DNA from: Vibrio coralliilyticus
Lineage (GTDB): Bacteria; Pseudomonadota; Gammaproteobacteria; Enterobacterales; Vibrionaceae
Direction: 5' to 3'
DNA: 64,000 nt
NCBI RefSeq assembly: GCF_024449095.1
Contig: NZ_CP024628.1
Coordinates: forward strand, 62,001 to 126,000
Shown here in pieces: positions 1 to 64,000 of the stretch. How positions within the stretch are numbered: position 1 is the stretch's first letter; the number at the start of each line of letters is the position of its first letter. The translations under genes were made by a program, and so were the position numbers. Under the pieces are notes generated by a model. The model worked only from the letters and a program-made list of their open reading frames with translations, did not search any database and had not been told where the DNA came from.

Positions 1-615
1 GGTAGGGCAGAGTATAATCGAAGTTACGCTAGTATTGTTACTAATAAAAGATTCCTTACTTACGCATTGGCATCAATGTCTTCCATGGCATTCATTGTTC
101 AGTACGTAGTTAAATCTCCAGTATTACTTATTGACAACCTAGGTCTAACACCAACCGTGTTTTCTCTAGTATTTGGCGGAAACGCATTGCTAATTATTTT
201 AGCATCCTATTGTGCGACTAAGGTTATTAGTCGTTATTCACCTAAGGTTACATGTAACTTGGGTTTGACGTTTCTTCTTATCGCTTCAGTGCTATTTTTA
301 TTGATACCTAACCCGGAAAATATTTATATTTATTTAGTTATTGTTTCAGTAGGTAGCTTTGGTTTTTCATTTTGTTTAGGAAGTGCTATCGGTTTGGCTC
401 TTTCTCCATTCCCTGATTGTGCAGGAAAAGCTTCAGCAGTGCTAGGCTTCATGCAGTTTACGCTGACTTCTGTTGTAGGAATTATCGTTGGTATGTTATT
501 CCCAACTGGAGCTCATTCAATTTCAATCACAGTGGCTTGCTTTGCTCTGCTAAGTATTCTCGCAAGTCTATTTTTTAGAAAACCTACCTCAAGAGCTACT
601 CAGTATAGCCAGTAA
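1..615 (+). CDS. MFS exporter, Bcr/CflA-type, C-terminal part
   Basis: The reading frame is open from base 1, so the gene begins left of the window; only about 204 C-terminal residues are present. They form roughly six hydrophobic helices with small charged loops (for example the RYSPK loop) and end in a polar tail, as in the second half of a 12-helix major facilitator transporter. Helix spacing and a glycine-rich GSFGFSFCLGSA helix followed by an AGKASAVLGF stretch resemble the Bcr/CflA drug-resistance subfamily. It would sit in the inner membrane and export a small molecule; the substrate cannot be read. The stop lies 8 bases before the SAH-hydrolase gene, so the two are probably co-transcribed. 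Confidence 0.75.
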   Translation, partial: GRAEYNRSYASIVTNKRFLTYALASMSSMAFIVQYVVKSPVLLIDNLGLTPTVFSLVFGGNALLIILASYCATKVISRYSPKVTCNLGLTFLLIASVLFLLIPNPENIYIYLVIVSVGSFGFSFCLGSAIGLALSPFPDCAGKASAVLGFMQFTLTSVVGIIVGMLFPTGAHSISITVACFALLSILASLFFRKPTSRATQYSQ

Positions 616-623
616 AATACGTC

Positions 624-1907
624 ATGAAATATAAAATAAAAAATATTGAACAGGGCATTGAAGGCCAAAATAATATCAATCTAGCTTTTTACGAAATGCC
701 GGGACTTTCTCAAATAGTAGAGGAACTTCGTACCGATAAACCACTTACAGGGGCACGTATTGCTGGGTGTCTTCATATGACTACAGAAACTGCCGTGTTG
801 ATTAATGCACTTACTGACTTAGGTGCAGATGTACGTTGGTGTTCGAGTAATCGTTTTTCCACTTGTGATGCGGCAGCTGCCGCTATCGTTGAGAATGGTG
901 TCCCTGTCTTTGCTTGGTACGGCCAGTCAGAGGAAGAGTTTAACTGGTGTAAAGAACAAGTTTTAAAAGGTGATCCGAGCTGGACTCCAAATATGATTTT
1001 GGATGATGGTGCAGAACTGACGTCTTATCTTTCAGAGCAACACCCAGAAATGTGGGAAGGGATTCGAGGTATTACTGAAGAAACGACATCCGGCCTTTTT
1101 GAGTTGAATAAGCTTGAAAAGATGGGGGAACTGTATTCTCCGGCTATCGTCGTCAATAACTCTATTACTAAATCAAAGTTCGATAATATCTATGGCTGTC
1201 ACGAGTCTCTCGTTGATGCCTTAAAAGCAGCAACAGGAATGCTACTCGCAGGAAAGGTAGCGACGGTTATAGGTTATGGTGATGTTGGTAAAGGTTGTTG
1301 CCGAGCACTGCGGGGCAACGGGATGCGCGTTCAGGTTGTAGAAGTAGATCCTATTTCAGCGCTACAAGCCAGTATGGATGGCTTTGAAGTTGTAAGTATG
1401 GATCATGCCTGTAGTAACTCTCATATATTTGTTACTGCTACTGGTAATAGGCATGTTATTGATACTAAACACTTTAAATTTATGAGGGATAGGGCTGTAT
1501 TATGTAATATGGGCAACTTTAACGATGAAATTGACGTGGAGACACTAAACTCTCTCCCTCGAACCGAATTAACTACAACGCTCAGTAGCTACAAGGTTTC
1601 CAGAGATAAGTCGATCTTTTTAGTGGGCAATGGGGCTCCAGCAAATTTAGCTTGTGTTGGAGGGCATTCTAGTTTCGTCATGTCAACCTCCTTTTCCAAT
1701 CAACTATTGGCTCAGATAGAACTCTGGTGCAGAGCAGAAGACTATGCGCCTGGGGTGCACTCGATTCCGAGGACGCTAGATGAGCAGGTTGCACGTTACC
1801 ACTTAGAGCACCTTGGAGCTAAGTTAAGTGTTCTTTCTGAAGAGCAAGCCCAGTTTATCGGTGTGTCTACGAATGGTCCCTTCAAGCCAGACTTTTACCG
1901 CTATTAG
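624..1907 (+). CDS. ahcY: S-adenosylhomocysteine hydrolase-like enzyme, divergent
   Basis: Adenosylhomocysteinase splits S-adenosylhomocysteine reversibly into adenosine and homocysteine in the cytoplasm, using bound NAD. At 427 residues the length is normal. Residues matching the family's catalytic set are present: His51 (HMT), Asp127/Asp128 (LDDG), the EETT motif near 152, and Lys183, Asp187, Asn188 (TKSKFDN). The NAD loop GYGDVGKG is at 217-224 and the C-terminus ends KPDFYRY, close to the family KPDHYRY. Several normally fixed positions differ (LDDGAEL for LDDGGDL, NNSITK for NDSVTK), so it is a divergent member. It directly follows an exporter gene. Vibrios normally recycle SAH through Pfs and LuxS, so its presence is unusual and may reflect a methylation-rich accessory pathway (inference). 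Confidence 0.85.
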   Translation: MKYKIKNIEQGIEGQNNINLAFYEMPGLSQIVEELRTDKPLTGARIAGCLHMTTETAVLINALTDLGADVRWCSSNRFSTCDAAAAAIVENGVPVFAWYGQSEEEFNWCKEQVLKGDPSWTPNMILDDGAELTSYLSEQHPEMWEGIRGITEETTSGLFELNKLEKMGELYSPAIVVNNSITKSKFDNIYGCHESLVDALKAATGMLLAGKVATVIGYGDVGKGCCRALRGNGMRVQVVEVDPISALQASMDGFEVVSMDHACSNSHIFVTATGNRHVIDTKHFKFMRDRAVLCNMGNFNDEIDVETLNSLPRTELTTTLSSYKVSRDKSIFLVGNGAPANLACVGGHSSFVMSTSFSNQLLAQIELWCRAEDYAPGVHSIPRTLDEQVARYHLEHLGAKLSVLSEEQAQFIGVSTNGPFKPDFYRY

Positions 1908-1913
1908 ACTTTG

Positions 1914-1938
1914 GCCACTTCTTGATGAAGTGGCTTTT
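1914..1938 (+). terminator. Rho-independent terminator after the SAH hydrolase
   Basis: GCCACTTC and GAAGTGGC form a perfect 8-bp stem around a TTGAT loop, followed by TTTT. It starts 7 bases after the stop codon and ends the exporter/ahcY transcript. Confidence 0.85.
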
Positions 1939-1973
1939 CCATCCTAAAGTCAAGACTATTAAAGCATCCTCTC

Positions 1974-2475
1974 TCAGTTTTCTCCTTTTCGTATTGCTGA
2001 CACTTTTAACCTAACCTCCACCTTCAGGCCTCGCTGGTGGTTGAGAGTTGCGTTACTGAACTTAACTTCGCCGGACATTTTTTCTATGGCACTGGTGACG
2101 AAACTTAGCCCCAATCCATTGCCCTCTGTTGAGCGGCTAGCTTCCTGCCTGAAGAACTTTTGACCGAGCTTAGTTAAGCCCTGCGCTTCCACGCCGCCAC
2201 CCTGATCGGTAATGGTCAATGCGGTGTGACCATTATCTGCATAAGTAGTGATTTCAATGCTTCCCTCCGTTGGGGAGAATTTTACTGCGTTACCAATCAG
2301 ATTACATAACACTTAAAGCAGCAGCTCATCGTTTGCCATGACTTGTAAATCGGGCATTAGATTTAGCGTCAGGTTGAGTGTTTCGCTACCTCGTTTAAGA
2401 CGGTTGATTCTCAGCAGCGTATTAAAGGCGTGGATCAGTTTTCCGAGTGTGACTTCCAAATCAACCAACTGAGGG
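1974..2475 (-). pseudogene. Histidine kinase remnant (ATPase end)
   Basis: The minus strand encodes the C-terminal half of a two-component sensor kinase. An N-box (CNLIGNAVKFSP), a G1 box (ITDQGGGV) and a G2 box (GNGLGLSF) are all recognisable. The frame continues upstream through a helical dimerisation-like segment (KLIHAFNTLLRINRLKRG) but is cut by a TAA codon about 9 bases before the N-box, where kinases usually have a residue between ELLL and VLCN; a single C-to-T change would produce it. Further upstream the kinase frame fades near 2475 and runs into response-regulator sequence in another frame. The phosphoacceptor histidine and any sensor domain are missing, so the gene is dead. The last 112 codons could still be translated, but no function is expected. 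Confidence 0.8.
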
Positions 2476-2634
2476 TTAGGATAGGTGTCTCTTTATCACT
2501 GGAACGAATCGCTTTCACCATTTGTAAGCCGTCGACTTCCGGCATCATGCGGTCGGAAGTTGACGTCGTAGTCAGACTACATGACCCTGATAAGGGCCAG
2601 CTTGCCATTTTCGACGACGTCTATCTGATCCGCT
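2476..2634 (-). pseudogene. Response-regulator receiver remnant
   Basis: In minus-strand frames the segment spells pieces of a receiver domain: VVENGKLAL, then SDYDV, then DRMMPEVDGLQMVKAIR, then ETPILTL. These are the usual receiver landmarks: the helix before beta-3, the phosphoacceptor strand with MMPxxDG, and the TPIL strand with the switch residue. They lie in at least two frames and an in-frame TAG follows LALIRVM, so the domain is broken by frameshifts. It abuts the kinase remnant, suggesting an original response regulator/kinase operon that has collapsed by deletion. Confidence 0.7.
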
Positions 2635-2709
2635 TTGGCTCTCGCCTGCCATTGCTGGTGTGATCATAGTGAGTGAAAGGCAAATGAAAGCAAGAGATGA
2701 TTTAAACAT
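2635..2709 (-). pseudogene. Signal-peptide start of a lost secreted protein
   Basis: An ATG preceded by GAGGA opens a typical Sec signal peptide: MFKS, a hydrophobic core, then TPAMA-GES with an AMA cleavage site. After about 25 codons the sequence runs straight into receiver-domain material in a different frame. This is the front end of an unrelated secreted-protein gene whose body has been deleted. A 60-residue chimeric product is possible but is unlikely to do anything. Confidence 0.6.
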
Positions 2710-2951
2710 AGTATAATCCTCGATCTGTAAGGGATATTGTGTTGACCCAGACAAGATTACGTGATGGACCTAAATCCCTTCTGACCTGAACATTACAAAT
2801 AATTCATCTAACTGTTCTTGCGGGCGATGAATATTTTTGGGCTATACGCTGAAAGATAAATTGCTGAACTTTTGACTTTGCTCAAGGTCTACAATGGCGA
2901 AAAGTAGACGTGTTACCCATACTTAAGAGGTATAACCACGGAGAGCAAGTG

Positions 2952-3203
2952 ATGAAAAACGAACTCGACCCGACCAAAATACTTCACGCGTACGAGACGG
3001 TGATGGCAAATGGGACGCCGACTGAATACGGCAAGATGTACGAAGGAGTAGAAGCCTTCTCGGACTACGATGGGTACAGTGTGTATCTGCGTGGTAATGG
3101 CGTTGAGCTTAAGATTGGCTTCCACAATACTTATCATTTGGAATACGATCAGGAGCACTTGCGAGACACTTTCCTCAAGAAAGTCGCCACACTCGCGAAA
3201 TAA
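2952..3203 (+). CDS. DUF3081 family small protein
   Basis: An 83-residue soluble protein starting MKNELDPTKILHAYE. It contains FSDYDGYSVYL and GFHNTYHLEYDQE blocks, which I recognise from the DUF3081 family of short cytoplasmic proteins in Vibrio and Shewanella; their function is unknown. The start at 2952 is chosen because GGAGAG lies 7-8 bases upstream; an in-frame start at 2910 would add 14 residues without a good ribosome site. The gene stands alone and is followed by a terminator shared with the convergent maoP. Confidence 0.75.
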   Translation: MKNELDPTKILHAYETVMANGTPTEYGKMYEGVEAFSDYDGYSVYLRGNGVELKIGFHNTYHLEYDQEHLRDTFLKKVATLAK

Positions 3204-3219
3204 TGTCTTAGTTAAAATG

Positions 3220-3245
3220 AAAGCCCCGAGGAATGGGGCTTTGTT
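3220..3245. terminator. Bidirectional terminator between DUF3081 gene and maoP
   Basis: AAGCCCC and GGGGCTT pair around a GAGGAAT loop, with T-rich sequence on both strands. It lies between two convergent stop codons. Confidence 0.8.
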
Positions 3246-3250
3246 TATTG

Positions 3251-3607
3251 TTAATCTTCTTCGGCCAAGCTGACCTCTTCAGAATAATCCTCACTGGCAT
3301 CAGGCTTATTACGACCATTGAGGGTGTGGAAGCGCTTTCGACCACGTGCTAACTGCACGTACTTCAGCCAGACTCGCTCCAGTTTTGACTTCGCTTTACC
3401 TGGGTTTTCTATCACCTTAAGAAAATGCTTTTCTTCCGCATTTTCAGGTTCAAGTATCCCCATTTCCAAACCCTGCATGGTATCCCCATAAAGCGTTAGG
3501 ATTTCCTCTTCTGCAAGCGTAAAATCTCCAGACTTGGCAAAGCCGCGTGGAAATTTTGTGTTGTCATAAAAACGTTTTTTGCCGTGACGAAATAGAGTGT
3601 CAGACAT
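3251..3607 (-). CDS. maoP: MaoP/YifE family protein (DUF413)
   Basis: A 118-residue protein whose blocks RFYDNTKFPRGF, SGDFTLAEEE, LERVWLKYV and RKRFHTL follow the MaoP (YifE, DUF413) pattern. In E. coli MaoP acts with the maoS site to organise the Ori macrodomain. The ATG at 3607 is preferred over the upstream in-frame start at 3670 because AGAGG lies about 9 bases before it and homologues start near MSD/MAE. It is divergent from the hdfR-type regulator at 3800, the same arrangement as yifE/hdfR in E. coli, which supports both calls. Acidic C-terminal tail (EDYSEEVSLAEED) as in relatives. Confidence 0.88.
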   Translation of the reverse strand: MSDTLFRHGKKRFYDNTKFPRGFAKSGDFTLAEEEILTLYGDTMQGLEMGILEPENAEEKHFLKVIENPGKAKSKLERVWLKYVQLARGRKRFHTLNGRNKPDASEDYSEEVSLAEED

Positions 3608-3799
3608 TTTGGTAGCCTCTATAAACCTACTGGGTTGAACTAAAACGAAAAGTAGGCGTAAATTTAACAAAAGAAAAACAAAACCTTTTTATCGTTTCAA
3701 TTAAACACTTTTATGAACGTTAGGTAACAGTTTGTTTAATGGGAAAATAAGTGAAATCCATTATGGTTAGCCTTTATCGCCCTTAACTGAGGTATTTCG

Positions 3800-4693
3800 A
3801 TGGACGTCAAAGTCTTTAAAACATTTTTAGAACTGGCCAATGTACGTCACTTCGGACGTGCGGCCGAGAACCTGTACATCACACAGGCAGCAGTGAGTGC
3901 ACGCATTAAACAGTTAGAAAGCTATTTTGATACCCAGCTGTTTATTCGCGATCGAAACAACATTAAATTAACGTCATCGGGTGAGCGTCTGGTGAGTTAT
4001 GCAGACGTCATGGTAACGACACTGCAGCAAGCAAAGTTAGAACTATCACTGGAAAATGGAAAAGCATTACAACTGACGATGGGCGGGACGCCAAATATTT
4101 GGGATGCCTATTTGCAGAACTGCTTGAGCATTGTGACAGACTCTTTCGGTGGTTACGGCTTTATCGCTGAAGTGATGGGACGCGAAGCTCTCAATCGCAG
4201 CTTGCAAGAAAGAACCCTTGATATGGCATTTGCATTTGACCAGATAAAAGCAGATGAGCTGCATTGTAAAAAGGTGGCTGATATCGTTTTGGTATTGGTG
4301 TCAACGGAGGAACATACATTACAAAGTGTATTTGAGGATAAATATGCTTATGTTGATTGGGGAACCAAGTTTGCGTCAGAGCACGCTGAGCGACATCCTA
4401 AAATTCCTGCGCCTTATCTAAGAACATCAACAGCACGTATTGCAATGGATTTCATCCTTGAAAAGGGAGGAAGTGCTTACTTACCTGTATCGTTAGTTGA
4501 ACCGTTTATTACAAGTGGTCAGCTATATAAAGTAGCGGGTGTTGAGGATTGGCACCGACCTATCTACTTAAGTTATCGCAAGGCGAGTTCATCCGTAGAA
4601 GCGATCAGACAGGTTGAGGAGTTAGTCAAAGATATCGACCCTATAACAGCCTACTCTTTACAGCAAATGGCTGACTTGCCACTTGATGAATAA
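3800..4693 (+). CDS. hdfR: LysR-type regulator HdfR
   Basis: A 297-residue LysR-type regulator with an N-terminal winged helix-turn-helix (residues about 3-62, with HFGRAAENLYITQAAVSARIKQLE) and a C-terminal substrate-binding domain. Divergent placement from maoP is the yifE-hdfR synteny of enterobacteria, where HdfR (YifA) represses flhDC. In a Vibrio, with a different flagellar hierarchy, the target may differ (inference). The start is fixed by GAGGTATTTCG just upstream. Its terminator downstream has been split by an IS4-family element, so transcript ends now depend on sequence inside the element. Confidence 0.85.
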   Translation: MDVKVFKTFLELANVRHFGRAAENLYITQAAVSARIKQLESYFDTQLFIRDRNNIKLTSSGERLVSYADVMVTTLQQAKLELSLENGKALQLTMGGTPNIWDAYLQNCLSIVTDSFGGYGFIAEVMGREALNRSLQERTLDMAFAFDQIKADELHCKKVADIVLVLVSTEEHTLQSVFEDKYAYVDWGTKFASEHAERHPKIPAPYLRTSTARIAMDFILEKGGSAYLPVSLVEPFITSGQLYKVAGVEDWHRPIYLSYRKASSSVEAIRQVEELVKDIDPITAYSLQQMADLPLDE

Positions 4694-4700
4694 TAAACAA

Positions 4701-4715
4701 GGCCTCGGTATACCG
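4701..4715 (+). repeat. Left half of split terminator palindrome; 11-bp target duplication
   Basis: The bases TCGGTATACCG (4705-4715) are repeated directly after the element at 6146-6156. Removing the element and one copy restores a perfect 20-base palindrome (GGCCTCGGTA/TACCGAGGCC), flanked by AAACAA on the left and TTTACCTTT on the right, that is, the bidirectional terminator between hdfR and the convergent gene at 6195. Confidence 0.9.
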
Positions 4716-4730
4716 CAATGTAGATCAGAT

Positions 4731-4798
4731 AAGGATCGGTTGACCGATCCTTCTGATGAGAGACAATCGGAAATCTGTTTATAGGTTTCCGATTTTTT
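4731..4798 (+). promoter_or_regulatory. Double hairpin leader with T-run before transposase
   Basis: The first hairpin is perfect: AAGGATCGG (4731-4739) with CCGATCCTT (4744-4752). The second pairs AATCGGAAA (4765-4773) with TTTCCGATT (4786-4794) and is followed by six T residues (4793-4798) that run directly into the transposase ATG at 4799. This looks like a terminator protecting the transposase from outside transcripts, and it may also give the interrupted hdfR transcript a new end. No strong ribosome site is visible outside the second stem. Confidence 0.75.
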
Positions 4799-6136
4799 AT
4801 GTCTATTCAACACTTCTTTGCCGACTTCCTTGAAGAAAACCCTGTTGATGTTGCCCAACTCACCACCTTTTCTGAACACATTCCCGATGCGTGGGTAGCT
4901 AAAGCAGCCTCACTGTCCGATAAAGCGACTATCCGTCGACGCCGATTACCGAGCGATATGGTGTTGTGGCTGATTGTGGGTATGGCTTTTTTCCGCAATG
5001 AACCCATTGCCGAAGTCGCTCGAAGAATGAACGTCTGTGCTGACGGTTTGGCTGATGAAGAGCTATTGGCAAAGAGCGCCTTAACCCAAGCAAGACAACG
5101 CTTAGGCAAAGCAGCACCCGAATGGCTGTTTAAGCAATGTGGGAAAACGTGGGGACTTGAGCGATACCCTGATGATACATGGCAAGGCTTACAAGTTTTT
5201 GCTGTCGATGGCGCTCTTTTTAGAACGGCTGACACACCAGAATTGAGGGAACATTTTGGCTCTGGAAATACGTCTAGCAACAGACAAACACCTCATCCAG
5301 TATTGAGAGTTGTGACTATGATGAATGTTCGCTCTCATGTCATCGTTGATGCGGCGATAAGCCCGTATCGCCGAGGTGAAATTCCTCTAGCGATGCCTTT
5401 CATCAACGCTCTACCAGACAACTCAGTGACGTTACTGGATAAAGGTTTTTATGGTGCAGATTTACTCCTTTCTCTGAAAAACAGTGGAATAAATAGACAC
5501 TGGCTTCTCCCTGCAAAGAAAGGAGTCAAATATACTCTACTGGATGATAAAGAAAGCAGTGACATGCTTGTGGAGATGAAGGTCTCACCGCAAGCTCGTA
5601 AAAAGAATCCTCGTCTTCCAGAAAAATGGACAGTCAGAGCCGTCAGTTATGAGGTTCAAGGTAAATCCAAAACGGTGTTTACCTCGCTTCCTAGAGAGCA
5701 GTATGACGCCCAATCTGTGGCAGAGCTTTATCATGAAAGATGGGAAATCGAATTAGGTTATCGTGACATCAAGAGCTCAATGCAACACAACGCTTTAGTA
5801 CTGAGAAGCAAAACAGTCGAACTCGTCTATCAAGAGCTGTGGGGGTTATTACTTGGTTATAACTTGGTGAGACGAGAGGCTAGTCAAGCTGCCGTTGAAC
5901 ACGGACGCTTACCTAATGAAATCAGCTTTAAGTACGCTTGCCAATTTATAGCCAGCCAGCTCAAAATGATGAGTAAAGCGGTGTCTTTAGGTAACACGCC
6001 GAAACGCTTAAAGAGCCTTCGAGGAGATTTATCTATCCTCTTTATAGACAAACGCCCTAAGCCAAATCGGCCTAGGGCGGTAAAAATATCAAAGACCCGA
6101 TACCCTGTTAATCGCTACGCGGCTCCTCTTAAGTGA
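4799..6136 (+). CDS. IS4-family transposase (copy 1)
   Basis: A 445-residue DDE transposase. An N-terminal IS4-type region (VARRMNV, LTQARQRLG) is followed by the catalytic core with AVDGALFRT (first Asp), LLDKGFYGADLL (second Asp) and YHERWEIELGYRDIK. The last is the Y-2R-3E-6K signature of the IS4 family and carries the catalytic Glu. The protein differs from copy 2 at only three residues (Thr/Ala near 122, Lys/Gln near 226 and Lys/Arg near 240). The frame is intact, so the element may still be active. Confidence 0.96.
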   Translation: MSIQHFFADFLEENPVDVAQLTTFSEHIPDAWVAKAASLSDKATIRRRRLPSDMVLWLIVGMAFFRNEPIAEVARRMNVCADGLADEELLAKSALTQARQRLGKAAPEWLFKQCGKTWGLERYPDDTWQGLQVFAVDGALFRTADTPELREHFGSGNTSSNRQTPHPVLRVVTMMNVRSHVIVDAAISPYRRGEIPLAMPFINALPDNSVTLLDKGFYGADLLLSLKNSGINRHWLLPAKKGVKYTLLDDKESSDMLVEMKVSPQARKKNPRLPEKWTVRAVSYEVQGKSKTVFTSLPREQYDAQSVAELYHERWEIELGYRDIKSSMQHNALVLRSKTVELVYQELWGLLLGYNLVRREASQAAVEHGRLPNEISFKYACQFIASQLKMMSKAVSLGNTPKRLKSLRGDLSILFIDKRPKPNRPRAVKISKTRYPVNRYAAPLK

Positions 6137-6145
6137 ACTACGTTG

Positions 6146-6161
6146 TCGGTATACCGAGGCC
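6146..6161 (+). repeat. Right half of split terminator palindrome; 11-bp target duplication
   Basis: TCGGTATACCG (6146-6156) repeats 4705-4715. The following AGGCC plus TTTACCTTT is the second arm and T-rich tail of the original hdfR terminator. Confidence 0.9.
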
Positions 6162-6194
6162 TTTACCTTTATAGACTCGTTGCAAAGTGAGGAT

Positions 6195-6398
6195 TTACAA
6201 ATCCATCAAACTTTCAATCGACTCTTCAACTGATAGGTTGTGATAAGAACGTATGGTTTGGCCATCGGTTGCATCAATCAAAATATTGTTGATGCTGGAT
6301 GCACCGTGTTGTTCGATCACGTTGAGGCTTTGCTCGACGCTATCATATGTAAGGGTGAGATTATCTTTTAGCACTATTGTGCATGTGTGCAGGTTCAT
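6195..6398 (-). CDS. Small hypothetical protein
   Basis: A 67-residue soluble, mildly acidic protein (starts MNLHTCTIVLKDNLTLTYDS, ends ESIESLMDL) that I do not recognise. The ATG at 6398 is preferred over a TTG two codons upstream because AAGGAAG lies 6-7 bases before it. Alternating hydrophobic residues near the N-terminus suggest a small beta-alpha fold. It is convergent with hdfR and originally shared its terminator. A good ribosome site and isolated transcription support it as real. Confidence 0.6.
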   Translation of the reverse strand: MNLHTCTIVLKDNLTLTYDSVEQSLNVIEQHGASSINNILIDATDGQTIRSYHNLSVEESIESLMDL

Positions 6399-6552
6399 AG
6401 CCAACTTCCTTATTATTTATTTGATCTGCAAATCTAACTCTAGAAGATTTTAAACTGATAGTAAATTCGATTAACTTCCGAAAATGGCTAGTATTAAATT
6501 GTGAGCTAATTAGACTCTTGTTAAGGGTTTGAAAGATAGTAGGAATGAGAGT

Positions 6553-7917
6553 GTGAATGGACTTCCATCAATAACACTGCAAGAGTGTCAAAGTGCTCGT
6601 CAGGCAAGGGATGCGCGCTTTGATGGACGCTTTTATGTTGCAGTCAAAACGACAGGCATTTTCTGTCGTCCTATCTGCCCAGCAAATCTGCCCAAAGAAG
6701 AAAATGTCGAGTATTTTGTAGAGAAGGCACAAGCGCTTCAAGCGGGTTATAGACCTTGTTTGCGCTGCCGCCCTGACAGCGCGCCTAGTTCTTGGGCATG
6801 GAAAGGGGTAGAGACTACTTTTCTTCGGGCGTTGAAAATGATTGAGCATGGTGAACTGCAAAATCACAGCCTGAGTGAATTGGCGGAGCGGCTTGGTATC
6901 AGCGATCGGTACTTGAGGCAGCTTTTCCAAGACCACCTTGGAATGGCGCCTAAGCAATACGCGCTATACCATCAACTGATGTTCGCCAAGCAACTGCTTC
7001 ACTCCAGCTCTATGTCTGTCACAGATATTGCTTTTGCAAGTGGTTTTAAAAGTGTGCGCCGATTTAATGATGCGTTTAAGCAGGTCATTAAACTAACGCC
7101 CACACAAGTGAGAAAAGAGCAAACGGTGATGACCGTGGAAAATAGTTATATTGATTTGGCTTTCAAAGGCCCTTTGGATTGGCAGCATATGTTGGATTTT
7201 TACCGTATGAGAGCCATTGAAGGTTTAGAGCGGGTGAGTCATGAAAGCTACCAGAGAAAATTTGATCTCGAAGGTACGAGAGGCTGGTTTTCGATTCGGT
7301 ATCATAAGCCCGGAGTTATGCGGGTCGAATTTGAGTTATCTGATACCCGTCGCTTGAAGGCGTTAGTTAACCAGTTACGCAGAATGTTTGACTTAGATAC
7401 GGATATTTTAACCATAGAACAAAAACTGAACTCGATTAGCCCTAACTTGATAATACGGAGTGGAATTCGTATTCCGGGAGTTTGGAGCACTTGGGAAGGT
7501 GGAATCAGGGCGATTCTCGGCCAACAGGTATCGATCAAGGCTGCGATTGGGCAGTTGAATTTGCTGGTTCAAACCTTACAGCCTGAAGAGGTGACGCATT
7601 TTCCTACTCCACAAGAAGTCGCCTTAGCGGACCTTTCTTTTTTGCGTATGCCGCACAGTCGTAAAGAAACATTAGCGCGCTTTGCACGGTTTATGGTCGA
7701 ACAACCACAAGCAAACTTAGAACAATGGCTGGATGTCAAAGGGATTGGGCCATGGACAGTCAACTATGCGAGGCTAAGAGGAGAATCAGAGGCCAACTGC
7801 TTCCTTGATGGAGACTTAGTCGTGAAAAAAGCCCTGAGTCAATTTCCTGAACTGAACATTGAAAGTGTATCTCCATGGGGGAGTTACGCCACATTCCATT
7901 GCTGGAGCCACGCATGA
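6553..7917 (+). CDS. Ada-type regulator fused to AlkA glycosylase
   Basis: A three-part alkylation-damage protein. First comes the Ada zinc domain, with the four-cysteine pattern FCRPIC...PCLRC that accepts methyl groups from phosphotriesters. Next is an AraC-type helix-turn-helix (LSELAERLGISDRYLRQLF, then SVTDIAFASGFKSVRRF). The C-terminal part is a 3-methyladenine DNA glycosylase II, with WEGGIRAILGQQVS, the HhH motif VKGIGPWTVNYA and the catalytic Asp in LDGDLVV. It should sense methylation, activate its own operon and excise alkylated purines. The start is uncertain: GTG 6553 follows AGTAGG at good spacing, while a TTG at 6529 has GGG almost touching it. Its stop overlaps the ogt start by 4 bases. 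Confidence 0.92.
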   Translation: MNGLPSITLQECQSARQARDARFDGRFYVAVKTTGIFCRPICPANLPKEENVEYFVEKAQALQAGYRPCLRCRPDSAPSSWAWKGVETTFLRALKMIEHGELQNHSLSELAERLGISDRYLRQLFQDHLGMAPKQYALYHQLMFAKQLLHSSSMSVTDIAFASGFKSVRRFNDAFKQVIKLTPTQVRKEQTVMTVENSYIDLAFKGPLDWQHMLDFYRMRAIEGLERVSHESYQRKFDLEGTRGWFSIRYHKPGVMRVEFELSDTRRLKALVNQLRRMFDLDTDILTIEQKLNSISPNLIIRSGIRIPGVWSTWEGGIRAILGQQVSIKAAIGQLNLLVQTLQPEEVTHFPTPQEVALADLSFLRMPHSRKETLARFARFMVEQPQANLEQWLDVKGIGPWTVNYARLRGESEANCFLDGDLVVKKALSQFPELNIESVSPWGSYATFHCWSHA

Positions 7918-8405
7918 ACAAAAGCTACACCACTTTTAAGACGCCATTAGGACAAATGACTCTTCAGGCGAATGAGCAAGGTTTGTTGGGCGCTTGGTTT
8001 GAGACTCAGACCACACAACCTGAAGAGTTAGGCAAAAACGATAAAGATCATCCTATACTTATTAAAGCAATCAAACAGTTACAAGAGTATTTTTCCGGTA
8101 GTCGTAAGGAATTTGAGCTACCATTAGCAGCAGAAGGGACTATATTTCAGCAACAGGTGTGGGAAGCATTAACCACAATACCGTTTGGTGAAACATGGAG
8201 TTATCAGCAGCTTGCCGATGCGATAGGCAACCCAAAAGCGGTTAGGGCCGTGGGGTTGGCAAACGGTAAGAACCCTATTTCGGTGATTGTGCCTTGCCAT
8301 AGAGTGATAGGTAAAAGTGGTAAGTTAACGGGCTACGCGGGCGGGCTGGAAAGGAAAGCAGCATTGTTGAAAATAGAGCATTGGGAACCTGAGGAATGCG
8401 GTTAA
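7914..8405 (+). CDS. ogt: Methylated-DNA--protein-cysteine methyltransferase
   Basis: A 163-residue O6-methylguanine DNA methyltransferase that moves the alkyl group irreversibly to its own cysteine. The active site IVPCHRVIG is intact, as are the DNA-binding helix (WSYQQLADAIGNPKAVRAVG) and the GYAGGLERK turn. The ATG at 7914 overlaps the upstream TGA (ATGA), so it is translationally coupled to the Ada-AlkA protein; the in-frame start at 7875 lies inside that gene. Together the two genes supply all three activities that a classical Ada plus AlkA pair would provide. Confidence 0.95.
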   Translation: MNKSYTTFKTPLGQMTLQANEQGLLGAWFETQTTQPEELGKNDKDHPILIKAIKQLQEYFSGSRKEFELPLAAEGTIFQQQVWEALTTIPFGETWSYQQLADAIGNPKAVRAVGLANGKNPISVIVPCHRVIGKSGKLTGYAGGLERKAALLKIEHWEPEECG

Positions 8406-8761
8406 AACAAGGAATAGTCTCCTTGCTAGCAATGTTCATGCTGCAAGGATGTTTTGAAGAAAAACTTGAACGAATGATCAATCAGCAAACCTATGAGTTT
8501 GAAGGAGTATATGAAAATTTATACTCACAAGATTTGCTGTTGTTCAAAGATGCAATGGTCACCATTAGTCGTGTGGGGGCTCCAGAAATTACGAAACCTT
8601 TCTCAGTCGAGGATAATTTTCTCACTATTACGATGCGTAATAGCTCAAAGGAAAAGAGAGACGATATCGTTATGCGTATCCATGGGGATAAAGAAGCATT
8701 AACGTGCAGTGTATGTGCGAAGTATCAATTGGCGAGTGTCTGGCAGCGCCGGTTAGATTGA
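8396..8761 (+). CDS. Small putative lipoprotein
   Basis: A 121-residue protein with a short signal (MRLKQG, then a hydrophobic core) ending in a lipobox, MLQGC at about residues 15-19, so it is probably an acylated membrane lipoprotein. The mature part is polar, with YENLYSQDLLLFKDAMVTI and a late CSVC pair. I do not recognise the family. It overlaps the end of ogt by 10 bases and shares its operon, but nothing in it suggests DNA repair. The close GAGG before the ATG supports coupled translation. Confidence 0.72.
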   Translation: MRLKQGIVSLLAMFMLQGCFEEKLERMINQQTYEFEGVYENLYSQDLLLFKDAMVTISRVGAPEITKPFSVEDNFLTITMRNSSKEKRDDIVMRIHGDKEALTCSVCAKYQLASVWQRRLD

Positions 8762-8779
8762 TCGTTAAGGTGAAACCCC

Positions 8780-8807
8780 AGAAGGGCAGCATATTTGCTG
8801 CCCTTCT
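8780..8807. terminator. Bidirectional terminator between repair operon and nhaD
   Basis: A 12-bp perfect stem, AGAAGGGCAGCA with TGCTGCCCTTCT, around TATT lies between convergent genes and has short T tracts on both sides. Confidence 0.85.
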
Positions 8808-8823
8808 TTGGTAAACAGTATCG

Positions 8824-10257
8824 TTAAAAGAGGGCTGAGTTGAGCATGAGGTGCAGCGCGATACTTGCAGCATAACCAATACCTATTACGGGAGCCCATT
8901 TGAGGTGCCCAAAGAAAGTATATTTACCATGTGCGGCGCCCATCAGAGCGACACCCGCAGCAGAACCAATCGAGAGTAAGCTACCACCGACACCCGCAGT
9001 TAGGGTTACCAGTAACCAGTTGCCCATTGACATTTCTGGCTCCATGGTTAAAACAGCGAACATGACGGGAATATTATCGACGATGGCAGACAGGATCCCG
9101 ACCATTACGTTGGCCCAAATTGGATCCCATTGGCTGTACATGACTTCTGACACTAGGCCTAAATAACCGAGTAAACTTAATCCTCCAACACACATGACGA
9201 CACCATAGAAGAAAAGTAACGTATCCCACTCTGCATGAGATACTCTTCTAAACACATCAAATGGTACAACAGACCCCAGTCTTTTTAAGGCAAGATCATC
9301 TCGGTTTGCAATCGCAAGTGCAGCTTTTTTATGCAGAGAAGCTTTGAGTGTTTTACGTAGGAAGAAGCCAAAGAATTGAAGGTAGGCTAAGCCCATCATC
9401 ATCCCAATCACTGGTGGGAAGTGCAGTACGGCGTGGAAAGCGACAGCTGTGGCAATAGTTAGAATGAATAATCCCACAATTCGGCGTGCCCCGCGTTTAA
9501 GTTCTACGTGCTGGTGGACAACATCCGGTGTGGTGATCGGCACAAACATCGACATAATAATCGCAGGCACGAGATAATTAGCAACGGAAGGTAAGAATAA
9601 GGGCATAAACTCAGAGAAAGAAACATAGCCGGCTTGCCACACCATCAATGTCGTAATGTCTCCAAATGGACTAAATGCTCCACCAGCATTGGCAGCGATA
9701 ACGATATTGATACACGCTAGGTTGATGAACTTGGGGTTATTACCCGCGACTTTCATGACCACAGCGCACATCAATAAAGCTGTTGTGAGGTTATCGGCAA
9801 TGGGGGAAATAAAAAATGCCAGAATACCTGTTAGCCAGAATAGCGACTTGTAATTAAAGCCTTTTCCGACCATCCAAGCTTGCAGTGCGTCAAACAGCCG
9901 CCTCTCTTCCATAGCGCTGATATAGGTCATGGCGACGAGTAGGAAGAGCAACAGCTCAGCGTATTCCAATAGGTTATGTTCGAGTGCTGATTTGGCAACT
10001 TCGATTTGCCCGTGTTGCGAGTACACATAGCCAATCATGGCCCATATTAAACCAGCGGCAAGCAGGACAGGTTTAGATTTCCTCAATGACAGGTATTCTT
10101 CTAACATCACCAATGCATATGCACAGGTGAAAATCAGAATAGCCACATAGCCAATGGTTGATTGAGTTAATGGTAAGGTTTCATGTGTGTTGTTGGCTGC
10201 AAAAGTCGAAAAGGGAAGCAATAAAAGGGCGACAAAAGCGGACCACTGCAATTTCAT
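8824..10257 (-). CDS. nhaD: Na+/H+ antiporter NhaD
   Basis: A 477-residue inner-membrane ion transporter of the NhaD type (IT superfamily), which exchanges Na+ or Li+ for protons and supports salt and alkaline tolerance. It starts with a cleavable-looking signal (MKLQWS...FAANN), then has about a dozen membrane helices. Conserved polar membrane motifs include FFISPIADNLTTALL, ANAGGAFSPFGDITTLMVW and IVDNIPVMFAVL; their buried Asp, Asn and Thr residues are the family's transport residues. Length equals that of known Vibrio NhaD proteins. It stands alone with its own promoter region at about 10258-10410. Confidence 0.93.
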   Translation of the reverse strand: MKLQWSAFVALLLLPFSTFAANNTHETLPLTQSTIGYVAILIFTCAYALVMLEEYLSLRKSKPVLLAAGLIWAMIGYVYSQHGQIEVAKSALEHNLLEYAELLLFLLVAMTYISAMEERRLFDALQAWMVGKGFNYKSLFWLTGILAFFISPIADNLTTALLMCAVVMKVAGNNPKFINLACINIVIAANAGGAFSPFGDITTLMVWQAGYVSFSEFMPLFLPSVANYLVPAIIMSMFVPITTPDVVHQHVELKRGARRIVGLFILTIATAVAFHAVLHFPPVIGMMMGLAYLQFFGFFLRKTLKASLHKKAALAIANRDDLALKRLGSVVPFDVFRRVSHAEWDTLLFFYGVVMCVGGLSLLGYLGLVSEVMYSQWDPIWANVMVGILSAIVDNIPVMFAVLTMEPEMSMGNWLLVTLTAGVGGSLLSIGSAAGVALMGAAHGKYTFFGHLKWAPVIGIGYAASIALHLMLNSALF

Positions 10258-10411
10258 ACTTTCATTCCTTGAAAAGAAGTGCGTTGTTATGGTGGCTCTA
10301 TTCTAAAGAGGTTTTGATTATTGGTATGTGAGATAGGTTTGATCTGCTTGAATTATCGCCAGTTTCTCTCAAAAAGGCATTCTAGTCATTGAGTTGGCAA
10401 AGCTCTTGGTG

Positions 10412-10435
10412 CCCCTCAACACGTATGTTGAGGGG
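10412..10435 (-). other. Hairpin after the HAF-like gene
   Basis: CCCCTCAACA and TGTTGAGGGG form a perfect 10-bp stem around CGTA, 10 bases past the stop at 10445. No T-run follows on the minus strand, so it may protect the transcript end or act as a weak terminator. Confidence 0.6.
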
Positions 10436-10444
10436 GATTAGTAT

Positions 10445-11602
10445 TTACTTTTGAACTACGACTAACTGATACACAGCAGCGCCTTCATAGTAGCCTCCGC
10501 TTTTCGGACGTAGTGATGTTGCCATCAACAAACTTGTGTTAATACCAAACCAGCCTGCCAAGTAATTTTCAGGATCATTGAATTCATCATTAAGGTCATA
10601 AATGTTACCTTTACTGTCCCAAAGTACCGGTCTTAGGAATAAGTCGTCCCCACCTGGGAAGTTGGATGAAGTTGCCCCTGCAATGTAGTCATTTTCTAGT
10701 ACGTGTGTGGCTCTTGTTCCACCATAGGTCGACTCTTCCATAGGCAGTCTTTGCTGTGAGTTGATGCTATATCTCCAAGGGCTTGCATAGCTGACACGAT
10801 CAACGCCTGCAATAAGACCGGAGTTGTTTACTGCGGTTGCAAGTGTGCCCCAAGGGTAATCACTTTGCTCGAGTATGATTTGGTTTTTTTGACCTTTTTT
10901 ATCCCAGTAAGTGGCGGTTTCATTGTTGATTTCATCGCTATAACTACTACCAACCACTGTGCCTTTGTTGTTATTATCAGTGGCTTCAGAAATGACATTC
11001 TCAGACGTATTTTCTAGGATCTCTAAACCTGATTTCTCATCCCAACGCCAAGCCAGTGTGGCACGCTCCCCTGCTGGACCAGGAAAGACTGCTGTTCCTA
11101 CAAGCTGCCCATTCTCGTTTATATTAATGTTATCCTGCCCCATTTGTTGCGCTGACCCCAGTTCATTTTCTTCAATAAACTGTTGGATTGGTAGATCAAC
11201 TTCATCTTGTAAACTTTGGATGTCGCCTTTGTTTGTCCAAATTGCAGAGTAGCAAGAGTTGGCATCACAGACTTTAGCGGTGGCGTCACCATTATTGTTA
11301 ATATCCTTTGGATCTGAGCTAATGATGTCTTCTGTAATAAGCCATTCGACGCCTTTACTTTCACTCCAGCGATACATCGCTCGTGAGGAAAAGTCAGGTA
11401 AATCTGGCCAAGTGGAATTTGAGTCTACAAAACCAATAACCTGATTACTCTCACTCACGACTCTTGGGAAGTCGGGAATATCTGAGACTTTTTTAAATTC
11501 AAAAGAGATGCGGTTTGGTTCTGTCGTTTGAACCTGATAATTCGCCATAGCGAATGAAGAGATAAAAGGTGCAATAGCGATAGCAACACCGAGCATTTTC
11601 AT
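10445..11602 (-). CDS. Secreted protein with HAF-like repeats
   Basis: A 385-residue protein with a Sec signal (MKMLGVAIAIAPF...AMA-NYQ). The mature part carries repeated blocks of about 50-60 residues with the pattern xxINxNGxxVG followed by AxxW, for example ININENGQLVGTAVF, ATDNNNKGTVVGSSY and AVNNSGLIAGVDRV. These resemble the HAF/DUF3466-type repeat proteins of marine gammaproteobacteria, which probably form a propeller in the periplasm or outside the cell. Function is unknown. It is transcribed alone from the long AT-rich gap upstream. Confidence 0.7.
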   Translation of the reverse strand: MKMLGVAIAIAPFISSFAMANYQVQTTEPNRISFEFKKVSDIPDFPRVVSESNQVIGFVDSNSTWPDLPDFSSRAMYRWSESKGVEWLITEDIISSDPKDINNNGDATAKVCDANSCYSAIWTNKGDIQSLQDEVDLPIQQFIEENELGSAQQMGQDNININENGQLVGTAVFPGPAGERATLAWRWDEKSGLEILENTSENVISEATDNNNKGTVVGSSYSDEINNETATYWDKKGQKNQIILEQSDYPWGTLATAVNNSGLIAGVDRVSYASPWRYSINSQQRLPMEESTYGGTRATHVLENDYIAGATSSNFPGGDDLFLRPVLWDSKGNIYDLNDEFNDPENYLAGWFGINTSLLMATSLRPKSGGYYEGAAVYQLVVVQK

Positions 11603-12021
11603 TGTGTTCTTCCTTGTGTTTTATATGAACTTCACTGGTTAGTTAACCTCCTTCATCGTTAAGTTTTAATATTTGTTTTTCAAATGTTAAATTATGATTA
11701 ATGTTTTGTTGCGTACATTCTTATTTATAATTAATGATTGCTTAATCAAATATAATTTTTGAATGCCTTGCCTTTACTGGACTCTCAACCATGTACAGGC
11801 GTTTCTACTTTTAGTCTATAAAAATCGGTGAGTTTTATGGATTTTATCTTGGCTTGTTTTCTTTTATCTTTGTAACTTAAGTTGAATTTTTATCTGTTAT
11901 TTTTGGGTTAAAATTCAATTTCAGGTTTCCGTCATTGGTGATATTTACAATTGTTATTAATTCTCATTTGCATATTTGTTAAAGTAAGCGGAATTCCTAT
12001 CAATTTTAATTGAGATACAGC
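11603..12021. other. AT-rich divergent intergenic region
   Basis: About 420 bases with no gene, rich in A and T, between the HAF-like gene and the AraC regulator. It must hold both promoters. The only recognisable site is the Fur-box-like sequence at 11953-11971. Confidence 0.6.
11953..11971 (-). promoter_or_regulatory. Candidate Fur box upstream of the AraC gene
   Basis: Read on the minus strand the 19 bases are GCAAATGAGAATTAATAAC, matching the Fur consensus at about 13 of 19 positions by eye. The same GCAAATGAGA core occurs before the TonB receptor. It lies about 50 bases before the regulator's start. The match is by eye only. Confidence 0.5.
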
Positions 12022-12954
12022 ATGACGACAGGCAAATCCATAGAACAGCCTTCTAACGCGTTTAGTCGGATAAGCAAGGTACTGTCGTTTATTCATCAGC
12101 ACATCAGTGAACCGCTATCACTGGATGATATTGCCCGTCAAAGCTGTTGGTCACGCTGGCAACTGCAGCGCGTATTTCAGACAGAAACAGGCATGGCTGT
12201 GGCCACTTATGTTCGAGAGCTCAAACTCAGTCAGGCAGCAGAAAGGTTGATAGACACTTCTGATAGAGTGATTGATATCGCTCTGGAGCTTGGCTTTAGC
12301 TCAGAAATCAGCTTCAGTCGCTCGTTCAAGCAAGTGTTTGGCCTCAGTCCCAGAGCTTATCGTAAACAAGGTCTCAGAACGGGGTTACGTAAACCCATTC
12401 AGGTCTCTCAACGCACGGCTGAAGAGGCCTGTCCTCTTTTCGTTGAAGTGAAAGTGGAATTCAAAAGTGAGTTTTTCCTAAAAGGGCTTCATGGTGAAAT
12501 TAATGGCTTATTCGCACTCAATCCTGACTTTCAGCAAAAAGTCCCTGAACTGTGGCGCCGGCTAGAGCAAACCATCCCAGACGAAACTGAGCGGCAGCTT
12601 GCTTTAACAGGCGTCATTGATATCACTCAAAGCCATTTTGACGGCAGTAATATGGAATATTGGGCAGGGGTGGAATTAACCGATGATCTGTTGTTGCCTC
12701 AACTACCTTCTGCCATCTCTTCTGAACTGAGTACCTTGGTGGTGCCTGCGCAAACGTACGCGGTTGTTAAACATTGTGGCCCAGTGGTGCATTTGCCAAA
12801 AACGCTGGAGTGGTTTCTGCTTAATTGGTTACCTAATTCTGGCTATCGAGGTATTGATGGCTATGAACTCGAATGCTATCCCGCCAATTACAATCAACAT
12901 GATACCGATGCAGTTATGGAATATTGGATTCCTGTTGAACGCTTGTCTCAATGA
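12022..12954 (+). CDS. AraC-family regulator with GyrI-like domain
   Basis: A roughly 310-residue regulator. The N-terminal 100 residues hold two helix-turn-helix motifs (LDDIARQSCWSRWQLQRVF and VIDIALELGFSSEISFSRSFK), then a GyrI-like effector-binding domain (SEFFLKGLHGEI, ending in DAVMEYWIPV), the Rob/SoxS-plus-sensor layout. It sits 140 bases before a ferrioxamine/ferrichrome-type TonB receptor in the same direction and both have Fur-like boxes, so it probably activates that receptor in response to the siderophore (inference). The ATG at 12022 is preferred over a TTG four codons upstream because GAGA precedes it at about 7 bases. Confidence 0.85.
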   Translation: MTTGKSIEQPSNAFSRISKVLSFIHQHISEPLSLDDIARQSCWSRWQLQRVFQTETGMAVATYVRELKLSQAAERLIDTSDRVIDIALELGFSSEISFSRSFKQVFGLSPRAYRKQGLRTGLRKPIQVSQRTAEEACPLFVEVKVEFKSEFFLKGLHGEINGLFALNPDFQQKVPELWRRLEQTIPDETERQLALTGVIDITQSHFDGSNMEYWAGVELTDDLLLPQLPSAISSELSTLVVPAQTYAVVKHCGPVVHLPKTLEWFLLNWLPNSGYRGIDGYELECYPANYNQHDTDAVMEYWIPVERLSQ

Positions 12955-13044
12955 TCAAATGAACGACCTACTGATAGTTAACTAAATTATTTCGCGTAAG
13001 ATGCACCAAATTGTTAACTTTCCTGTTTCTCAGGTTTGTAGAAT

Positions 13045-13063
13045 GCAAATGAGATTTATTCTT
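13045..13063 (+). promoter_or_regulatory. Candidate Fur box upstream of the TonB receptor
   Basis: GCAAATGAGATTTATTCTT matches about 12 of 19 positions of the Fur consensus, lies 31 bases before the receptor start and shares its left half with the site at 11953-11971. Typical placement for iron repression of a siderophore receptor. Confidence 0.5.
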
Positions 13064-13094
13064 AATAAGAAAAGCATTGGTACTTGAGGGACAC

Positions 13095-15218
13095 ATGACA
13101 ACTCCAACAAATTTTAAGCGCTCAACACATACTTTAGCGCTGCTTACCGCCTTTTCAGCCCCCGTAATGGCTGCGGATGAAGTCAGTCAAGATACAACAG
13201 AACTAGAAACCATTACGGTGATGGGCAAAGCCTATCGCAATACGGCAACCAAGACATCGCTAGAACCTGAAGAAACACCACAAAGTATCTCGATTATTGA
13301 AGGAGAGCAGCTTGAACAGCGTGGTGTCACTTCTATCAATCAAGCATTGCGATACGTACCGGGTGTCGCGACTGAGAACCGAGGTAGCTCGGTAACCATG
13401 TTTGATGATTTCACCATACGTGGTTTCCAGACAAAAAACCTCAATTACTATGACGGTCTGTCGATGCTCCACCTAACAGGCTGGAACTTGCAACCTCAGG
13501 TAGATCCTATTGCGCTCCAGCAAGTGGAGATCTTTAAAGGCCCCACCTCTGTACTGTATGGTGCGATGCCTCCTGGTGGTATGGTCAATATGATAGCCAA
13601 AACACCTCAAGAAGAAGCGTCAACCAAAGTGGGTGTTGCCACCGGCTCAAGAAATCTGATGCGAGCCTCGATTGATACGACAGGTCAAATTGGTGACAGT
13701 GACTTTTCATATCGCTTAATTGCGCTGGCACGTAAACAAGACAGCCAAGTTGATAATGCCGAAGAAGAGCGTTATGTGTTGGCTCCGAGCTTGGATTGGC
13801 AGGCAACAGACAAAACTTTGGTTAACTTTAATGTTTACTATCAGAATGACCCTTCAATGGGCATTAACTCTTCTATGCCATTAGAGGTGTTAGAAAAGAG
13901 CGCTCCTTCCGTGTCGATGGGGGATGTAAACTGGAGTAAGTTTGAACGTGAAGTTTTAATGGTGGGTTACAAAATCAACCACGAATTCAATTCAAACTGG
14001 ACGTTGCTACAAAACGCTCGTTTCATTGATGCAAGTTTGTATCAAGAGAACACCTACCACACAGCGGGACTGAATTCTGATGGAACGCTCACTCGCACTC
14101 CTTACTCGACAGATGAAGAGCTAAAAGGGTTTGTTATTGATAATCAAGTGTCTGGTATCGTTGACATAGCGGGCATTGAAAATAATCTGTTATTTGGCAT
14201 TGATTACCAGTCTATGGACGGGAACACGGTTTATTCCGAGTATGGTGTTGATGCTTCAAGTGGGTTCGGGAAGTTTGAACCGCTCAATCCAAACAATAAT
14301 TTGTTGGATCGCGATGATCTGACTAAAACAAGTGAATATTTAGATGATAGCGAATCGAAACAGCTAGGTATTTACTTCCAAGATCAGGTTCGACTTGATC
14401 AACTGGTACTGATTGGTGGTGGTCGCTTCGATCAGTATGAATCAGAAAGCGTGTACTACTCGACAAAGTCTGATCACAATCATTTCACGTATCGTGTCGG
14501 TGCGCTGTATGAGTTAGAGAATGGCCTGTCACCGTTTGCAAGCTACGCGACCAGTTTTGAACCTGCGCCCGGTGTAGATAAAAACAATAGAGCTTTTGAC
14601 CCTGAAACGGGCGAACAAGTGGAAGTGGGTGTGAAATACATGTCAGCGGATATGTCCAAAACAGCAACGGCCTCATTGTTCCATATCACCAAGAAGAACA
14701 TGTTGATGACGGATCCAAGCAACGTATATGGTCCTCGTATTCAAGTCGGTGAAGCGGTGTCTCAAGGAATAGAGTTAGAAGGCCGTTGGTTTGCATCCGA
14801 GAGTCTAGATATTGCAGCATCCTATACCTATCTTGATATGGAAATTACCAAAGACTCAGGCAATGACCTAGAAGGTACCACGCCAGTCTACGTACCAGAG
14901 CACAGTGCGAATATCTGGGCCAACTACAAGGTGTTTACTGGTCTACTTGCGGGTACTCGTATCAGTGGCGGTGCCCGTTATGTGGGAGAAATGGAAATGA
15001 ATGCGGCCAACACTCAGGGCAAAGTTCCATCGTACACTGCGGTAGATATGTCAGTTGGGTATGATTTAGGTCATGTGAGTGAATCTCTTAACGGAGCAAC
15101 GGCCAATTTAATCGTGAACAACGTATTTGATAAAGAATACTACTCTTGCTACAACCAATATAACTGTTGGTTTGGTGCAGAGCAGTCTGTTGAAGTGAAC
15201 GTCAAATACGAGTTCTAA
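13095..15218 (+). CDS. TonB-dependent siderophore receptor, FhuA/FoxA type
   Basis: A 707-residue outer-membrane receptor importing a ferric siderophore with TonB energy. It begins with a Sec signal (ending VMAADE), then a TonB box-like ETITVMG and the plug domain (ETPQSISII, then FTIRGF, then VEIFKGPTSVLYG and PPGGMVNM). A 22-strand barrel follows, ending in aromatic YEF. The GWNLQPQVDP segment and the late Cys pair (SCYNQYNCW) resemble hydroxamate receptors such as FhuA, FoxA or DesA. The ATG at 13095 is chosen for the GAGGGA 5 bases upstream; an in-frame start lies at 13077. The neighbouring AraC gene is its likely regulator. Confidence 0.92.
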   Translation: MTTPTNFKRSTHTLALLTAFSAPVMAADEVSQDTTELETITVMGKAYRNTATKTSLEPEETPQSISIIEGEQLEQRGVTSINQALRYVPGVATENRGSSVTMFDDFTIRGFQTKNLNYYDGLSMLHLTGWNLQPQVDPIALQQVEIFKGPTSVLYGAMPPGGMVNMIAKTPQEEASTKVGVATGSRNLMRASIDTTGQIGDSDFSYRLIALARKQDSQVDNAEEERYVLAPSLDWQATDKTLVNFNVYYQNDPSMGINSSMPLEVLEKSAPSVSMGDVNWSKFEREVLMVGYKINHEFNSNWTLLQNARFIDASLYQENTYHTAGLNSDGTLTRTPYSTDEELKGFVIDNQVSGIVDIAGIENNLLFGIDYQSMDGNTVYSEYGVDASSGFGKFEPLNPNNNLLDRDDLTKTSEYLDDSESKQLGIYFQDQVRLDQLVLIGGGRFDQYESESVYYSTKSDHNHFTYRVGALYELENGLSPFASYATSFEPAPGVDKNNRAFDPETGEQVEVGVKYMSADMSKTATASLFHITKKNMLMTDPSNVYGPRIQVGEAVSQGIELEGRWFASESLDIAASYTYLDMEITKDSGNDLEGTTPVYVPEHSANIWANYKVFTGLLAGTRISGGARYVGEMEMNAANTQGKVPSYTAVDMSVGYDLGHVSESLNGATANLIVNNVFDKEYYSCYNQYNCWFGAEQSVEVNVKYEF

Positions 15219-15453
15219 TGACCATTATTTAGTCTTAATGGTTCACTCCTACCACTAAAGTTGCTTTTAGCAAATGGTACCGAGTTTGGCGCATAGTAAG
15301 CGGCTCTGACTTAGGTCGCTTTTTCCTCATCACGTTCTAAGTTCTGTCGCTACTTCAAAGGCTTGAAGAGGCATTTAATCAATCCTTGTCTATACTGAAC
15401 CTGAATACTGATAAATAGTATGAATGGCTAAAAAGGATAGGTAAGGGGGCTCT

Positions 15454-15954
15454 ATGCGCAAGGCAACACGGTTCAGCATTTTGGTTATTGGAGTGGTGTT
15501 AGCCAGTATGGTTTATGCGCTACCCGTGCCGGAAGGTGACCCTATACTTTGGGTCTCTGGAGATATAACTCAGTCCAATACTGCTGATGGTGTGGAATTT
15601 GATTCTGCAATGATAAAGCAACTTGAGCATGGGGTGATTAAGACCAGTAACCATGTTGTGTCTAATGTCGTTGAATACCAAGGGCCAACATTGAGCGCCT
15701 TACTGGATTATGTCGGAGCGCAAGGCTCGACAGTAAAAGTGATAGCTTGGGATGAATACGTTGTCAGTATTCCAGTATCAGACATCAAGAAGTATGGTGT
15801 ATTGCTCGCGACACACGAAGATGGTACTAAAATGACCATTGATGACAAAGGCCCATTTTTTGTTGTTTTTCCCTTCACCGACCATCCTGAAATACAAACG
15901 GATCTGTTTTACAGTTTATCCGTGTGGCAGGTTCGAGAGATTGTTATTGAGTGA
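15454..15954 (+). CDS. Periplasmic YedY-fold (molybdopterin-like) protein without cysteine
   Basis: A 166-residue exported protein: signal MRKATRFSILVIG...VYA-LPV, then a domain with LWVSGDI, YQGPTLSALLDYVG, VIAWDEYVVSIPVSDI and DKGPFFVVFPF. This follows the fold of molybdopterin-dependent oxidoreductase domains. There is no cysteine anywhere, so the usual molybdenum-ligating Cys is absent and catalysis is unlikely. Its stop overlaps the start of the hybrid histidine kinase gene, so it is probably a periplasmic binding partner or ligand sensor for that kinase (inference). Confidence 0.78.
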   Translation: MRKATRFSILVIGVVLASMVYALPVPEGDPILWVSGDITQSNTADGVEFDSAMIKQLEHGVIKTSNHVVSNVVEYQGPTLSALLDYVGAQGSTVKVIAWDEYVVSIPVSDIKKYGVLLATHEDGTKMTIDDKGPFFVVFPFTDHPEIQTDLFYSLSVWQVREIVIE

Positions 15955-18065
15955 CCCATATGGAGAGGTTTTGGAATAGAGGGCGCCATTTTGTTGTGGT
16001 TGTTGCAGCGCTGTGCGCTGTGCTTATCGTGGTTATCGGCTACGTTTTCTATTCTGTTTCAGAGATCAAAAACATTGCCTCTGAACCTTATGTCACCATC
16101 ATTAACAACAACATCTCTGCTAAAACAAAGCTATTATTTGTCAAATCTGAAGTACTGTCTTTCTCGGCACTAAAAAATAAGAAAAGCCTGTCAAAGCTCA
16201 AGTTTACATCCCGAGTTTATAAGTCGAGTATCCTACAGGATCTTCTCGCGGAGAGAACACAGAGAGTGCATGCCAAGTTTGGTAACTTAGAGGAACTTCA
16301 GCAAGTCATTGCTGAGATTACATCTGTCTTTGATGCTATCGACAAACTAACGCAGGCAAGCGGCGAGGGTACGGATCAAGTCGTGGAACAAATTGATAGT
16401 ACCTATTCACGCTTGAACATTTACCTAGCAGATTTTGTTGCTGAGGTACAACGTCAGCAGATTGAGTTTCTCGATTTCAAAGAGTCTTTCTATAACAAAC
16501 AATATGTCTACTTAGGCATCATTTTCTTATGCTCTATGCTGATAATTGGTGTTATTTCTAGGATGTATTTGAGTCAGACTCAGCTAGCTAAAGATTTAGA
16601 GGAAAGAACCAAGGTTATGGAAGAAGCGAAGCGCAATGCTGAGCAGAGTTCTATGGCTAAAGCACGATTTCTTGCCAACATGTCACATGAAATGCGCACT
16701 CCCTTGAATGCGATTATCGGTTTGAGTCAGAAAGAATACTACCAAGATTCTGATGAGCAAACCCAACACTTTCTCTCAATGATTAATAGCTCGGGAGAGC
16801 ACCTCCTCAAGCTGATTAATAACGTTCTAGACCTGAGCAAGATAGAGCAAGGAAAGTCCAAGCTAGAAAGCGATGAGTTCTTTATTAGTGAACTGATAGA
16901 TGTGTCCAAAACGGTATTCATTAACTTCGATAAGCAGCAAGGTGTGGATGTATTCTTCTCAGCATTTTCAGAGCGAAACTACAAAATAAGATCGGATAAA
17001 ACCAAGCTTGTACAAATCATTAACAACCTCGGCTACAACGCGCTCAAATTTACGGAGTCAGGCCATGTTGATATTCAAATATCCCTTAATTCGCAAGCTG
17101 AGAGATTGAATATTGTTGTCAGAGATACTGGGATTGGTATGAACCAAGAGCAGTTAGATAAAGTGTTTCAAGAGTTTACTCAAGCTGATGACTCTATTAC
17201 CCGAAAGTACGGAGGCACGGGGCTTGGGTTGCCAATATGCCAGTCCCTTGTTTCTTTATTAGGGGGTGAAATCAGTGTAGAGAGTTCGTTAGGGAAAGGC
17301 AGTGAGTTTAAGGTGGAAATCCCCGTTGATGTCATTGAGTCAACTCCGCTATTAGAAGATAACCGAGCAACGGGGACAGTGAGAGTGATTGCGGATAACG
17401 ATGATGCGGCTGATTTTATTATCGAAGAGTTAAATAGGGCAGGGTTGTACGATCCTCAAGGGGCGACGGTGTTGTGTTATCTGAGCTCAAATGACACGCT
17501 GGAAACAACATTGAAGCACGCGAATTGCCCTGATGAAGCAAAGCTTATTGTGTACGGCAACATTGATATAACGTTGCCCACGAGAAAAAATATGACCCTA
17601 TTAAGTAAACCTTATGACTTGTTCAGTTTGCTTCATTGTCTCCCTGTACTTGATCAAGCGGATTTGCTACCACAAAAGAATACGATACCTGAGGAAAATG
17701 CTTCGGGGGTATCCGTCATGTTGGTTGAAGATATTCGCATGAACCAAATTGTTGCTCAAAAAATGTTGGCGACCTTACAAGCCGATGTGACTACCGTTAA
17801 TAACGGCCAAGAGTGCATCGATTTATTGAGCCGAGAGCGGTTTGACATAATATTCATGGACATACAAATGCCGATAATGGATGGGTTAGAAGCTCTTAAA
17901 CAGATAAAGCAGGATAACTTGGCTCCAGACACTGCGATTATTGCTTTGACTGCCAATACATTTGATAGTGATGTACAAAACTATTTAGAGCAAGGGTTTG
18001 ATAATGTGCTTTCTAAACCATTTAAGTTGGAGTGGTTGAAGGGGATGTTAGAGAGATACGCATAA
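15951..18065 (+). CDS. Hybrid sensor histidine kinase with receiver domain
   Basis: A 704-residue inner-membrane kinase. A helix near residues 13-33, a periplasmic helical region to about 180 and a second helix (about 184-205) are followed by a coiled linker. The phosphoacceptor motif is MSHEMRTPLN, and the ATPase domain has NNLGYNALKFTE, DTGIGM and GGTGLGLPI. The C-terminal receiver (VMLVEDIRMNQ, FMDIQMPIMDG, then SKPF) carries the phosphorylatable Asp in MDIQMP. There is no Hpt or output domain, so phosphate must pass to a partner elsewhere. The GTG at 15951 overlaps the upstream stop; an ATG at 15960 is an equally possible start. The periplasmic YedY-fold neighbour likely feeds its input domain. 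Confidence 0.9.
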   Translation: MTHMERFWNRGRHFVVVVAALCAVLIVVIGYVFYSVSEIKNIASEPYVTIINNNISAKTKLLFVKSEVLSFSALKNKKSLSKLKFTSRVYKSSILQDLLAERTQRVHAKFGNLEELQQVIAEITSVFDAIDKLTQASGEGTDQVVEQIDSTYSRLNIYLADFVAEVQRQQIEFLDFKESFYNKQYVYLGIIFLCSMLIIGVISRMYLSQTQLAKDLEERTKVMEEAKRNAEQSSMAKARFLANMSHEMRTPLNAIIGLSQKEYYQDSDEQTQHFLSMINSSGEHLLKLINNVLDLSKIEQGKSKLESDEFFISELIDVSKTVFINFDKQQGVDVFFSAFSERNYKIRSDKTKLVQIINNLGYNALKFTESGHVDIQISLNSQAERLNIVVRDTGIGMNQEQLDKVFQEFTQADDSITRKYGGTGLGLPICQSLVSLLGGEISVESSLGKGSEFKVEIPVDVIESTPLLEDNRATGTVRVIADNDDAADFIIEELNRAGLYDPQGATVLCYLSSNDTLETTLKHANCPDEAKLIVYGNIDITLPTRKNMTLLSKPYDLFSLLHCLPVLDQADLLPQKNTIPEENASGVSVMLVEDIRMNQIVAQKMLATLQADVTTVNNGQECIDLLSRERFDIIFMDIQMPIMDGLEALKQIKQDNLAPDTAIIALTANTFDSDVQNYLEQGFDNVLSKPFKLEWLKGMLERYA

Positions 18066-18073
18066 GGAATGGT

Positions 18074-18100
18074 AAGCGCCTCTGTGGCACAGAGGCGCTT
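18074..18100. terminator. Bidirectional hairpin between kinase and guaD
   Basis: AAGCGCCTCTG pairs with the downstream CAGAGGCGCTT in a near-perfect stem of about 11 bp. It lies between convergent stops. T content after it is low, so termination strength is uncertain. Confidence 0.75.
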
Positions 18101-18104
18101 AAGG

Positions 18105-19442
18105 CTAACTAGCGAACTTTTTTGCGTCGATGCGTCCCTCTGCGTCATAGGCTTTCTCGCCATAGATGTACGTCTTAGAAACAGTGCGGTCATCGCCAAG
18201 GCTCATCAGCACAAACAGCTTCTCTTCCAAGGTTTTGGCCTGTTCCATGCGGAAACGCATCAGTTGAGTTGCGTGTAAATCAAGCACGACAAAGTCCGCT
18301 TCTTTACCGACTTCAAGGTTACCAATTTTGTCTTCAAGGTGGAGTGAACGTGCGCCGCCCAGTGTCGCTAAGAACAGGGATTTCAATGGGTGCAGTTTCT
18401 CTTGCTGAAGCTGCATGATCTTATACGCTTCACTCATCGTCTCAAGAATCGAGAAGCTGGTACCAGCGCCGACATCGGTGCCCATACCGACGCGAACCCC
18501 ATGTTCTTCCAGTTTAGGTAGTTTGAACAGACCAGAACCGAGGAACAGATTCGATGTTGGACAGAAGGCAATTGCCGATTCAGTTTCTGCCAAACGCTGA
18601 CATTCACAATCAGAGAGATGAATGCCGTGAGCAAACACAGAGCGTTTATGCAGCAGTCCGTAATGGTCGTAGACATCCAGATAAGAGTCGCGTTCTGGGA
18701 ACAGTTCAAGTACCCATTCAATCTCTTTCTTGTTCTCTGAAAGGTGGGTATGCATGTACACATCCGGATATTCTTCCAGAAGTTTACCTACAGTCGCCAG
18801 CTGTTCCGGTGTGCTGGTTGGAGCGAAACGAGGCGTAACCGCATAAAGCAGTCGGCCTTTGTTGTGCCATTTTTCAATTAGCTCTTTAGACGCTTCATAG
18901 CCAGATTCTGGCGTATCGGTTAGGTAGTCTGGTGCGTTGCGGTCCATTAGGACTTTACCTGCGATCATACGCAAGTTGCGGCGCTCTGCCTCTTCAAAGA
19001 ATACGTCGACCGACTCTTTATGTACCGTACCAAACACGAGTGCTGTGGTGGTGCCGTTACTCGCCAGCTCATTGAAGAACAGCTTCGCGACTTTATGCGC
19101 GTAAACCGGATTTTTGAAGCGTCTTTCTTCTGGGAAGGTGTAGTTTTCTAACCAGTCGAGCAGTTGCTCACCGTAGGAGGCGATCATGCCGGTTTGCGGA
19201 TAATGAATATGGGTGTCAATAAAACCTGATGTGATCAGCTTGTCATCATATTCGGTAATGTTGAGGTTCTTTGGCTGCCTTTTGAGCACCTCTTCTGTCT
19301 CACCGATATCGACGACGTGGCCGTCTTCTACCACGAGAAGACCGTCATCGAAAAACTGATACGAGTTTTCCAGTCCGACGTCTTTGGGGTCAGCAATACT
19401 GTGCAGAAGGCTTGCACGATAAGCTTTACGTTGAGTTGTCAT
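18105..19442 (-). CDS. guaD: Guanine deaminase
   Basis: A 445-residue amidohydrolase converting guanine to xanthine plus ammonia. Metal-site motifs are in order: GFIDTHIHYPQ (N-terminal HxH), HTHLSENKKE, FAHGIHLSD and GMGTDVGAGTS with the conserved Asp. PTSNLFLGSGLF is typical of guanine deaminase. It is the last gene of the xdhA-xdhB-xdhC-guaD operon, 30 bases after xdhC, with AAAGGAAG before its ATG. Its product xanthine is the substrate of the upstream dehydrogenase, so the operon makes a guanine-to-urate route. Confidence 0.95.
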   Translation of the reverse strand: MTTQRKAYRASLLHSIADPKDVGLENSYQFFDDGLLVVEDGHVVDIGETEEVLKRQPKNLNITEYDDKLITSGFIDTHIHYPQTGMIASYGEQLLDWLENYTFPEERRFKNPVYAHKVAKLFFNELASNGTTTALVFGTVHKESVDVFFEEAERRNLRMIAGKVLMDRNAPDYLTDTPESGYEASKELIEKWHNKGRLLYAVTPRFAPTSTPEQLATVGKLLEEYPDVYMHTHLSENKKEIEWVLELFPERDSYLDVYDHYGLLHKRSVFAHGIHLSDCECQRLAETESAIAFCPTSNLFLGSGLFKLPKLEEHGVRVGMGTDVGAGTSFSILETMSEAYKIMQLQQEKLHPLKSLFLATLGGARSLHLEDKIGNLEVGKEADFVVLDLHATQLMRFRMEQAKTLEEKLFVLMSLGDDRTVSKTYIYGEKAYDAEGRIDAKKFAS

Positions 19443-19472
19443 GTTTACTTCCTTTAAAGGCCCTCTTTGGGG

Positions 19473-20324
19473 CTAGGCGATTTTCTCTTCCAATGATGAA
19501 TCGCTCAGTTGTTCTTCTTTACTGTGTGGCGTAGGGCGTTTTTCTTCAAGCGAAATTCCCTGATAGTGTGCGATTAATTCACCCGCAACCGAGACCGCAA
19601 TTTCAGCAGGATGTTTTCCATTCACCATGCTGATTCCAATTGGACAAATCATCGTATTTATTTGTTGCTGGCTGTAGCCTCGCTGCGCCAAACGCATGTC
19701 AAACTTTTTGCGCTTGGTTAGTGAACCTATCATGCCGAAATACACACTGTCGTCGCGATCAATGATTGCCTTGGCCAATTCAAAATCGAGCTGATGATTG
19801 TGTGTCATGACCAGATAGTAGCTATTGGGTGACATGTCGCGTACTTCAGCGACAGGATCATCGCTCACCAGCTTGGTTACGTTGCGAGGGAGTTCGTCTG
19901 GGAATACGTCTTCACGCTCATCAATCCAAGTGACACGGAAAGGGAGAGTCGAGACGATATGTAAAAGGGCTTTGGCTACATGGCCAGCACCGAATACCAC
20001 TAGATGTTTTTGCGCGGTACCAATTGGCTCGAAGCTCAGTGTTGCCATTCCGCCACAACACTGACCTAAGCGAGCCCCGAGATTAAAGCGCTCTACTTTC
20101 AGTGAGCGTTCACCCGCAAGCAACATTTCTCGTGCCATTTTGGTGGCGATGTGCTCCAGATGACCACCACCAATGGTGGCAATCAAACGGTCGCGAGTGA
20201 CCAACATTTTTGTGCCCGCATCCCGTGGCACTGAGCCACGGTCTTCCAATACGGTCACCATCACGCAAGGTTCACTGTTTTTCTCTAGCTGTGCCAGTTC
20301 ATGAATCCAATTGTCCTTAAACAT
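19473..20324 (-). CDS. xdhC: Xanthine dehydrogenase accessory protein XdhC
   Basis: A 283-residue protein that binds molybdenum cofactor, helps its sulfuration and inserts it into XdhB. The N-terminal region has GSVPRDAGTKMLV and TIGGGHLE with RLGQCCGG (family Cys pair). The C-terminal Rossmann part starts VVFGAGHVAKALL and continues with YLVMTHNHQLD and FGMIGSLTKRKKF. Length is typical. AAGGAG precedes its ATG. It lies 37 bases after xdhB in the operon. Confidence 0.95.
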   Translation of the reverse strand: MFKDNWIHELAQLEKNSEPCVMVTVLEDRGSVPRDAGTKMLVTRDRLIATIGGGHLEHIATKMAREMLLAGERSLKVERFNLGARLGQCCGGMATLSFEPIGTAQKHLVVFGAGHVAKALLHIVSTLPFRVTWIDEREDVFPDELPRNVTKLVSDDPVAEVRDMSPNSYYLVMTHNHQLDFELAKAIIDRDDSVYFGMIGSLTKRKKFDMRLAQRGYSQQQINTMICPIGISMVNGKHPAEIAVSVAGELIAHYQGISLEEKRPTPHSKEEQLSDSSLEEKIA

Positions 20325-20361
20325 ACGTCTCTCCTTGAACGGTAAACCCTTGAATAACCGC

Positions 20362-22752
20362 TTAAACCTCTTGCGTGTTCTGTTTTGCTACTTGTTGTTG
20401 CGTTTGCGTTACCTCATTGATTGCCATCAACACACGCTCTGGTGTTGCTGGTGTATCTAATTTAGGTATAGCACCTTCAACGGCAACTGAGGCAATGGCA
20501 TCTTTCAGTGCACTCCACACTGACATGCCGAGCATGAATGGCGGCTCACCGACAGCCTTGGAGTTAAACACGGTATCTTCTGGGTTGGCTCGATTTTCCA
20601 GAAGGTGAGTGTGGAACTCGATAGGCATATCGGCGATCGCCGGAATCTTATAGCTGGCAGGCCCGTTGGTCATCAGACGGCCTTGTTCGTTCCAGATCAG
20701 CTCTTCTGTGGTTAGCCAGCCTACACCTTGCAGGAAGCCACCCTCGACCTGACCAATATCAATGGCTGGGTTAAGAGAAGCCCCTACATCGTGCAGGATG
20801 TCTGCGCGCAGAATCTTGTATTCGCCTGTCAGGGTATCGACAATGACTTCTGAACAAGAGGCACCGTACGCGAAGTAGTAGAACGGACGGCCACGTGCTT
20901 TTTCATGGTCATAGTAGATTTTTGGTGTGCGGTAGAAACCAGTGCTCGATAGCGATACTTGGTTGAAATAGGCCAGCTGAACAAAGGCTTCGAAGGTCAG
21001 AATTTCTTCACGAATCACGACCATACCGTTTTTAAACACCACTTCTTCTGCTGACACTTTGTAGTGACTAGCAGCGAAGTCGATCAGACGCTGTTTAATG
21101 GTCAGTGCGGCGTTCTGGGCGGCCTTACCGTTGAGGTCGGCGCCCGATGAGGCCGCGGTTGGTGATGTGTTCGGTACTTTGTCTGTGTTGGTAGCGGTGA
21201 TTTGGATACGTTCAACATCTACTTGGAACTCCTCAGCAACGATTTGCGCCACCTTGATGTTCAGACCCTGACCCATTTCCGTACCACCGTGATTCAAATG
21301 AATACTGCCATCGGTGTATATATGGATGAGCGCACCAGCCTGATTCAGGAAAGTCGCAGTGAAAGAAATACCAAATTTCACTGGTGTGATCGCCAGACCT
21401 TTTTTAAGGATCGGGCTTTGCTTGTTGAACTCAGCGATGGCTTTACGGCGAGCGTGATAGTCACTGCTTTGTTCAAGTTGCTCAGTGATTTCTGGCAGGA
21501 AGTTATCTTCAACTGTCTGGTAGTAATGAGTAACGTTACGCCCCTCACCACCGTAGTAATTCGCTTTACGGACTTCGAGTGGATCTTTACCCAGATAGCG
21601 GGCAATTTCATCCATGATATGCTCAATGGTCATCATCCCCTGCGGGCCACCAAATCCACGGTAAGCCGTATTTGACGCCGTGTTGGTTTTGCAGCGGTGA
21701 CCTGTCACTGTAGCATCACCCAGATAATACGCGTTGTCTGAGTGGAACATGGCACGGTCAACAATCGAGCTTGACAGATCCGGAGAGTAACCACAGTTAC
21801 CCGCTACGATGATGTCTGCCCCTTCAATGACGCCATCATCGTTAAATCCTACTTTGTACTGGTTATAAAATGGGTGACGCTTGCCCGTCATGGTCATGTC
21901 TTCCATACGAGGCAGACGCATCTTAGTTGGGCGTTTGGTTAGATGTGCAATGACTGCAGCCATACACGCTGGCGCTGCGGCTTGCGTTTCTTTACCCCCG
22001 AAACCGCCGCCCATACGACGCATGTCGATCACGACTTTGTGCATCGAAACCCCAAGTACTTCGGCGACCAGCTTTTGTACTTCAGTTGGGTTTTGTGTCG
22101 AGGTATAAACGATCATGCCACCATCTTCGGTTGGCATCACGCTGCTGACCTGAGTCTCAAGGTAGAAGTGTTCCTGACCACCAATCTCCAGATCGCCTTC
22201 AATCACGTGTTTTGCTTTGGCGAGTGCAGCCGCTGAGTCACCGCGTTTTTGCTGGTGGCTTTCAGTGACAAACAGCTCTTTCTCAAGCGCTTCTTTTACG
22301 TCGAGTACTGGCGGTAGGGCTTCGTACTCAACAATGGCGGCTTGCGCGGCTTTGCGTGCCGTTTCCATATCATCCGCGGCAACGGCAAGTACTGGTTGGC
22401 CGTAATATTGAACCAGACCGTCAGCAAGTAGTGGATCACCCGGCAGAATGGCACCGATATCCAACTGACCCGGTACGTCTTCGTGGGTGATGGCAATCGC
22501 AACGCCTTCAAATTCGTAACACGGCGAAACGTCCAGTTTGGTGATTTTTGCGTGAGCTTGGGTGCTCAGGCGTGCATACACGTGCAACTGGTTAGGGAAT
22601 TCTAAGCGGTCATCAATGTAAACCGCTTCACCTGTGACCTGCTTCGGGGCGCTGTCGTGTTTTACGCTTTTACCAACGCCGGTTTTCAGATCCTGCTTTA
22701 CGATGGCGACCATCTCTTCTTGAGTCATGGTCTGATGATGTGCGTTAGACAT
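20362..22752 (-). CDS. xdhB: Xanthine dehydrogenase, molybdenum-binding subunit
   Basis: A 796-residue large subunit of bacterial XdhAB, oxidising hypoxanthine and xanthine to urate. Early sequence SAPKQVTGEAVYIDD opens the ald_Xan domain. Cofactor-binding motifs include MGGGFGGKETQAA, AYRGFGGPQG, GGTEMGQGLN and, near the end, SKAVGEPPFMLG, where the Glu is the catalytic base. SFTATFLNQAGALIHIYTDGS matches the xanthine-specific region. The start ATG overlaps the xdhA stop by 8 bases, so the two subunits are translationally coupled in the expected 1:1 ratio. Confidence 0.96.
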   Translation of the reverse strand: MSNAHHQTMTQEEMVAIVKQDLKTGVGKSVKHDSAPKQVTGEAVYIDDRLEFPNQLHVYARLSTQAHAKITKLDVSPCYEFEGVAIAITHEDVPGQLDIGAILPGDPLLADGLVQYYGQPVLAVAADDMETARKAAQAAIVEYEALPPVLDVKEALEKELFVTESHQQKRGDSAAALAKAKHVIEGDLEIGGQEHFYLETQVSSVMPTEDGGMIVYTSTQNPTEVQKLVAEVLGVSMHKVVIDMRRMGGGFGGKETQAAAPACMAAVIAHLTKRPTKMRLPRMEDMTMTGKRHPFYNQYKVGFNDDGVIEGADIIVAGNCGYSPDLSSSIVDRAMFHSDNAYYLGDATVTGHRCKTNTASNTAYRGFGGPQGMMTIEHIMDEIARYLGKDPLEVRKANYYGGEGRNVTHYYQTVEDNFLPEITEQLEQSSDYHARRKAIAEFNKQSPILKKGLAITPVKFGISFTATFLNQAGALIHIYTDGSIHLNHGGTEMGQGLNIKVAQIVAEEFQVDVERIQITATNTDKVPNTSPTAASSGADLNGKAAQNAALTIKQRLIDFAASHYKVSAEEVVFKNGMVVIREEILTFEAFVQLAYFNQVSLSSTGFYRTPKIYYDHEKARGRPFYYFAYGASCSEVIVDTLTGEYKILRADILHDVGASLNPAIDIGQVEGGFLQGVGWLTTEELIWNEQGRLMTNGPASYKIPAIADMPIEFHTHLLENRANPEDTVFNSKAVGEPPFMLGMSVWSALKDAIASVAVEGAIPKLDTPATPERVLMAINEVTQTQQQVAKQNTQEV

Positions 22753-24190
22753 AAGACGTTACCCTTGTTTCGATCTGGTTGTTGTGATGAGTCTGCTCGA
22801 TGTAGAAGCGACGTAGCATGTTCGCTGCTGTCATTGAGCGGTACTCTTTGCTGGCACGGAAGTCGCTCAGTGGCTCAAAATCGTTATGGATTTCAGCCAT
22901 CGCGGCATCAATGGTTGCTTGTGTCCATTCTTTGCCTAATAGCGCATTTTCACAGTGCGTTGCACGTTTTGGCGTTGCCGCCATACCACCGAAAGCGATG
23001 CGGGCATTGATGACTTTATTGTCTTCAATCTCAATATTGAATGCGCCACAAACCGCAGAAATATCGTCGTCTAGACGCTTGGAAAGCTTGTAAGCACGGA
23101 AGGTTTCGTTCGCTTTTGATTTAGGAATAATCACTTGCTCGATAAATTCACTTTCCTGCTGAGCGGTGACTTTATAGCTGATGAAGTAGTCTTCAATCGG
23201 CAAGATTCTGGTCTGCTTACCACGGCGCAATTTCACTTGTGCATTCAGTGCAATCAAAAGCGGTGGCGCATCACCGATAGGAGAGGCGTTACCAATGTTG
23301 CCACCCAGTGTGCCCTGATTACGAACCTGAAGAGAAGCAAAGCGATGCAGCAGCTCACCAAAATCAGAGAAATGTTGAGTCAGAAGTTGGTAGGCATCGC
23401 TGATCGCAACGTTAGCACCAATGTGCAGAGCATCGTCACTTTCTTCACACACTTTCATGTCTTCAACCAGATTTACGCTGATCAAAGTTTCAATCTCGCG
23501 GTGGAATTGGGTGACTTCAAGAGCCAAATCAGTACCGCCAGCAACCAGCTTGGCCTTTGGATTTGCAGTGTAAATTTGAGCCAGTTCGTCAATGCTACGA
23601 GGGATATATGCTGTTAGGTTGCCTTGGCTCAGACTAGCGGGTTGCCCCTGAAGAGCTTCTAGTCGAGCAATGGTCTCTTTTTCCAGCTCAACAAACTGGT
23701 CCATCAAAGGTTCATCAGAAGCCAGAGACAAAGCGGCGTCAACAATAGGGCGGTACCCGGTACAGCGGCATAAGTTACCTGCCAGAGACTCCATGACATC
23801 TTCCTTGTTCGCCGCAGGCTTGTTCTTGCTCAGAGCAAACATCGACATGATAAAACCTGGAGTACAGTAACCACATTGAGAACCGTGGAAATCGACCATC
23901 GCTTGCTGAGTTGGGTGAAGCTTGTTTTTGTTCTGCAAGTCTTCAACGGTAATCAGCTGCTTACCATGTAGTGCGGATACGAACGTCAGACAGGAATTCA
24001 CCGAGCGATACTGAAGTTGGCCTTCGACCACTTCACCGAGTACCACGGTACAGGCACCACAGTCGCCCGAGCCACAGCCTTCTTTAGTACCTGTTTTTTG
24101 TACGTGTGTTCTCAGGTACTGCAGCACTGTCATATTTGGTGACAGCTCACTCTCTTGTCTGAGTTCTTGATTGAGTAGGAAAGTAATCAA
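22745..24190 (-). CDS. xdhA: Xanthine dehydrogenase, Fe-S/FAD subunit
   Basis: A 481-residue small subunit carrying two [2Fe-2S] clusters and FAD. Cluster motifs are CGSGDCGACTVVLG with a later Cys (N-terminal, plant-type ferredoxin) and CGYCTPGF...NLCRCTGYRP (helical). The FAD domain shows KLVAGGTDLALE and GTLGGNIGNASPIGDAPP. The TTG at 24190 is chosen as start: AAGGAGGT lies 4 bases before it and homologues begin with the equivalent ITFLLN. The in-frame TTG at 24250 would add 20 residues that include the ribosome site itself. First gene of the xdhABC-guaD operon. Confidence 0.93.
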   Translation of the reverse strand: MITFLLNQELRQESELSPNMTVLQYLRTHVQKTGTKEGCGSGDCGACTVVLGEVVEGQLQYRSVNSCLTFVSALHGKQLITVEDLQNKNKLHPTQQAMVDFHGSQCGYCTPGFIMSMFALSKNKPAANKEDVMESLAGNLCRCTGYRPIVDAALSLASDEPLMDQFVELEKETIARLEALQGQPASLSQGNLTAYIPRSIDELAQIYTANPKAKLVAGGTDLALEVTQFHREIETLISVNLVEDMKVCEESDDALHIGANVAISDAYQLLTQHFSDFGELLHRFASLQVRNQGTLGGNIGNASPIGDAPPLLIALNAQVKLRRGKQTRILPIEDYFISYKVTAQQESEFIEQVIIPKSKANETFRAYKLSKRLDDDISAVCGAFNIEIEDNKVINARIAFGGMAATPKRATHCENALLGKEWTQATIDAAMAEIHNDFEPLSDFRASKEYRSMTAANMLRRFYIEQTHHNNQIETRVTSYV

Positions 24191-24235
24191 GAGACCTCCT
24201 TGTGCATTGACACTATTGTTCCAATAATAATTTTC

Positions 24236-24278
24236 TGACCTTTGGGTCAATAATTGGATAATTTGACTGTAAGGTCAA
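24236..24278 (-). promoter_or_regulatory. Inverted repeats in the xdhA leader
   Basis: Two related inverted repeats lie 46-90 bases before the xdhA start: TGACC-TTTG-GGTCA (24236-24249) and TTGAC-TGTAAG-GTCAA (24263-24278). Both carry TGAC/GTCA half sites. They are candidate operators for control of the operon; which protein binds is not known. Confidence 0.45.
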
Positions 24279-24412
24279 CTTTAATTTTACAATATTGCAA
24301 CATGATGTGGCTGATTAAAACATCAATAAAGAGGGTGTTGGAAAGGTAAGTCTATGAATGTAATGACTTTAAAGTTTGTGTTGACGTAAAAAATTTTAAC
24401 GTAAAGAAATTT

Positions 24413-24442
24413 AATATTGTATTTTATTTTGTGTACAATATT
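24413..24442 (-). promoter_or_regulatory. Candidate GntR operator region between gntR and xdhA
   Basis: AATATTGTA (24413-24421) and TACAATATT (24434-24442) form a perfect 9-bp inverted repeat around 12 bases. Inside it TTGTGTACAA (24429-24438) is one base from the palindrome TTGTATACAA, and the close match TTGTATACA occurs in front of the gntR gene at 25292. This points to one regulator acting at both promoters. The rest of the roughly 310-base gap holds no gene. Confidence 0.45.
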
Positions 24443-24458
24443 GATGGTGAGAAATGAA

Positions 24459-24481
24459 AAGTCCGACAGGACGCCGGACTT
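24459..24481 (-). terminator. Terminator of the GntR gene
   Basis: AAGTCCG and CGGACTT pair around a 9-base loop, 22 bases past the stop at 24503, with TTTTC following on the minus strand. Confidence 0.7.
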
Positions 24482-24502
24482 AGGTAATGCAAAATCAGTT
24501 GA

Positions 24503-25234
24503 TTATTTGTTCTTCAATAGATCCGAAAAGACGACATGTAGGTCGTTTGAAGCTGCATTACTATCAAGGTTTAGCTTGGAACGGATATGAGATAAGTGCT
24601 CTTCCATTAGGCTGATAGCTTGCTCGGTATCGCCAGATTCAATCGTATCTAGCAACTGAGTATGCTCATCCTGAGAACAGTTTGAATGGTTGCCAGTTTC
24701 ATACTGAGCAATCAGCAATGACGTTTGCGAAACTAAGCTTCTCTGGAACGCGAGCAGTGGGGCGTTGTTTGCCATCTCGGCCAGCTTAATATGGAATTCC
24801 CCAGACAGTCGAAGTCCTTTACCGTAATCACCGTTATCGAAAGCCTCGTTTTCTTTCTCTACCAAACGTCGGCATTCCTCTATTTTCGGTGCAGTTGCAT
24901 GTTCAACGGCAAGCTCAATAATGGCAAGCTCCATGACTTCACGCGCTTTGATGATTTGTTTCGCTTCTTCTTTGGTCGGTGCTGATACCATCGCGCCGCG
25001 ATTCGGCCTGATACTAACCACCTGTTCCATCGACAATCGGAGCAAGGCTCGGCGTATGATGGTTCGACTCACGCTGAAGATCTCTGCTAAAGCTTCTTCA
25101 TTCAGTTTGGTTGCTGGTGGCAACCTTTGTTCAAGTATCGCATCGAAGATGTGGCAATAGACCACGTCATCCTGCGTTTGACCGGCGACTTTTGTTTTAA
25201 TGTTTTTCGCCACAGAATTTTTTAGATTTGCCAT
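24503..25234 (-). CDS. GntR-family regulator (FadR/FCD type)
   Basis: A 243-residue regulator. The winged helix-turn-helix lies at about residues 25-90 (LNEEALAEIFSVSRTIIRRALLRL, then IRPNRGAMVSAP). An FCD ligand domain with AREVMELAIIELA and FHIKLAEMANN, including metal-binding-type His residues, follows. A basic N-terminal extension of about 20 residues (KNSVAKNIKTK) precedes the DNA domain. It lies immediately upstream of xdhA in the same direction but has its own terminator, and shares a TTGTrTACA motif with the xdhA gap. It is the probable regulator of purine catabolism (inference from position). Confidence 0.85.
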   Translation of the reverse strand: MANLKNSVAKNIKTKVAGQTQDDVVYCHIFDAILEQRLPPATKLNEEALAEIFSVSRTIIRRALLRLSMEQVVSIRPNRGAMVSAPTKEEAKQIIKAREVMELAIIELAVEHATAPKIEECRRLVEKENEAFDNGDYGKGLRLSGEFHIKLAEMANNAPLLAFQRSLVSQTSLLIAQYETGNHSNCSQDEHTQLLDTIESGDTEQAISLMEEHLSHIRSKLNLDSNAASNDLHVVFSDLLKNK

Positions 25235-25290
25235 AGGCGGCTTGTCACCCTCAACCTATTTATTTCCCTAATAAAACAATGATACTGCAC

Positions 25291-25302
25291 TTTGTATACA
25301 CG
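25291..25302. promoter_or_regulatory. TTGTATACA palindrome before gntR
   Basis: TTTGTATACACG contains the 8-base palindrome TGTATACA and lies about 57 bases before the gntR start. Its similarity to the site at 24429-24438 suggests autoregulation. Confidence 0.4.
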
Positions 25303-25437
25303 TGGCTAGCATTGGCAAGGTCGATAACCACAGAAGTGAAGTATAAGGCGCAAAATTCTAACCATTTTTCTTGCGCGATTGTTAATAAAGTGTTTTACTC
25401 GCGCCCCTTTTTTGAAACTGATATTCAGGGAGTTGCT

Positions 25438-25968
25438 ATGCACAAGATAAATGTTGTGGGAACCAGTGGTAGCGGCAAGTCAACTTTCAGCCGTCAACTA
25501 GCACAAACACTGAATTATCCGTACATCGAAATGGACCGATTATTTTGGAAAGCTGACTGGCAAGAGTCGAGTGATGATGAGTTTTTTGCTCAGATAGAGG
25601 AGGCCACTCAGCAGCCGTATTGGGTTCTGGACGGTAATTACAATCGTAGCCGTGAAATAAAGTGGAAAGAGGTGGACACGGTTATCTGGGTTGATTACTC
25701 AAGGTTAAGAACGCTGTATCAAGCAGTGACACGAGCAGTGTATCGCTGCTTGACGCAAAAAGAGCTATGGCCAGGGACAGGGAATACCGAGAGTATTGTG
25801 AAATCCTTTTTCAGCCGTGATTCAATCATTCTATGGACATTGAAAACGTACCATTCTAATCGCCAACGCTATCTAGCAGATATGACAAACCCGCGTTACC
25901 AGCATATTCGTTTTATTCGTCTGACTAGCCCTCGACACGCAAAACGGTTTTTGCAGCAATTAAGTTGA
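25438..25968 (+). CDS. P-loop kinase-like protein (adenylate-kinase fold)
   Basis: A 176-residue P-loop NTPase with Walker A GTSGSGKST at residues 9-17, followed by MDRLFWKADWQ, WVLDGNYNRSR and VIWVDYSRLRTLY. This is the pattern of small adenylate kinase/FlaR-like 'topology modulation' proteins, whose substrate is usually unknown. The ATG at 25438 follows CAGGGA; the longer frame from 25279 adds 53 unlike residues. Transcribed divergently from gntR; a purine-related role is possible but not shown. Confidence 0.8.
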   Translation: MHKINVVGTSGSGKSTFSRQLAQTLNYPYIEMDRLFWKADWQESSDDEFFAQIEEATQQPYWVLDGNYNRSREIKWKEVDTVIWVDYSRLRTLYQAVTRAVYRCLTQKELWPGTGNTESIVKSFFSRDSIILWTLKTYHSNRQRYLADMTNPRYQHIRFIRLTSPRHAKRFLQQLS

Positions 25969-25987
25969 ATCAATTCATTTCGGTATG

Positions 25988-26012
25988 GGCAGGGCTTACG
26001 CAAAGCCCTGCC
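25988..26012. terminator. Hairpin between kinase-like gene and amidohydrolase
   Basis: GGCAGGGCTT pairs with AAGCCCTGCC around ACGCA between convergent stops. T-runs are short on both strands. Confidence 0.7.
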
Positions 26013-26019
26013 AGTACAT

Positions 26020-27450
26020 TTAGTCCATCAGACTTTTTGATTTAATCGCTTTCTTGGCCAGTTCTTTAGCAAATTCACTGATATCGGCTTCGAAGGCTTC
26101 AACGCTATGGCGAATGTCGTCCAACTGCACGGTTTCCATTTCACCTTCATGCATGACGACCTGTCCGTTGACGATGGTAGTTGAAACATTGCTTGGGTTA
26201 GCTTGGTATACCAAAGTCGCGTACGGGTCATAGTTTGGCATCATGTTCGCAGACTGTGTTTCTACAATAATAATGTCCGCTTTTTTACCTTTCTCCAATG
26301 AACCAATTTGGTCTTCCATATGTAGGGCTCTTGCGCCGCCGATGGTAGCCAGCTCAATGGTTTGTTGGGGAACCATGATGGTACGGTCGTTATGCTTCAG
26401 CCTTTGCATGTTGGCGGAATAGCTGAGCGTACGCCAGAGATCGACTTGATTGGAGCTCATTGGCCCGTCTGTACCCAGCCCCATACGTATACCAGATCGA
26501 TACATCTCCCATGCTGGGGCAATACCTGTTGCACCTTTGGCGTTGGCCATTGGGTTGTATGACACACCTGCATCAGCCTGTTTGATCAGTTGTTGATCTT
26601 GTTCTGATAGGTGGATGGCATGAGCCAGAACGGTGCGTTCATCCAGTGCGCCAATCTGTGCCAAGTAATCAACCGGAGACTTGGCGTTGTGCTCCTCTTT
26701 GATGCGATCCTGCTCATTCGGGAACTCGGCAACATGGATTAGTACAGGAACATCATGTTGTTTTGACAGCTGATTGATTTGTTGCAGCTTTTCTTTGCTG
26801 ACCGTGTAAACGGCGTGAGGTGCGTAAGCTGGGGTGATCAGTGGATCGTTTTTGTATGTATCGATAAAGTGTTCCGCGTATTCGATGCCACCATAGGGTT
26901 CTTTGGCATCAACGACGGGAAACTTTATCACTGTCTCACCTAATACCGCGCGCAGCCCCACTTCTTTGGTCGCTTTGGCCATTTCATCCATATGGTAATA
27001 CATGTCGGCGTAGGTCGTTACGCCACTTTGAGCGAGATCGATAGTGCCGAGTTTTGTGGCGTTATAAATCAATTCACGGCTGAGTTTTTCGCCTTCTAAT
27101 GGGAAGAAGTAGGCAAACAGACGGTTGGAAATCCCTTCTTCTCCAAGGCCACGAAAGGCTATCATTGGCAAATGGTTATGAGCATTAATAAAACCAGGTA
27201 GTACAATGCCGTCGTCTGCATCAATAGTTTGTTTTGCTTGGTATTGTTCAATTAGTTCCTGCCCACCAATCGCCACAATGGTGTCATCTTTAACGACAAC
27301 GACACCATTGTCGATCACGTCCATATCGGCGTTAATGGTCAGAACTTGACCGTTGGTGATCATCAGATCAACTTGGTTTTCTGGTGTTAATTGAGCACAG
27401 CCAGAGAGAAGAGTTGCTGCAACAGCAATCGAGAGTGTTTGCTTTTTCAT
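26020..27450 (-). CDS. Amidohydrolase lipoprotein, MTA/SAH-deaminase-like
   Basis: A 476-residue metal-dependent amidohydrolase. Metal motifs are GFINAHNHLP, the HVAEFPNE histidine, LAHAIHLSE and GLGTDGPMSSN, the order seen in the TrzN/5'-methylthioadenosine/SAH deaminase group. The N-terminus MKKQTLSIAVAATLLSGC is a lipoprotein signal with lipobox LSGC and Ala at +2, so the enzyme should be exported and probably outer-membrane anchored, whereas relatives are mostly cytosolic. It may deaminate a purine base or nucleoside in the periplasm and feed the adjacent xdh/guaD pathway (inference). Own promoter; convergent with the kinase-like gene. Confidence 0.87.
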   Translation of the reverse strand: MKKQTLSIAVAATLLSGCAQLTPENQVDLMITNGQVLTINADMDVIDNGVVVVKDDTIVAIGGQELIEQYQAKQTIDADDGIVLPGFINAHNHLPMIAFRGLGEEGISNRLFAYFFPLEGEKLSRELIYNATKLGTIDLAQSGVTTYADMYYHMDEMAKATKEVGLRAVLGETVIKFPVVDAKEPYGGIEYAEHFIDTYKNDPLITPAYAPHAVYTVSKEKLQQINQLSKQHDVPVLIHVAEFPNEQDRIKEEHNAKSPVDYLAQIGALDERTVLAHAIHLSEQDQQLIKQADAGVSYNPMANAKGATGIAPAWEMYRSGIRMGLGTDGPMSSNQVDLWRTLSYSANMQRLKHNDRTIMVPQQTIELATIGGARALHMEDQIGSLEKGKKADIIIVETQSANMMPNYDPYATLVYQANPSNVSTTIVNGQVVMHEGEMETVQLDDIRHSVEAFEADISEFAKELAKKAIKSKSLMD

Positions 27451-27624
27451 GGATGCCCTGAAACCTCTTTTCGAAACGTATCGATAGTAAGAGAAAAATT
27501 ATCTGTGTGTAAAAAGCGCGTCAGCCTAACACTGAAATATGACAGTTTTAGGTCAGTGCGGTTACCGAATTGAGTAAAGTATCATTGCTTAAAAATAACA
27601 GGCTTGTCCATGTGTCGGATCAAA

Positions 27625-27655
27625 AAATGCCAGTCAGCAAACACTGACAGGCATT
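27625..27655 (-). terminator. Terminator of the S8 protease gene
   Basis: AAATGCC-A-GTCAG pairs with CTGAC-A-GGCATTT (one A:A mismatch) around CAAACA, 20 bases after the stop, with TTTTTT on the minus strand. Confidence 0.85.
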
Positions 27656-27674
27656 TATGTGTTGAGGTACTGAA

Positions 27675-29255
27675 TTAGTAGTTAGCTTGGACACTGACGC
27701 CGCTAAAGCTAGTGTAGCCATTAAGCATCACGTAGTAGCGACCGTTTTGAGTGCTAGACACTGTACACGTCTCACTGTTGCCGTAGCGATATGGGCGGCA
27801 GTCCCAAGAGCTAGTCGTTGGTTTGGCGCCAAAGCGAACGTAGAGATCGGCATCACCTGTGCCACCGCTAGTGGTGACAGTCAATGTCTGACCGGCAGTC
27901 ACGTCGATGTAGTAATGCTTCTGCTCACCGCGGCTACCGCTGATACCAGTCACTGGTGTGCCGTTAGTCAGTTCACCATCTGGAGAAGGCGTACCACAAT
28001 CTGGTTCACAACCACTGTCAGTTTGGCTGTATAGCAGCTTATTCACGGTACCTTTAGTATCACTGACTTTGTTTACGCTCGCACGTTCGCTGATCAGTGT
28101 TGATACTTGAGCAGGTGACAGTGAGTTGTTTTCTTGTAGATACAGAGCTGCGACACCTGCTACGTGAGGCGTTGCCATGGATGTACCACTGATGGTGCGG
28201 TATCCGCCATCGTACCAAGCGGATTTAATGTTTGAACCCGGTGCAAATACGTCGACACAGCTCCCCCAGTTGGAGAAACTTGAACGACTATCGCTGTTGG
28301 TGGTTGAGCCTACAGTCACACCGCTAGGTTCGCGAGCCGGTGAGGAGTTACAAGCGTCAGCGTTGGAGTTACCTGCTGCGAGCATAAAGCTGATGCCTGA
28401 TTGAACCGCGCTGGCAACTGCTTGATCAAGCGCGGTTGAGACACCACCACCCAAGCTCATGTTAGCGACCGATGGGCCAGAAGCGTTTGCCGCTACCCAA
28501 TCCACACCGCCAATGACGCCTGAAGTCGTACCTGAGCCACTACAACTCAGTACGCGCACACCTACGATATTGACGTTTTTCGCCACACCGTATTGTGAAC
28601 CACCAATCGTTCCCGCTACATGAGTACCGTGGCCATTACAGTCGGTGGCATCATTGTCATTGTCAACGAAGTCATAACCGGAACTCGCGCGGCCACCGAA
28701 CTCGACGTGAGTGTTGGTCACACCGGTATCGATCACATAAGCGGTCACACCTGAACCATCGTAGTTGTAGGTGTAGCTGTTGCTGAGTGGCAAATCACGC
28801 TGATCGATTCGGTCTAACCCCCAAACTGGATTGGTTTGAGTGGCATTGGCAGAGACAACTGGGTCAAGTGAGATGACTTGGTCTTGCTCAATAAAATCAA
28901 CTTGTTGATCAGCACGAAGGGCTTTCAATTGCTCAGCTGAAAGGGTTGCAACAAAACCGCTTAAAGAACGATCATAGACTTTATCGATCTTTAAAGCGTG
29001 TTGGCTGGCTAAACCAGAAACGGTTTGCTGAGTGAACTGTTGAAGTGCTTGGGCGTCATTGCTGAGCGTCATCGGCTGCTTGAGCACGACGATATATTGG
29101 TTTTTAATTGCGGTCTTTGCTGACGCTGTGACTAAAGGCGCGAGCATGTGGTTGTCTGATGTGATGGCTCCTCCCTCGTTTTGTTGTGCTAGCCCCGAGG
29201 TTGAGATCACTGTAAGAGTCGAGGCGATACAACAACTTAATAATTTCTTAAACAT
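27675..29255 (-). CDS. Secreted subtilisin-like serine protease with PPC domain
   Basis: A 526-residue extracellular protease. Order: Sec signal (MFKKLLSCC...GLAQ), an I9 inhibitor propeptide (QYIVVLKQPM...FIEQDQVISL), a peptidase S8 domain with Asp in YVIDTGV, His in NGHGTHVAG, the oxyanion Asn in AAGNSN and Ser in SGTSMATPHVAG, then a C-terminal PPC domain (YYIDVTAGQTLTV...YYVMLNGY). Paired cysteines suggest disulfides. This matches the proteinase K-like alkaline proteases of Vibrio. The ATG at 29255 is chosen for AAGGAAG 5 bases upstream; an in-frame start exists at 29294. Confidence 0.95.
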   Translation of the reverse strand: MFKKLLSCCIASTLTVISTSGLAQQNEGGAITSDNHMLAPLVTASAKTAIKNQYIVVLKQPMTLSNDAQALQQFTQQTVSGLASQHALKIDKVYDRSLSGFVATLSAEQLKALRADQQVDFIEQDQVISLDPVVSANATQTNPVWGLDRIDQRDLPLSNSYTYNYDGSGVTAYVIDTGVTNTHVEFGGRASSGYDFVDNDNDATDCNGHGTHVAGTIGGSQYGVAKNVNIVGVRVLSCSGSGTTSGVIGGVDWVAANASGPSVANMSLGGGVSTALDQAVASAVQSGISFMLAAGNSNADACNSSPAREPSGVTVGSTTNSDSRSSFSNWGSCVDVFAPGSNIKSAWYDGGYRTISGTSMATPHVAGVAALYLQENNSLSPAQVSTLISERASVNKVSDTKGTVNKLLYSQTDSGCEPDCGTPSPDGELTNGTPVTGISGSRGEQKHYYIDVTAGQTLTVTTSGGTGDADLYVRFGAKPTTSSWDCRPYRYGNSETCTVSSTQNGRYYVMLNGYTSFSGVSVQANY

Positions 29256-29686
29256 ATTGTCTTCCTTTGAATTGTAAAAGAGAGTGTTGAACATGGCCTA
29301 CTACAAACTACAAGCATGCAAAATGGGTTCTCATGGTTCGAAGAGAACCTGATTACAATTTTCAAACTATGCATTTATTCATGTTGTTGCATATTGTTGT
29401 TTTAGTTAATCTAGAAATCTGCGTGTGGTTTATAAAATTATTGAAATTGACTTATTACTATTTCTTGAATGGTGGGATAGGAGTCATAAATGAGAGCTTT
29501 TGCTCTATCAGGTGGGATCTACGTGCTAAGGCAATAGTGTTTTATTTTGCATAGATAAGGGTGAGCGCGTGGTAAGAGTGGGATTAGGGCGTAGGTAATT
29601 GGATGTTTTATGGTAGAAAGTGGTACAAAAAGAAAAAGCCAGCAGGATGGCCCTACTGACTTTGATAAAGCAATTAGTTTGTTGAG
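29256..29686. other. Gene-free gap between protease and chemoreceptor
   Basis: About 430 bases. It holds the protease promoter region on the left and the chemoreceptor terminator on the right. A 73-codon plus-strand frame (29333-29554) has no ribosome site and reads like noncoding sequence; I see nothing else. Confidence 0.6.
29632..29665 (-). terminator. Terminator of the chemoreceptor gene
   Basis: On the minus strand GTCAGTAGG pairs with CCTGCTGGC (two G:U pairs), followed by a T-rich tract (TTTTTCTTTTT). It starts 27 bases after the stop. Confidence 0.75.
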
Positions 29687-31348
29687 TTACACCTTAAATC
29701 GGTCTACCAATTCGTACAGTTCGTTGGCGCGTTGATTCAACTCTTGGCTGCCTGAGCGGTTTTCGTTGGCCAGTTCAGCCGATTGTGAGCTCTGGTCGGA
29801 AATCACCACTATGCGCTGTGAAATTTCCTGACCAACCAAGCTTTGCTCTTCGGTTGCGGTTGCGATCAAAGAGTTCATATCCATGATGGTTCCAATGGAC
29901 TCCTGAATTTGAACCAGCGCTCGTGCCGCAGCGTTCGCTTCTTCAACGGTGCTTGCCCCTCTTTTCTGGCTTGACTCCATCGCTCTGACTGCGTCATCTG
30001 ATGCCGCTTTCAATTGCTCAATCATTTGGTGGATCTCACCAGTACTATCTTGGGTACGACTGGCTAACTTACGCACTTCATCAGCGACGACGGCAAAGCC
30101 TCGACCTTGCTCACCAGCACGTGCGGCTTCAATTGCAGCATTGAGTGCCAACAGGTTGGTTTGCTCGGCAATATCTTGAATCACCTCAAGAGATGAGGAA
30201 ATATTCTGTACATCGCCTTCAAGACGTGAAATGACACCATTCGCCTGAGACACTTCTTCGGCTAGGGCTTCAACAGATTGCGCGGCAGAGTTCACTATTC
30301 CCTGAGCTTCTTTCGCGTTGTCATCGGCCTCTTTAGCAGAGTGCGCCGCTTGGCTAGCATTGTTTGAGATTTCGGATGCCGTTGTCGTCATTTCAGTCAT
30401 TGCGGTGGCGACTTGCTCGGTTTCTTCACGTTGGCCTGATGCTAACTCGTCCACTTTAGCGGCCCGGCTAGACATGTTGCTTGTTTCTGCAACGACTTGC
30501 TGACCGACATCACTCACGCTGCGAATGATGGTTTGTAAGCTGGCAACAAATGCATTGAAGTTGTTACTAAGCTGGGAAAACTCTGGTGCTTTGAAGTCTT
30601 CCATGCGGGCGGTGAGGTCAGCGTCTCCGCTGGCAAAAGAACTGATCGAAGCATCGAACAGTTCTAGTGGTTTCAGGATGGTTCGGTTCACGGCCACGGC
30701 GAAGGCGGCAACGATACCCGCGATCACGATACAGAACAAAATGATGGCAGAAAGGGTTTCCTGTAGCGCTTCCGTGGTCGCATTCTCCATTTCAGCCACA
30801 ATGGCATCGATGTCGTCGGTATAGAAACCTGTACCTAGCATCAAATCCCATTCAGGAATAAATATAGAGTAACTCAGCTTAGGTAATGCTTCGGTTTCTC
30901 CCGGTTTAGGGAAGTAGTAAGTGGTGAACTGACCTGTTTTAGCGTTACGGATAAGATCTTGAATTAGGTAATTACCTTGTTTGTCCTGTAGGTTCCAGAA
31001 GCTATCACCAATACCTTTAGAACTTTGACCTTGTACTCTACGGATACCTTTAGAGTCATAACCAAATACATAGCCAGTTTTACCGTATTCTAATGTTTTT
31101 AGAGTCGGGTACGCTTCTTCTAAGCTGGCACCTCTGTCGAGAAAAGGTTGAACGGCAGATTTCGCCATTTGGAGATAGTTTCTCAGTTCCGCTTTCTTCA
31201 TGTTCATCATGTTGGTGCGGGTAACTTCGATTTGCTGATCATTGAGCTCACTGGTTTTTACGTAAGTAAATCCAAGCATGCCTATTGCGATGACCAGTAA
31301 AGGAATAAGCGCCAAAATATATAGGCGACTTCTAATCGTTAGACTCAT
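29687..31348 (-). CDS. Methyl-accepting chemotaxis protein with single Cache domain
   Basis: A 553-residue chemoreceptor. Membrane helix at about 9-29, a periplasmic sCache_2 domain to about 190 ([34 protein letters not shown]), a second helix near 199-222, HAMP ([27 protein letters not shown]), then the coiled-coil signalling domain. The hairpin tip that contacts CheA/CheW is present ([20 protein letters not shown] then [10 protein letters not shown]). Single-Cache receptors of this type often sense small carboxylates, but the ligand is not determinable here. It has no obvious C-terminal CheR-binding pentapeptide (ends DRFKV). Confidence 0.93.
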
Positions 31349-31581
31349 ACAAACATCCTGTCTCTGAAAGGTCTTTGGCGTTTTTACATTGTCAGAGCTG
31401 CATCTGGCATGAAACGCCTGTTGTTATTAATTTGGGCTATACACGCTAAATCACTCTTATTAACAAGCAGAAGAAGCGTATTCGCCCAAACGTTTATTCT
31501 TTAAGACTAGCCAATTTATCGACGCAGGACTGTGAATCTTGATAGGTTAATTAGCGTTTAATGCTTGGTATTCGTTGTGTT

Positions 31582-31968
31582 TTATCTGAAACATTGACCG
31601 GAATCGCATTTCCGCTTTCCAGTCAGCAACTTAGAAATGGTGTATCGGTTGTCAGCAAATTTGATATAGCACCAATCAGCAACTGGACGGATGAGTCTCC
31701 AACGCAATGGTGCGTACAACCAGCCTTTGCCAACCAGTTTCCATGCACGATAAGTTACGTCTAAGCCAAGCAATAGCCTTCCATTATTATCCAGTGCGTG
31801 AAGAATTTTAGCCGCACGTTGAGCGTCAATATCTGGATAATGTAGAAAGTTGTCGGAGTGAATATCAACCAGCATCAAATGCTGCTGGTTGTCGTAGTGT
31901 GCAAGGCGTTCCATTTCTTTCACACACAGTGGGCAGGTACCATCGTAGAAAATCGTAAGTTGAGTCAT
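31582..31968 (-). CDS. DCC-family thiol-disulfide oxidoreductase-like protein (DUF393)
   Basis: A 128-residue protein beginning TQLTIFYDGTCPLC, the DCC motif (DGxCPLC) that names the family, followed by helical sequence including LGLDVTYRAWKLVGKGW and PVADWCYIKFADNRY. Family members are thought to be thiol redox proteins of uncertain role. The ATG at 31968 follows AAAGGAT at good spacing; the frame extends to 32010 without support. It lies 38 bases after the DUF4344 peptidase gene and is probably co-transcribed with it. Confidence 0.85.
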   Translation of the reverse strand: MTQLTIFYDGTCPLCVKEMERLAHYDNQQHLMLVDIHSDNFLHYPDIDAQRAAKILHALDNNGRLLLGLDVTYRAWKLVGKGWLYAPLRWRLIRPVADWCYIKFADNRYTISKLLTGKRKCDSGQCFR

Positions 31969-32006
31969 AGGTTTATCCTTTTTCCATCTTCTACGTATAC
32001 GCGACT

Positions 32007-32792
32007 TCATTGATCAGCCACAGGCTCTTTTAGATAAGTGTGCCAGTCATCGCTGAGCGACTGGTACTGGAAAACACAAAAATCTTTTCGATCAGCCAAG
32101 TAATCATTTTCTACTTCATCGAGCAAGTTGCTGTGCTTTTCAGGGTTACTGCCGTAAACCAAACATAAAGTTGAGAAGTAGCGTTGCAAGTCAAAACTGT
32201 GTTCATCGATGTATTCACCAAAGTCGTAGTAATCTGGCCTGTCATCGGACTCAAAAGCAAACATATCGGCAGCGCTGATAGCGGCTTCATCACCATCGTC
32301 TAAATATTCGATCATTAAAATCGCAGCAAAATTGTCTACGGCATCCTCTTCTTTACCGAGAATAGGAATGTTCTGATCGGCGACATAAGCGTGCCCGGCC
32401 TCATGGAGTAGAGTATGCAAAACCGTGTCCATCGCTCCAAATTTTGCCTCTTTGCCGTACTTTTCGTCGTACTTGTTCTTGATAAAGTAATTCAGCGCTT
32501 CCTGATAGAAGTGATAAGGCACATGCACCGTGTGCTGCTCTGGATCATAAAGTGGCCCATCTTTACTACCATATTGAATGGTTAACGTCTTGTTGAATGG
32601 AAACAGCGTATCTGACAGCTCTATTACGGTATCGTTGACTCCGCTTGCTTCAAGGTCTGCTTTCATTTGCCCTTCGGCTTGATTAGCGGGCGGCAGATAT
32701 TGGATCTGAATGTTCTTCTTAGCGGCATATGTTGCCGGTGTGCTCGCTGTCGTCATCACAACAAGAGCCAGCGGGAAAAGATGTTTAAACAT
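32007..32792 (-). CDS. DUF4344 putative metallopeptidase, exported
   Basis: A 261-residue protein with a Sec signal (MFKHLFPLALVV...TYAAKK). The zinc-binding motif HEAGH at about residues 130-134 (LLHEAGHAY), followed by LGKEEDAVDNFA with the third ligand Glu region, is the DUF4344 metallopeptidase signature. It should act in the periplasm or outside; the substrate is unknown. The ATG at 32792 is preferred to a TTG at 32804; neither has a strong ribosome site. First gene of a two-gene unit with the DCC protein. Confidence 0.82.
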   Translation of the reverse strand: MFKHLFPLALVVMTTASTPATYAAKKNIQIQYLPPANQAEGQMKADLEASGVNDTVIELSDTLFPFNKTLTIQYGSKDGPLYDPEQHTVHVPYHFYQEALNYFIKNKYDEKYGKEAKFGAMDTVLHTLLHEAGHAYVADQNIPILGKEEDAVDNFAAILMIEYLDDGDEAAISAADMFAFESDDRPDYYDFGEYIDEHSFDLQRYFSTLCLVYGSNPEKHSNLLDEVENDYLADRKDFCVFQYQSLSDDWHTYLKEPVADQ

Positions 32793-33064
32793 AGGCAAAT
32801 TCAATCTATCTGTGTATTTAATATGCTAACTCAATATTGACATAAAAAACGTTACTTTGCGTTGAATCGCGCTTCGAAAGGAGACTTGTCGATGAAAATG
32901 ATCGTTAAATGCAGTATTGAGGTATTTTACTCAAACTGATTCTGAGTGACTGCAGAAAGTCAGTAAAGATTACGACCAAAAACTCTCCTAACGACTAAAA
33001 TTAGGGCAGCGAGTCAGCTTGTGCTACACTCGCCGCCCTTTTCTGTTTCAATGAGATCAATACC

Positions 33065-33421
33065 ATGAGCACTAAGCAAGAACTTCAAAACCTTCACAAT
33101 CGTCTGGACAAGTGTCAGCGTAAGCTGGATGCGGCGAAAGCTCGTGGTGATCAGGAAATGGTGACTAAGTTCACTGACGAAGCAGACAAGCTAAGCAAAA
33201 AAATTCACGTGATGAAAAGCAAACAAAAATATGACATGAACAAAGAGCGTAAGAGCTTGATTGACATGCCATTCTCACGCGCAATTACGAAAGAAGAACA
33301 AGCAGACATGGGCAAACTGAAAAGGTCAGTCAAAGGTCTAATCGTGGTTCATCCAATGACTAAACTGGGTAAAGAACTGAGACTCGAAGTCATGACAGGC
33401 TACGCACCGAAAAAATTCTGA
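33065..33421 (+). CDS. yibL: YibL family ribosome-associated protein
   Basis: A 118-residue basic protein, with an N-terminal coiled coil (LQNLHNRLDKCQRKLDAA) and a conserved C-terminal block (MPFSRAITKEEQADMGKLK, GLIVVHPMTKLGKE) matching E. coli YibL closely. YibL associates with ribosomes; the exact role is unclear. It is a single gene with its own terminator. Confidence 0.93.
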   Translation: MSTKQELQNLHNRLDKCQRKLDAAKARGDQEMVTKFTDEADKLSKKIHVMKSKQKYDMNKERKSLIDMPFSRAITKEEQADMGKLKRSVKGLIVVHPMTKLGKELRLEVMTGYAPKKF

Positions 33422-33436
33422 TTTTCAGGTAACAAA

Positions 33437-33456
33437 AAAGCGCCGTAAGGCGCTTT
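33437..33456. terminator. Bidirectional terminator between yibL and phosphatase gene
   Basis: AAAGCGCC and GGCGCTTT form a perfect 8-bp stem around GTAA between convergent genes, with a long A-run on the left that gives a T-run on the minus strand. Confidence 0.85.
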
Positions 33457-33473
33457 CCGTTATTGAAGGAGGC

Positions 33474-36350
33474 TTAGTGAATATCGAGTTTGCTAAGCAA
33501 TGATGGATATCCCCAACCATTTTCTCCGGCTTTAACGTCATCTCCGGTCAGATATTGATACAGAGTCGGAGCCAGAGAGCCGTTCTCCTCACTACTCAGT
33601 GGCGTAGCTTGTTTGCCAATTGGAGTGCCCCAAAATCCGATAAAGGCGTCCTTCTCCAAATAGCTTTCGCCCGCATGGCGCCCCGGTACTTTGGTGTTGT
33701 AACCAATCCCTTCGCGAGGGAACAAATTCACTGTACCTGCTCGCGGTTCGGCGTAAAGCTTGGCGAGTTGTACCACTGAATCAGGCCGAGGCGTAAATTG
33801 GGTCAGCTCGCGCCATTGCTTTTCGTCACACCAGCTCTGTGGGTTGGTGATATCTGCACGATTGACACATTTAGCGACTAACTGAGCAAACGTCTCAAGC
33901 TGTGCCTGATCTGGCGAAGGCAGGTAAGGATTGAGTTTATTGACTTCCAGTAACGCCGTTTTTCTATTGGCTTTGTAAAAATAGCGCTCGCCTTGTTTGA
34001 TAATGATTTCATCGATTCGTGTGCCGTCACGCTGAGCGACCAAACGTACCTGACACTCTATCTCATCGCAGGTTGATTCTCTGACGACTAAATAGTCGAG
34101 ACTATCTGCCAGTTTTTCGATTGACTCGGCAATGATGTCCAACTTCTCTCCTTGCGGAGCATTCACGGGTGCCCAGTCGGTCAGCTCTGAATAGACTGGT
34201 TGTGTTTGCCAGCCCGATTGCGAATTAAACATATCCATCATGAAGTTACCGCCAGCGGTAGAGGCTACCACCACATCAACACCTTGGTTACTCGGATAAT
34301 TTAATGCATTGGTGATCTTTGGTCCTTCGCCTTCATCAGATGAGATTTTCTTTATCACTAGAGGGTAGTCGAGTGATTCCGAAAGTGGCTCAAAGATCGC
34401 TTTCTCCGGATTTAAGGTGTAGTAGACCGGAGATAAACCATGGTCCCCCGCCATTCCCCACAGTGTCTGCTGATAAATGCCGGCGTTCTTGTACGCTTGT
34501 TCAATTTGACGTATCCAATAATCGAGGCGGTTGAGTTCACCTGTTGGCATAATGATTTCATCGCTAAAAGGGCCAACGAAGTGGGCAAAGTGATCCGGCC
34601 ATGGATTGTATATCAGGGCGTAATCTGGCATCCCTTGTCCATCAAGTTCTGCATAAGTAGTGATGTCTTGTTCAATCTTCCATTTACGGGTCAACTTGGT
34701 GTAGAAGTCCCACAGCGGTATCTCTTGATAGCTTTGAATGTTATCGATGAGGGACTGACGCTGCTTCGTTAGCACGTTTTCTACTTCGGCTCTTTCATTC
34801 AGCTCTCTCAAACAACGTTTCTCACCAAAGTCACGCAGTGCTTCGCCTGCGCCAAGGTTAACCAGACCGTCGTAACTGGTGTGAGCATTCCAGTCATATT
34901 GGGCGTTACAGTTAAGCGTTTTCAAGTGAACCAGTCGGTCAAACATGGTCTGAACCTGATTGGCCTGCATTAAGCGATCAAGTTGAAGGGCATCATTACC
35001 AAAGAAGTAATAGGCTCTGTCTTCGTTTCGGTCGACAAAGTGGAAATTCGGGATTCCTGTTCCTTGTTCGCCAGAGACTTTTGCCCCTGTTTTGATGATA
35101 GGCAGGTTTCTTACGCTAATCGTCGGTGTGGAAGAGATACCTACCCGAGCAATGGAGTCGGTATGATTTTGGTAAAGTCGCTTGAAGAACGGTAAGTAAT
35201 ATGGGTCACGATACGTTTGTTCTGATAGAACCTTAAGAAAACGCATGGATTGAACGTGCTCTGGGCTGCTTGTTGCGACAGGGCTGCCGAGCTCAGTACT
35301 CTTGGTATGTTGCTGGTAAGCGTGGGAAAGGAAAGGCTTATCTGGATCAACCAACCCTTCGATTAACCCTTGTTGCAACCCGTCGACCGTTATCTGAACA
35401 GCAAAGCGGCGGTTCTGCTGTGACTCGAGAAACTCAATTGCTTGTTGAGGGTGATCATCAAACGCGTTTTGTAGCCAGTCATTGAGGCGTTCTTGTCTCT
35501 CATCCTGATAGACAAACTGACGATAGGCTTTCAGCACATTGAGACGCACAAAATCAATTAAGGTAATGGTTAACGCTTGTGCTTTGTTATTCGGTTCGCT
35601 GGCTCTGTCGGCTGCACCATCGGCTACAATGCCGAGTATGGCTTGTTTCATGTCGCCTTCTTCCATCCCTGAAGCGGCTTGTTGCATGATGCCAACCACG
35701 ATTGGTTGAATCTTGGCGACCAATGCCAAATCTTCTGGTGACTTGGTTAGATATGTGTACTGGTCAGGGAGGCGTTCCATGTCTTGCCATTCACCAATCT
35801 GAACCAAAGCGTCATATACGGTCACCATGGCTGCCATAAACTGACCATTAATTTGGATACCTTCTTGGTGAGCTTGATCCTTGGCGTGTTGCTTAGGCTC
35901 TTTTTTGACCTTCTCTTCTAGAGCAAAGAGCGAGTGCTCAAAGCCTTTCAGAGCTTGTTTGTCATACACAGTTTGCAGGTAGGCTTTAAATTCATCGTCA
36001 CTACTGATTCCTGTGTAGCGATCGTAGAACTGATAAAGAAAATAGCCGAGAGGAATGGAATAAGTCGGATCAGCGATCTGTGCCATGACTCGACCTTTCG
36101 TTCTTGCATCAAGTGGCAATGTCAGTAGGTAGGTTTCTAGAGTCAGTCCGCCAATGGTAAACAGAGTCGTATCACGAGCAAAGCGCGTCGAGTAGGACAA
36201 TGAAGAGGTGATTTGATTTTTCAGTACTTCTGTTGAGTTAAATAGCCCACCGATCACTGGGGTATCACCGATATCGGCGTAAGCCGAGCTCATAGGGGTA
36301 AGGGCTGCCACAATTGCAGCAGGAAGAAGCCGTTTTCTCAACCAAGCCAT
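33474..36350 (-). CDS. Large exported alkaline-phosphatase-superfamily protein (NPP-like)
   Basis: A 958-residue protein with a Sec signal (MAWLRKRLL...SSAYADI). The first 370 residues are mostly helical and unlike known catalytic domains. Then comes a phosphodiesterase/nucleotide-pyrophosphatase-like core: SSTPTISVRNLPIIKTG probably holds the nucleophile Thr, followed by YALIYNPWPDHFAHFVGP (Asp and His metal ligands), WGMAGDHGLSP (DHG metal motif) and VPGRHAGESY (late His). It should be a periplasmic or surface phosphohydrolase or phosphotransferase; the substrate is unknown. Single gene. Confidence 0.78.
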   Translation of the reverse strand: MAWLRKRLLPAAIVAALTPMSSAYADIGDTPVIGGLFNSTEVLKNQITSSLSYSTRFARDTTLFTIGGLTLETYLLTLPLDARTKGRVMAQIADPTYSIPLGYFLYQFYDRYTGISSDDEFKAYLQTVYDKQALKGFEHSLFALEEKVKKEPKQHAKDQAHQEGIQINGQFMAAMVTVYDALVQIGEWQDMERLPDQYTYLTKSPEDLALVAKIQPIVVGIMQQAASGMEEGDMKQAILGIVADGAADRASEPNNKAQALTITLIDFVRLNVLKAYRQFVYQDERQERLNDWLQNAFDDHPQQAIEFLESQQNRRFAVQITVDGLQQGLIEGLVDPDKPFLSHAYQQHTKSTELGSPVATSSPEHVQSMRFLKVLSEQTYRDPYYLPFFKRLYQNHTDSIARVGISSTPTISVRNLPIIKTGAKVSGEQGTGIPNFHFVDRNEDRAYYFFGNDALQLDRLMQANQVQTMFDRLVHLKTLNCNAQYDWNAHTSYDGLVNLGAGEALRDFGEKRCLRELNERAEVENVLTKQRQSLIDNIQSYQEIPLWDFYTKLTRKWKIEQDITTYAELDGQGMPDYALIYNPWPDHFAHFVGPFSDEIIMPTGELNRLDYWIRQIEQAYKNAGIYQQTLWGMAGDHGLSPVYYTLNPEKAIFEPLSESLDYPLVIKKISSDEGEGPKITNALNYPSNQGVDVVVASTAGGNFMMDMFNSQSGWQTQPVYSELTDWAPVNAPQGEKLDIIAESIEKLADSLDYLVVRESTCDEIECQVRLVAQRDGTRIDEIIIKQGERYFYKANRKTALLEVNKLNPYLPSPDQAQLETFAQLVAKCVNRADITNPQSWCDEKQWRELTQFTPRPDSVVQLAKLYAEPRAGTVNLFPREGIGYNTKVPGRHAGESYLEKDAFIGFWGTPIGKQATPLSSEENGSLAPTLYQYLTGDDVKAGENGWGYPSLLSKLDIH

Positions 36351-36672
36351 TGTTTATATCTCATTCATTATACTGATGATTTTCATTCTGGCAGGCTTAT
36401 GGGAGAGTGCAAGAATAGGCTGACCAAAGCTTTGAGTTTATAGCGTCAGAATGTGACTTGGTTCCAGTTGTCGTAGCTGTCAGGTATTTAATCCTAGTGA
36501 GAAAATGTAATTCAGATGAATTTACAATGTAAACCCTAAGGGATGAGAAGGGAGTACTAAACTTTAAATGATGACTTTTTATCATGATTAGTATGACTTA
36601 AAGTGATTTTAATTCATTCTTGATTGGCTTTACCTTAGCAGCTGTCCAAGATGATATTGAAGAGAGATGACT
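36351..36672. other. Gene-free divergent promoter gap
   Basis: About 320 AT-rich bases between the phosphatase gene (leftward) and the GNAT gene (rightward). It holds both promoters; no operator, RNA or repeat stands out. Confidence 0.55.
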
Positions 36673-37164
36673 ATGAGCCAAGAAAACCTTCGTATAGTGC
36701 CTATCACAGCGCAACACGACGCAGCGATCTGCCAGATAATCAAGCAGGTCGGCAAAGAGTATGGTGCTGTGGGAGAAGGGTTTGGGCCGTCTGATGCTGA
36801 GGTCGACAATATGAGTCAGCATTATCACGAGCAGAACCGTAGCTTGTACTTGGTTGCGCTCTTAGACGACAAGGTGGTTGGCGGTTGTGGTGTTGCGCCT
36901 TTTGGGCAAAATGAGCAAACGTGTGAATTGAAGAAGCTCTTTTTACTTAAAGAGAGTAGAGGGCTTGGCTTGGGAAAAACCTTGTCGTTGGCCTGTTTAG
37001 ACTTTGCTAAGCAACAGGGTTTTGAACGTTGTTATCTGGACACTTTGTCCAATATGTCTGCGGCAGTGCGACTCTACGAAAGCTTGGGATTTGAACACCT
37101 CACTGCGCCTCTTGAGGGGACTTTGCACAACGGCTGTGATGTATGGATGCTTAAGTCATTGTGA
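36673..37164 (+). CDS. GNAT-family N-acetyltransferase
   Basis: A 163-residue acetyltransferase using acetyl-CoA. The central strand VVGGCGVAPF, the CoA-binding loop SRGLGLGKTL (Q/RxxGxG/A pattern) and the terminal AVRLYESLGF define the GNAT fold. Substrate unknown. The ATG at 36673 is preferred to the one at 36667 because GAGAG then sits at 8-9 bases. It is followed 15 bases later by a LysR gene in the same operon. Confidence 0.88.
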   Translation: MSQENLRIVPITAQHDAAICQIIKQVGKEYGAVGEGFGPSDAEVDNMSQHYHEQNRSLYLVALLDDKVVGGCGVAPFGQNEQTCELKKLFLLKESRGLGLGKTLSLACLDFAKQQGFERCYLDTLSNMSAAVRLYESLGFEHLTAPLEGTLHNGCDVWMLKSL

Positions 37165-37179
37165 TTCTAAGAAGGTGAT

Positions 37180-38103
37180 ATGAATAACTACAAACTGCTA
37201 CGCCCATTGTTGGTGCTGCTCCAAACTCGTAGCTTGACCGAGGCTGCACTGCAGCTCAACGTCACTCAGTCAGCGATGAGCCGAACCTTGAGTCAGATAA
37301 GAACGGCCTTTGATGACCCGATTTTGATTCGGGAAGGCAAACAGTTTGTAGTCAGTGCCAGAGGCCAGCAGTTACTCGCTCAACTGCCTGAGTTGATTGG
37401 GTCATTGGATGAGCTTTATGCAGTGGAAGCATTTTTGCCTCATGCTTGTCAAAGAGAGTTCAGACTGGCCTACACGGCATTTTTGTCTGAATCGAGTGTG
37501 CCTCTGGTGTCTGCTGAACTGCTTAGATTGGCCCCAAACGCAGGGGTAAATGGAGAGCTGTGGCAAGATCAGCATGTTAGCGTTCTCGGTGACAGCCCGA
37601 TTGATGTACTGGCGACCACACTCGACTACTTTCCTGAGAATATCTACGGCAAAAAATTGCTTGAAGATGAATATGTAGTACTGATGTCTGGTAATCATTC
37701 ATTGGCTGACGCTAGCCTTGAAATGGATGATTATTTTAGTGCTTCCCATGTGATGGTGCATGGTATGCGAGAGATGCGTCAGTATGTGGGCGAGCAGTTT
37801 GAACATCGCAAGGTTCAGCGTAAGGTGATCGCCAGGGTGCCATCGTTCACTGCGGCAATGGAATTAGTCAGTCAGAGTGACGCACTGGTTACCGCGCCTT
37901 TGCATTTGGCGGGCTATTTTTCTAATCGGTTTGACTACGTTGTAAAACCATTGCCCTTTGATTTGCCCAAGCATAGCTACTATCTGCTGTGGCACAGTCG
38001 GCATCAAAAAGATCCTGCCCATCGATGGTTTCGGGAGCAGAGCTTTGCAGCATTACAGCGGCATTTGAAGCTGATGCATGCTTCTGGCGTTGAACAGATG
38101 TAA
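37180..38103 (+). CDS. LysR-family transcriptional regulator
   Basis: A 307-residue LysR regulator; helix-turn-helix at about residues 16-45 (RSLTEAALQLNVTQSAMSRTLSQIR), then a periplasmic-binding-protein-like effector domain. The sequence from PILIREGKQF and the overall layout resemble the NodD/NahR-like subgroup. Target genes unknown; the co-transcribed GNAT gene is one candidate. GAAGGTGAT precedes the ATG. Its stop codon lies at the edge of a terminator palindrome that was split by IS4-family copy 2. Confidence 0.9.
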   Translation: MNNYKLLRPLLVLLQTRSLTEAALQLNVTQSAMSRTLSQIRTAFDDPILIREGKQFVVSARGQQLLAQLPELIGSLDELYAVEAFLPHACQREFRLAYTAFLSESSVPLVSAELLRLAPNAGVNGELWQDQHVSVLGDSPIDVLATTLDYFPENIYGKKLLEDEYVVLMSGNHSLADASLEMDDYFSASHVMVHGMREMRQYVGEQFEHRKVQRKVIARVPSFTAAMELVSQSDALVTAPLHLAGYFSNRFDYVVKPLPFDLPKHSYYLLWHSRHQKDPAHRWFREQSFAALQRHLKLMHASGVEQM

Positions 38104-38109
38104 AAAAGC

Positions 38110-38121
38110 CCTGATAGTCAG
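38110..38121 (+). repeat. 12-bp target duplication, left side of IS copy 2
   Basis: CCTGATAGTCAG is repeated at 39552-39563. Joining the flanks restores a terminator with stem AGCCCTGA/TCAGGGCT around TAG, flanked by AAAAA and TTTTT, between the convergent LysR and malT genes. Confidence 0.92.
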
Positions 38122-39551
38122 CAACGTAGTTCACTTAAGAGGAGCTGCGTAGCGATTAACAGGGTATCGGGTCTTTGATATTTTTACCGCCCTAGGCCGA
38201 TTTGGCTTAGGGCGTTTGTCTATAAAGAGGATAGATAAATCTCCTCGAAGGCTCTTTAAGCGTTTCGGCGTGTTACCTAAAGACACCGCTTTACTCATCA
38301 TTTTGAGCTGGCTGGCTATAAACTGGCAAGCGTACTTAAAGCTGATTTCATTAGGTAAGCGTCCGTGTTCAACGGCAGCTTGACTAGCCTCTCGTCTCAC
38401 CAAGTTATAACCAAGTAATAACCCCCACAGCTCTTGATAGACGAGTTCGACTGTTTTGCTTCTCAACACTAAAGCGTTGTGTTGCATTGAGCTCTTGATG
38501 TCACGGTAACCTAATTCGATTTCCCATCTTTCATGATAAAGCTCTGCCACAGATTGAGCGTCATACTGCTCTCTAGGAAGCGAGGTAAACACCGTTTTGG
38601 ATTTACCTTGAACCTCATAACTGACGGCTCTGACTGTCCATTTTTCTGGAAGACGAGGATTCTTTTTACGAGCTTGCGGTGAGACCTTCATCTCCACAAG
38701 CATGTCACTGCTTTCTTTATCATCCAGTAGAGTATATTTGACTCCTTTCCTTGCAGGGAGAAGCCAGTGTCTATTTATTCCACTGTTTTGCAGAGAAAGG
38801 AGTAAATCTGCACCATAAAAACCTTTATCCAGTAACGTCACTGAGTTGTCTGGTAGAGCGTTGATGAAAGGCATCGCTAGAGGAATTTCACCTCGGCGAT
38901 ACGGGCTTATCGCCGCATCAACGATGACATGAGAGCGAACATTCATCATAGTCACAACTCTCAATACTGGATGAGGTGTTTGTCTGTTGCTAGACGTATT
39001 TCCAGAGCCAAAATGTTCCCTCAATTCTGGTGTGTCAGCCGTTCTAAAAAGAGCGCCATCGACAGCAAAAACTTGTAAGCCTTGCCATGCATCATCAGGG
39101 TATCGCTCAAGTCCCCACGTTTTCCCACATTGCTTAAACAGCCATTCGGGTGCTGCTTTGCCTAAGCGTTGTCTTGCTTGGGTTAAGGCGCTCTTTGCCA
39201 ATAGCTCTTCATCAGCCAAACCGTCAGCACAGACATTCATTCTTCGAGCGACTTCGGCAATGGGTTCATTGCGGAAAAAAGCCATACCCACAATCAGCCA
39301 CAACACCATATCGCTCGGTAATCGGCGTCGACGGATAGTCGCTTTATCGGACAGTGAGGCTGCTTTAGCTACCCACGCATCGGGAATGTGTTCAGAAAAG
39401 GTGGTGAGTTGGGCAACATCAACAGGGTTTTCTTCAAGGAAGTCGGCAAAGAAGTGTTGAATAGACATAAAAAATCGGAAACCTATAAACAGATTTCCGA
39501 TTGTCTCTCATCAGAAGGATCGGTCAACCGATCCTTATCTGATCTACATTG
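38122..39551 (-). mobile_element. IS4-family insertion sequence, copy 2 (1430 bp, inverted)
   Basis: Same ends and length as copy 1 at 4716-6145, in the opposite orientation, with its own different 12-bp target duplication. It therefore transposed independently and is not one arm of a composite transposon. It sits in the centre of a bidirectional terminator palindrome and carries the same double-hairpin leader (39469-39536 on the minus strand). Confidence 0.95.
38131..39468 (-). CDS. IS4-family transposase (copy 2)
   Basis: A 445-residue DDE transposase of the IS4 family with the YREK signature (YHERWEIELGYRDIK). The frame is intact. Relative to copy 1 it has Ala, Gln and Arg where that copy has Thr, Lys and Lys. 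A T-run of the leader terminator touches its ATG, so expression should be low. Confidence 0.96.
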   Translation of the reverse strand: MSIQHFFADFLEENPVDVAQLTTFSEHIPDAWVAKAASLSDKATIRRRRLPSDMVLWLIVGMAFFRNEPIAEVARRMNVCADGLADEELLAKSALTQARQRLGKAAPEWLFKQCGKTWGLERYPDDAWQGLQVFAVDGALFRTADTPELREHFGSGNTSSNRQTPHPVLRVVTMMNVRSHVIVDAAISPYRRGEIPLAMPFINALPDNSVTLLDKGFYGADLLLSLQNSGINRHWLLPARKGVKYTLLDDKESSDMLVEMKVSPQARKKNPRLPEKWTVRAVSYEVQGKSKTVFTSLPREQYDAQSVAELYHERWEIELGYRDIKSSMQHNALVLRSKTVELVYQELWGLLLGYNLVRREASQAAVEHGRLPNEISFKYACQFIASQLKMMSKAVSLGNTPKRLKSLRGDLSILFIDKRPKPNRPRAVKISKTRYPVNRYAAPLK

Positions 39552-39563
39552 CCTGATAGTCAG
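39552..39563 (+). repeat. 12-bp target duplication, right side of IS copy 2
   Basis: CCTGATAGTCAG, identical to 38110-38121; continues into GGCTTTTT, the second arm and T-run of the split terminator. This arm now lies alone after the malT stop. Confidence 0.92.
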
Positions 39564-39592
39564 GGCTTTTTGCTGAGATTGAGGGCCTAGTA

Positions 39593-42301
39593 TCAGTAAC
39601 CCATTAATTGCAGGAGGTTTTCTGCTGTTTTTATCGCCTCTTTTCGATTCGCGATATTGAGTTTCTGGTACAGGTTACGAATATGAGTTTTGATTGTGGT
39701 GCCCGCTACATCCAACTCTTGAGCAATTTGCTCGTTACTAAAGCCAGAATAGATCAGGCCAAGTACCTGCCATTCACGTTGAGTTAGTGGGCTGGTGCGA
39801 ACCAACTCTGGAATATTCGGATGGTTAACCAGCTTCTCAACAAATTCTTCATCAAAGTGAACCGAGCGGCTACGTTGAGTCGTCGATATGTCCTTAAGCA
39901 ACTGCTGAGCGCGGTGGCGTTCAAGGTCACCCAACTCATTTTTGTTGACCAGTTTTTCGAGAATATGACCGATCTTGCCGCCTTCAACGAGGAAGTTACC
40001 CAAAATCCCTGTTTGATTTGTCAGTTCCAGTGCTTGTTTGAGCAGTAACTTGGCGCGCTCTTCATCTTGCTGTGTGGTCGCCAGTACCGCTTCAACAATC
40101 AGGTTGCGGTTATTGTCGGTGACCAGACTGTTGTGATTCGCTTGTTCTTGAAGGAATTTAAGCGTTTCAGCCGCTTGATCAAACATACCCAGATTGATTT
40201 GTGCACGGGAGATGTTGCGCCACTGGAGTTGAGTAAAATGGTTACACGCTTTTTCTGGGCGAGGTGTGGTTTCTAGCCAATGTTGAATGGCTTCCATATC
40301 GCCTCGCGCCTGCCAGAACAGAATCAGAGACAACGAAGCGTTCGCCGTCCAGTCAACATGGTAGGTGGACTGCTTCAGCAGGTGAACAATTTGCTCAATG
40401 AACTTGTTGGCTTTGTCTAACTCACCACGCCCAATAGCGATTCGCGCCAGCATAGAGTAGCTATGTAAGTGCTTACTTGGACTGTGATTACCCAGTACAT
40501 CTAAGCCTTTATATGCGCATTCCTCGGCTTCGTCGAGACGATTCCAACACCAGAAAATCTGTGCACGAATACGTAGCAGGAACTCATGCATTGGAACTTG
40601 CTGCAGTTGCTGCTCCTCGATTAGCTTGAAGGCGTTTTCCTGTACTTCAAAGGCAGCCTGTACATAGCCCTGAGCAATGAGAATTTCACTTTGCTGAAGC
40701 ATTGCCCATAACGCTTGATGGTAAACCTGATACTGGCGAGCCAGCTTTTCGGTTTGCTGCATCATAGGCAGTGCGCGACTCAGATGGCCTAACACGTGGT
40801 TCACTTCACCAACAACGGATGTTGCGACAATGCGACTGCGATACACTGTGCTGTCGAGCTGTCCAAGAGACAGTTCAGCCAGCTCCAGTGCCTTTTCTGG
40901 TTCGTTCTGGTTAATCGCGACCTGAGCACGTAAGGCGTTAAACTCTCCCTGCTCTTTGGTGCTTAATGTGACGTTGAAGGCTTTCATTTGCTCATCCGCT
41001 TTGGATAGCAGGTCACCAACATCGTTATACCTGTGCTGACTTTGCGCTAACCAGGCCTGCAACATGCACAATTTCGGTTCACTATAGAGTTGTTCAGGGG
41101 CGAGGGTGTTAATCGCTTTTTCTACAGTTTGAAGCTCGCCGCTGTTGAACATTTTCCAGCCATATTGGCTCAAGATGTCGGCAGTTAATTGGCGGTTTCC
41201 TGCTTTTTGAGCATGACGAAGTGCTTGGTGAGGAGAAGAAAGCTTTAACCATGCTTGAGCCGCAGTCTGATGCAGTTCTTGCTCTTGCTGAGGTATACGA
41301 GCAGAGCGCTCGTGAGCGAGAAATTCAGCAAACAAGTTGTGGAAGCGATACCAGTTTTGTTCGCCTTCAAGTGGGTGGATAAATAAGCCGTAGCGGTTGA
41401 GTGACTCAATCATGCTAAGAGCGTCATCACGTTTGGTCAAAGTCGATACCAGAGCATCATTAAAGTGATCAAGTACAGAACATTGCAGTAGAAATAAACG
41501 TGTTTCTGTATCCAAGAGATCGAACACTTCTTCAACCAGATAGTCCCACAGGTGAGCGTGATTAAATTGAGAAAAGGATTCAGCAGACTGAGCTAAGGTT
41601 TTGTGTTGATGCTGCGCCTGCAATGCGATTAATTGTAGCGCTGACGGCCAGCCTTCTACATAATTTCGTAAATTGTCGGCAGTCGCGTCGTCAATGCCAT
41701 CAGCCACTCGTTGATTAAAAAAGCGAGTGGTTTCTTCGGTATCAAATGCCAAAAGGTCATCGCCAATCTCGATCATGAGGTCGCGAACACGCAGGTTTGC
41801 AGTCCCTAACGGTGGTGTTGCGCGACTGGTGACGACCAGCGTCAGATTATCCGGCATGTGCTTGAGGAAAAAACGGATCGCTTCATGGATGTCATCATTA
41901 GAGATAAGGTGGTAATCATCCAAGACCAGATAGCACTCTTGGTGAAAATTGGCGATTTCAGCGAACACTTCACTAAATAGTGAGTGAAGAGAAGAAAACT
42001 GGCGCTTTTCAGCCAGTTTCTGAGAATTCGGACAAGCGTTGTGCGTGGCCTTGTTCAATGCTTGGATCAGATAGTTGATAAAGCGGAATGAGTCGTTGTC
42101 ACTCTCATCTATACTGTACCAGCCCGTGTTGGTTTTGTCGGCTAACCACTGTGATGCCATGGTTGTTTTGCCATACCCTGCGGGCGAACGGAAAAGAATG
42201 AGTTTATAACAGGGGGCTTGCTGTAATAAATCGAGAACTCTTGGGCGGACAATTGCGTTGTGTAAACGCCCTGGACGGGTTAATTTCGAAGGAATCCACA
42301 T
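39593..42301 (-). CDS. malT: Maltose regulon activator MalT
   Basis: A 902-residue LAL/STAND activator that binds ATP and maltotriose and turns on maltodextrin genes. Walker A is [10 protein letters not shown] (about residues 38-47), and Walker B-like LVLDDYH is near 122. A long helical superhelix follows, then a C-terminal LuxR-type helix-turn-helix ([36 protein letters not shown]). The length matches E. coli MalT (901). It is divergent from malP across a 557-base gap, as in other Vibrio mal loci. Its original downstream terminator is interrupted by IS copy 2. Confidence 0.97.
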
Positions 42302-42664
42302 CTTCTTTTCCCTGTTCTGAAATACTCACAAATACCAATCTTTATTCGGAGTATGTTGATTAAAACTTAGTCAATCAGACCTAATGACAGGGATGTTACT
42401 TGAGAACAATAGCGACAGTTATTGATCAACCGCCAGATTTTCGCGTATTTCACACTTTCCTCTTATCTACGCCCTTGTTTTGTGATCTAAATCTATTTTA
42501 ATCGGATTTATAAGTGCGACTTATACCTGTTTCTGCACCAAAAACTATGTAACTTGCGTGAATTTAGCGCTCAATATGTGATCAGGTGAGCATATTGTTC
42601 AAATTATTGAGAATATGGACACCTAAGGTTCATACACCAAGGCTAAGGTGAATTTCGTTGATGG

Positions 42665-42680
42665 TGTGATCTTTATCACC
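42665..42680 (+). promoter_or_regulatory. Candidate CRP site
   Basis: TGTGA-N6-TCACC, one base from the CRP consensus TGTGA-N6-TCACA, lying about 180 bases before malP. It fits the catabolite control known for maltose genes. Confidence 0.6.
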
Positions 42681-42754
42681 AGAGCGAAGGTTTGAGCCCA
42701 ATTGATTTGGGAGTTAGATCACTGAGCTTCTGGTCATACGCCCTCTACGCCCTG

Positions 42755-42791
42755 CATCCTCCTCCTAATGAGCTGTCGATATAGGAGGATG
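42755..42791 (+). promoter_or_regulatory. Candidate inverted pair of MalT boxes
   Basis: CATCCTCC (42755-42762) and GGAGGATG (42784-42791) are exact inverted copies; MalT boxes centre on GGA(G/T)GA. They lie 67-104 bases before the malP start, a position suited to activation. Confidence 0.5.
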
Positions 42792-42858
42792 TTTTGGTTG
42801 TCATGTCAATGCACGATATGTCTCAGATGGATTAAAACCGATAAGTGAGATTTCTCTA

Positions 42859-45312
42859 ATGAAACCTACGCAACAGAAAAAATTTGATAAAGCTTTATTC
42901 CAAGAAAGCGTGAAGCAGCATCTATCGACTACTTACGCAAAGACGGAAGCGACTGCGACTCCGCGTGATTGGTACCTCGCGATGGGTCGAGCTTTGGCTG
43001 AGCTAACGACATTGGATCTACTAAAAACTGAACAAGACCCAAAGATTCAAAGCGCGAAAAGCGTTAACTACCTTTCTCTAGAATTCCTAATCGGTCGTCT
43101 TACAGGTAACAACCTAATCAGCATGGGTCTATACGAGCAGATCACTGATGCGATGGCTGACCTAGGTCATAACTTAACTGACCTACTTGAAGAAGAGCGC
43201 GACCCGTCACTAGGTAACGGCGGTCTAGGTCGTCTTGCGGCATGTTTTATGGATTCCTGTGCGGCACAAGAATTCCCAACGGTGGGCTACGGTCTGCACT
43301 ATGAGTACGGTTTGTTTAAGCAATCTTTTGAAGAAGGCCGTCAAAAAGAAGCACCAGACGCATGGCGTGGTGTTGAAGGCTACCCATGGGAAGTCGCTCG
43401 TCCAGAATTGGCACAAGAAATTGGTTTCTACGGTCACGTAGAAGTCAGCCACGAGAATGGCAAAGAAATTCGCAAGTGGGTTCCTGGCATGACAGTAAAA
43501 GCAATGCCTTGGGATCTGCCAATCGTTGGTTACGAATCAGATACAGTATACCCGCTACGTCTTTGGGAATGTCAGGCGATTGCACCATTCTCACTAGCAA
43601 GCTTTAACAACGGTGATTACTTTGAAGCGCAGCACTCGTTAATTGATGCTGGCAACATCACCAAAGTTCTTTACCCGAACGATAACCACGAGAAGGGTAA
43701 AACTCTACGCCTAATGCAGCAGTACTTCCACTCAGCGGCATCGGTACGCGATATTCTACGTCGCCATGAAGCCGCAGGTTTTGCACTGGCCGATCTTCCT
43801 AAGCAAGAAACTATCCAGCTAAACGATACGCACCCAACCATCGCTATCCCAGAGCTGATGCGCATCTTGATTGATGAGAAAGGTCTATCTTGGGACAAAG
43901 CGTGGGAAATCAGTGCAAGCACGTTTGCCTACACCAACCATACGCTACTTCCAGAAGCTCTAGAGACATGGCCAGAGTCGCTCATTCAGCGTCTACTGCC
44001 TCGTCACATGGAAATCATTTTCGAAATCAACCACCATTTCCTACAAGACGTACGTAAAATGTGGCCTGGTGATGGTGAGAAACAAGCTAAGCTGTCTATC
44101 ATCCAAGAAGGTTTCAACCGCATGGTTCGTATGGCAAACCTATGTGTGATTGGTTCTTACAAAGTCAACGGTGTAGCAGCACTTCACTCTGAACTGGTTA
44201 AGAAAGATCTGTTCCCTGAGTTTAATGAAATCTTCCCAGGTAAACTGACTAACGTAACAAACGGTATTACGCCACGTCGTTGGTTGAAGTTCTGTAACCC
44301 AGGTCTATCTAACTTAATCTCAGACAAGATTGGTACTGAGTGGCCAGCTAAACTTGAACAGCTTGAAGGTATTGCTCAGTTTGCGACTGATGCGAAATTC
44401 CAAAAAGAGTTCATGGCCGTTAAGAAGCAAAACAAACAGCGTCTTGCGGATTGGGTTAAAGAGAACATGGGTATCGAGCTAGATACTAATGCAATCTTTG
44501 ACGTGCAAATCAAGCGCCTGCACGAGTACAAGCGTCAGCACCTAGATCTGCTGCACATCTTGTCTCTATACCACCGTATCATTAACGAACCTGAGTTCGA
44601 ATGTACGCCACGTGTTTGTTTCTTCGCAGCTAAAGCGGCGCCGGGTTACCACCTAGCGAAAGAGATCATCTTCGCGGTGAACAAGGTTGCTGAGAAGATC
44701 AACAACGACCCTCGTATCGGTAATAAGCTGAAAGTGGTCTTTATTCCAGATTACCGCGTAAGCATGGCGGAAATCATCATTCCAGCGGCTGACGTTTCTC
44801 AACAAATCTCTCTAGCAGGTAAAGAAGCATCAGGTACGGGTAACATGAAAATGGCGCTTAACGGTGCATTGACTATCGGTACTATGGACGGTGCGAACGT
44901 TGAAATTCGTGAAGAAGTGGGTGATGAGAACATCTATATCTTTGGTCTAGACGTTGACGGTGTACAAGCGCTTAAAGCACAAGGTTACAACCCTTATGAC
45001 TACTACCACGCGGACCCACTACTAAAAGCGTCACTTGACCTACTGTTGGGCGAAGAGTTCACTCCAGGTCAACCTGGTCTGTTACGTGCAACGTTTGACA
45101 GCTTGCTTGATGGCGGTGACCCGTACTTATGTTTGGCTGACTTTGCTTCTTACGTGCAAGCGCATGAAGACATGGGCAAACAATATAAAGATCAAGCGGG
45201 TTGGGCTCAGAAAGCCATTCTTAACACGGCCTTGGTTGGTAAGTTTACGTCAGACCGTTCAATTCGAGATTATGTAAACAATATCTGGAAATTAGAAGCG
45301 GTTAAGCGCTAA
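42859..45312 (+). CDS. malP: Maltodextrin phosphorylase
   Basis: An 817-residue GT35 alpha-glucan phosphorylase that releases glucose 1-phosphate from maltodextrins. It shows LSLEFLIGRL, DPSLGNGGLGRLAACF, the pyridoxal-phosphate lysine motif KEASGTGNMKMALNGALTIGT, and TNGITPRRWL. It lacks long regulatory insertions, as expected of a bacterial enzyme. First gene of the malPQ unit; a hairpin follows it before malQ. Confidence 0.97.
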   Translation: MKPTQQKKFDKALFQESVKQHLSTTYAKTEATATPRDWYLAMGRALAELTTLDLLKTEQDPKIQSAKSVNYLSLEFLIGRLTGNNLISMGLYEQITDAMADLGHNLTDLLEEERDPSLGNGGLGRLAACFMDSCAAQEFPTVGYGLHYEYGLFKQSFEEGRQKEAPDAWRGVEGYPWEVARPELAQEIGFYGHVEVSHENGKEIRKWVPGMTVKAMPWDLPIVGYESDTVYPLRLWECQAIAPFSLASFNNGDYFEAQHSLIDAGNITKVLYPNDNHEKGKTLRLMQQYFHSAASVRDILRRHEAAGFALADLPKQETIQLNDTHPTIAIPELMRILIDEKGLSWDKAWEISASTFAYTNHTLLPEALETWPESLIQRLLPRHMEIIFEINHHFLQDVRKMWPGDGEKQAKLSIIQEGFNRMVRMANLCVIGSYKVNGVAALHSELVKKDLFPEFNEIFPGKLTNVTNGITPRRWLKFCNPGLSNLISDKIGTEWPAKLEQLEGIAQFATDAKFQKEFMAVKKQNKQRLADWVKENMGIELDTNAIFDVQIKRLHEYKRQHLDLLHILSLYHRIINEPEFECTPRVCFFAAKAAPGYHLAKEIIFAVNKVAEKINNDPRIGNKLKVVFIPDYRVSMAEIIIPAADVSQQISLAGKEASGTGNMKMALNGALTIGTMDGANVEIREEVGDENIYIFGLDVDGVQALKAQGYNPYDYYHADPLLKASLDLLLGEEFTPGQPGLLRATFDSLLDGGDPYLCLADFASYVQAHEDMGKQYKDQAGWAQKAILNTALVGKFTSDRSIRDYVNNIWKLEAVKR

Positions 45313-45325
45313 TTCCACCTAAATA

Positions 45326-45349
45326 AGCCAAGGCTATTAAGCCTTGGCT
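45326..45349 (+). terminator. Hairpin between malP and malQ
   Basis: AGCCAAGGC and GCCTTGGCT form a perfect 9-bp stem around TATTAA, followed by CTCTCTTAATT. The weak T-run suggests partial termination or transcript protection rather than a full stop. Confidence 0.65.
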
Positions 45350-45412
45350 CTCTTAATTACAAATAAATAAAAACCCTACATTTGAAGGTTACTGAATCCT
45401 TCGGAGAGAGCG

Positions 45413-47593
45413 ATGAAAGAACAAAACGCATTACAACAAGTCGCTGAAATGGCAAGAATTGCCGACAGCTACGTTAGCGCGTGGGGAGATGAGGCAAAAG
45501 TAGACGAAGAAACGATTCGCTACTTATTGACGTCTTTAGGCTACGACACGACGAATGATGATACTCTTCTGCGATCGGCAGAGAAAAAACACAAGAAAGA
45601 TGTGCTGGATTCAGTGCTGGTGGTCCGTGATGGTGAGCCAGTTGAAGTGGCACTTAATCTTGGCGCAAGTGCTCGTGAAAGCGAGTTCAGCTGGCGTTTA
45701 GATACCGAGCAGGGAGAGGTACTTGAAGGCTATCTTCAGTCTCAAATCGTTCGCGATGAACGTAAAGAGGGTGGCCCTTTAGTGTTTACATTACCGAGTG
45801 ATTTGGCTTGGGGTTACCACAAGCTGACGATCACTCGCAAACGCCGGAAGTCCCCTTATGAGATGACTCTGATTGTCACACCGAGAGCTTGTTACAAACA
45901 GGATGACATCGAAAGTGGCAAAAAAATGTGGGGCCCGAGCATTCAGCTTTACACTTTGCGCACACAACATAACTGGGGAATGGGTGACTTTGGTGACCTG
46001 AAACAGCTGGTGGCTGATATTGCTTCCCGGGGCGGTGATTTTGTTGGCCTAAACCCAATTCATTCATTATTCCCGGCAAACCCTGAAGGCGCCAGCCCAT
46101 ATAGCCCGTCCTCACGCCGTTGGTTAAATATCCTATACATTGATGTCAGTTCTGTACCTGAGTTTGCATTGAGTATCGAAGCGCAACAGCGTGTTGGCAG
46201 TGCTGAATTCCAGCAGCGCTTACAAAAAGCGCGTGAATCGCATTGGGTGAATTACACCGAAGTGGCGGATCTCAAGCTGAGCGTCCTTCCGCTACTGTTT
46301 GATGAGTTCAAGAAGCGCCACTTGGATAAGAACACCGAGCGCGCTCAAGCTTTCCTAGCGTTTGTTGAAGAGGGGGGCGATAGTCTGATGCATCAAGCCG
46401 CATTTGATGCTCTACATGCCTCTTTGCATGCTGAAAATGCTAATGTTTGGGGCTGGCCAGTTTTCCCAGATGAATTCCGCCGTTTTGAAAATACCGCTGT
46501 CCAAAAGTTTATTGAACAGAATCTCGATCAGGTCCATCTGTACATGTACCTGCAATGGATTGCGGATATCCAAATTAATGAAGCTCAGGCATTAGCTGAA
46601 GAGAAAGGTATGTCTGTCGGCCTATACCGTGATTTAGCGGTTGGTGTGGCTGATTCGGGCGCTGAAACCTGGGCTGATAACGGCAATCTTGTGATGGACG
46701 CCAGCATCGGTGCTCCGCCAGATATTCTGGGCCCTCTGGGCCAAAACTGGGGCTTACCGCCGCTTAACCCGCAAGTGCTTCAGGAAACCAGTTACGATGC
46801 CTACATCAAACTGCTGCGTGCCAATATGAAGCATTGTGGAGCACTGCGTATTGACCATGTCTTGGGCTTGTTGCGTTTGTGGTGGATACCTAAAGGTGAA
46901 AATGCGACCAAAGGTGCGTACATCTACTACCCCGTGGAAGATATGCTAGCGATTCTTGCGCTGGAATCTCATCGTCATCAATGCAGCGTTATTGGTGAAG
47001 ATTTAGGTACAGTGCCAGATGAAATCGTGGAGATTTTGCGTGATGCAGGTGTTCATTCATACAAAGTGTTCTTCTTCGAAACGTCAGAAGACGACGGTGG
47101 TTACATTTCACCAGCTCATTATGCTGAGCAGTCTATGTCTGCGCTATGTACGCATGATATGCCGACTTTACGTGGCTTCTGGCACTGTGACGACTTAAAG
47201 ATGGGCGAAGAGCTGGGTTTGTACCCAGATCCAGAGCAATTGAAGAACCTGTTCGCAGATCGTTTGGAAAGTAAACAAGGTATTTTGGATTCTGTGGCTT
47301 GGCACGGCTACCTTCCGGAAGGTGTGGGCCGAGATGCGCAGTACGTTCCTATGGACTCGTATCTGGCTGAGGCTTTGCAATTGCACGTAGCTGCAGGCTC
47401 ATCAACATTGCTCAGTGTTCAGTTAGAAGATTGGTTGGAAATGGATAAGCCGGTCAACATTCCAGGCACGGTTGATGAGTATCCAAACTGGCGTCGTAAA
47501 CTGTCAATGAATTTGGATGAAGTATTTGCTCGTGAAGAGGTAAATCGCATTGCCCATAAGTTGACGGAAGTTCGCGCAAAAGCGAGTAATTAA
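45413..47593 (+). CDS. malQ: 4-alpha-glucanotransferase (amylomaltase)
   Basis: A 726-residue GH77 enzyme that disproportionates maltodextrins, feeding longer chains to MalP. Motifs: GDFGDLKQLV, GLNPIHSLFP, SPYSPSSRRWLN, GLYRDLAVGV, the nucleophile region LRIDHVLGL, the acid/base VIGEDLGTVP and CTHDMPTLRGFW. An N-terminal domain of about 150 residues precedes the barrel, as in E. coli MalQ. CGGAGAGAG lies just before its ATG; it is 100 bases after malP. Confidence 0.97.
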   Translation: MKEQNALQQVAEMARIADSYVSAWGDEAKVDEETIRYLLTSLGYDTTNDDTLLRSAEKKHKKDVLDSVLVVRDGEPVEVALNLGASARESEFSWRLDTEQGEVLEGYLQSQIVRDERKEGGPLVFTLPSDLAWGYHKLTITRKRRKSPYEMTLIVTPRACYKQDDIESGKKMWGPSIQLYTLRTQHNWGMGDFGDLKQLVADIASRGGDFVGLNPIHSLFPANPEGASPYSPSSRRWLNILYIDVSSVPEFALSIEAQQRVGSAEFQQRLQKARESHWVNYTEVADLKLSVLPLLFDEFKKRHLDKNTERAQAFLAFVEEGGDSLMHQAAFDALHASLHAENANVWGWPVFPDEFRRFENTAVQKFIEQNLDQVHLYMYLQWIADIQINEAQALAEEKGMSVGLYRDLAVGVADSGAETWADNGNLVMDASIGAPPDILGPLGQNWGLPPLNPQVLQETSYDAYIKLLRANMKHCGALRIDHVLGLLRLWWIPKGENATKGAYIYYPVEDMLAILALESHRHQCSVIGEDLGTVPDEIVEILRDAGVHSYKVFFFETSEDDGGYISPAHYAEQSMSALCTHDMPTLRGFWHCDDLKMGEELGLYPDPEQLKNLFADRLESKQGILDSVAWHGYLPEGVGRDAQYVPMDSYLAEALQLHVAAGSSTLLSVQLEDWLEMDKPVNIPGTVDEYPNWRRKLSMNLDEVFAREEVNRIAHKLTEVRAKASN

Positions 47594-47681
47594 CAGGCTC
47601 TTATCGCAGATAACATAGAAAAATATCGACTCTATCACTCTATGTTAAACCGGAATGCGGTAAACTTTTAGATGCTATATT

Positions 47682-47711
47682 AAGCCCGCATTTTTAGCGG
47701 GCTTTTGTTTA
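47682..47711 (+). terminator. Terminator after malQ
   Basis: AAGCCCGC and GCGGGCTT pair around ATTTTTA, followed by TTGTTT. A second weaker inverted repeat (TAACATAG...CTATGTTA) lies upstream at about 47610-47646. Confidence 0.85.
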
Positions 47712-47847
47712 TAAAAACCAGAAGCTGTTTACGTTGCGCTTCGATTTAAACGCCTGTTAGTCAGCGTTGCCGTCCGCAATGATCCACCTCAAAGATGTAA
47801 GCAGACTTTCGGCTATTTTCAGAAAGTTAGGTTAGGGAGAGAATAAC

Positions 47848-50028
47848 TTGAAAGCGGCAACATTAGATAAGAAAACCAGATTGTATAACCAACTTTCGCA
47901 TGCTTCGTTTGCGGATCCATTTTCTTTTATTGGTCCATATCTTGAACCTAAGCAAGGTGGGTTACGGGTGTGGATGCCCGGTGCGGACAAGGTTGAATTA
48001 GTGATTGACGGCGAAGATAGAATCGAGCTTGAACGCGAAGATGCGTCCGGTTTTATCTTGACTCAAGAAAGAGATTTAACTCAAACGCATTATCAGCTTG
48101 CTGTTCATTGGTCAGGCTCAGAGCAGATCGTCGATGATCCCTACCAATATCATACTATCTATGCAGAGTATGATGATCTGCATACGCCTAAAGACATGTA
48201 CCATCACATGGGGTCACAGTTTGTGACTTTAGAGCGTGGTGGTAAACAAATCTCGGGCGTTCGTTTTCTGGTATACGCCCCTCATGCCTCGGCATGTAGT
48301 TTGGTGGGTGAGTTTAACCAGTGGGATGGTCGACGAACGCCTATGCAGCGCCTCGATTATGGTATTTGGGGCATCTTTATTCCGAACTTGAAAGAAGGGA
48401 CTCAGTATAAATTTGAGTTGAAAGGGCCAAATGGTGAAGGCCTACCGCATAAGGCTGACCCTTGGGGAGCATATGCGGAACAGTATCCTTCCTTTGCATC
48501 GGTAACTTATGATCACTCTCGCTACGACTGGCAAGATACTCAGTGGCAAAGCCGACCGGTTACTGAAAAGCGTAAGGAAGCGTTGTCTTTTTACGAGCTT
48601 CACGCGGGTTCATGGCGTCGTAATGCTAATGGCGATTTCTTGAATTACCGTGAACTGGCTGATCAGCTTATTCCTTATCTGGTCGATATGGGTTATAACC
48701 ATGTTGAGTTAATGCCCGTCTCTGAGCATCCATTCTACGGTTCTTGGGGTTATCAGCCTGTGGGGCTATTTGCTCCTACCAGCCGATTTGGTTCGCCGGA
48801 TGACTTTAAATATTTCGTTGATCAGTGTCACCAAGCTGAAATTGGTGTGGTGCTAGACTGGGTTCCAGCTCATTTCCCTTCCGACGATCACGGACTGGCC
48901 AATTTCGACGGTACACCGCTTTTCCATGATCCGGATCCACGCCGAGGTTGGCATCAGGACTGGAATTCCTACATTTACGACTTAGGCCGTGAGCACGTGC
49001 GTCGCTTCTTAGTATCTAATGCTCTGTACTGGTTTGAGCAATTCCATATTGATGGTATCCGAGTGGATGCTGTCGCATCGATGCTTTACCTTGATTACTC
49101 GCGAAGTCATGATCAGTGGATCCCAAATGTCGATGGTGGCAATGAAAACTATGATGCCATTGCAACGCTAAAATGGATGAATGAGGAAGTGTATAAGTAC
49201 TTCCCGAATGCGATGACTATTGCGGAAGAATCGACGGCATTCCCAGGGGTTTCTGCTCCAACCTTTATGGGCGGTTTGGGTTTCGGCTTTAAGTGGAATA
49301 TGGGCTGGATGCATGACTCGCTTTCCTACATCAAAGAAGATCCTGTTCATCGAAAATACCACCACGATACCATCACGTTTCCGCTAGTTTATGCACATAG
49401 CGAAAACTATGTTCTTTCTTTGTCACATGATGAAGTGGTGTATGGCAAAGGGTCGATTCACAACAAAATGCCAGGTGACGAATGGCAACAGACGGCGAAT
49501 TTGCGCGCTTATCTTGGTTACATGTACGGCCAACCGGGTAAGAAGCTCAACTTCATGGGAGCAGAGATTGGTCAGACGGCTGAATGGAATCACGACGATC
49601 AACTGCAATGGTTCCTGCTGGAATTCGAACGTCATCAAGGTGTGCAAGCGCTCACTCGCGATCTGAATAAGTTGTATACATCTGAACGTGCGATGCATGA
49701 ACTGGATTGTGAACCACGTGGTTTCGAATGGCGTTTGCAGGATGCGGCTGAGTCTTCCATTCTTGCCCACGAACGTTTAAGCGATAATGGGGAGCGCATT
49801 TTGGTTATTACCAACTTTACCCCTGTTCCTCACGATAAGTTCCGACTGGGTGTGCCATTGGCGGGTGAGTATGAACTGCTGCTTAATACCGATGACCAGT
49901 GCTATAAGGGTAGTGGTTATGAGGTGAAACAGTGTGCGGTGACAGAAATGGTTGAGAGTGAAAGCCAGCCACAGTCGTTGTCCCTCAGATTGCCACCATT
50001 AGCGACGGTGTTTTACAAGTTGAAGTAA
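47848..50028 (+). CDS. glgB: 1,4-alpha-glucan branching enzyme
   Basis: A 726-residue GH13 branching enzyme that makes alpha-1,6 branches in glycogen. There is an N-terminal CBM48 pair ([10 protein letters not shown], then [26 protein letters not shown]) and a barrel with [18 protein letters not shown], the nucleophile region [18 protein letters not shown], the acid TIAEEST and [15 protein letters not shown] start at 47848 with GGGAGAG upstream. Placed after malPQ but behind a terminator, so it can be controlled separately. No other glycogen gene is adjacent in the window. Confidence 0.97.
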
Positions 50029-50040
50029 GCTTTGGAAGAT

Positions 50041-50065
50041 GAGCGCAAATACTAGATTTGCGCTC
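50041..50065 (+). terminator. Terminator after glgB
   Basis: GAGCGCAAAT and ATTTGCGCTC form a 10-bp perfect stem around ACTAG, 12 bases past the stop; the following TAAATACT is only weakly T-rich. Confidence 0.7.
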
Positions 50066-50226
50066 TAAATACTCGGGTGATGGTTTCTTCCCTAATAGAT
50101 TAGTGAGTAACTGGTATTTTCACTAAAACGAAAAATTGACATTAGGCGGATTGAAACTTGGTAAAACTCATCATTTCCTGACAGAGGCAGAATACTCTTA
50201 CAGTATGTCGTATCAGGAAGTGCGTT

Positions 50227-51585
50227 ATGAATTATTATCCAAACGAGCAGATCCTTGCAGAACAAAGATTTGGGTTTGGTCCTCAATTAGGAAGACCGAC
50301 CTCACCACTGGTGCATCAGCTAGAGGGTGTGAGTTATCTTCACCCTAGCATTCAAGCCTTACCAAGTACCAAAGAGATTCTGACTCAACTTGGTGAAAGC
50401 CAAGCGCAACGCGCCAAAGTTAAGAATGATGTGGTGAAAAAGCGTGAGCTGCAAGAGCAACTTCAGGCTTTTTATCGTCAGCACTATCGCCAGCAGATCG
50501 AAGCTCGGCACCAACAAAGCATTCATACTCCATACGGATTTCAAGAACGCTTAATCCAGTTTTGGAGCAATCATTTCGCCATATCCGTCGACAATCGACG
50601 CTTGATGCCACTGGCTTCCAAAATTGAGAACGATGTTGTTCGTCAACACTGGAGTGGTAACTTCAGCGATATGCTCATGGGCGTATCAAAGCACCCTGCG
50701 ATGTTAATGTATTTGGATAATCAGGCATCGACCGGCCCTAACTCCAAGCTTGGCAAACGACGTGGTAAAGGGTTGAATGAGAATCTGGCTCGTGAAATCC
50801 TTGAACTTCATACCCTAGGCGTCGATAGCTCTTATACGCAGCAGGACGTGATTGAACTAGCAAAGGCGATTTCTGGTTGGAGCATCAAACTCAAATCACC
50901 TGATATCGGTTTTCGCTTTGTACCGAGTATGCATGAGCCAGGGGCGGTGAAGGTTATGGGCCGCACTTATGCGCAAAAAGGAATAGAACAAGGCGAAGCT
51001 TGCCTCCAAGCGTTAGCGCTGCATCCTGATACCGCGCAGCACCTAGCGACTAAATTATGCCAACATTTCTTTGGTCGCTCCTACCCTGAACTTGAGGCGG
51101 CAATGGCTAATGCTTATTTAAAATCTGCAGGAGAGCTGCGTCCTGTATACCAAGTGTTGATCGAAAGTGAGCCAGCAGGTTCCGCTGAGCCGATGCGATT
51201 TCGTACGCCTAAAGAATGGTTGTTTGCTGTTCTGCGCAGCGCGCAAATTAGTATCAGTGATAAACAAGCGATGAATGTGTTGAATGTGTTAGGGCAGCCG
51301 GCATTCAATCCGGGCTCCCCCGCAGGTTGGCCAGACCGAGACAAAGACTACAATAGTCCTTCTGCTCTAACACAGAGGTTACAAGTCGCTAATATGTTGG
51401 CGGCCAAAGCGGTCAAGCAGGCTAAAGCGAGTAACATCCAACCGCAAAAAATGGTCGATGACGTGATCTCACAGCTCTATGGCGCCTACCTGGATGAACA
51501 TACTCAGCTGGTACTGAGTAAAACCAAGAACCCAATGATGCAGCTATCGCTATTTTGGCTCAGTCCGCAGTTTCAGTATCGCTAA
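50227..51585 (+). CDS. DUF1800 family protein
   Basis: A 452-residue protein with RFGFGPQLG near the start, QFWSNHFAIS, NENLAREILELHTLGVDSSYTQQDV and RFRTPKEWLFAVLRS, the recognisable DUF1800 blocks. The function is unknown. It shows no signal peptide of its own. It lies 8 bases before a Tat-exported DUF1501 protein; the two families are nearly always paired, so they probably act together, perhaps with the DUF1501 partner carrying this protein through the Tat pore (inference). Confidence 0.9.
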   Translation: MNYYPNEQILAEQRFGFGPQLGRPTSPLVHQLEGVSYLHPSIQALPSTKEILTQLGESQAQRAKVKNDVVKKRELQEQLQAFYRQHYRQQIEARHQQSIHTPYGFQERLIQFWSNHFAISVDNRRLMPLASKIENDVVRQHWSGNFSDMLMGVSKHPAMLMYLDNQASTGPNSKLGKRRGKGLNENLAREILELHTLGVDSSYTQQDVIELAKAISGWSIKLKSPDIGFRFVPSMHEPGAVKVMGRTYAQKGIEQGEACLQALALHPDTAQHLATKLCQHFFGRSYPELEAAMANAYLKSAGELRPVYQVLIESEPAGSAEPMRFRTPKEWLFAVLRSAQISISDKQAMNVLNVLGQPAFNPGSPAGWPDRDKDYNSPSALTQRLQVANMLAAKAVKQAKASNIQPQKMVDDVISQLYGAYLDEHTQLVLSKTKNPMMQLSLFWLSPQFQYR

Positions 51586-51593
51586 GGAGAATC

Positions 51594-52754
51594 ATGATGT
51601 CATCCACCTTGCCTAATAGACGCCGCTTCTTGCAAAGTGCTGCTGCACTGAGTATGAGCTCATTGCTACCCATGCCTGTGTTTGCCAAATCACGTTCCGA
51701 CAACCTGTTTATCTGGATATCTCTGCGTGGTGCGATGGATGGTCTAAATGTGGTGGTGCCTTATGGTGATAAAGTATATGCGTCGCTTAGGCCAACCATT
51801 GGGCTCCATGAAGGGCAGTTACTGAACTTAGATGGCTTTTTTGGTCTTCACCCTGCTCTTAAAGCTTGTCACCAGTGGTATCAGGCACGGGAGATCAGTT
51901 TTGTTCATGCATGTGCCACTCCTTATCGAGAGCGTTCTCACTTTGATGGTCAGAAGATACTTGAAAATGGCACATTAGATCCCTTCTATGCGGAAGGTTG
52001 GCTCAACCGATTGCTTAGTATTGAAAGCCGGAATCAGGCCATTGCCATTGACTCTGGCCTTCCACTTATCATGCAGGGAGAAGCTAGAGTCGACAGTTGG
52101 TATCCAAACCGACTGAAAACACGAGAGCGTCAAACGGAGCTACTTGAACAACTGCTTCAATCTGACGCCACCTTGTCGTCTAACTTTGAGAGTATGATGA
52201 AAATCGACAAACTGGTGGGGGACGGAGGTGTGGGTAAGCAGTTTCAATCCCTAACGCAGAAGACTGGAGAAATTTTGGCGGATCCAGCAGGGCCTAATAT
52301 TGCGGCTTTGGAGTTGGGAGGCTGGGATACCCATGCTAATCAAGGCAGTGTTAACGGTAGATTGAGTAATCAGTTGAAGTTATTGGATGCTGGTCTAGCA
52401 TCTCTAAAACAAGCGCTAGGCAAGCAATGGCAACGGACAGTTGTGATAGCCGCGAGCGAATTTGGCCGTACTGCGCGTGAAAACGGCACCAAGGGGACGG
52501 ATCATGGTACGGCGAATGTAATGTTCGTGGCTGGTGGGGCGATTAGAGGCGGAGAAGTACTAGGCCATTGGCCAGGGTTGGCGGAAGCTGACTTATATCA
52601 AGGGCGAGATCTCAAACCGACCACAGATACACGCTCAGTGATCAAAGGGGTACTGGGCCCACATTTATCGGTCACCTCGAAGAAACTCGAAACCATCTTT
52701 CCAGACAGCCAGCAAGCGAAAGCACTGCGATTTGAGTTCGTAGAGATGAGTTAG
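51594..52754 (+). CDS. DUF1501 family protein, Tat-exported
   Basis: A protein of about 386 residues with a twin-arginine signal (NRRRFLQSAAALSMSSLLPMPVFA) and DUF1501 blocks: LFIWISLRGAMDGLNVVVPYGD, FGLHPALKACHQWY, ELGGWDTHANQG, VIAASEFGRTARENG and GTDHGTANVMFV. The family has a sulfatase/alkaline-phosphatase-like fold, but its reaction is unknown. AAGGAG precedes two adjacent ATG codons (51594 and 51597); either may start it. Paired with the DUF1800 gene. Confidence 0.92.
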   Translation: MMSSTLPNRRRFLQSAAALSMSSLLPMPVFAKSRSDNLFIWISLRGAMDGLNVVVPYGDKVYASLRPTIGLHEGQLLNLDGFFGLHPALKACHQWYQAREISFVHACATPYRERSHFDGQKILENGTLDPFYAEGWLNRLLSIESRNQAIAIDSGLPLIMQGEARVDSWYPNRLKTRERQTELLEQLLQSDATLSSNFESMMKIDKLVGDGGVGKQFQSLTQKTGEILADPAGPNIAALELGGWDTHANQGSVNGRLSNQLKLLDAGLASLKQALGKQWQRTVVIAASEFGRTARENGTKGTDHGTANVMFVAGGAIRGGEVLGHWPGLAEADLYQGRDLKPTTDTRSVIKGVLGPHLSVTSKKLETIFPDSQQAKALRFEFVEMS

Positions 52755-52848
52755 GAGGAAAGGAAGAGGCATCAGATGGAATGGCAAGTAGCTATTTTAA
52801 AGTGGTAATGTCGATAAGTGATCGAGTTCATATTTGTTAGCTAGAATT

Positions 52849-52880
52849 AAGACCTGTGTAGTGCTTATTACACAGGTCTT
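52849..52880. terminator. Bidirectional terminator
   Basis: AAGACCTGTGTA and TACACAGGTCTT form a 12-bp perfect stem between the convergent DUF1501 and phosphoesterase genes. Confidence 0.85.
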
Positions 52881-52891
52881 TACTGACATGA

Positions 52892-54838
52892 TTATTGTTT
52901 TATCAAAGCTAATTCAGCATCATCATGCAAGATCGTCCAAAAAGCGTGTTTATCGACATCGTAACCAACAATCAACTCACTATCACAATTTGTTCCTGTA
53001 TTGGGTGGAGTATCCAAGTAGGTGTCTTCGTATGGTAAAGTCAACACACAGTCTTTTGATACCATGGGAACCCATTGATTATCTTTATACGTGGCTAAAG
53101 CTACCTTATCAACTGTTTGAGATTGAGGTAAGGCGAACTCTACACTGTACGCAACGGCTTTTTGTTGGTTGATATCCCAATCCTTTGTGGCGTTGCTAGG
53201 CATTGGCTCGGCAGGTTTATCCCAATCATCATGAGTGGTTTTGACTCCTTCTTCGACTTCAATGTCTAAGCGGCCACCATTGGCATCTTGATAGGTCCCT
53301 GTATGGGTTGTCATTCCGGATATAATTAATACATCAGACAGCATGTTTTTGGTAGTGGTATCATCCCAGCTTAGAGTGATGTGCTTTTTCATATCCATGG
53401 AAGTCGGTGGAATTTTAAATTCAGTATTATCAATAATACCTTCTACAGCACGTTCTTTAGCATTAAAATTGGGTGTCCATGGTTCATGATCTTGGTACAA
53501 GTAGTTATGCATTCTTGCCCATAGTGCGCTTGGTGTTTTCGCTCGACTTTGTTCATCCCAACCAATTGCTGTTTCAGCATTAATGACTCTATTGAATAAT
53601 GTATTTTGCCCACCAAGAATACGGGCATGTAGCTGATTTGAGTCAACGCATGGCGTCGTTCTAAAGGAGAAATCATGCCCATCAGGACGAGCATCTCCCG
53701 TCTCCATTTTGGCTTCGATTGTGATGGCATCGACAATTTTTTCGCAGCGGTTTGTTGTGCGATCAAATTTATCCATCAGGATCCAGTCCGGTGTTTGTAG
53801 CTCTTTAGGTCCTTCACTATTGTTTTTAATGGTGTGAGGTGTAACGAAAGCCTCATAGGTTATGCGTTCACCACTTATGGTGTATTGAGGTGCGTTGACA
53901 TCAAAATGTTCTGAAGTGTCATCAAAAGTCCCCATTTTCATTTGGATGATGTTTTGGACAAAATCTCGCTCTCCATAGCGAAAGTTATAGCCTTTATATG
54001 ATGCGTTGCCAGAAATTACTTGGGTGTAAACAGGAATACGATAGTTACCGCCTGTTGGGGTGGAGCCTTTTGTATCGATCAGATATTCAGGTGCATCAAT
54101 TGTTGAACGTTGGTATAAATGTTCATGGCCTTGGTTCCAAATAATGTCGTTTTGGAAGAAGAACTCTCTGATTTCATCCCAGTGCTCTTCAAGTAGCTCT
54201 CCGCGTACATCGTTTTTGTTCCCTTCAACAATCAGCTCCCGAGTTTGGCCATACTTAGCCCCGATAAGACCATCATGGCTATTGATGAAAATATGTTCAA
54301 CATCATCTCGGTGTTCAGCCACTACCTGCTTTATCCATTCATAAGCAAAGGCGAGTTCCCAGTAAGAAATCTGAATCATCAATATATTTTCACGTTTTAC
54401 GTAGTAATTGATCCATTCTTTTTTAGGTTGGTGGACTGCATCTTTGGGAATGAACTCAGACATATAGTCAATCCAATCCACCATGAAACTATACGACTCT
54501 TCGTGGTTACCCATAAGAGGTAAGAACTCAAGCCCTTTTTCTTGGTATTCACGCGCGATGCTAGTCCAGCTTTCAAATTCAGATTGATTGCCTTGATCAA
54601 CTAGATCGCCGACAGCGATCACGACATTTACGCCATTCTCTAGGTGCTTATCCAATACGGCTCTCATAGTATGCTCTGCCACGGTAACACCATCTGCTTG
54701 CGTGTCAGGGAGTATACCCACCTTTAATGTGCTCTCTTGGGTAAGGTTGTGTTCTGATTCTCGTGTATCGTCGTCTGTATCGAAATCACAGCCAGTTAAA
54801 GTATGCGAAATGAGTAAAGCTAATAGGATTTTTTTCAT
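52892..54838 (-). CDS. Metallophosphoesterase lipoprotein
   Basis: A 648-residue lipoprotein (MKKILLALLISHTLTGC, with Asp at +2 suggesting inner-membrane retention by the E. coli rule). The first 330 residues form a calcineurin-like phosphoesterase: GILPDTQ (Asp), VGDLVDQG, MGNHEE, NSHDG and GHEHLYQ supply the metal ligands. The remaining 300 residues are not recognised; they contain several Cys and end in FWTILHDDAELALIKQ. It is divergent from the NagZ-like/NamZ-like lipoprotein genes, hinting at a shared cell-envelope job, but the substrate is unknown. Confidence 0.87.
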   Translation of the reverse strand: MKKILLALLISHTLTGCDFDTDDDTRESEHNLTQESTLKVGILPDTQADGVTVAEHTMRAVLDKHLENGVNVVIAVGDLVDQGNQSEFESWTSIAREYQEKGLEFLPLMGNHEESYSFMVDWIDYMSEFIPKDAVHQPKKEWINYYVKRENILMIQISYWELAFAYEWIKQVVAEHRDDVEHIFINSHDGLIGAKYGQTRELIVEGNKNDVRGELLEEHWDEIREFFFQNDIIWNQGHEHLYQRSTIDAPEYLIDTKGSTPTGGNYRIPVYTQVISGNASYKGYNFRYGERDFVQNIIQMKMGTFDDTSEHFDVNAPQYTISGERITYEAFVTPHTIKNNSEGPKELQTPDWILMDKFDRTTNRCEKIVDAITIEAKMETGDARPDGHDFSFRTTPCVDSNQLHARILGGQNTLFNRVINAETAIGWDEQSRAKTPSALWARMHNYLYQDHEPWTPNFNAKERAVEGIIDNTEFKIPPTSMDMKKHITLSWDDTTTKNMLSDVLIISGMTTHTGTYQDANGGRLDIEVEEGVKTTHDDWDKPAEPMPSNATKDWDINQQKAVAYSVEFALPQSQTVDKVALATYKDNQWVPMVSKDCVLTLPYEDTYLDTPPNTGTNCDSELIVGYDVDKHAFWTILHDDAELALIKQ

Positions 54839-55383
54839 TTTTCATTAACGGTTTATTAAAAAGAGAAAAATCTTATCTAGGAATTATTAAAAAAATATTT
54901 TCTTCTTATTAAGATAACATAATAATAGATAATGATTATTTTTTGTTTTTAGTTTTACTCTATAAATCATGGTGCATGGCATATATCAATATAAATGTTA
55001 TTTTTATTGTGTTTATATATTGTTTGTTAAAGTAAAAACCACTTAAATATAATTTGATAAAAATAATTTCATGTCTTGAGTTTATTGTTGTCTTTATACT
55101 CATTAAATTTTAATCCTTGCATTTAATTAAATATAAATAAATCATAATTAATAAAATTGATATCATAATTGATTGTTTTTGTTTATATAATTAATATTTA
55201 AAAGGGGGCGTTAAAGCAAAAAATGTGATTTTTTTCTCAGAAAAATAAGTGGGTTATACATATCTTTAAAATGGTGGAAAGCAGTGGATTATTTTTCCGT
55301 TGTACTGTCTTATGATTATTTTAATCTAATTTAAACTATCAAATTTACTCCACTTAATATTGATGTTGAAATAAGGAATACCC
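54839..55383. other. Very AT-rich 545-base divergent gap
   Basis: Strongly A+T-rich with many short A and T tracts and no open frame. It must hold promoters for the phosphoesterase (left) and GH3 (right) genes. The composition would suit H-NS binding. No specific operator is recognisable. Confidence 0.6.
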
Positions 55384-57411
55384 ATGAAGAAGGGCTTTAA
55401 AGTCTCTGCACTAGCTACTAGCTGTCTATTGGCATTAGTAGGGTGTAATGACGATACAATGAGCATTGATGAACAAGCAAAAGCTATTACGCAATCAATG
55501 ACTCTTGAAGAAAAAATTGCTCAGAAAATTGTTATGTCTTTTCGTTATTGGTGTGACGATGGCAACGCAGAGTGTACGGATGGCCTGACAGAAATAAATG
55601 ACAGTGTTCGCCATGTCATTGAACACAATAAAGTGGGTGGGGTGATTTTATTTAGCAGTAACCTTGTTGATACAGACCAGACAGCAGAACTCATCTGGAA
55701 TATGCAAGATGCTGTTGAAGATGAGCAGCCGGTTGGCCTGTTCATGACCATAGATCAAGAAGGTGGTAGTGTTGTTCGTCTTCCTCGTGAAGACGCGACC
55801 AACTTACCAGGCAACATGGCACTGGGTTCAGCCTACCTTAACAGCGGTGATTCACAATTGGCGTATGATGCTGGCAAGGTATTAGCAACAGAAATAGGCT
55901 CTGTTGGCTTTAACGTCAATTTTGCCCCTGTGGTTGATGTTCAGTCTAACCCACTTAACCCAGTAATTAATGTTCGATCTTACGGTGAAGACCCAGAAGC
56001 AGTCGGTATTCTTGGTGGCCAGGCGGCACAAGGTATGGCAGCCGCTAATGTTATTGGTGCTTTCAAGCACTTCCCGGGCCACGGTGATACTAAGGATGAC
56101 TCTCATTACGGCCTACCAATTGTTTTTAATACGCTAGAAGAAGCTCATGCTATTGACCTAGCGCCATATAAAACAGCAATTGAGCAAGGTGTAGCACCGG
56201 ACATGATCATGACGGCGCATATCCAATACCCTGCCCTCGATTCTTCATTTATCACCAGCAGCGAGACTGGTAAAGAAATGCTGGTACCGGCAACCCTGTC
56301 TTACAAAATTCAGACTGAGCTGCTACGTGAAGAACTCAATTACCAAGGCCTGACCATTACTGACGCGTTAGACATGGCAGGTATTGCTGATTACTTTGGC
56401 GAAGCTGAAGCGGTTATCAAGACTTTCCAAGCAGGAGTGGATATCGCCTTAATGCCAACTTTGTTCCGCACAACAAGTGGTGAAAATCAGCTTACGGAAC
56501 TGATTGATGAAGTGGTTGAAGCCGTTGAACTTGGTGAACTTTCTGAAGCTGATATCGATCGCTCCGTTGAGCGTATTATCACCAAAAAGCTTGAGCGTAA
56601 TATCCTCAATCATAATGGCGCACAACCACTGACTGATATTCAATCGCAAGCTCAAGAAATCATCGGTAATGATGAGCACCAAGCAATAGAAAAAAATATT
56701 ACTGAAAAGTCAGTCACTTTGATCTCAAACCAAAAATATGGCAGCCCAATGCTACCTCTTGATAAAGATGCTATTGGGAAAGTTCACGTCCTTATGCCTG
56801 CTCCAGAGATCTCGGAAAGTTCTGATGGTTCGAAAGAAAAAGCGCTTGAAGCAGCATTAAAACAATACGGTGTTACTGAAGTAACTACAGGCCAAATTGG
56901 TGGTCGTTTATTAGAAATCGATACGAATTATATCGACAACGCAGACACAGTTATTGTTGGGACGCTTGCTACAAACCCAACTCCAGTTGGTGATCAAGGC
57001 CACTATGCAGGGAAGAATAAAACTGCAACCAATGATAGCCGATCGCTTGTATTTAATGAAGTGAATCCATTCTGTGATGGATGCTTTGATAAAAACGAAA
57101 TTGCTTACAACGCGATGCAATATGCCCATGAGCAAAACAAAAATGTAATTCATCTTACTCTACGAGCTCCTTATGATGTGGTGAACTACGAAGACGTGTC
57201 ACACAGTGCCATCGCTACCTATAATTTCTACGGTACAAATGCAGATGGCGAAGATCTAGGTGCCAATGCAATGGATGCAGCTGCCCGTGTGATTCTGGGT
57301 GATCTCAACCCAGCTGGCAAACTGCCAGTCAACATCTTCGAGCAAAATGAAGATGGTGAAATGGGCGATCTTAAGTACGAAATTGGCCACGGACTTAGCT
57401 ACCCACAATAA
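55384..57411 (+). CDS. GH3 beta-N-acetylglucosaminidase-like lipoprotein (NagZ-type)
   Basis: A 675-residue lipoprotein (lipobox LVGC, then NDD). The GH3 domain contains TIDQEGGSVVRL, NFAPVVDVQSNP, KHFPGHGDTKDDSHYGLP, which carries the His-Asp acid/base dyad typical of NagZ-type enzymes, and TITDALDMAGI with the nucleophile Asp. A second GH3 alpha/beta domain follows (from about residue 430). It should remove terminal GlcNAc from peptidoglycan-like chains. Unlike cytosolic NagZ it is exported and twice as long. The NamZ-like gene follows at 94 bases. Confidence 0.9.
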   Translation: MKKGFKVSALATSCLLALVGCNDDTMSIDEQAKAITQSMTLEEKIAQKIVMSFRYWCDDGNAECTDGLTEINDSVRHVIEHNKVGGVILFSSNLVDTDQTAELIWNMQDAVEDEQPVGLFMTIDQEGGSVVRLPREDATNLPGNMALGSAYLNSGDSQLAYDAGKVLATEIGSVGFNVNFAPVVDVQSNPLNPVINVRSYGEDPEAVGILGGQAAQGMAAANVIGAFKHFPGHGDTKDDSHYGLPIVFNTLEEAHAIDLAPYKTAIEQGVAPDMIMTAHIQYPALDSSFITSSETGKEMLVPATLSYKIQTELLREELNYQGLTITDALDMAGIADYFGEAEAVIKTFQAGVDIALMPTLFRTTSGENQLTELIDEVVEAVELGELSEADIDRSVERIITKKLERNILNHNGAQPLTDIQSQAQEIIGNDEHQAIEKNITEKSVTLISNQKYGSPMLPLDKDAIGKVHVLMPAPEISESSDGSKEKALEAALKQYGVTEVTTGQIGGRLLEIDTNYIDNADTVIVGTLATNPTPVGDQGHYAGKNKTATNDSRSLVFNEVNPFCDGCFDKNEIAYNAMQYAHEQNKNVIHLTLRAPYDVVNYEDVSHSAIATYNFYGTNADGEDLGANAMDAAARVILGDLNPAGKLPVNIFEQNEDGEMGDLKYEIGHGLSYPQ

Positions 57412-57424
57412 CCACTATGCCCTC

Positions 57425-57460
57425 AGCCCTTTCCCTCGCGGGGAAGGGCTTTTTATTGCC
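57425..57460 (+). terminator. Hairpin between GH3 and NamZ-like genes
   Basis: AGCCCTT-CCC pairs with GGG-AAGGGCT around TCGCG, followed by TTTTTATT. It may limit read-through into the next gene, making downstream expression partial or independent. Confidence 0.75.
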
Positions 57461-57505
57461 CTACGTTCCAAATCTGACTATGGAACTTAACTATAAGGAA
57501 ATAAC

Positions 57506-58738
57506 ATGAAACGAATACTCTCCTTAGCTGTATTGACTAGCGTTCTGTTCGTTAGCGGCTGTGATGAAGAGGATGTCAGTGAAAACGCTCAGATTAAAGT
57601 GGGTGTGGATCAAACTGAAGAATACTTACCTTATCTTGAAGGTAAACGGGTAGGTTTGGTGGTTAACCCAACCTCACATACTCAAGATGGTACTCATACC
57701 ATTGATACCATGCTAGCGCATGGAGTTAATGTGACGACTTTATTTGCCCCAGAACACGGTATTCGTGGCGATCATGATGCTGGGGACCATGTCGAAGATG
57801 GCATCGACCCAGATACTGGCCTACCTATCATCTCTTTGCACGGCGATAATAAAAAGCCAACTCCTGAAGATTTAGAAAACGTCGATGTTATGGTATTTGA
57901 CATGCAAGATGTCGGTGTCCGTTTTTATACTTATATCAGTACCATGCAATATGTTATGGAGGCTTCTGCTGAAAATGATCGTCAAGTGCTGATCCTTGAT
58001 CGTCCCAACCCGAATGGGCACTACATCGCAGGCCCTATTATGGAAGAGGAACACTCGTCTTTTGTTGGTATGGCTCCGATTCCTGTTGTTCACGGCCTAA
58101 CTGTGGGTGAACTGGCTCTGATGATTAATGGCGAGCGCTGGATGGCCAACGAAATTCAACTTAACGATGAAGATCTGAAAGTGGTCGAGGTGCCGGAATA
58201 TACTCACAGTACGCCTTACTCACTACCTACGCCACCGTCACCAAACTTGCAAACCGATGAAGCGGTTCAATACTACCCAACCTTGGGATTGTTTGAAGCG
58301 ACCACTATTAGCGTCGGTCGTGGTACCGATACTCCCTTTGAAGTCATTGGTTACCCAGATCCAGATCTGTACATAAACTACGAATTTCAAATTGAGGATG
58401 ATCCTGCAGCTTGGCCACAACAAGGTGAATACGTATGGGGAGAAAGCTACCGTATCGCCCCACCGGAAGACACCAAATTCACCCTAGAGCCATTATATCG
58501 TTGGTACTGGAAAATGCGTGACTTGGGTTACCTGAGTGTTTGTCCTACAGAAGGTGATATTTTAGAGGAACGCTGCATTATCGATCGCCCTGAATGGCTA
58601 GCACAGTTGATTGGTACTACATCTGTATTTGAAGAGCTACATAAAGGCACGCACTATAAAGTTATCGAAGCAAGCTGGGAGCCCGCATTAGACGAATATC
58701 GCGGTATGCGTGAAAAGTACCGTTTATACCCTGAGTAA
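57506..58738 (+). CDS. NamZ-like exo-beta-N-acetylmuramidase lipoprotein (DUF1343, GH171)
   Basis: A 410-residue lipoprotein (VSGC lipobox followed by DEED). DUF1343 signatures are all present: GLVVNPTSH, LFAPEHGIRG, FDMQDVGVRFYTYISTMQYV, LDRPNPNGHYIAGPI, then YYPTLGLFEATTISVGRGTDTPFE. Members of this family (NamZ) release terminal MurNAc from peptidoglycan chains. Next to a GH3 glucosaminidase it makes a sequential GlcNAc/MurNAc trimming pair at the envelope. TAAGGA precedes its ATG. Confidence 0.9.
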   Translation: MKRILSLAVLTSVLFVSGCDEEDVSENAQIKVGVDQTEEYLPYLEGKRVGLVVNPTSHTQDGTHTIDTMLAHGVNVTTLFAPEHGIRGDHDAGDHVEDGIDPDTGLPIISLHGDNKKPTPEDLENVDVMVFDMQDVGVRFYTYISTMQYVMEASAENDRQVLILDRPNPNGHYIAGPIMEEEHSSFVGMAPIPVVHGLTVGELALMINGERWMANEIQLNDEDLKVVEVPEYTHSTPYSLPTPPSPNLQTDEAVQYYPTLGLFEATTISVGRGTDTPFEVIGYPDPDLYINYEFQIEDDPAAWPQQGEYVWGESYRIAPPEDTKFTLEPLYRWYWKMRDLGYLSVCPTEGDILEERCIIDRPEWLAQLIGTTSVFEELHKGTHYKVIEASWEPALDEYRGMREKYRLYPE

Positions 58739-58751
58739 AATAGGTTACCTC

Positions 58752-58780
58752 TGCCGCCTAGTTGACACGATTAGGCGGCA
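58752..58780 (+). other. Hairpin after the NamZ-like gene
   Basis: TGCCGCCTA and TAGGCGGCA form a perfect 9-bp stem around an 11-base loop, 13 bases past the stop, but AATTGAG follows rather than a T-run. Terminator function is uncertain. Confidence 0.6.
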
Positions 58781-58975
58781 AATTGAGATTTCTCACTCCC
58801 ACCTTCACTTACGATTCTTGCCACATCCGCGCAATTACTCAGGTCATAATAAAGTCGAACCATGTTAATCAATGACGGTTATGTCGGGTTAGGCAAAACA
58901 CAAAATCGATATTGAATTAAGCACAGTGATTCTATTTGCACTACTATGGATGAAACCAATAAAGGAGTCTCTGTA

Positions 58976-59401
58976 ATGGAACCTAGAATCAGCATTATTA
59001 CGCTTGGCGTCAGCCAGCTTAAAACCTCGTTTAACTTTTATACGAAGCTTGGTTTTGAATCGGCTCAAACACCGGAAGAAGGCATTGTATTTTTCAAAAC
59101 TCGCGGGACTTGTTTAGCGCTATATCCTCTTGAAGCATTAGCAGATGATGTCTCGCCCGACTTTACCGCAAAACGGGCAGGTTTTAGTGGTATTACGTTG
59201 GCGCATAACACGCGAAGTAAAGATGAAGTGGATGACATTCTACGTGTCGCTGTCGAGGCAGGGGGCAAGCTTGTCAAACCAGCGCAAGACGTATTCTGGG
59301 GAGGATATAGCGGTTACTTCTCCGATCCCGATGGCTATCTATGGGAAGTAGCTTATGGCGACTGTTGGGAGTTTAATGATGATGGCAGTCTCGTTATCTG
59401 A
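58976..59401 (+). CDS. VOC/glyoxalase-family protein
   Basis: A 141-residue vicinal-oxygen-chelate fold protein: ISIITLGVSQLKTSFNFYTKLGF, then GITLAHNTRSKDEVDDIL and GYSGYFSDPDGYLWEVAYGD, typical of the glyoxalase/bleomycin-resistance superfamily. Possible metal residues include the late Glu in WEVAY. Substrate unknown. The ATG at 58976 follows AAAGGAG; the frame opens earlier at 58946 without a site. Single gene. Confidence 0.88.
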   Translation: MEPRISIITLGVSQLKTSFNFYTKLGFESAQTPEEGIVFFKTRGTCLALYPLEALADDVSPDFTAKRAGFSGITLAHNTRSKDEVDDILRVAVEAGGKLVKPAQDVFWGGYSGYFSDPDGYLWEVAYGDCWEFNDDGSLVI

Positions 59402-59882
59402 TGAAAACTCAAGCTCAGAGTTCTGGCTCAGAGCCTTTCATGTAAGCATGTGGGAAAGAACAAGATAGCAGTGGATACAGTACAAGCCGACAGGCTAGTG
59501 GAATTCATGGCTACATTGGGTATGACCACGGTTTGATATAGATTTTATCGATAGGGGGTGACTTGTATCATTGTGCAAGTCGACCCCATAAATTATGTCA
59601 GCTAATGGCCCAGATAGATATGGGGAAGCCGATCAGTTATAGGGTTTTCGGTAACCATTACTTTTCAGCCAGCCCAACAAAAACTCAGGTTCATCAGTCT
59701 GAAACATGGTGACTCCTTGGTTTACCCAAAAGCCGTAAACTTCACTAGGAAGGTTTGCATAAACTGCCATTTCATCTCCGCGTCCACCTGAGCGCATACC
59801 GGCTTGTTCCCTATACGTATAAAGCGTGTTTATCCACATATGAGAATTATATCGATTCGCGAGCTGTTTTGCTTTTTGACTA

Positions 59883-60765
59883 GGGTGTGTTGATCTTTCG
59901 TGAGTATTTTTTGAACAACATGGTAAAGAGTTATAATTTGCTTCGCCAAAAGTAAAACCATAACCAATACCATGCCAAGAACAATGCTAACTGATATTCG
60001 ATGGGAACTGCTACTTCAAATTATGAAAAGTACAGGTCGTATTTACGATAAAACTGAACATCGAATGACATTTGAAGGAATACTTTATCGAATGAGAACA
60101 GGTATTCCTTGGCGAGATCTACCCTCTGAGTTCGGAGAGTGGAGTACCGTTTACAGACGATTTAATCTTTGGTCAAAGAAAGGGGTTTTAGATAAGCTTT
60201 TCAGAAGCTTATCTAGCATGGCTGATTTTGAATGGGTCTTTCTTGACGGCTCTATAGTTCGAGCGCACCAGCATAGTACAGGCGCAGCTACTGAAAGCTC
60301 AGAGCAAATAGGAAAAAGTTGCGGGGGCAACTCAACCAAAATTCACTTAGCTGTGGATAGTGGTGGCTTACCGATTTGCTTTGATTTATCAGAAGGTCAA
60401 CGCCACGATATATTGCATGCCAAAAGCTTAGTTGAACAACTCGATGAAGTTAATACCATCGTTTGTGATAAAGGATATGACAGCGAAGCTTTCCGTACTT
60501 TTGTTAAGGAACATGGCGGAGAAACGGTAATTGCTAAACGCAATTATGGGCAAGATATAGACAAAACCAGTATGGATTGGTGTCTATACAAGTATCGTCA
60601 TCTGGTTGAAAATGCCTTTGCGAGAATTAAGCATTATCGAGCTATTTCAAGTAGATATGACAAGTTAGAAAGGAATTATGCCAGCATGTTATCGCTGGCA
60701 TTCATGTTAATGTGGTTACCGATGTATTGCTGAATACGAAATGTACAGCAAAGATCAACACGCCC
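59883..60765 (+). mobile_element. IS5-family insertion sequence (883 bp)
   Basis: Terminal inverted repeats: GGGTGTGTTGATCTTT at the left end against GGGCGTGTTGATCTTT read inward from the right end (one mismatch in 16). TA flanks both ends (59881-59882 and 60766-60767), a 2-bp duplication as in the IS427 group of IS5. The exact limits are confirmed by the restored GDPD reading frame. One transposase gene inside. Confidence 0.93.
59972..60733 (+). CDS. IS5-family transposase
   Basis: A 253-residue DDE transposase. N-terminal helix region RMRTGIPWRDLPSEFGEWSTV, then VFLDGSIVRAHQHS (first Asp), CDKGYDSEAFR (second Asp) and LVENAFARIKHYRAISSRY (catalytic Glu in the IS5 pattern). It is encoded in a single frame, while many IS427-group elements need a frameshift. 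Intact, so the element may be active. Confidence 0.95.
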   Translation: MPRTMLTDIRWELLLQIMKSTGRIYDKTEHRMTFEGILYRMRTGIPWRDLPSEFGEWSTVYRRFNLWSKKGVLDKLFRSLSSMADFEWVFLDGSIVRAHQHSTGAATESSEQIGKSCGGNSTKIHLAVDSGGLPICFDLSEGQRHDILHAKSLVEQLDEVNTIVCDKGYDSEAFRTFVKEHGGETVIAKRNYGQDIDKTSMDWCLYKYRHLVENAFARIKHYRAISSRYDKLERNYASMLSLAFMLMWLPMYC

Positions 60766-61477
60766 TAAACAAGATCCCCCCATCCATAGTAATTTTTCCA
60801 TCAGGAGCGTGGTAGTTTCTCAGCTGCATAGCAGAAGGGGAATACTCTTGAAGTGAACGTTCTACATCATCCAGATTGACATGGGAATCATAAAGGTTGG
60901 GAAGAAAGTTGGCACTTGTTTCACCAATGATATTGAGCATTTGTGAGGCTGATTGGCGTTGTTCAGGCGTATTCTGATTGATAGTAGCCAAAAGTTGATG
61001 TTCAACACCTTGCTCTCGAGCCATTTCAATCATCTCAGGAAAGTAATTTACGCCAACTTTGTTATCAAGATTTAATAGAATTTTGCCATCAATCGCTTGA
61101 TAGATTTGATTTAAGCTGAGAATTTTCTCATTCGTTACAACTCTATTTTTTCCTAAGTTATCCGTGATAACCAAGTTGCATTCTTTTAACTCAGACCAAA
61201 GCTTTTCTACGACTTCCCCTGTGCATGTTGTAGTACGGTCAAGCGTTTCATCGTGCATACCGACAAACACTCCATCTTTAGTCATTCGAATATCTTGCTC
61301 GATCGCTTCGATGCCTAATTCGATCGCCTTATTTATCGATGTTAAAGAGCCTTCTGCATAGATAGGTGTGCCATCTTTAATCCATAAGCCTCTATGGGCA
61401 ACAATCATGACGTGATCTCGATGACTGTTGGCATCCTCTAGCCGTTCTAGAATTTTTTCTACATGTGTTGACTGCAA

Positions 61478-61854
61478 ACTAAGCCTTGATGCATTGCAGA
61501 AGCTACTGAATATGGATACGAAAATGCTGAGCGACCGCTTGAGTGGCTCTCTCTACATATCTTGGCACATCATAAAATCGAATTGTGATACACCCTCCAG
61601 CCAAATCGCACTTGCGTTATCTTTGGCTTTTTCTAGCTTAGCCCATCAGCTTAGCGCGTTAGTGGTACGAATTACGGAAAACTCTGTTTTTTCGCCCCCT
61701 TAGCTGTTTTTTTTCAACTAAATTGTAGGTATGTGAAATTTTCTCATTGATTTCCCTATCTTGTTAACCATGGCGCAGCAATAAATGCCATGGATAGTTA
61801 GCCAGCCTATGCGAGTAGCGCTGAACATTTGAAGAAGTATGGCTGAGGTTAGAG
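61478..61854. other. Gap between split GDPD gene and DedA operon
   Basis: About 375 bases. The left 75 bases carry the in-frame signal-peptide-like extension of the GDPD gene. The rest shows no gene, terminator or clear operator and must hold the promoter of the DedA operon. Confidence 0.55.
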
Positions 61855-62454
61855 ATGGAGTTAGCAAATCAGATACAGGCATGGTTGTACGCTGGGCATA
61901 CATCAGTCGCAATGCTGTTTGTTGGCATCATCCTGCTTTCTTACTTACTGGAAGATTTAGCCATCGTGACCGCGGCAACGCTCGCAGTACAAGAGTTAAT
62001 GCCAATGAGTATGGCGCTAGCGGCTATCTTCGTTGGGATTGCCACAGGAGATCTTGGCCTCTATCTGATGGGGAAAAGTGCACAACGTGTACGCTTGCTA
62101 CGATATCGAATTTTCCAATATCAACGTGTCCGTCAAGTGAAGAAGAAACTTCACCAGAGTGCGTTTATTACCCTGTTTATTGTTCGTTTCATTCCTGGCC
62201 TGCGCACGGTGGGCTTCACGCTAAGCGGTTTTCTTGATGTGCCTATGATGCGATTTTTTGTCGCGGTAATTGGTGCAACAGGGCTTTGGACTGCTTTGAT
62301 TTTTGGTTCCTTCTACCAGTTAGGCAGTGTGGCCTGGCTGAAAGAGAGTCACGTAAGCTGGGTGCTGATTCCGGCAGGTCTATGCTTAATGTGGATGCTC
62401 AATAAAATTATTACAAAAACATTCTTAAGAGGCTCTTATGACACAGCTCGCTAA
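61855..62454 (+). CDS. DedA-family membrane protein
   Basis: A 199-residue inner-membrane protein with four to five helices. DedA/VTT motifs: LLSYLLEDLAIVTAATLAVQ, FVGIATGDLGLYLMGKSA and FITLFIVRFIPGLRTVGFTLSGFLDVP, the conserved re-entrant R-F-I-PG-R segment. DedA proteins act in lipid scrambling and undecaprenyl-phosphate recycling and affect envelope integrity. Its last 17 bases overlap the start of the ATP-grasp gene, so the two are translationally coupled. The ATG follows AGAG. Confidence 0.9.
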   Translation: MELANQIQAWLYAGHTSVAMLFVGIILLSYLLEDLAIVTAATLAVQELMPMSMALAAIFVGIATGDLGLYLMGKSAQRVRLLRYRIFQYQRVRQVKKKLHQSAFITLFIVRFIPGLRTVGFTLSGFLDVPMMRFFVAVIGATGLWTALIFGSFYQLGSVAWLKESHVSWVLIPAGLCLMWMLNKIITKTFLRGSYDTAR

Positions 62455-63568
62455 TGTCGAAATGATTCCACAAGACAAGGTCAATGCGGGAATGCCAGTT
62501 CTCCATGAACCGAAAAGAGTCATCTCGCCATTTGAATTTTTACCAGCTTGGTTCGTTTATGCCCCTGTGGTTGTCCAAAGTGCAGCATTAAGCCTGTATC
62601 ACAGAGATTGGGCACTGCCGCTGATTGCTAACCCTGCGATCAAACTTAGCGGTATGGTTGGAGAATCCAAACACGACATTTTCAGCGCGGCTGGAGATAT
62701 TACGCGCCAGTGGATTTTGCCTTTCATTACGTTGGAGAAATCTGACACCAACGAAGCGCAATTGTTTACACAAGCAAAAGAACAACTCAAACAGCAAGGA
62801 ATTACTTACCCTCTTGTGGCAAAGCCTGATTTGGGTTGCCGAGGGGTTGGGGTCAAGTTGGTGAATGGCGACCAACAACTCAAAGACTATATCGCTCAGT
62901 TCCCTTCTCAAGGACGTTTTCTGTTGCAAGTTCGCTCGGACTACAGTGCTGAAGCAGGCATATTCTATGTCAGACAACCGGGAGAGGAGCGAGGCAAGGT
63001 TATTTCCATCACTCTTAAATATTCCCCACGTGTAACGGGTGATGGACGTTCTTCACTCAAGCAACTGATTGAGCACTGCCCACGTGCAGGCAAACTTCAG
63101 CATTTGTATTTGCCTCGTCATAGCGAACATCTCGATGTAGTTATTCCGAAAGGGGACGAGTTTCAGTTGGCATTTGCGGGTAGCCATTCACGTGGTTGTA
63201 TCTTCCGCGATGGCAATCAATTTATCACAGAGGCTCTCGAGCAAAAGCTGGACGAAGTTCTCGGTGATTTTGATGGCTTTAACTACGGTCGCCTGGATGT
63301 GAAATTTAAAGATATCAATGCGCTAATGCGTGGTGAAGCGTTCGATATTCTCGAAATCAATGGTGCAAGTAGTGAAGCCGCGCATATCTGGGACAGCGAC
63401 ACATCACTGTCGCATATCTTCAGTACGCTGCTTAAGCAGTACCGTTTGCTTTATCAAATTGGTTCCAAACACAAACAGCAAGGCCATCAGACGCCTTCTC
63501 TGGGTGCGCTACTACGGGCGTGGCGGGAAGAAAAATTGCTGACTCAGCTTTATCCCATGACCGATTAA
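62438..63568 (+). CDS. ATP-grasp family protein (D-Ala-D-Ala-ligase-like)
   Basis: A 376-residue protein with the ATP-grasp fold: YPLVAKPDLGCRGVGVKLV (ATP-lysine and glycine loop), GRFLLQVRSDYSAEAGIFYVR (hinge and metal region), YGRLDVKF and EAFDILEINGASSEAAH, the Mg-binding E-I-N motif. Members join a carboxylate to an amine or thiol using ATP; the substrates here are unknown. It is coupled to a DedA membrane protein and followed by a DinB-like gene, so all three probably serve one envelope or small-molecule modification (inference). Confidence 0.85.
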   Translation: MTQLANVEMIPQDKVNAGMPVLHEPKRVISPFEFLPAWFVYAPVVVQSAALSLYHRDWALPLIANPAIKLSGMVGESKHDIFSAAGDITRQWILPFITLEKSDTNEAQLFTQAKEQLKQQGITYPLVAKPDLGCRGVGVKLVNGDQQLKDYIAQFPSQGRFLLQVRSDYSAEAGIFYVRQPGEERGKVISITLKYSPRVTGDGRSSLKQLIEHCPRAGKLQHLYLPRHSEHLDVVIPKGDEFQLAFAGSHSRGCIFRDGNQFITEALEQKLDEVLGDFDGFNYGRLDVKFKDINALMRGEAFDILEINGASSEAAHIWDSDTSLSHIFSTLLKQYRLLYQIGSKHKQQGHQTPSLGALLRAWREEKLLTQLYPMTD

Positions 63569-63586
63569 TAGCTCTGCGCAGGAAAA

Positions 63587-64000
63587 ATGTTTATGAAGAA
63601 TACTTCGACGCTTTCAGCCATGCTTGCTAAATCTCAGACTTCTCAGGCCGTTGTCGGCTGTATTGAGACGCTCAATCAGGGCTACGAGTTTTTAGAAACG
63701 CTGCAACCGGAAGATTATACCTATATCGCCCAGCCTCATGTGAGCAGCTCGATTGGTGAGCACTACCGTCATTGGCTAGACCTATTTCATGCAATTCGTT
63801 TGGACCGTGACAAGATTGATTACAACGTTCGTCGCCGTGGTCACAACGTCGAGCGAGATATTAATGTCGCTAAGCAGGAGATAGCTGAGCTGATTGAGTG
63901 GCTGTTTGGTTTACCAGCCAATGAACTGAATCAACCTGTTCAGGTTGAAACAGAAGTGATGCTCTCTCAAACGCACGTTGAAGAAGTGACTTCGACCTTT
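63587..64000 (+). CDS. DinB-like protein, N-terminal part
   Basis: The frame opens at ATG 63587 (alternative ATG 63593) and runs off the window after 138 codons. HVSSSIGEHYRHWLDLFHAI and IDYNVRRRGHNVERD fit the DinB/YfiT-like four-helix superfamily, where spaced histidines bind a metal and some members are thiol S-transferases. Only the N-terminal histidine set is visible. It follows the ATP-grasp gene by 18 bases and belongs to the same operon. CAGGA lies 5-6 bases before the ATG. Confidence 0.72.
   Translation, partial: MFMKNTSTLSAMLAKSQTSQAVVGCIETLNQGYEFLETLQPEDYTYIAQPHVSSSIGEHYRHWLDLFHAIRLDRDKIDYNVRRRGHNVERDINVAKQEIAELIEWLFGLPANELNQPVQVETEVMLSQTHVEEVTSTF

Follow-up and report, generated by a model that had tools for sequence, protein, structure and literature searches.

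A 64,000-nucleotide stretch of Vibrio coralliilyticus DNA (the window) carries two copies of one insertion sequence (IS), and copy 2 lies between the genes lysR and malT, which run toward each other. We asked what the transposase recognizes at such a place, and if a bidirectional transcription terminator is a chosen target or simply a spot where an insertion can survive. When the flanks of copy 2 are joined they restore AAAAAAGCCCTGATAGTCAGGGCTTTTT, which lies between the stop codons of lysR and malT, in agreement with the sequence-only reading that copy 2 splits a bidirectional terminator between convergent genes (Table 1). That reading had also taken the two copies to be the same element, and they are indeed near-identical and inverted. 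The span it gave for copy 2, 38101-39573, does hold the element and is slightly wider than the element plus its duplications.

Table 1. Features of the two IS copies and their surroundings, in window coordinates.
Feature	Coordinates	Strand	Description
IS element copy 1	4716..6145	+	arms 99% complementary to copy 2
Transposase of copy 1	4799-6136
Left target duplication, copy 1	4705..4715	.	11 bp, TCGGTATACCG
Right target duplication, copy 1	6146..6156	.	11 bp, TCGGTATACCG
lysR	37180..38103	+	LysR-family regulator; ends at copy 2 target
Split bidirectional terminator, left half	38101..38121	.	A-tract, GCC, duplication; overlaps lysR stop codon
Left target duplication, copy 2	38110..38121	.	12 bp, CCTGATAGTCAG
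IS element copy 2	38122..39551	-	1430 bp, IS4 family, IS4 subgroup
Terminal repeats, copy 2			CAATGTAGATCAGATAAG / CAACGTAGTTCACTTAAG
Transposase of copy 2	38131..39468	-	445 aa, one ORF
Right-end inward-facing terminator-like hairpin	38188..38214	+	12 pairs; within transposase gene 3' end
"Guard" hairpin, inward-facing, terminator-like	39473..39502	-	13 pairs; T-run adjoins transposase ATG
Promoter-like TTGACC-16-GACAAT	39500..39527	-	consensus match only
Right target duplication, copy 2	39552..39563	.	12 bp, CCTGATAGTCAG
Split bidirectional terminator, right half	39552..39573	.	duplication, GGC, T-tract
malT	39593..42301	-	reaches copy 2 target from opposite side

On the features tested, the element belongs to the IS4 family and to its IS4 subgroup. 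The transposase has Nterm_IS4 and DDE_Tnp_1 domains, corresponds to NF033592 (IS4 family transposase) and is encoded, as in the rest of the family, by a single ORF. Across 12 aligned transposases the catalytic triad D137, D214 and E318 is invariant, with spacers of 76 and 103 that fall within the family pattern D(60-110)D(100-150)E, and Y311, R314, E318 and K325 of the Y(2)R(3)E(6)K motif are likewise invariant. The left end, CAATGTAGATCAGATAAG, fits the subgroup consensus -AATR--------WTW----, and the right end, CAACGTAGTTCACTTAAG, which we counted as fitting, has C for T at position 4. The size of the element and the duplications of 11 and 12 bp in the window lie within the 1400-1650 bp and 10-13 bp of the subgroup; duplications of 10-13 bp were present at 84 of the 87 sites surveyed below and of 14 bp at three. 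A profile search of solved structures gave no match at E 0.01. Transposition in the IS4 subgroup is cut-and-paste.

The target of copy 1 resembles that of copy 2. Its duplication sits within AAGGCCTCGGTATACCGAGGCCTT, and the two targets share an A-tract, GCC facing GGC and a T-tract, contrary to the earlier statement that they are unrelated in sequence. The term convergent is less secure for copy 1, because the ORF facing it on the minus strand (6195-6404) is only 69 aa; the position rule that we applied (ORFs of at least 70 aa, open ends allowed) classes the site as tandem. Further downstream, at 6529-7917, an ORF joins Ada metal-binding, AraC-type HTH and AlkA N-terminal domains.

We looked in relatives for an ancestral empty site lacking the palindrome, which the sequence-only reading had named as the observation that would count against it. 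In G100, the closest relative found, which is of the same genus, the gap between lysR and malT (locus L146) carries AAAAAGCCCTGACTATCAGGGCTTTTTT, an intact hairpin with no element in it. Four host copies were tried against relatives; three were informative, all three of these places have the hairpin, and two show paired stem changes. The G100 empty sites for host copies L010 and L002 both carry the hairpin with paired stem changes, and further species were compared at the L002 place, where the hairpin of one (L218) is similar and that of two others (L219, L220) is different. The fourth copy tried, copy 1, was uninformative, since G100 and G137 can be aligned with it on the downstream side only. 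One could imagine that the hairpins were created by insertion and were absent before, for which we found no support; element-free relatives have a hairpin at three places (L146; L216; L217 and L218), with paired changes at two, and we give this explanation practically no weight.

The sequence-only reading had proposed a survey of more copies. Searched at the protein level, the host genome (5.02 Mb, 3 contigs) gave 34 matches, among them ten full-length copies of the window element, pieces of it and, at 36-37% identity, a second IS4-family element in six copies. In a genus sample, 7 of 227 genomes (host included) had a match at E 1e-150, and three were examined in depth. From named genomes 42 of 80 loci were used, 38 being left out by eye (partial, at contig ends or very distant relatives), and the survey also took in six extra regions and 21 E. 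coli IS4 loci, namely that of K-12 and 20 picked by eye among the 60 matches listed of 2739 records. Two ends and an exactly matching duplication of 8 bp or longer could be assigned in 96 of 133 copies, and 87 of these were non-redundant by left flank; the other 37 copies were dropped before counting. We assigned the clades ourselves: clade A comprises the window element and its relatives at about 68% identity or more, clade B the Acidovorax type at 39% identity, and clade E the E. coli IS4. Each site was scored by the number of complementary pairs, out of 11, in a palindrome sought within 1.5 bp of the duplication centre, and 108,560 positions in the flanks of the surveyed loci served as controls.

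In the host genome 13 non-redundant copies have two ends (L001-L013; three are internally broken), and every one of them scores 9 to 11 of 11 pairs. At least 8 pairs were found at 70 of the 87 sites, which come from Vibrionaceae, one Aeromonadaceae genome, Pseudomonas, Acidovorax and E. coli IS4. By comparison, 1.5% of the control positions reach 8 pairs and 0.04% reach 10, so the earlier claim that two of two copies in terminator-like sites exceeds chance is borne out, and the larger survey is palindrome-centred as well. Sites with at least 8 pairs number 40 of 45 in clade A, 3 of 6 in C1, 4 of 5 in C2, 3 of 3 in C3 and 1 of 2 for two distant MAG elements; many sites come from few genomes, as in clade B (7 of 12), where 11 of the 12 are from one Acidovorax genome, and the E. 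coli IS4 set (12 of 14) over-counts slightly, because L210 and L212 have the same target sequence and L203 and L209 are the same locus. Fewer than 8 pairs were found at 17 sites, and L020, L041, L075 and L104 have no clear palindrome and lack at least one tract. Duplication length ranges from 10 to 14 bp, and the duplication centre coincides exactly with the palindrome centre in 48 of the 70 palindromic sites. The parity of the duplication length equals that of the palindrome in 48 of 61 sites with at least 9 pairs (p 8e-6), indicating that the cut positions track the two arms.

Outside the duplication the targets also have sequence in common. The strongest signal on both flanks, in clades A, B, C and E alike, is an A six and five bases out from the duplication, and the A-tract is followed by G+C-rich bases that each clade spells differently: CC (A), GCG (B), cC (C) and CGG (E). 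AAA is present in the left 12 bases at 73 of 87 sites, TTT in the right 12 at 66 and both at 57. The target rule for IS4 is AAA-N20-TTT, and the E. coli K-12 IS4 site fits it. A half-site profile was built from clade A and run over 1.6 Mb of host DNA, where 78 windows score at least 16 and 63 of these are palindromes.

The regular presence of a palindrome could also mean that the transposase recognizes the hairpin or cruciform itself, in supercoil-extruded DNA or a transcribed terminator, with sequence being secondary. We compared 41 of the 45 clade-A sites (leave-one-out score of at least 8; two in ORFs) with 305 intergenic background windows by logistic regression. Palindromy added weakly to the half-site score (chi2 6.9, p 0.009) and gave p 0.036 in a stratified CMH test of 39 intergenic sites, which together with the exact dyad centring speaks for hairpin recognition, though neither p value is clean because the sites come from many genomes and the background from one. 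Half-site score added far more once palindromy was given (chi2 29, p 6e-8), and AAA and TTT persist at low-pair sites such as those of E. coli K-12 IS4 (L165, 4 pairs) and L200 (7 pairs); both results argue against the hairpin as the primary cue. A smaller 461-kb test of structure against sequence, run within score bins, gave no significant inner-pair difference. We therefore regard half-site sequence as the main cue and recognition of the hairpin itself as unlikely; hairpin structure may contribute, although it is not required to explain the sites, because half-site sequence predicts them better than palindromy does.

Classed by neighbours, the 87 sites comprise 31 convergent, 35 tandem, 2 divergent and 19 inside ORFs, and the median distance from the dyad to the 3' end of a gene ending there is 35 nt (n 97). 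The sequence-only reading had held that the targets share dyad symmetry and a position between convergent genes; the first part stands (70 of 87), whereas the second is common but not general, with 31 of 68 intergenic sites (46%) being convergent compared with 1200 of 8756 intergenic sample positions (13.7%). This enrichment is that of terminators themselves, because intergenic palindromic background windows with a score of at least 12 show much the same (59 of 111 convergent). A transposase without target preference, whose random insertions survive only in harmless intergenic spots, would account for 68 of 87 sites being outside ORFs and for the depletion of ORF sites (1 of 37 clade-A sites with a score of at least 12 lie in ORFs, whereas 85 of 242 background windows do). 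Selection also removes insertions in genes, so it can be told apart from target choice only in part. Harmlessness, however, would not place 70 of 87 insertions within 1.5 bp of a hairpin dyad, and intergenic palindromic windows with a half-site score of at least 8 number 166 in 1.6 Mb, which is about 5 kb out of an intergenic total of about 188 kb. We consider insertion without preference very improbable.

The centring, the facing A and T tracts in four clades and the hairpins at ancestral empty sites are direct results of the computation. We conclude, at a probability of about 0.75, that this is an IS of the IS4 subgroup whose transposase picks symmetric facing half-sites, each an A-tract and a few G+C-rich bases, that amount to the signature of a bidirectional intrinsic terminator. 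Because the half-site pair is that signature, the 10-14 bp duplication would fall on the hairpin centre. In double-stranded DNA the transposase itself would read these half-sites, each subunit probably taking one, and strand transfer at 10-14 bp would be set by the two half-sites. Targeting is well supported by sequence, the protein-DNA reading is one that we infer, and the replacement of the broken terminator, considered below, is a model.

Several loci outside the counts or beside them deserve mention. Among the 37 dropped copies, 14 have both ends; AAA on the left and TTT on the right are present in 9 of the 14, and several of the 14 carry halves of different hairpins. Neither L039 nor L042 of G223 has matching duplications, and one hairpin (shared CCACAACTGTGG) is restored when the left flank of L039 is put together with the right flank of L042, a pattern that recombination between copies of the element would produce; their remaining flanks mismatch each other, indicating that further copies or events were involved. 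Four Acidovorax temperans copies are without matching duplications (L074, L081, L083 and L100), with one right flank common to L074 and L100 and another to L081 and L083, which looks like a duplicated or rearranged stretch. The G000 fragments L029 and L023, about 9 kb apart, lie at apparent halves of one hairpin (...GCCCGGCATGACCG / CGGCATGACCGGGC...), as if later DNA had broken the element apart. In E. coli, L210 and L212 have IS4 at an identical target sequence in different genomic contexts, suggesting that the target may itself lie in a mobile repeat. IS4-family elements of 36-38% identity in the same or related genomes (G000 L014-L018 and L020; G223 L134, L135, L137, L139 and L141; G194 L189-L191) have at least 8 of 11 pairs at 10 of 14 sites.

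We also scanned the ends of the elements. In ten representatives (four from clade A, two from B, three from C and one from E) every end, 20 of 20, has a terminator-like hairpin that faces inward and lies within 105 nt of that end; dinucleotide shuffles give one in 39 of 400 cases, and hairpins facing outward occur at 3 of 20 ends. The independent evidence is smaller than 20 ends because the clade-A representatives are homologous. Stems vary from clade to clade, and so does the placing of the right-end hairpin: elements of B, C2, C3 and E have it over the terminal repeat, within the terminal 31 nt, whereas in A and C1 it is set farther inward, at about 60-93 nt. The distant MAG elements L088 and L104, whose targets are without A and T tracts, were scanned too and excluded from the shuffle test; an inward hairpin was found at 1 of their 4 ends (the left of L088, and neither of L104). 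A second, independent scanner detects both copy 2 hairpins, with 6 terminator-like sites in the region versus a shuffle mean of 1.4, and also lists 39552-39564 with its T-tract in the right half of the split terminator. Run on E. coli IS4, the same scanner found the right-end hairpin and did not find the left guard.

In 7 of the 10 elements (A, C1, C3 and E) the -10 of a promoter-like TTGANN-16-NANAAT match covers the beginning of the left hairpin, which leaves 9-12 of the 12-15 stem pairs upstream of the putative start. In copy 2 the -10 likewise overlaps the first bases of the guard stem and the putative start is inside the left arm. The overlap was not seen in C2 and the two B elements. For each element the best match in its first 120 nt was taken, without a chance test, and promoter-like matches are at chance level overall (4 in the copy 2 region versus a shuffle mean of 3.1; 1 in E. 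coli IS4 versus 1.2).

Because all 20 ends carry inward-facing hairpins, an exchange of terminators is suggested. In such a model the broken terminator would be replaced by one hairpin for each incoming direction, and the hairpin at each end may both take over termination for the neighbours and keep outside transcription off the transposase gene. The element's own transcript would escape the guard, its -10 overlapping the stem and its start lying inside the left arm, and read-through from a neighbour would form the whole left hairpin and stop before the transposase ATG. That the IS4 subgroup aims at bidirectional terminators and repays them with an inward-facing pair at its ends, the left one disarmed only for its own transcript, is a tentative proposal that we hold to be somewhat doubtful, because the promoter matches are at chance level and the left hairpin of E. 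coli IS4 escaped the second scanner. Inside the elements, half-site scores peak at 6.0 to 11.6, below the clade target medians of 15.9 to 21.0 (medians not leave-one-out), and in clade C the best internal scores overlap the weakest tenth of targets; this is only a hint that the elements may avoid themselves.

Target-arm specificity has been reported for the IS4 family (De Palmenaer et al. 2008, PMC2266710), and the word "terminator" is absent from the main text of that paper, its Figure 3 consensus targets aside. With the IS4 subgroup as described in that text, the window element has in common the catalytic motifs, single ORF, size, ends and duplication length; differing from that description, the arms are identified here as bidirectional terminators, and inward-facing hairpins are described at both ends. 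Group IIC introns target terminators, but as portrayed in the part of the source used here (PMC4424553) they are retroelements with a ribozyme and a reverse transcriptase, whereas the window element is a DDE transposon. A Pfam scan of the element ORF found only transposase domains and no reverse transcriptase. To our knowledge, group IIC introns make no target duplication.

The insertion sequences IS1397, ISKpn1 and ISRm22, the last of which belongs to the IS4 family, target REPs and, in the portion of the article drawn on here (PMC1525189), likewise insert into extragenic palindromes. REPs form a family of repeats, whereas by stem comparison the targets here differ from site to site. Tn916 has a terminator insulator near one end that shields its genes from outside transcription (PMC11658703), as the IS hairpins may do; it is conjugative, with one such insulator described there, whereas here a hairpin is present at each end of a small IS that splits a host terminator. 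PMC11708052, as far as its consulted text goes, concerns other IS families. Our literature search found no paper naming intrinsic terminators as targets of IS4-type elements, which is weak evidence of absence with most subscription journals outside the search. New here are the inward-facing terminator-like hairpins at all 20 ends of the ten representatives, with a putative function.

Terminator-centred insertion was seen across several bacterial groups. If true, our reading would account for the published target-arm specificity of some members of the IS4 subgroup and predict the landing places of new insertions. An exchange of one terminator for another could let the element multiply with little damage to the host, and would offer a testable model of a mobile element that limits its cost by replacing what it breaks.
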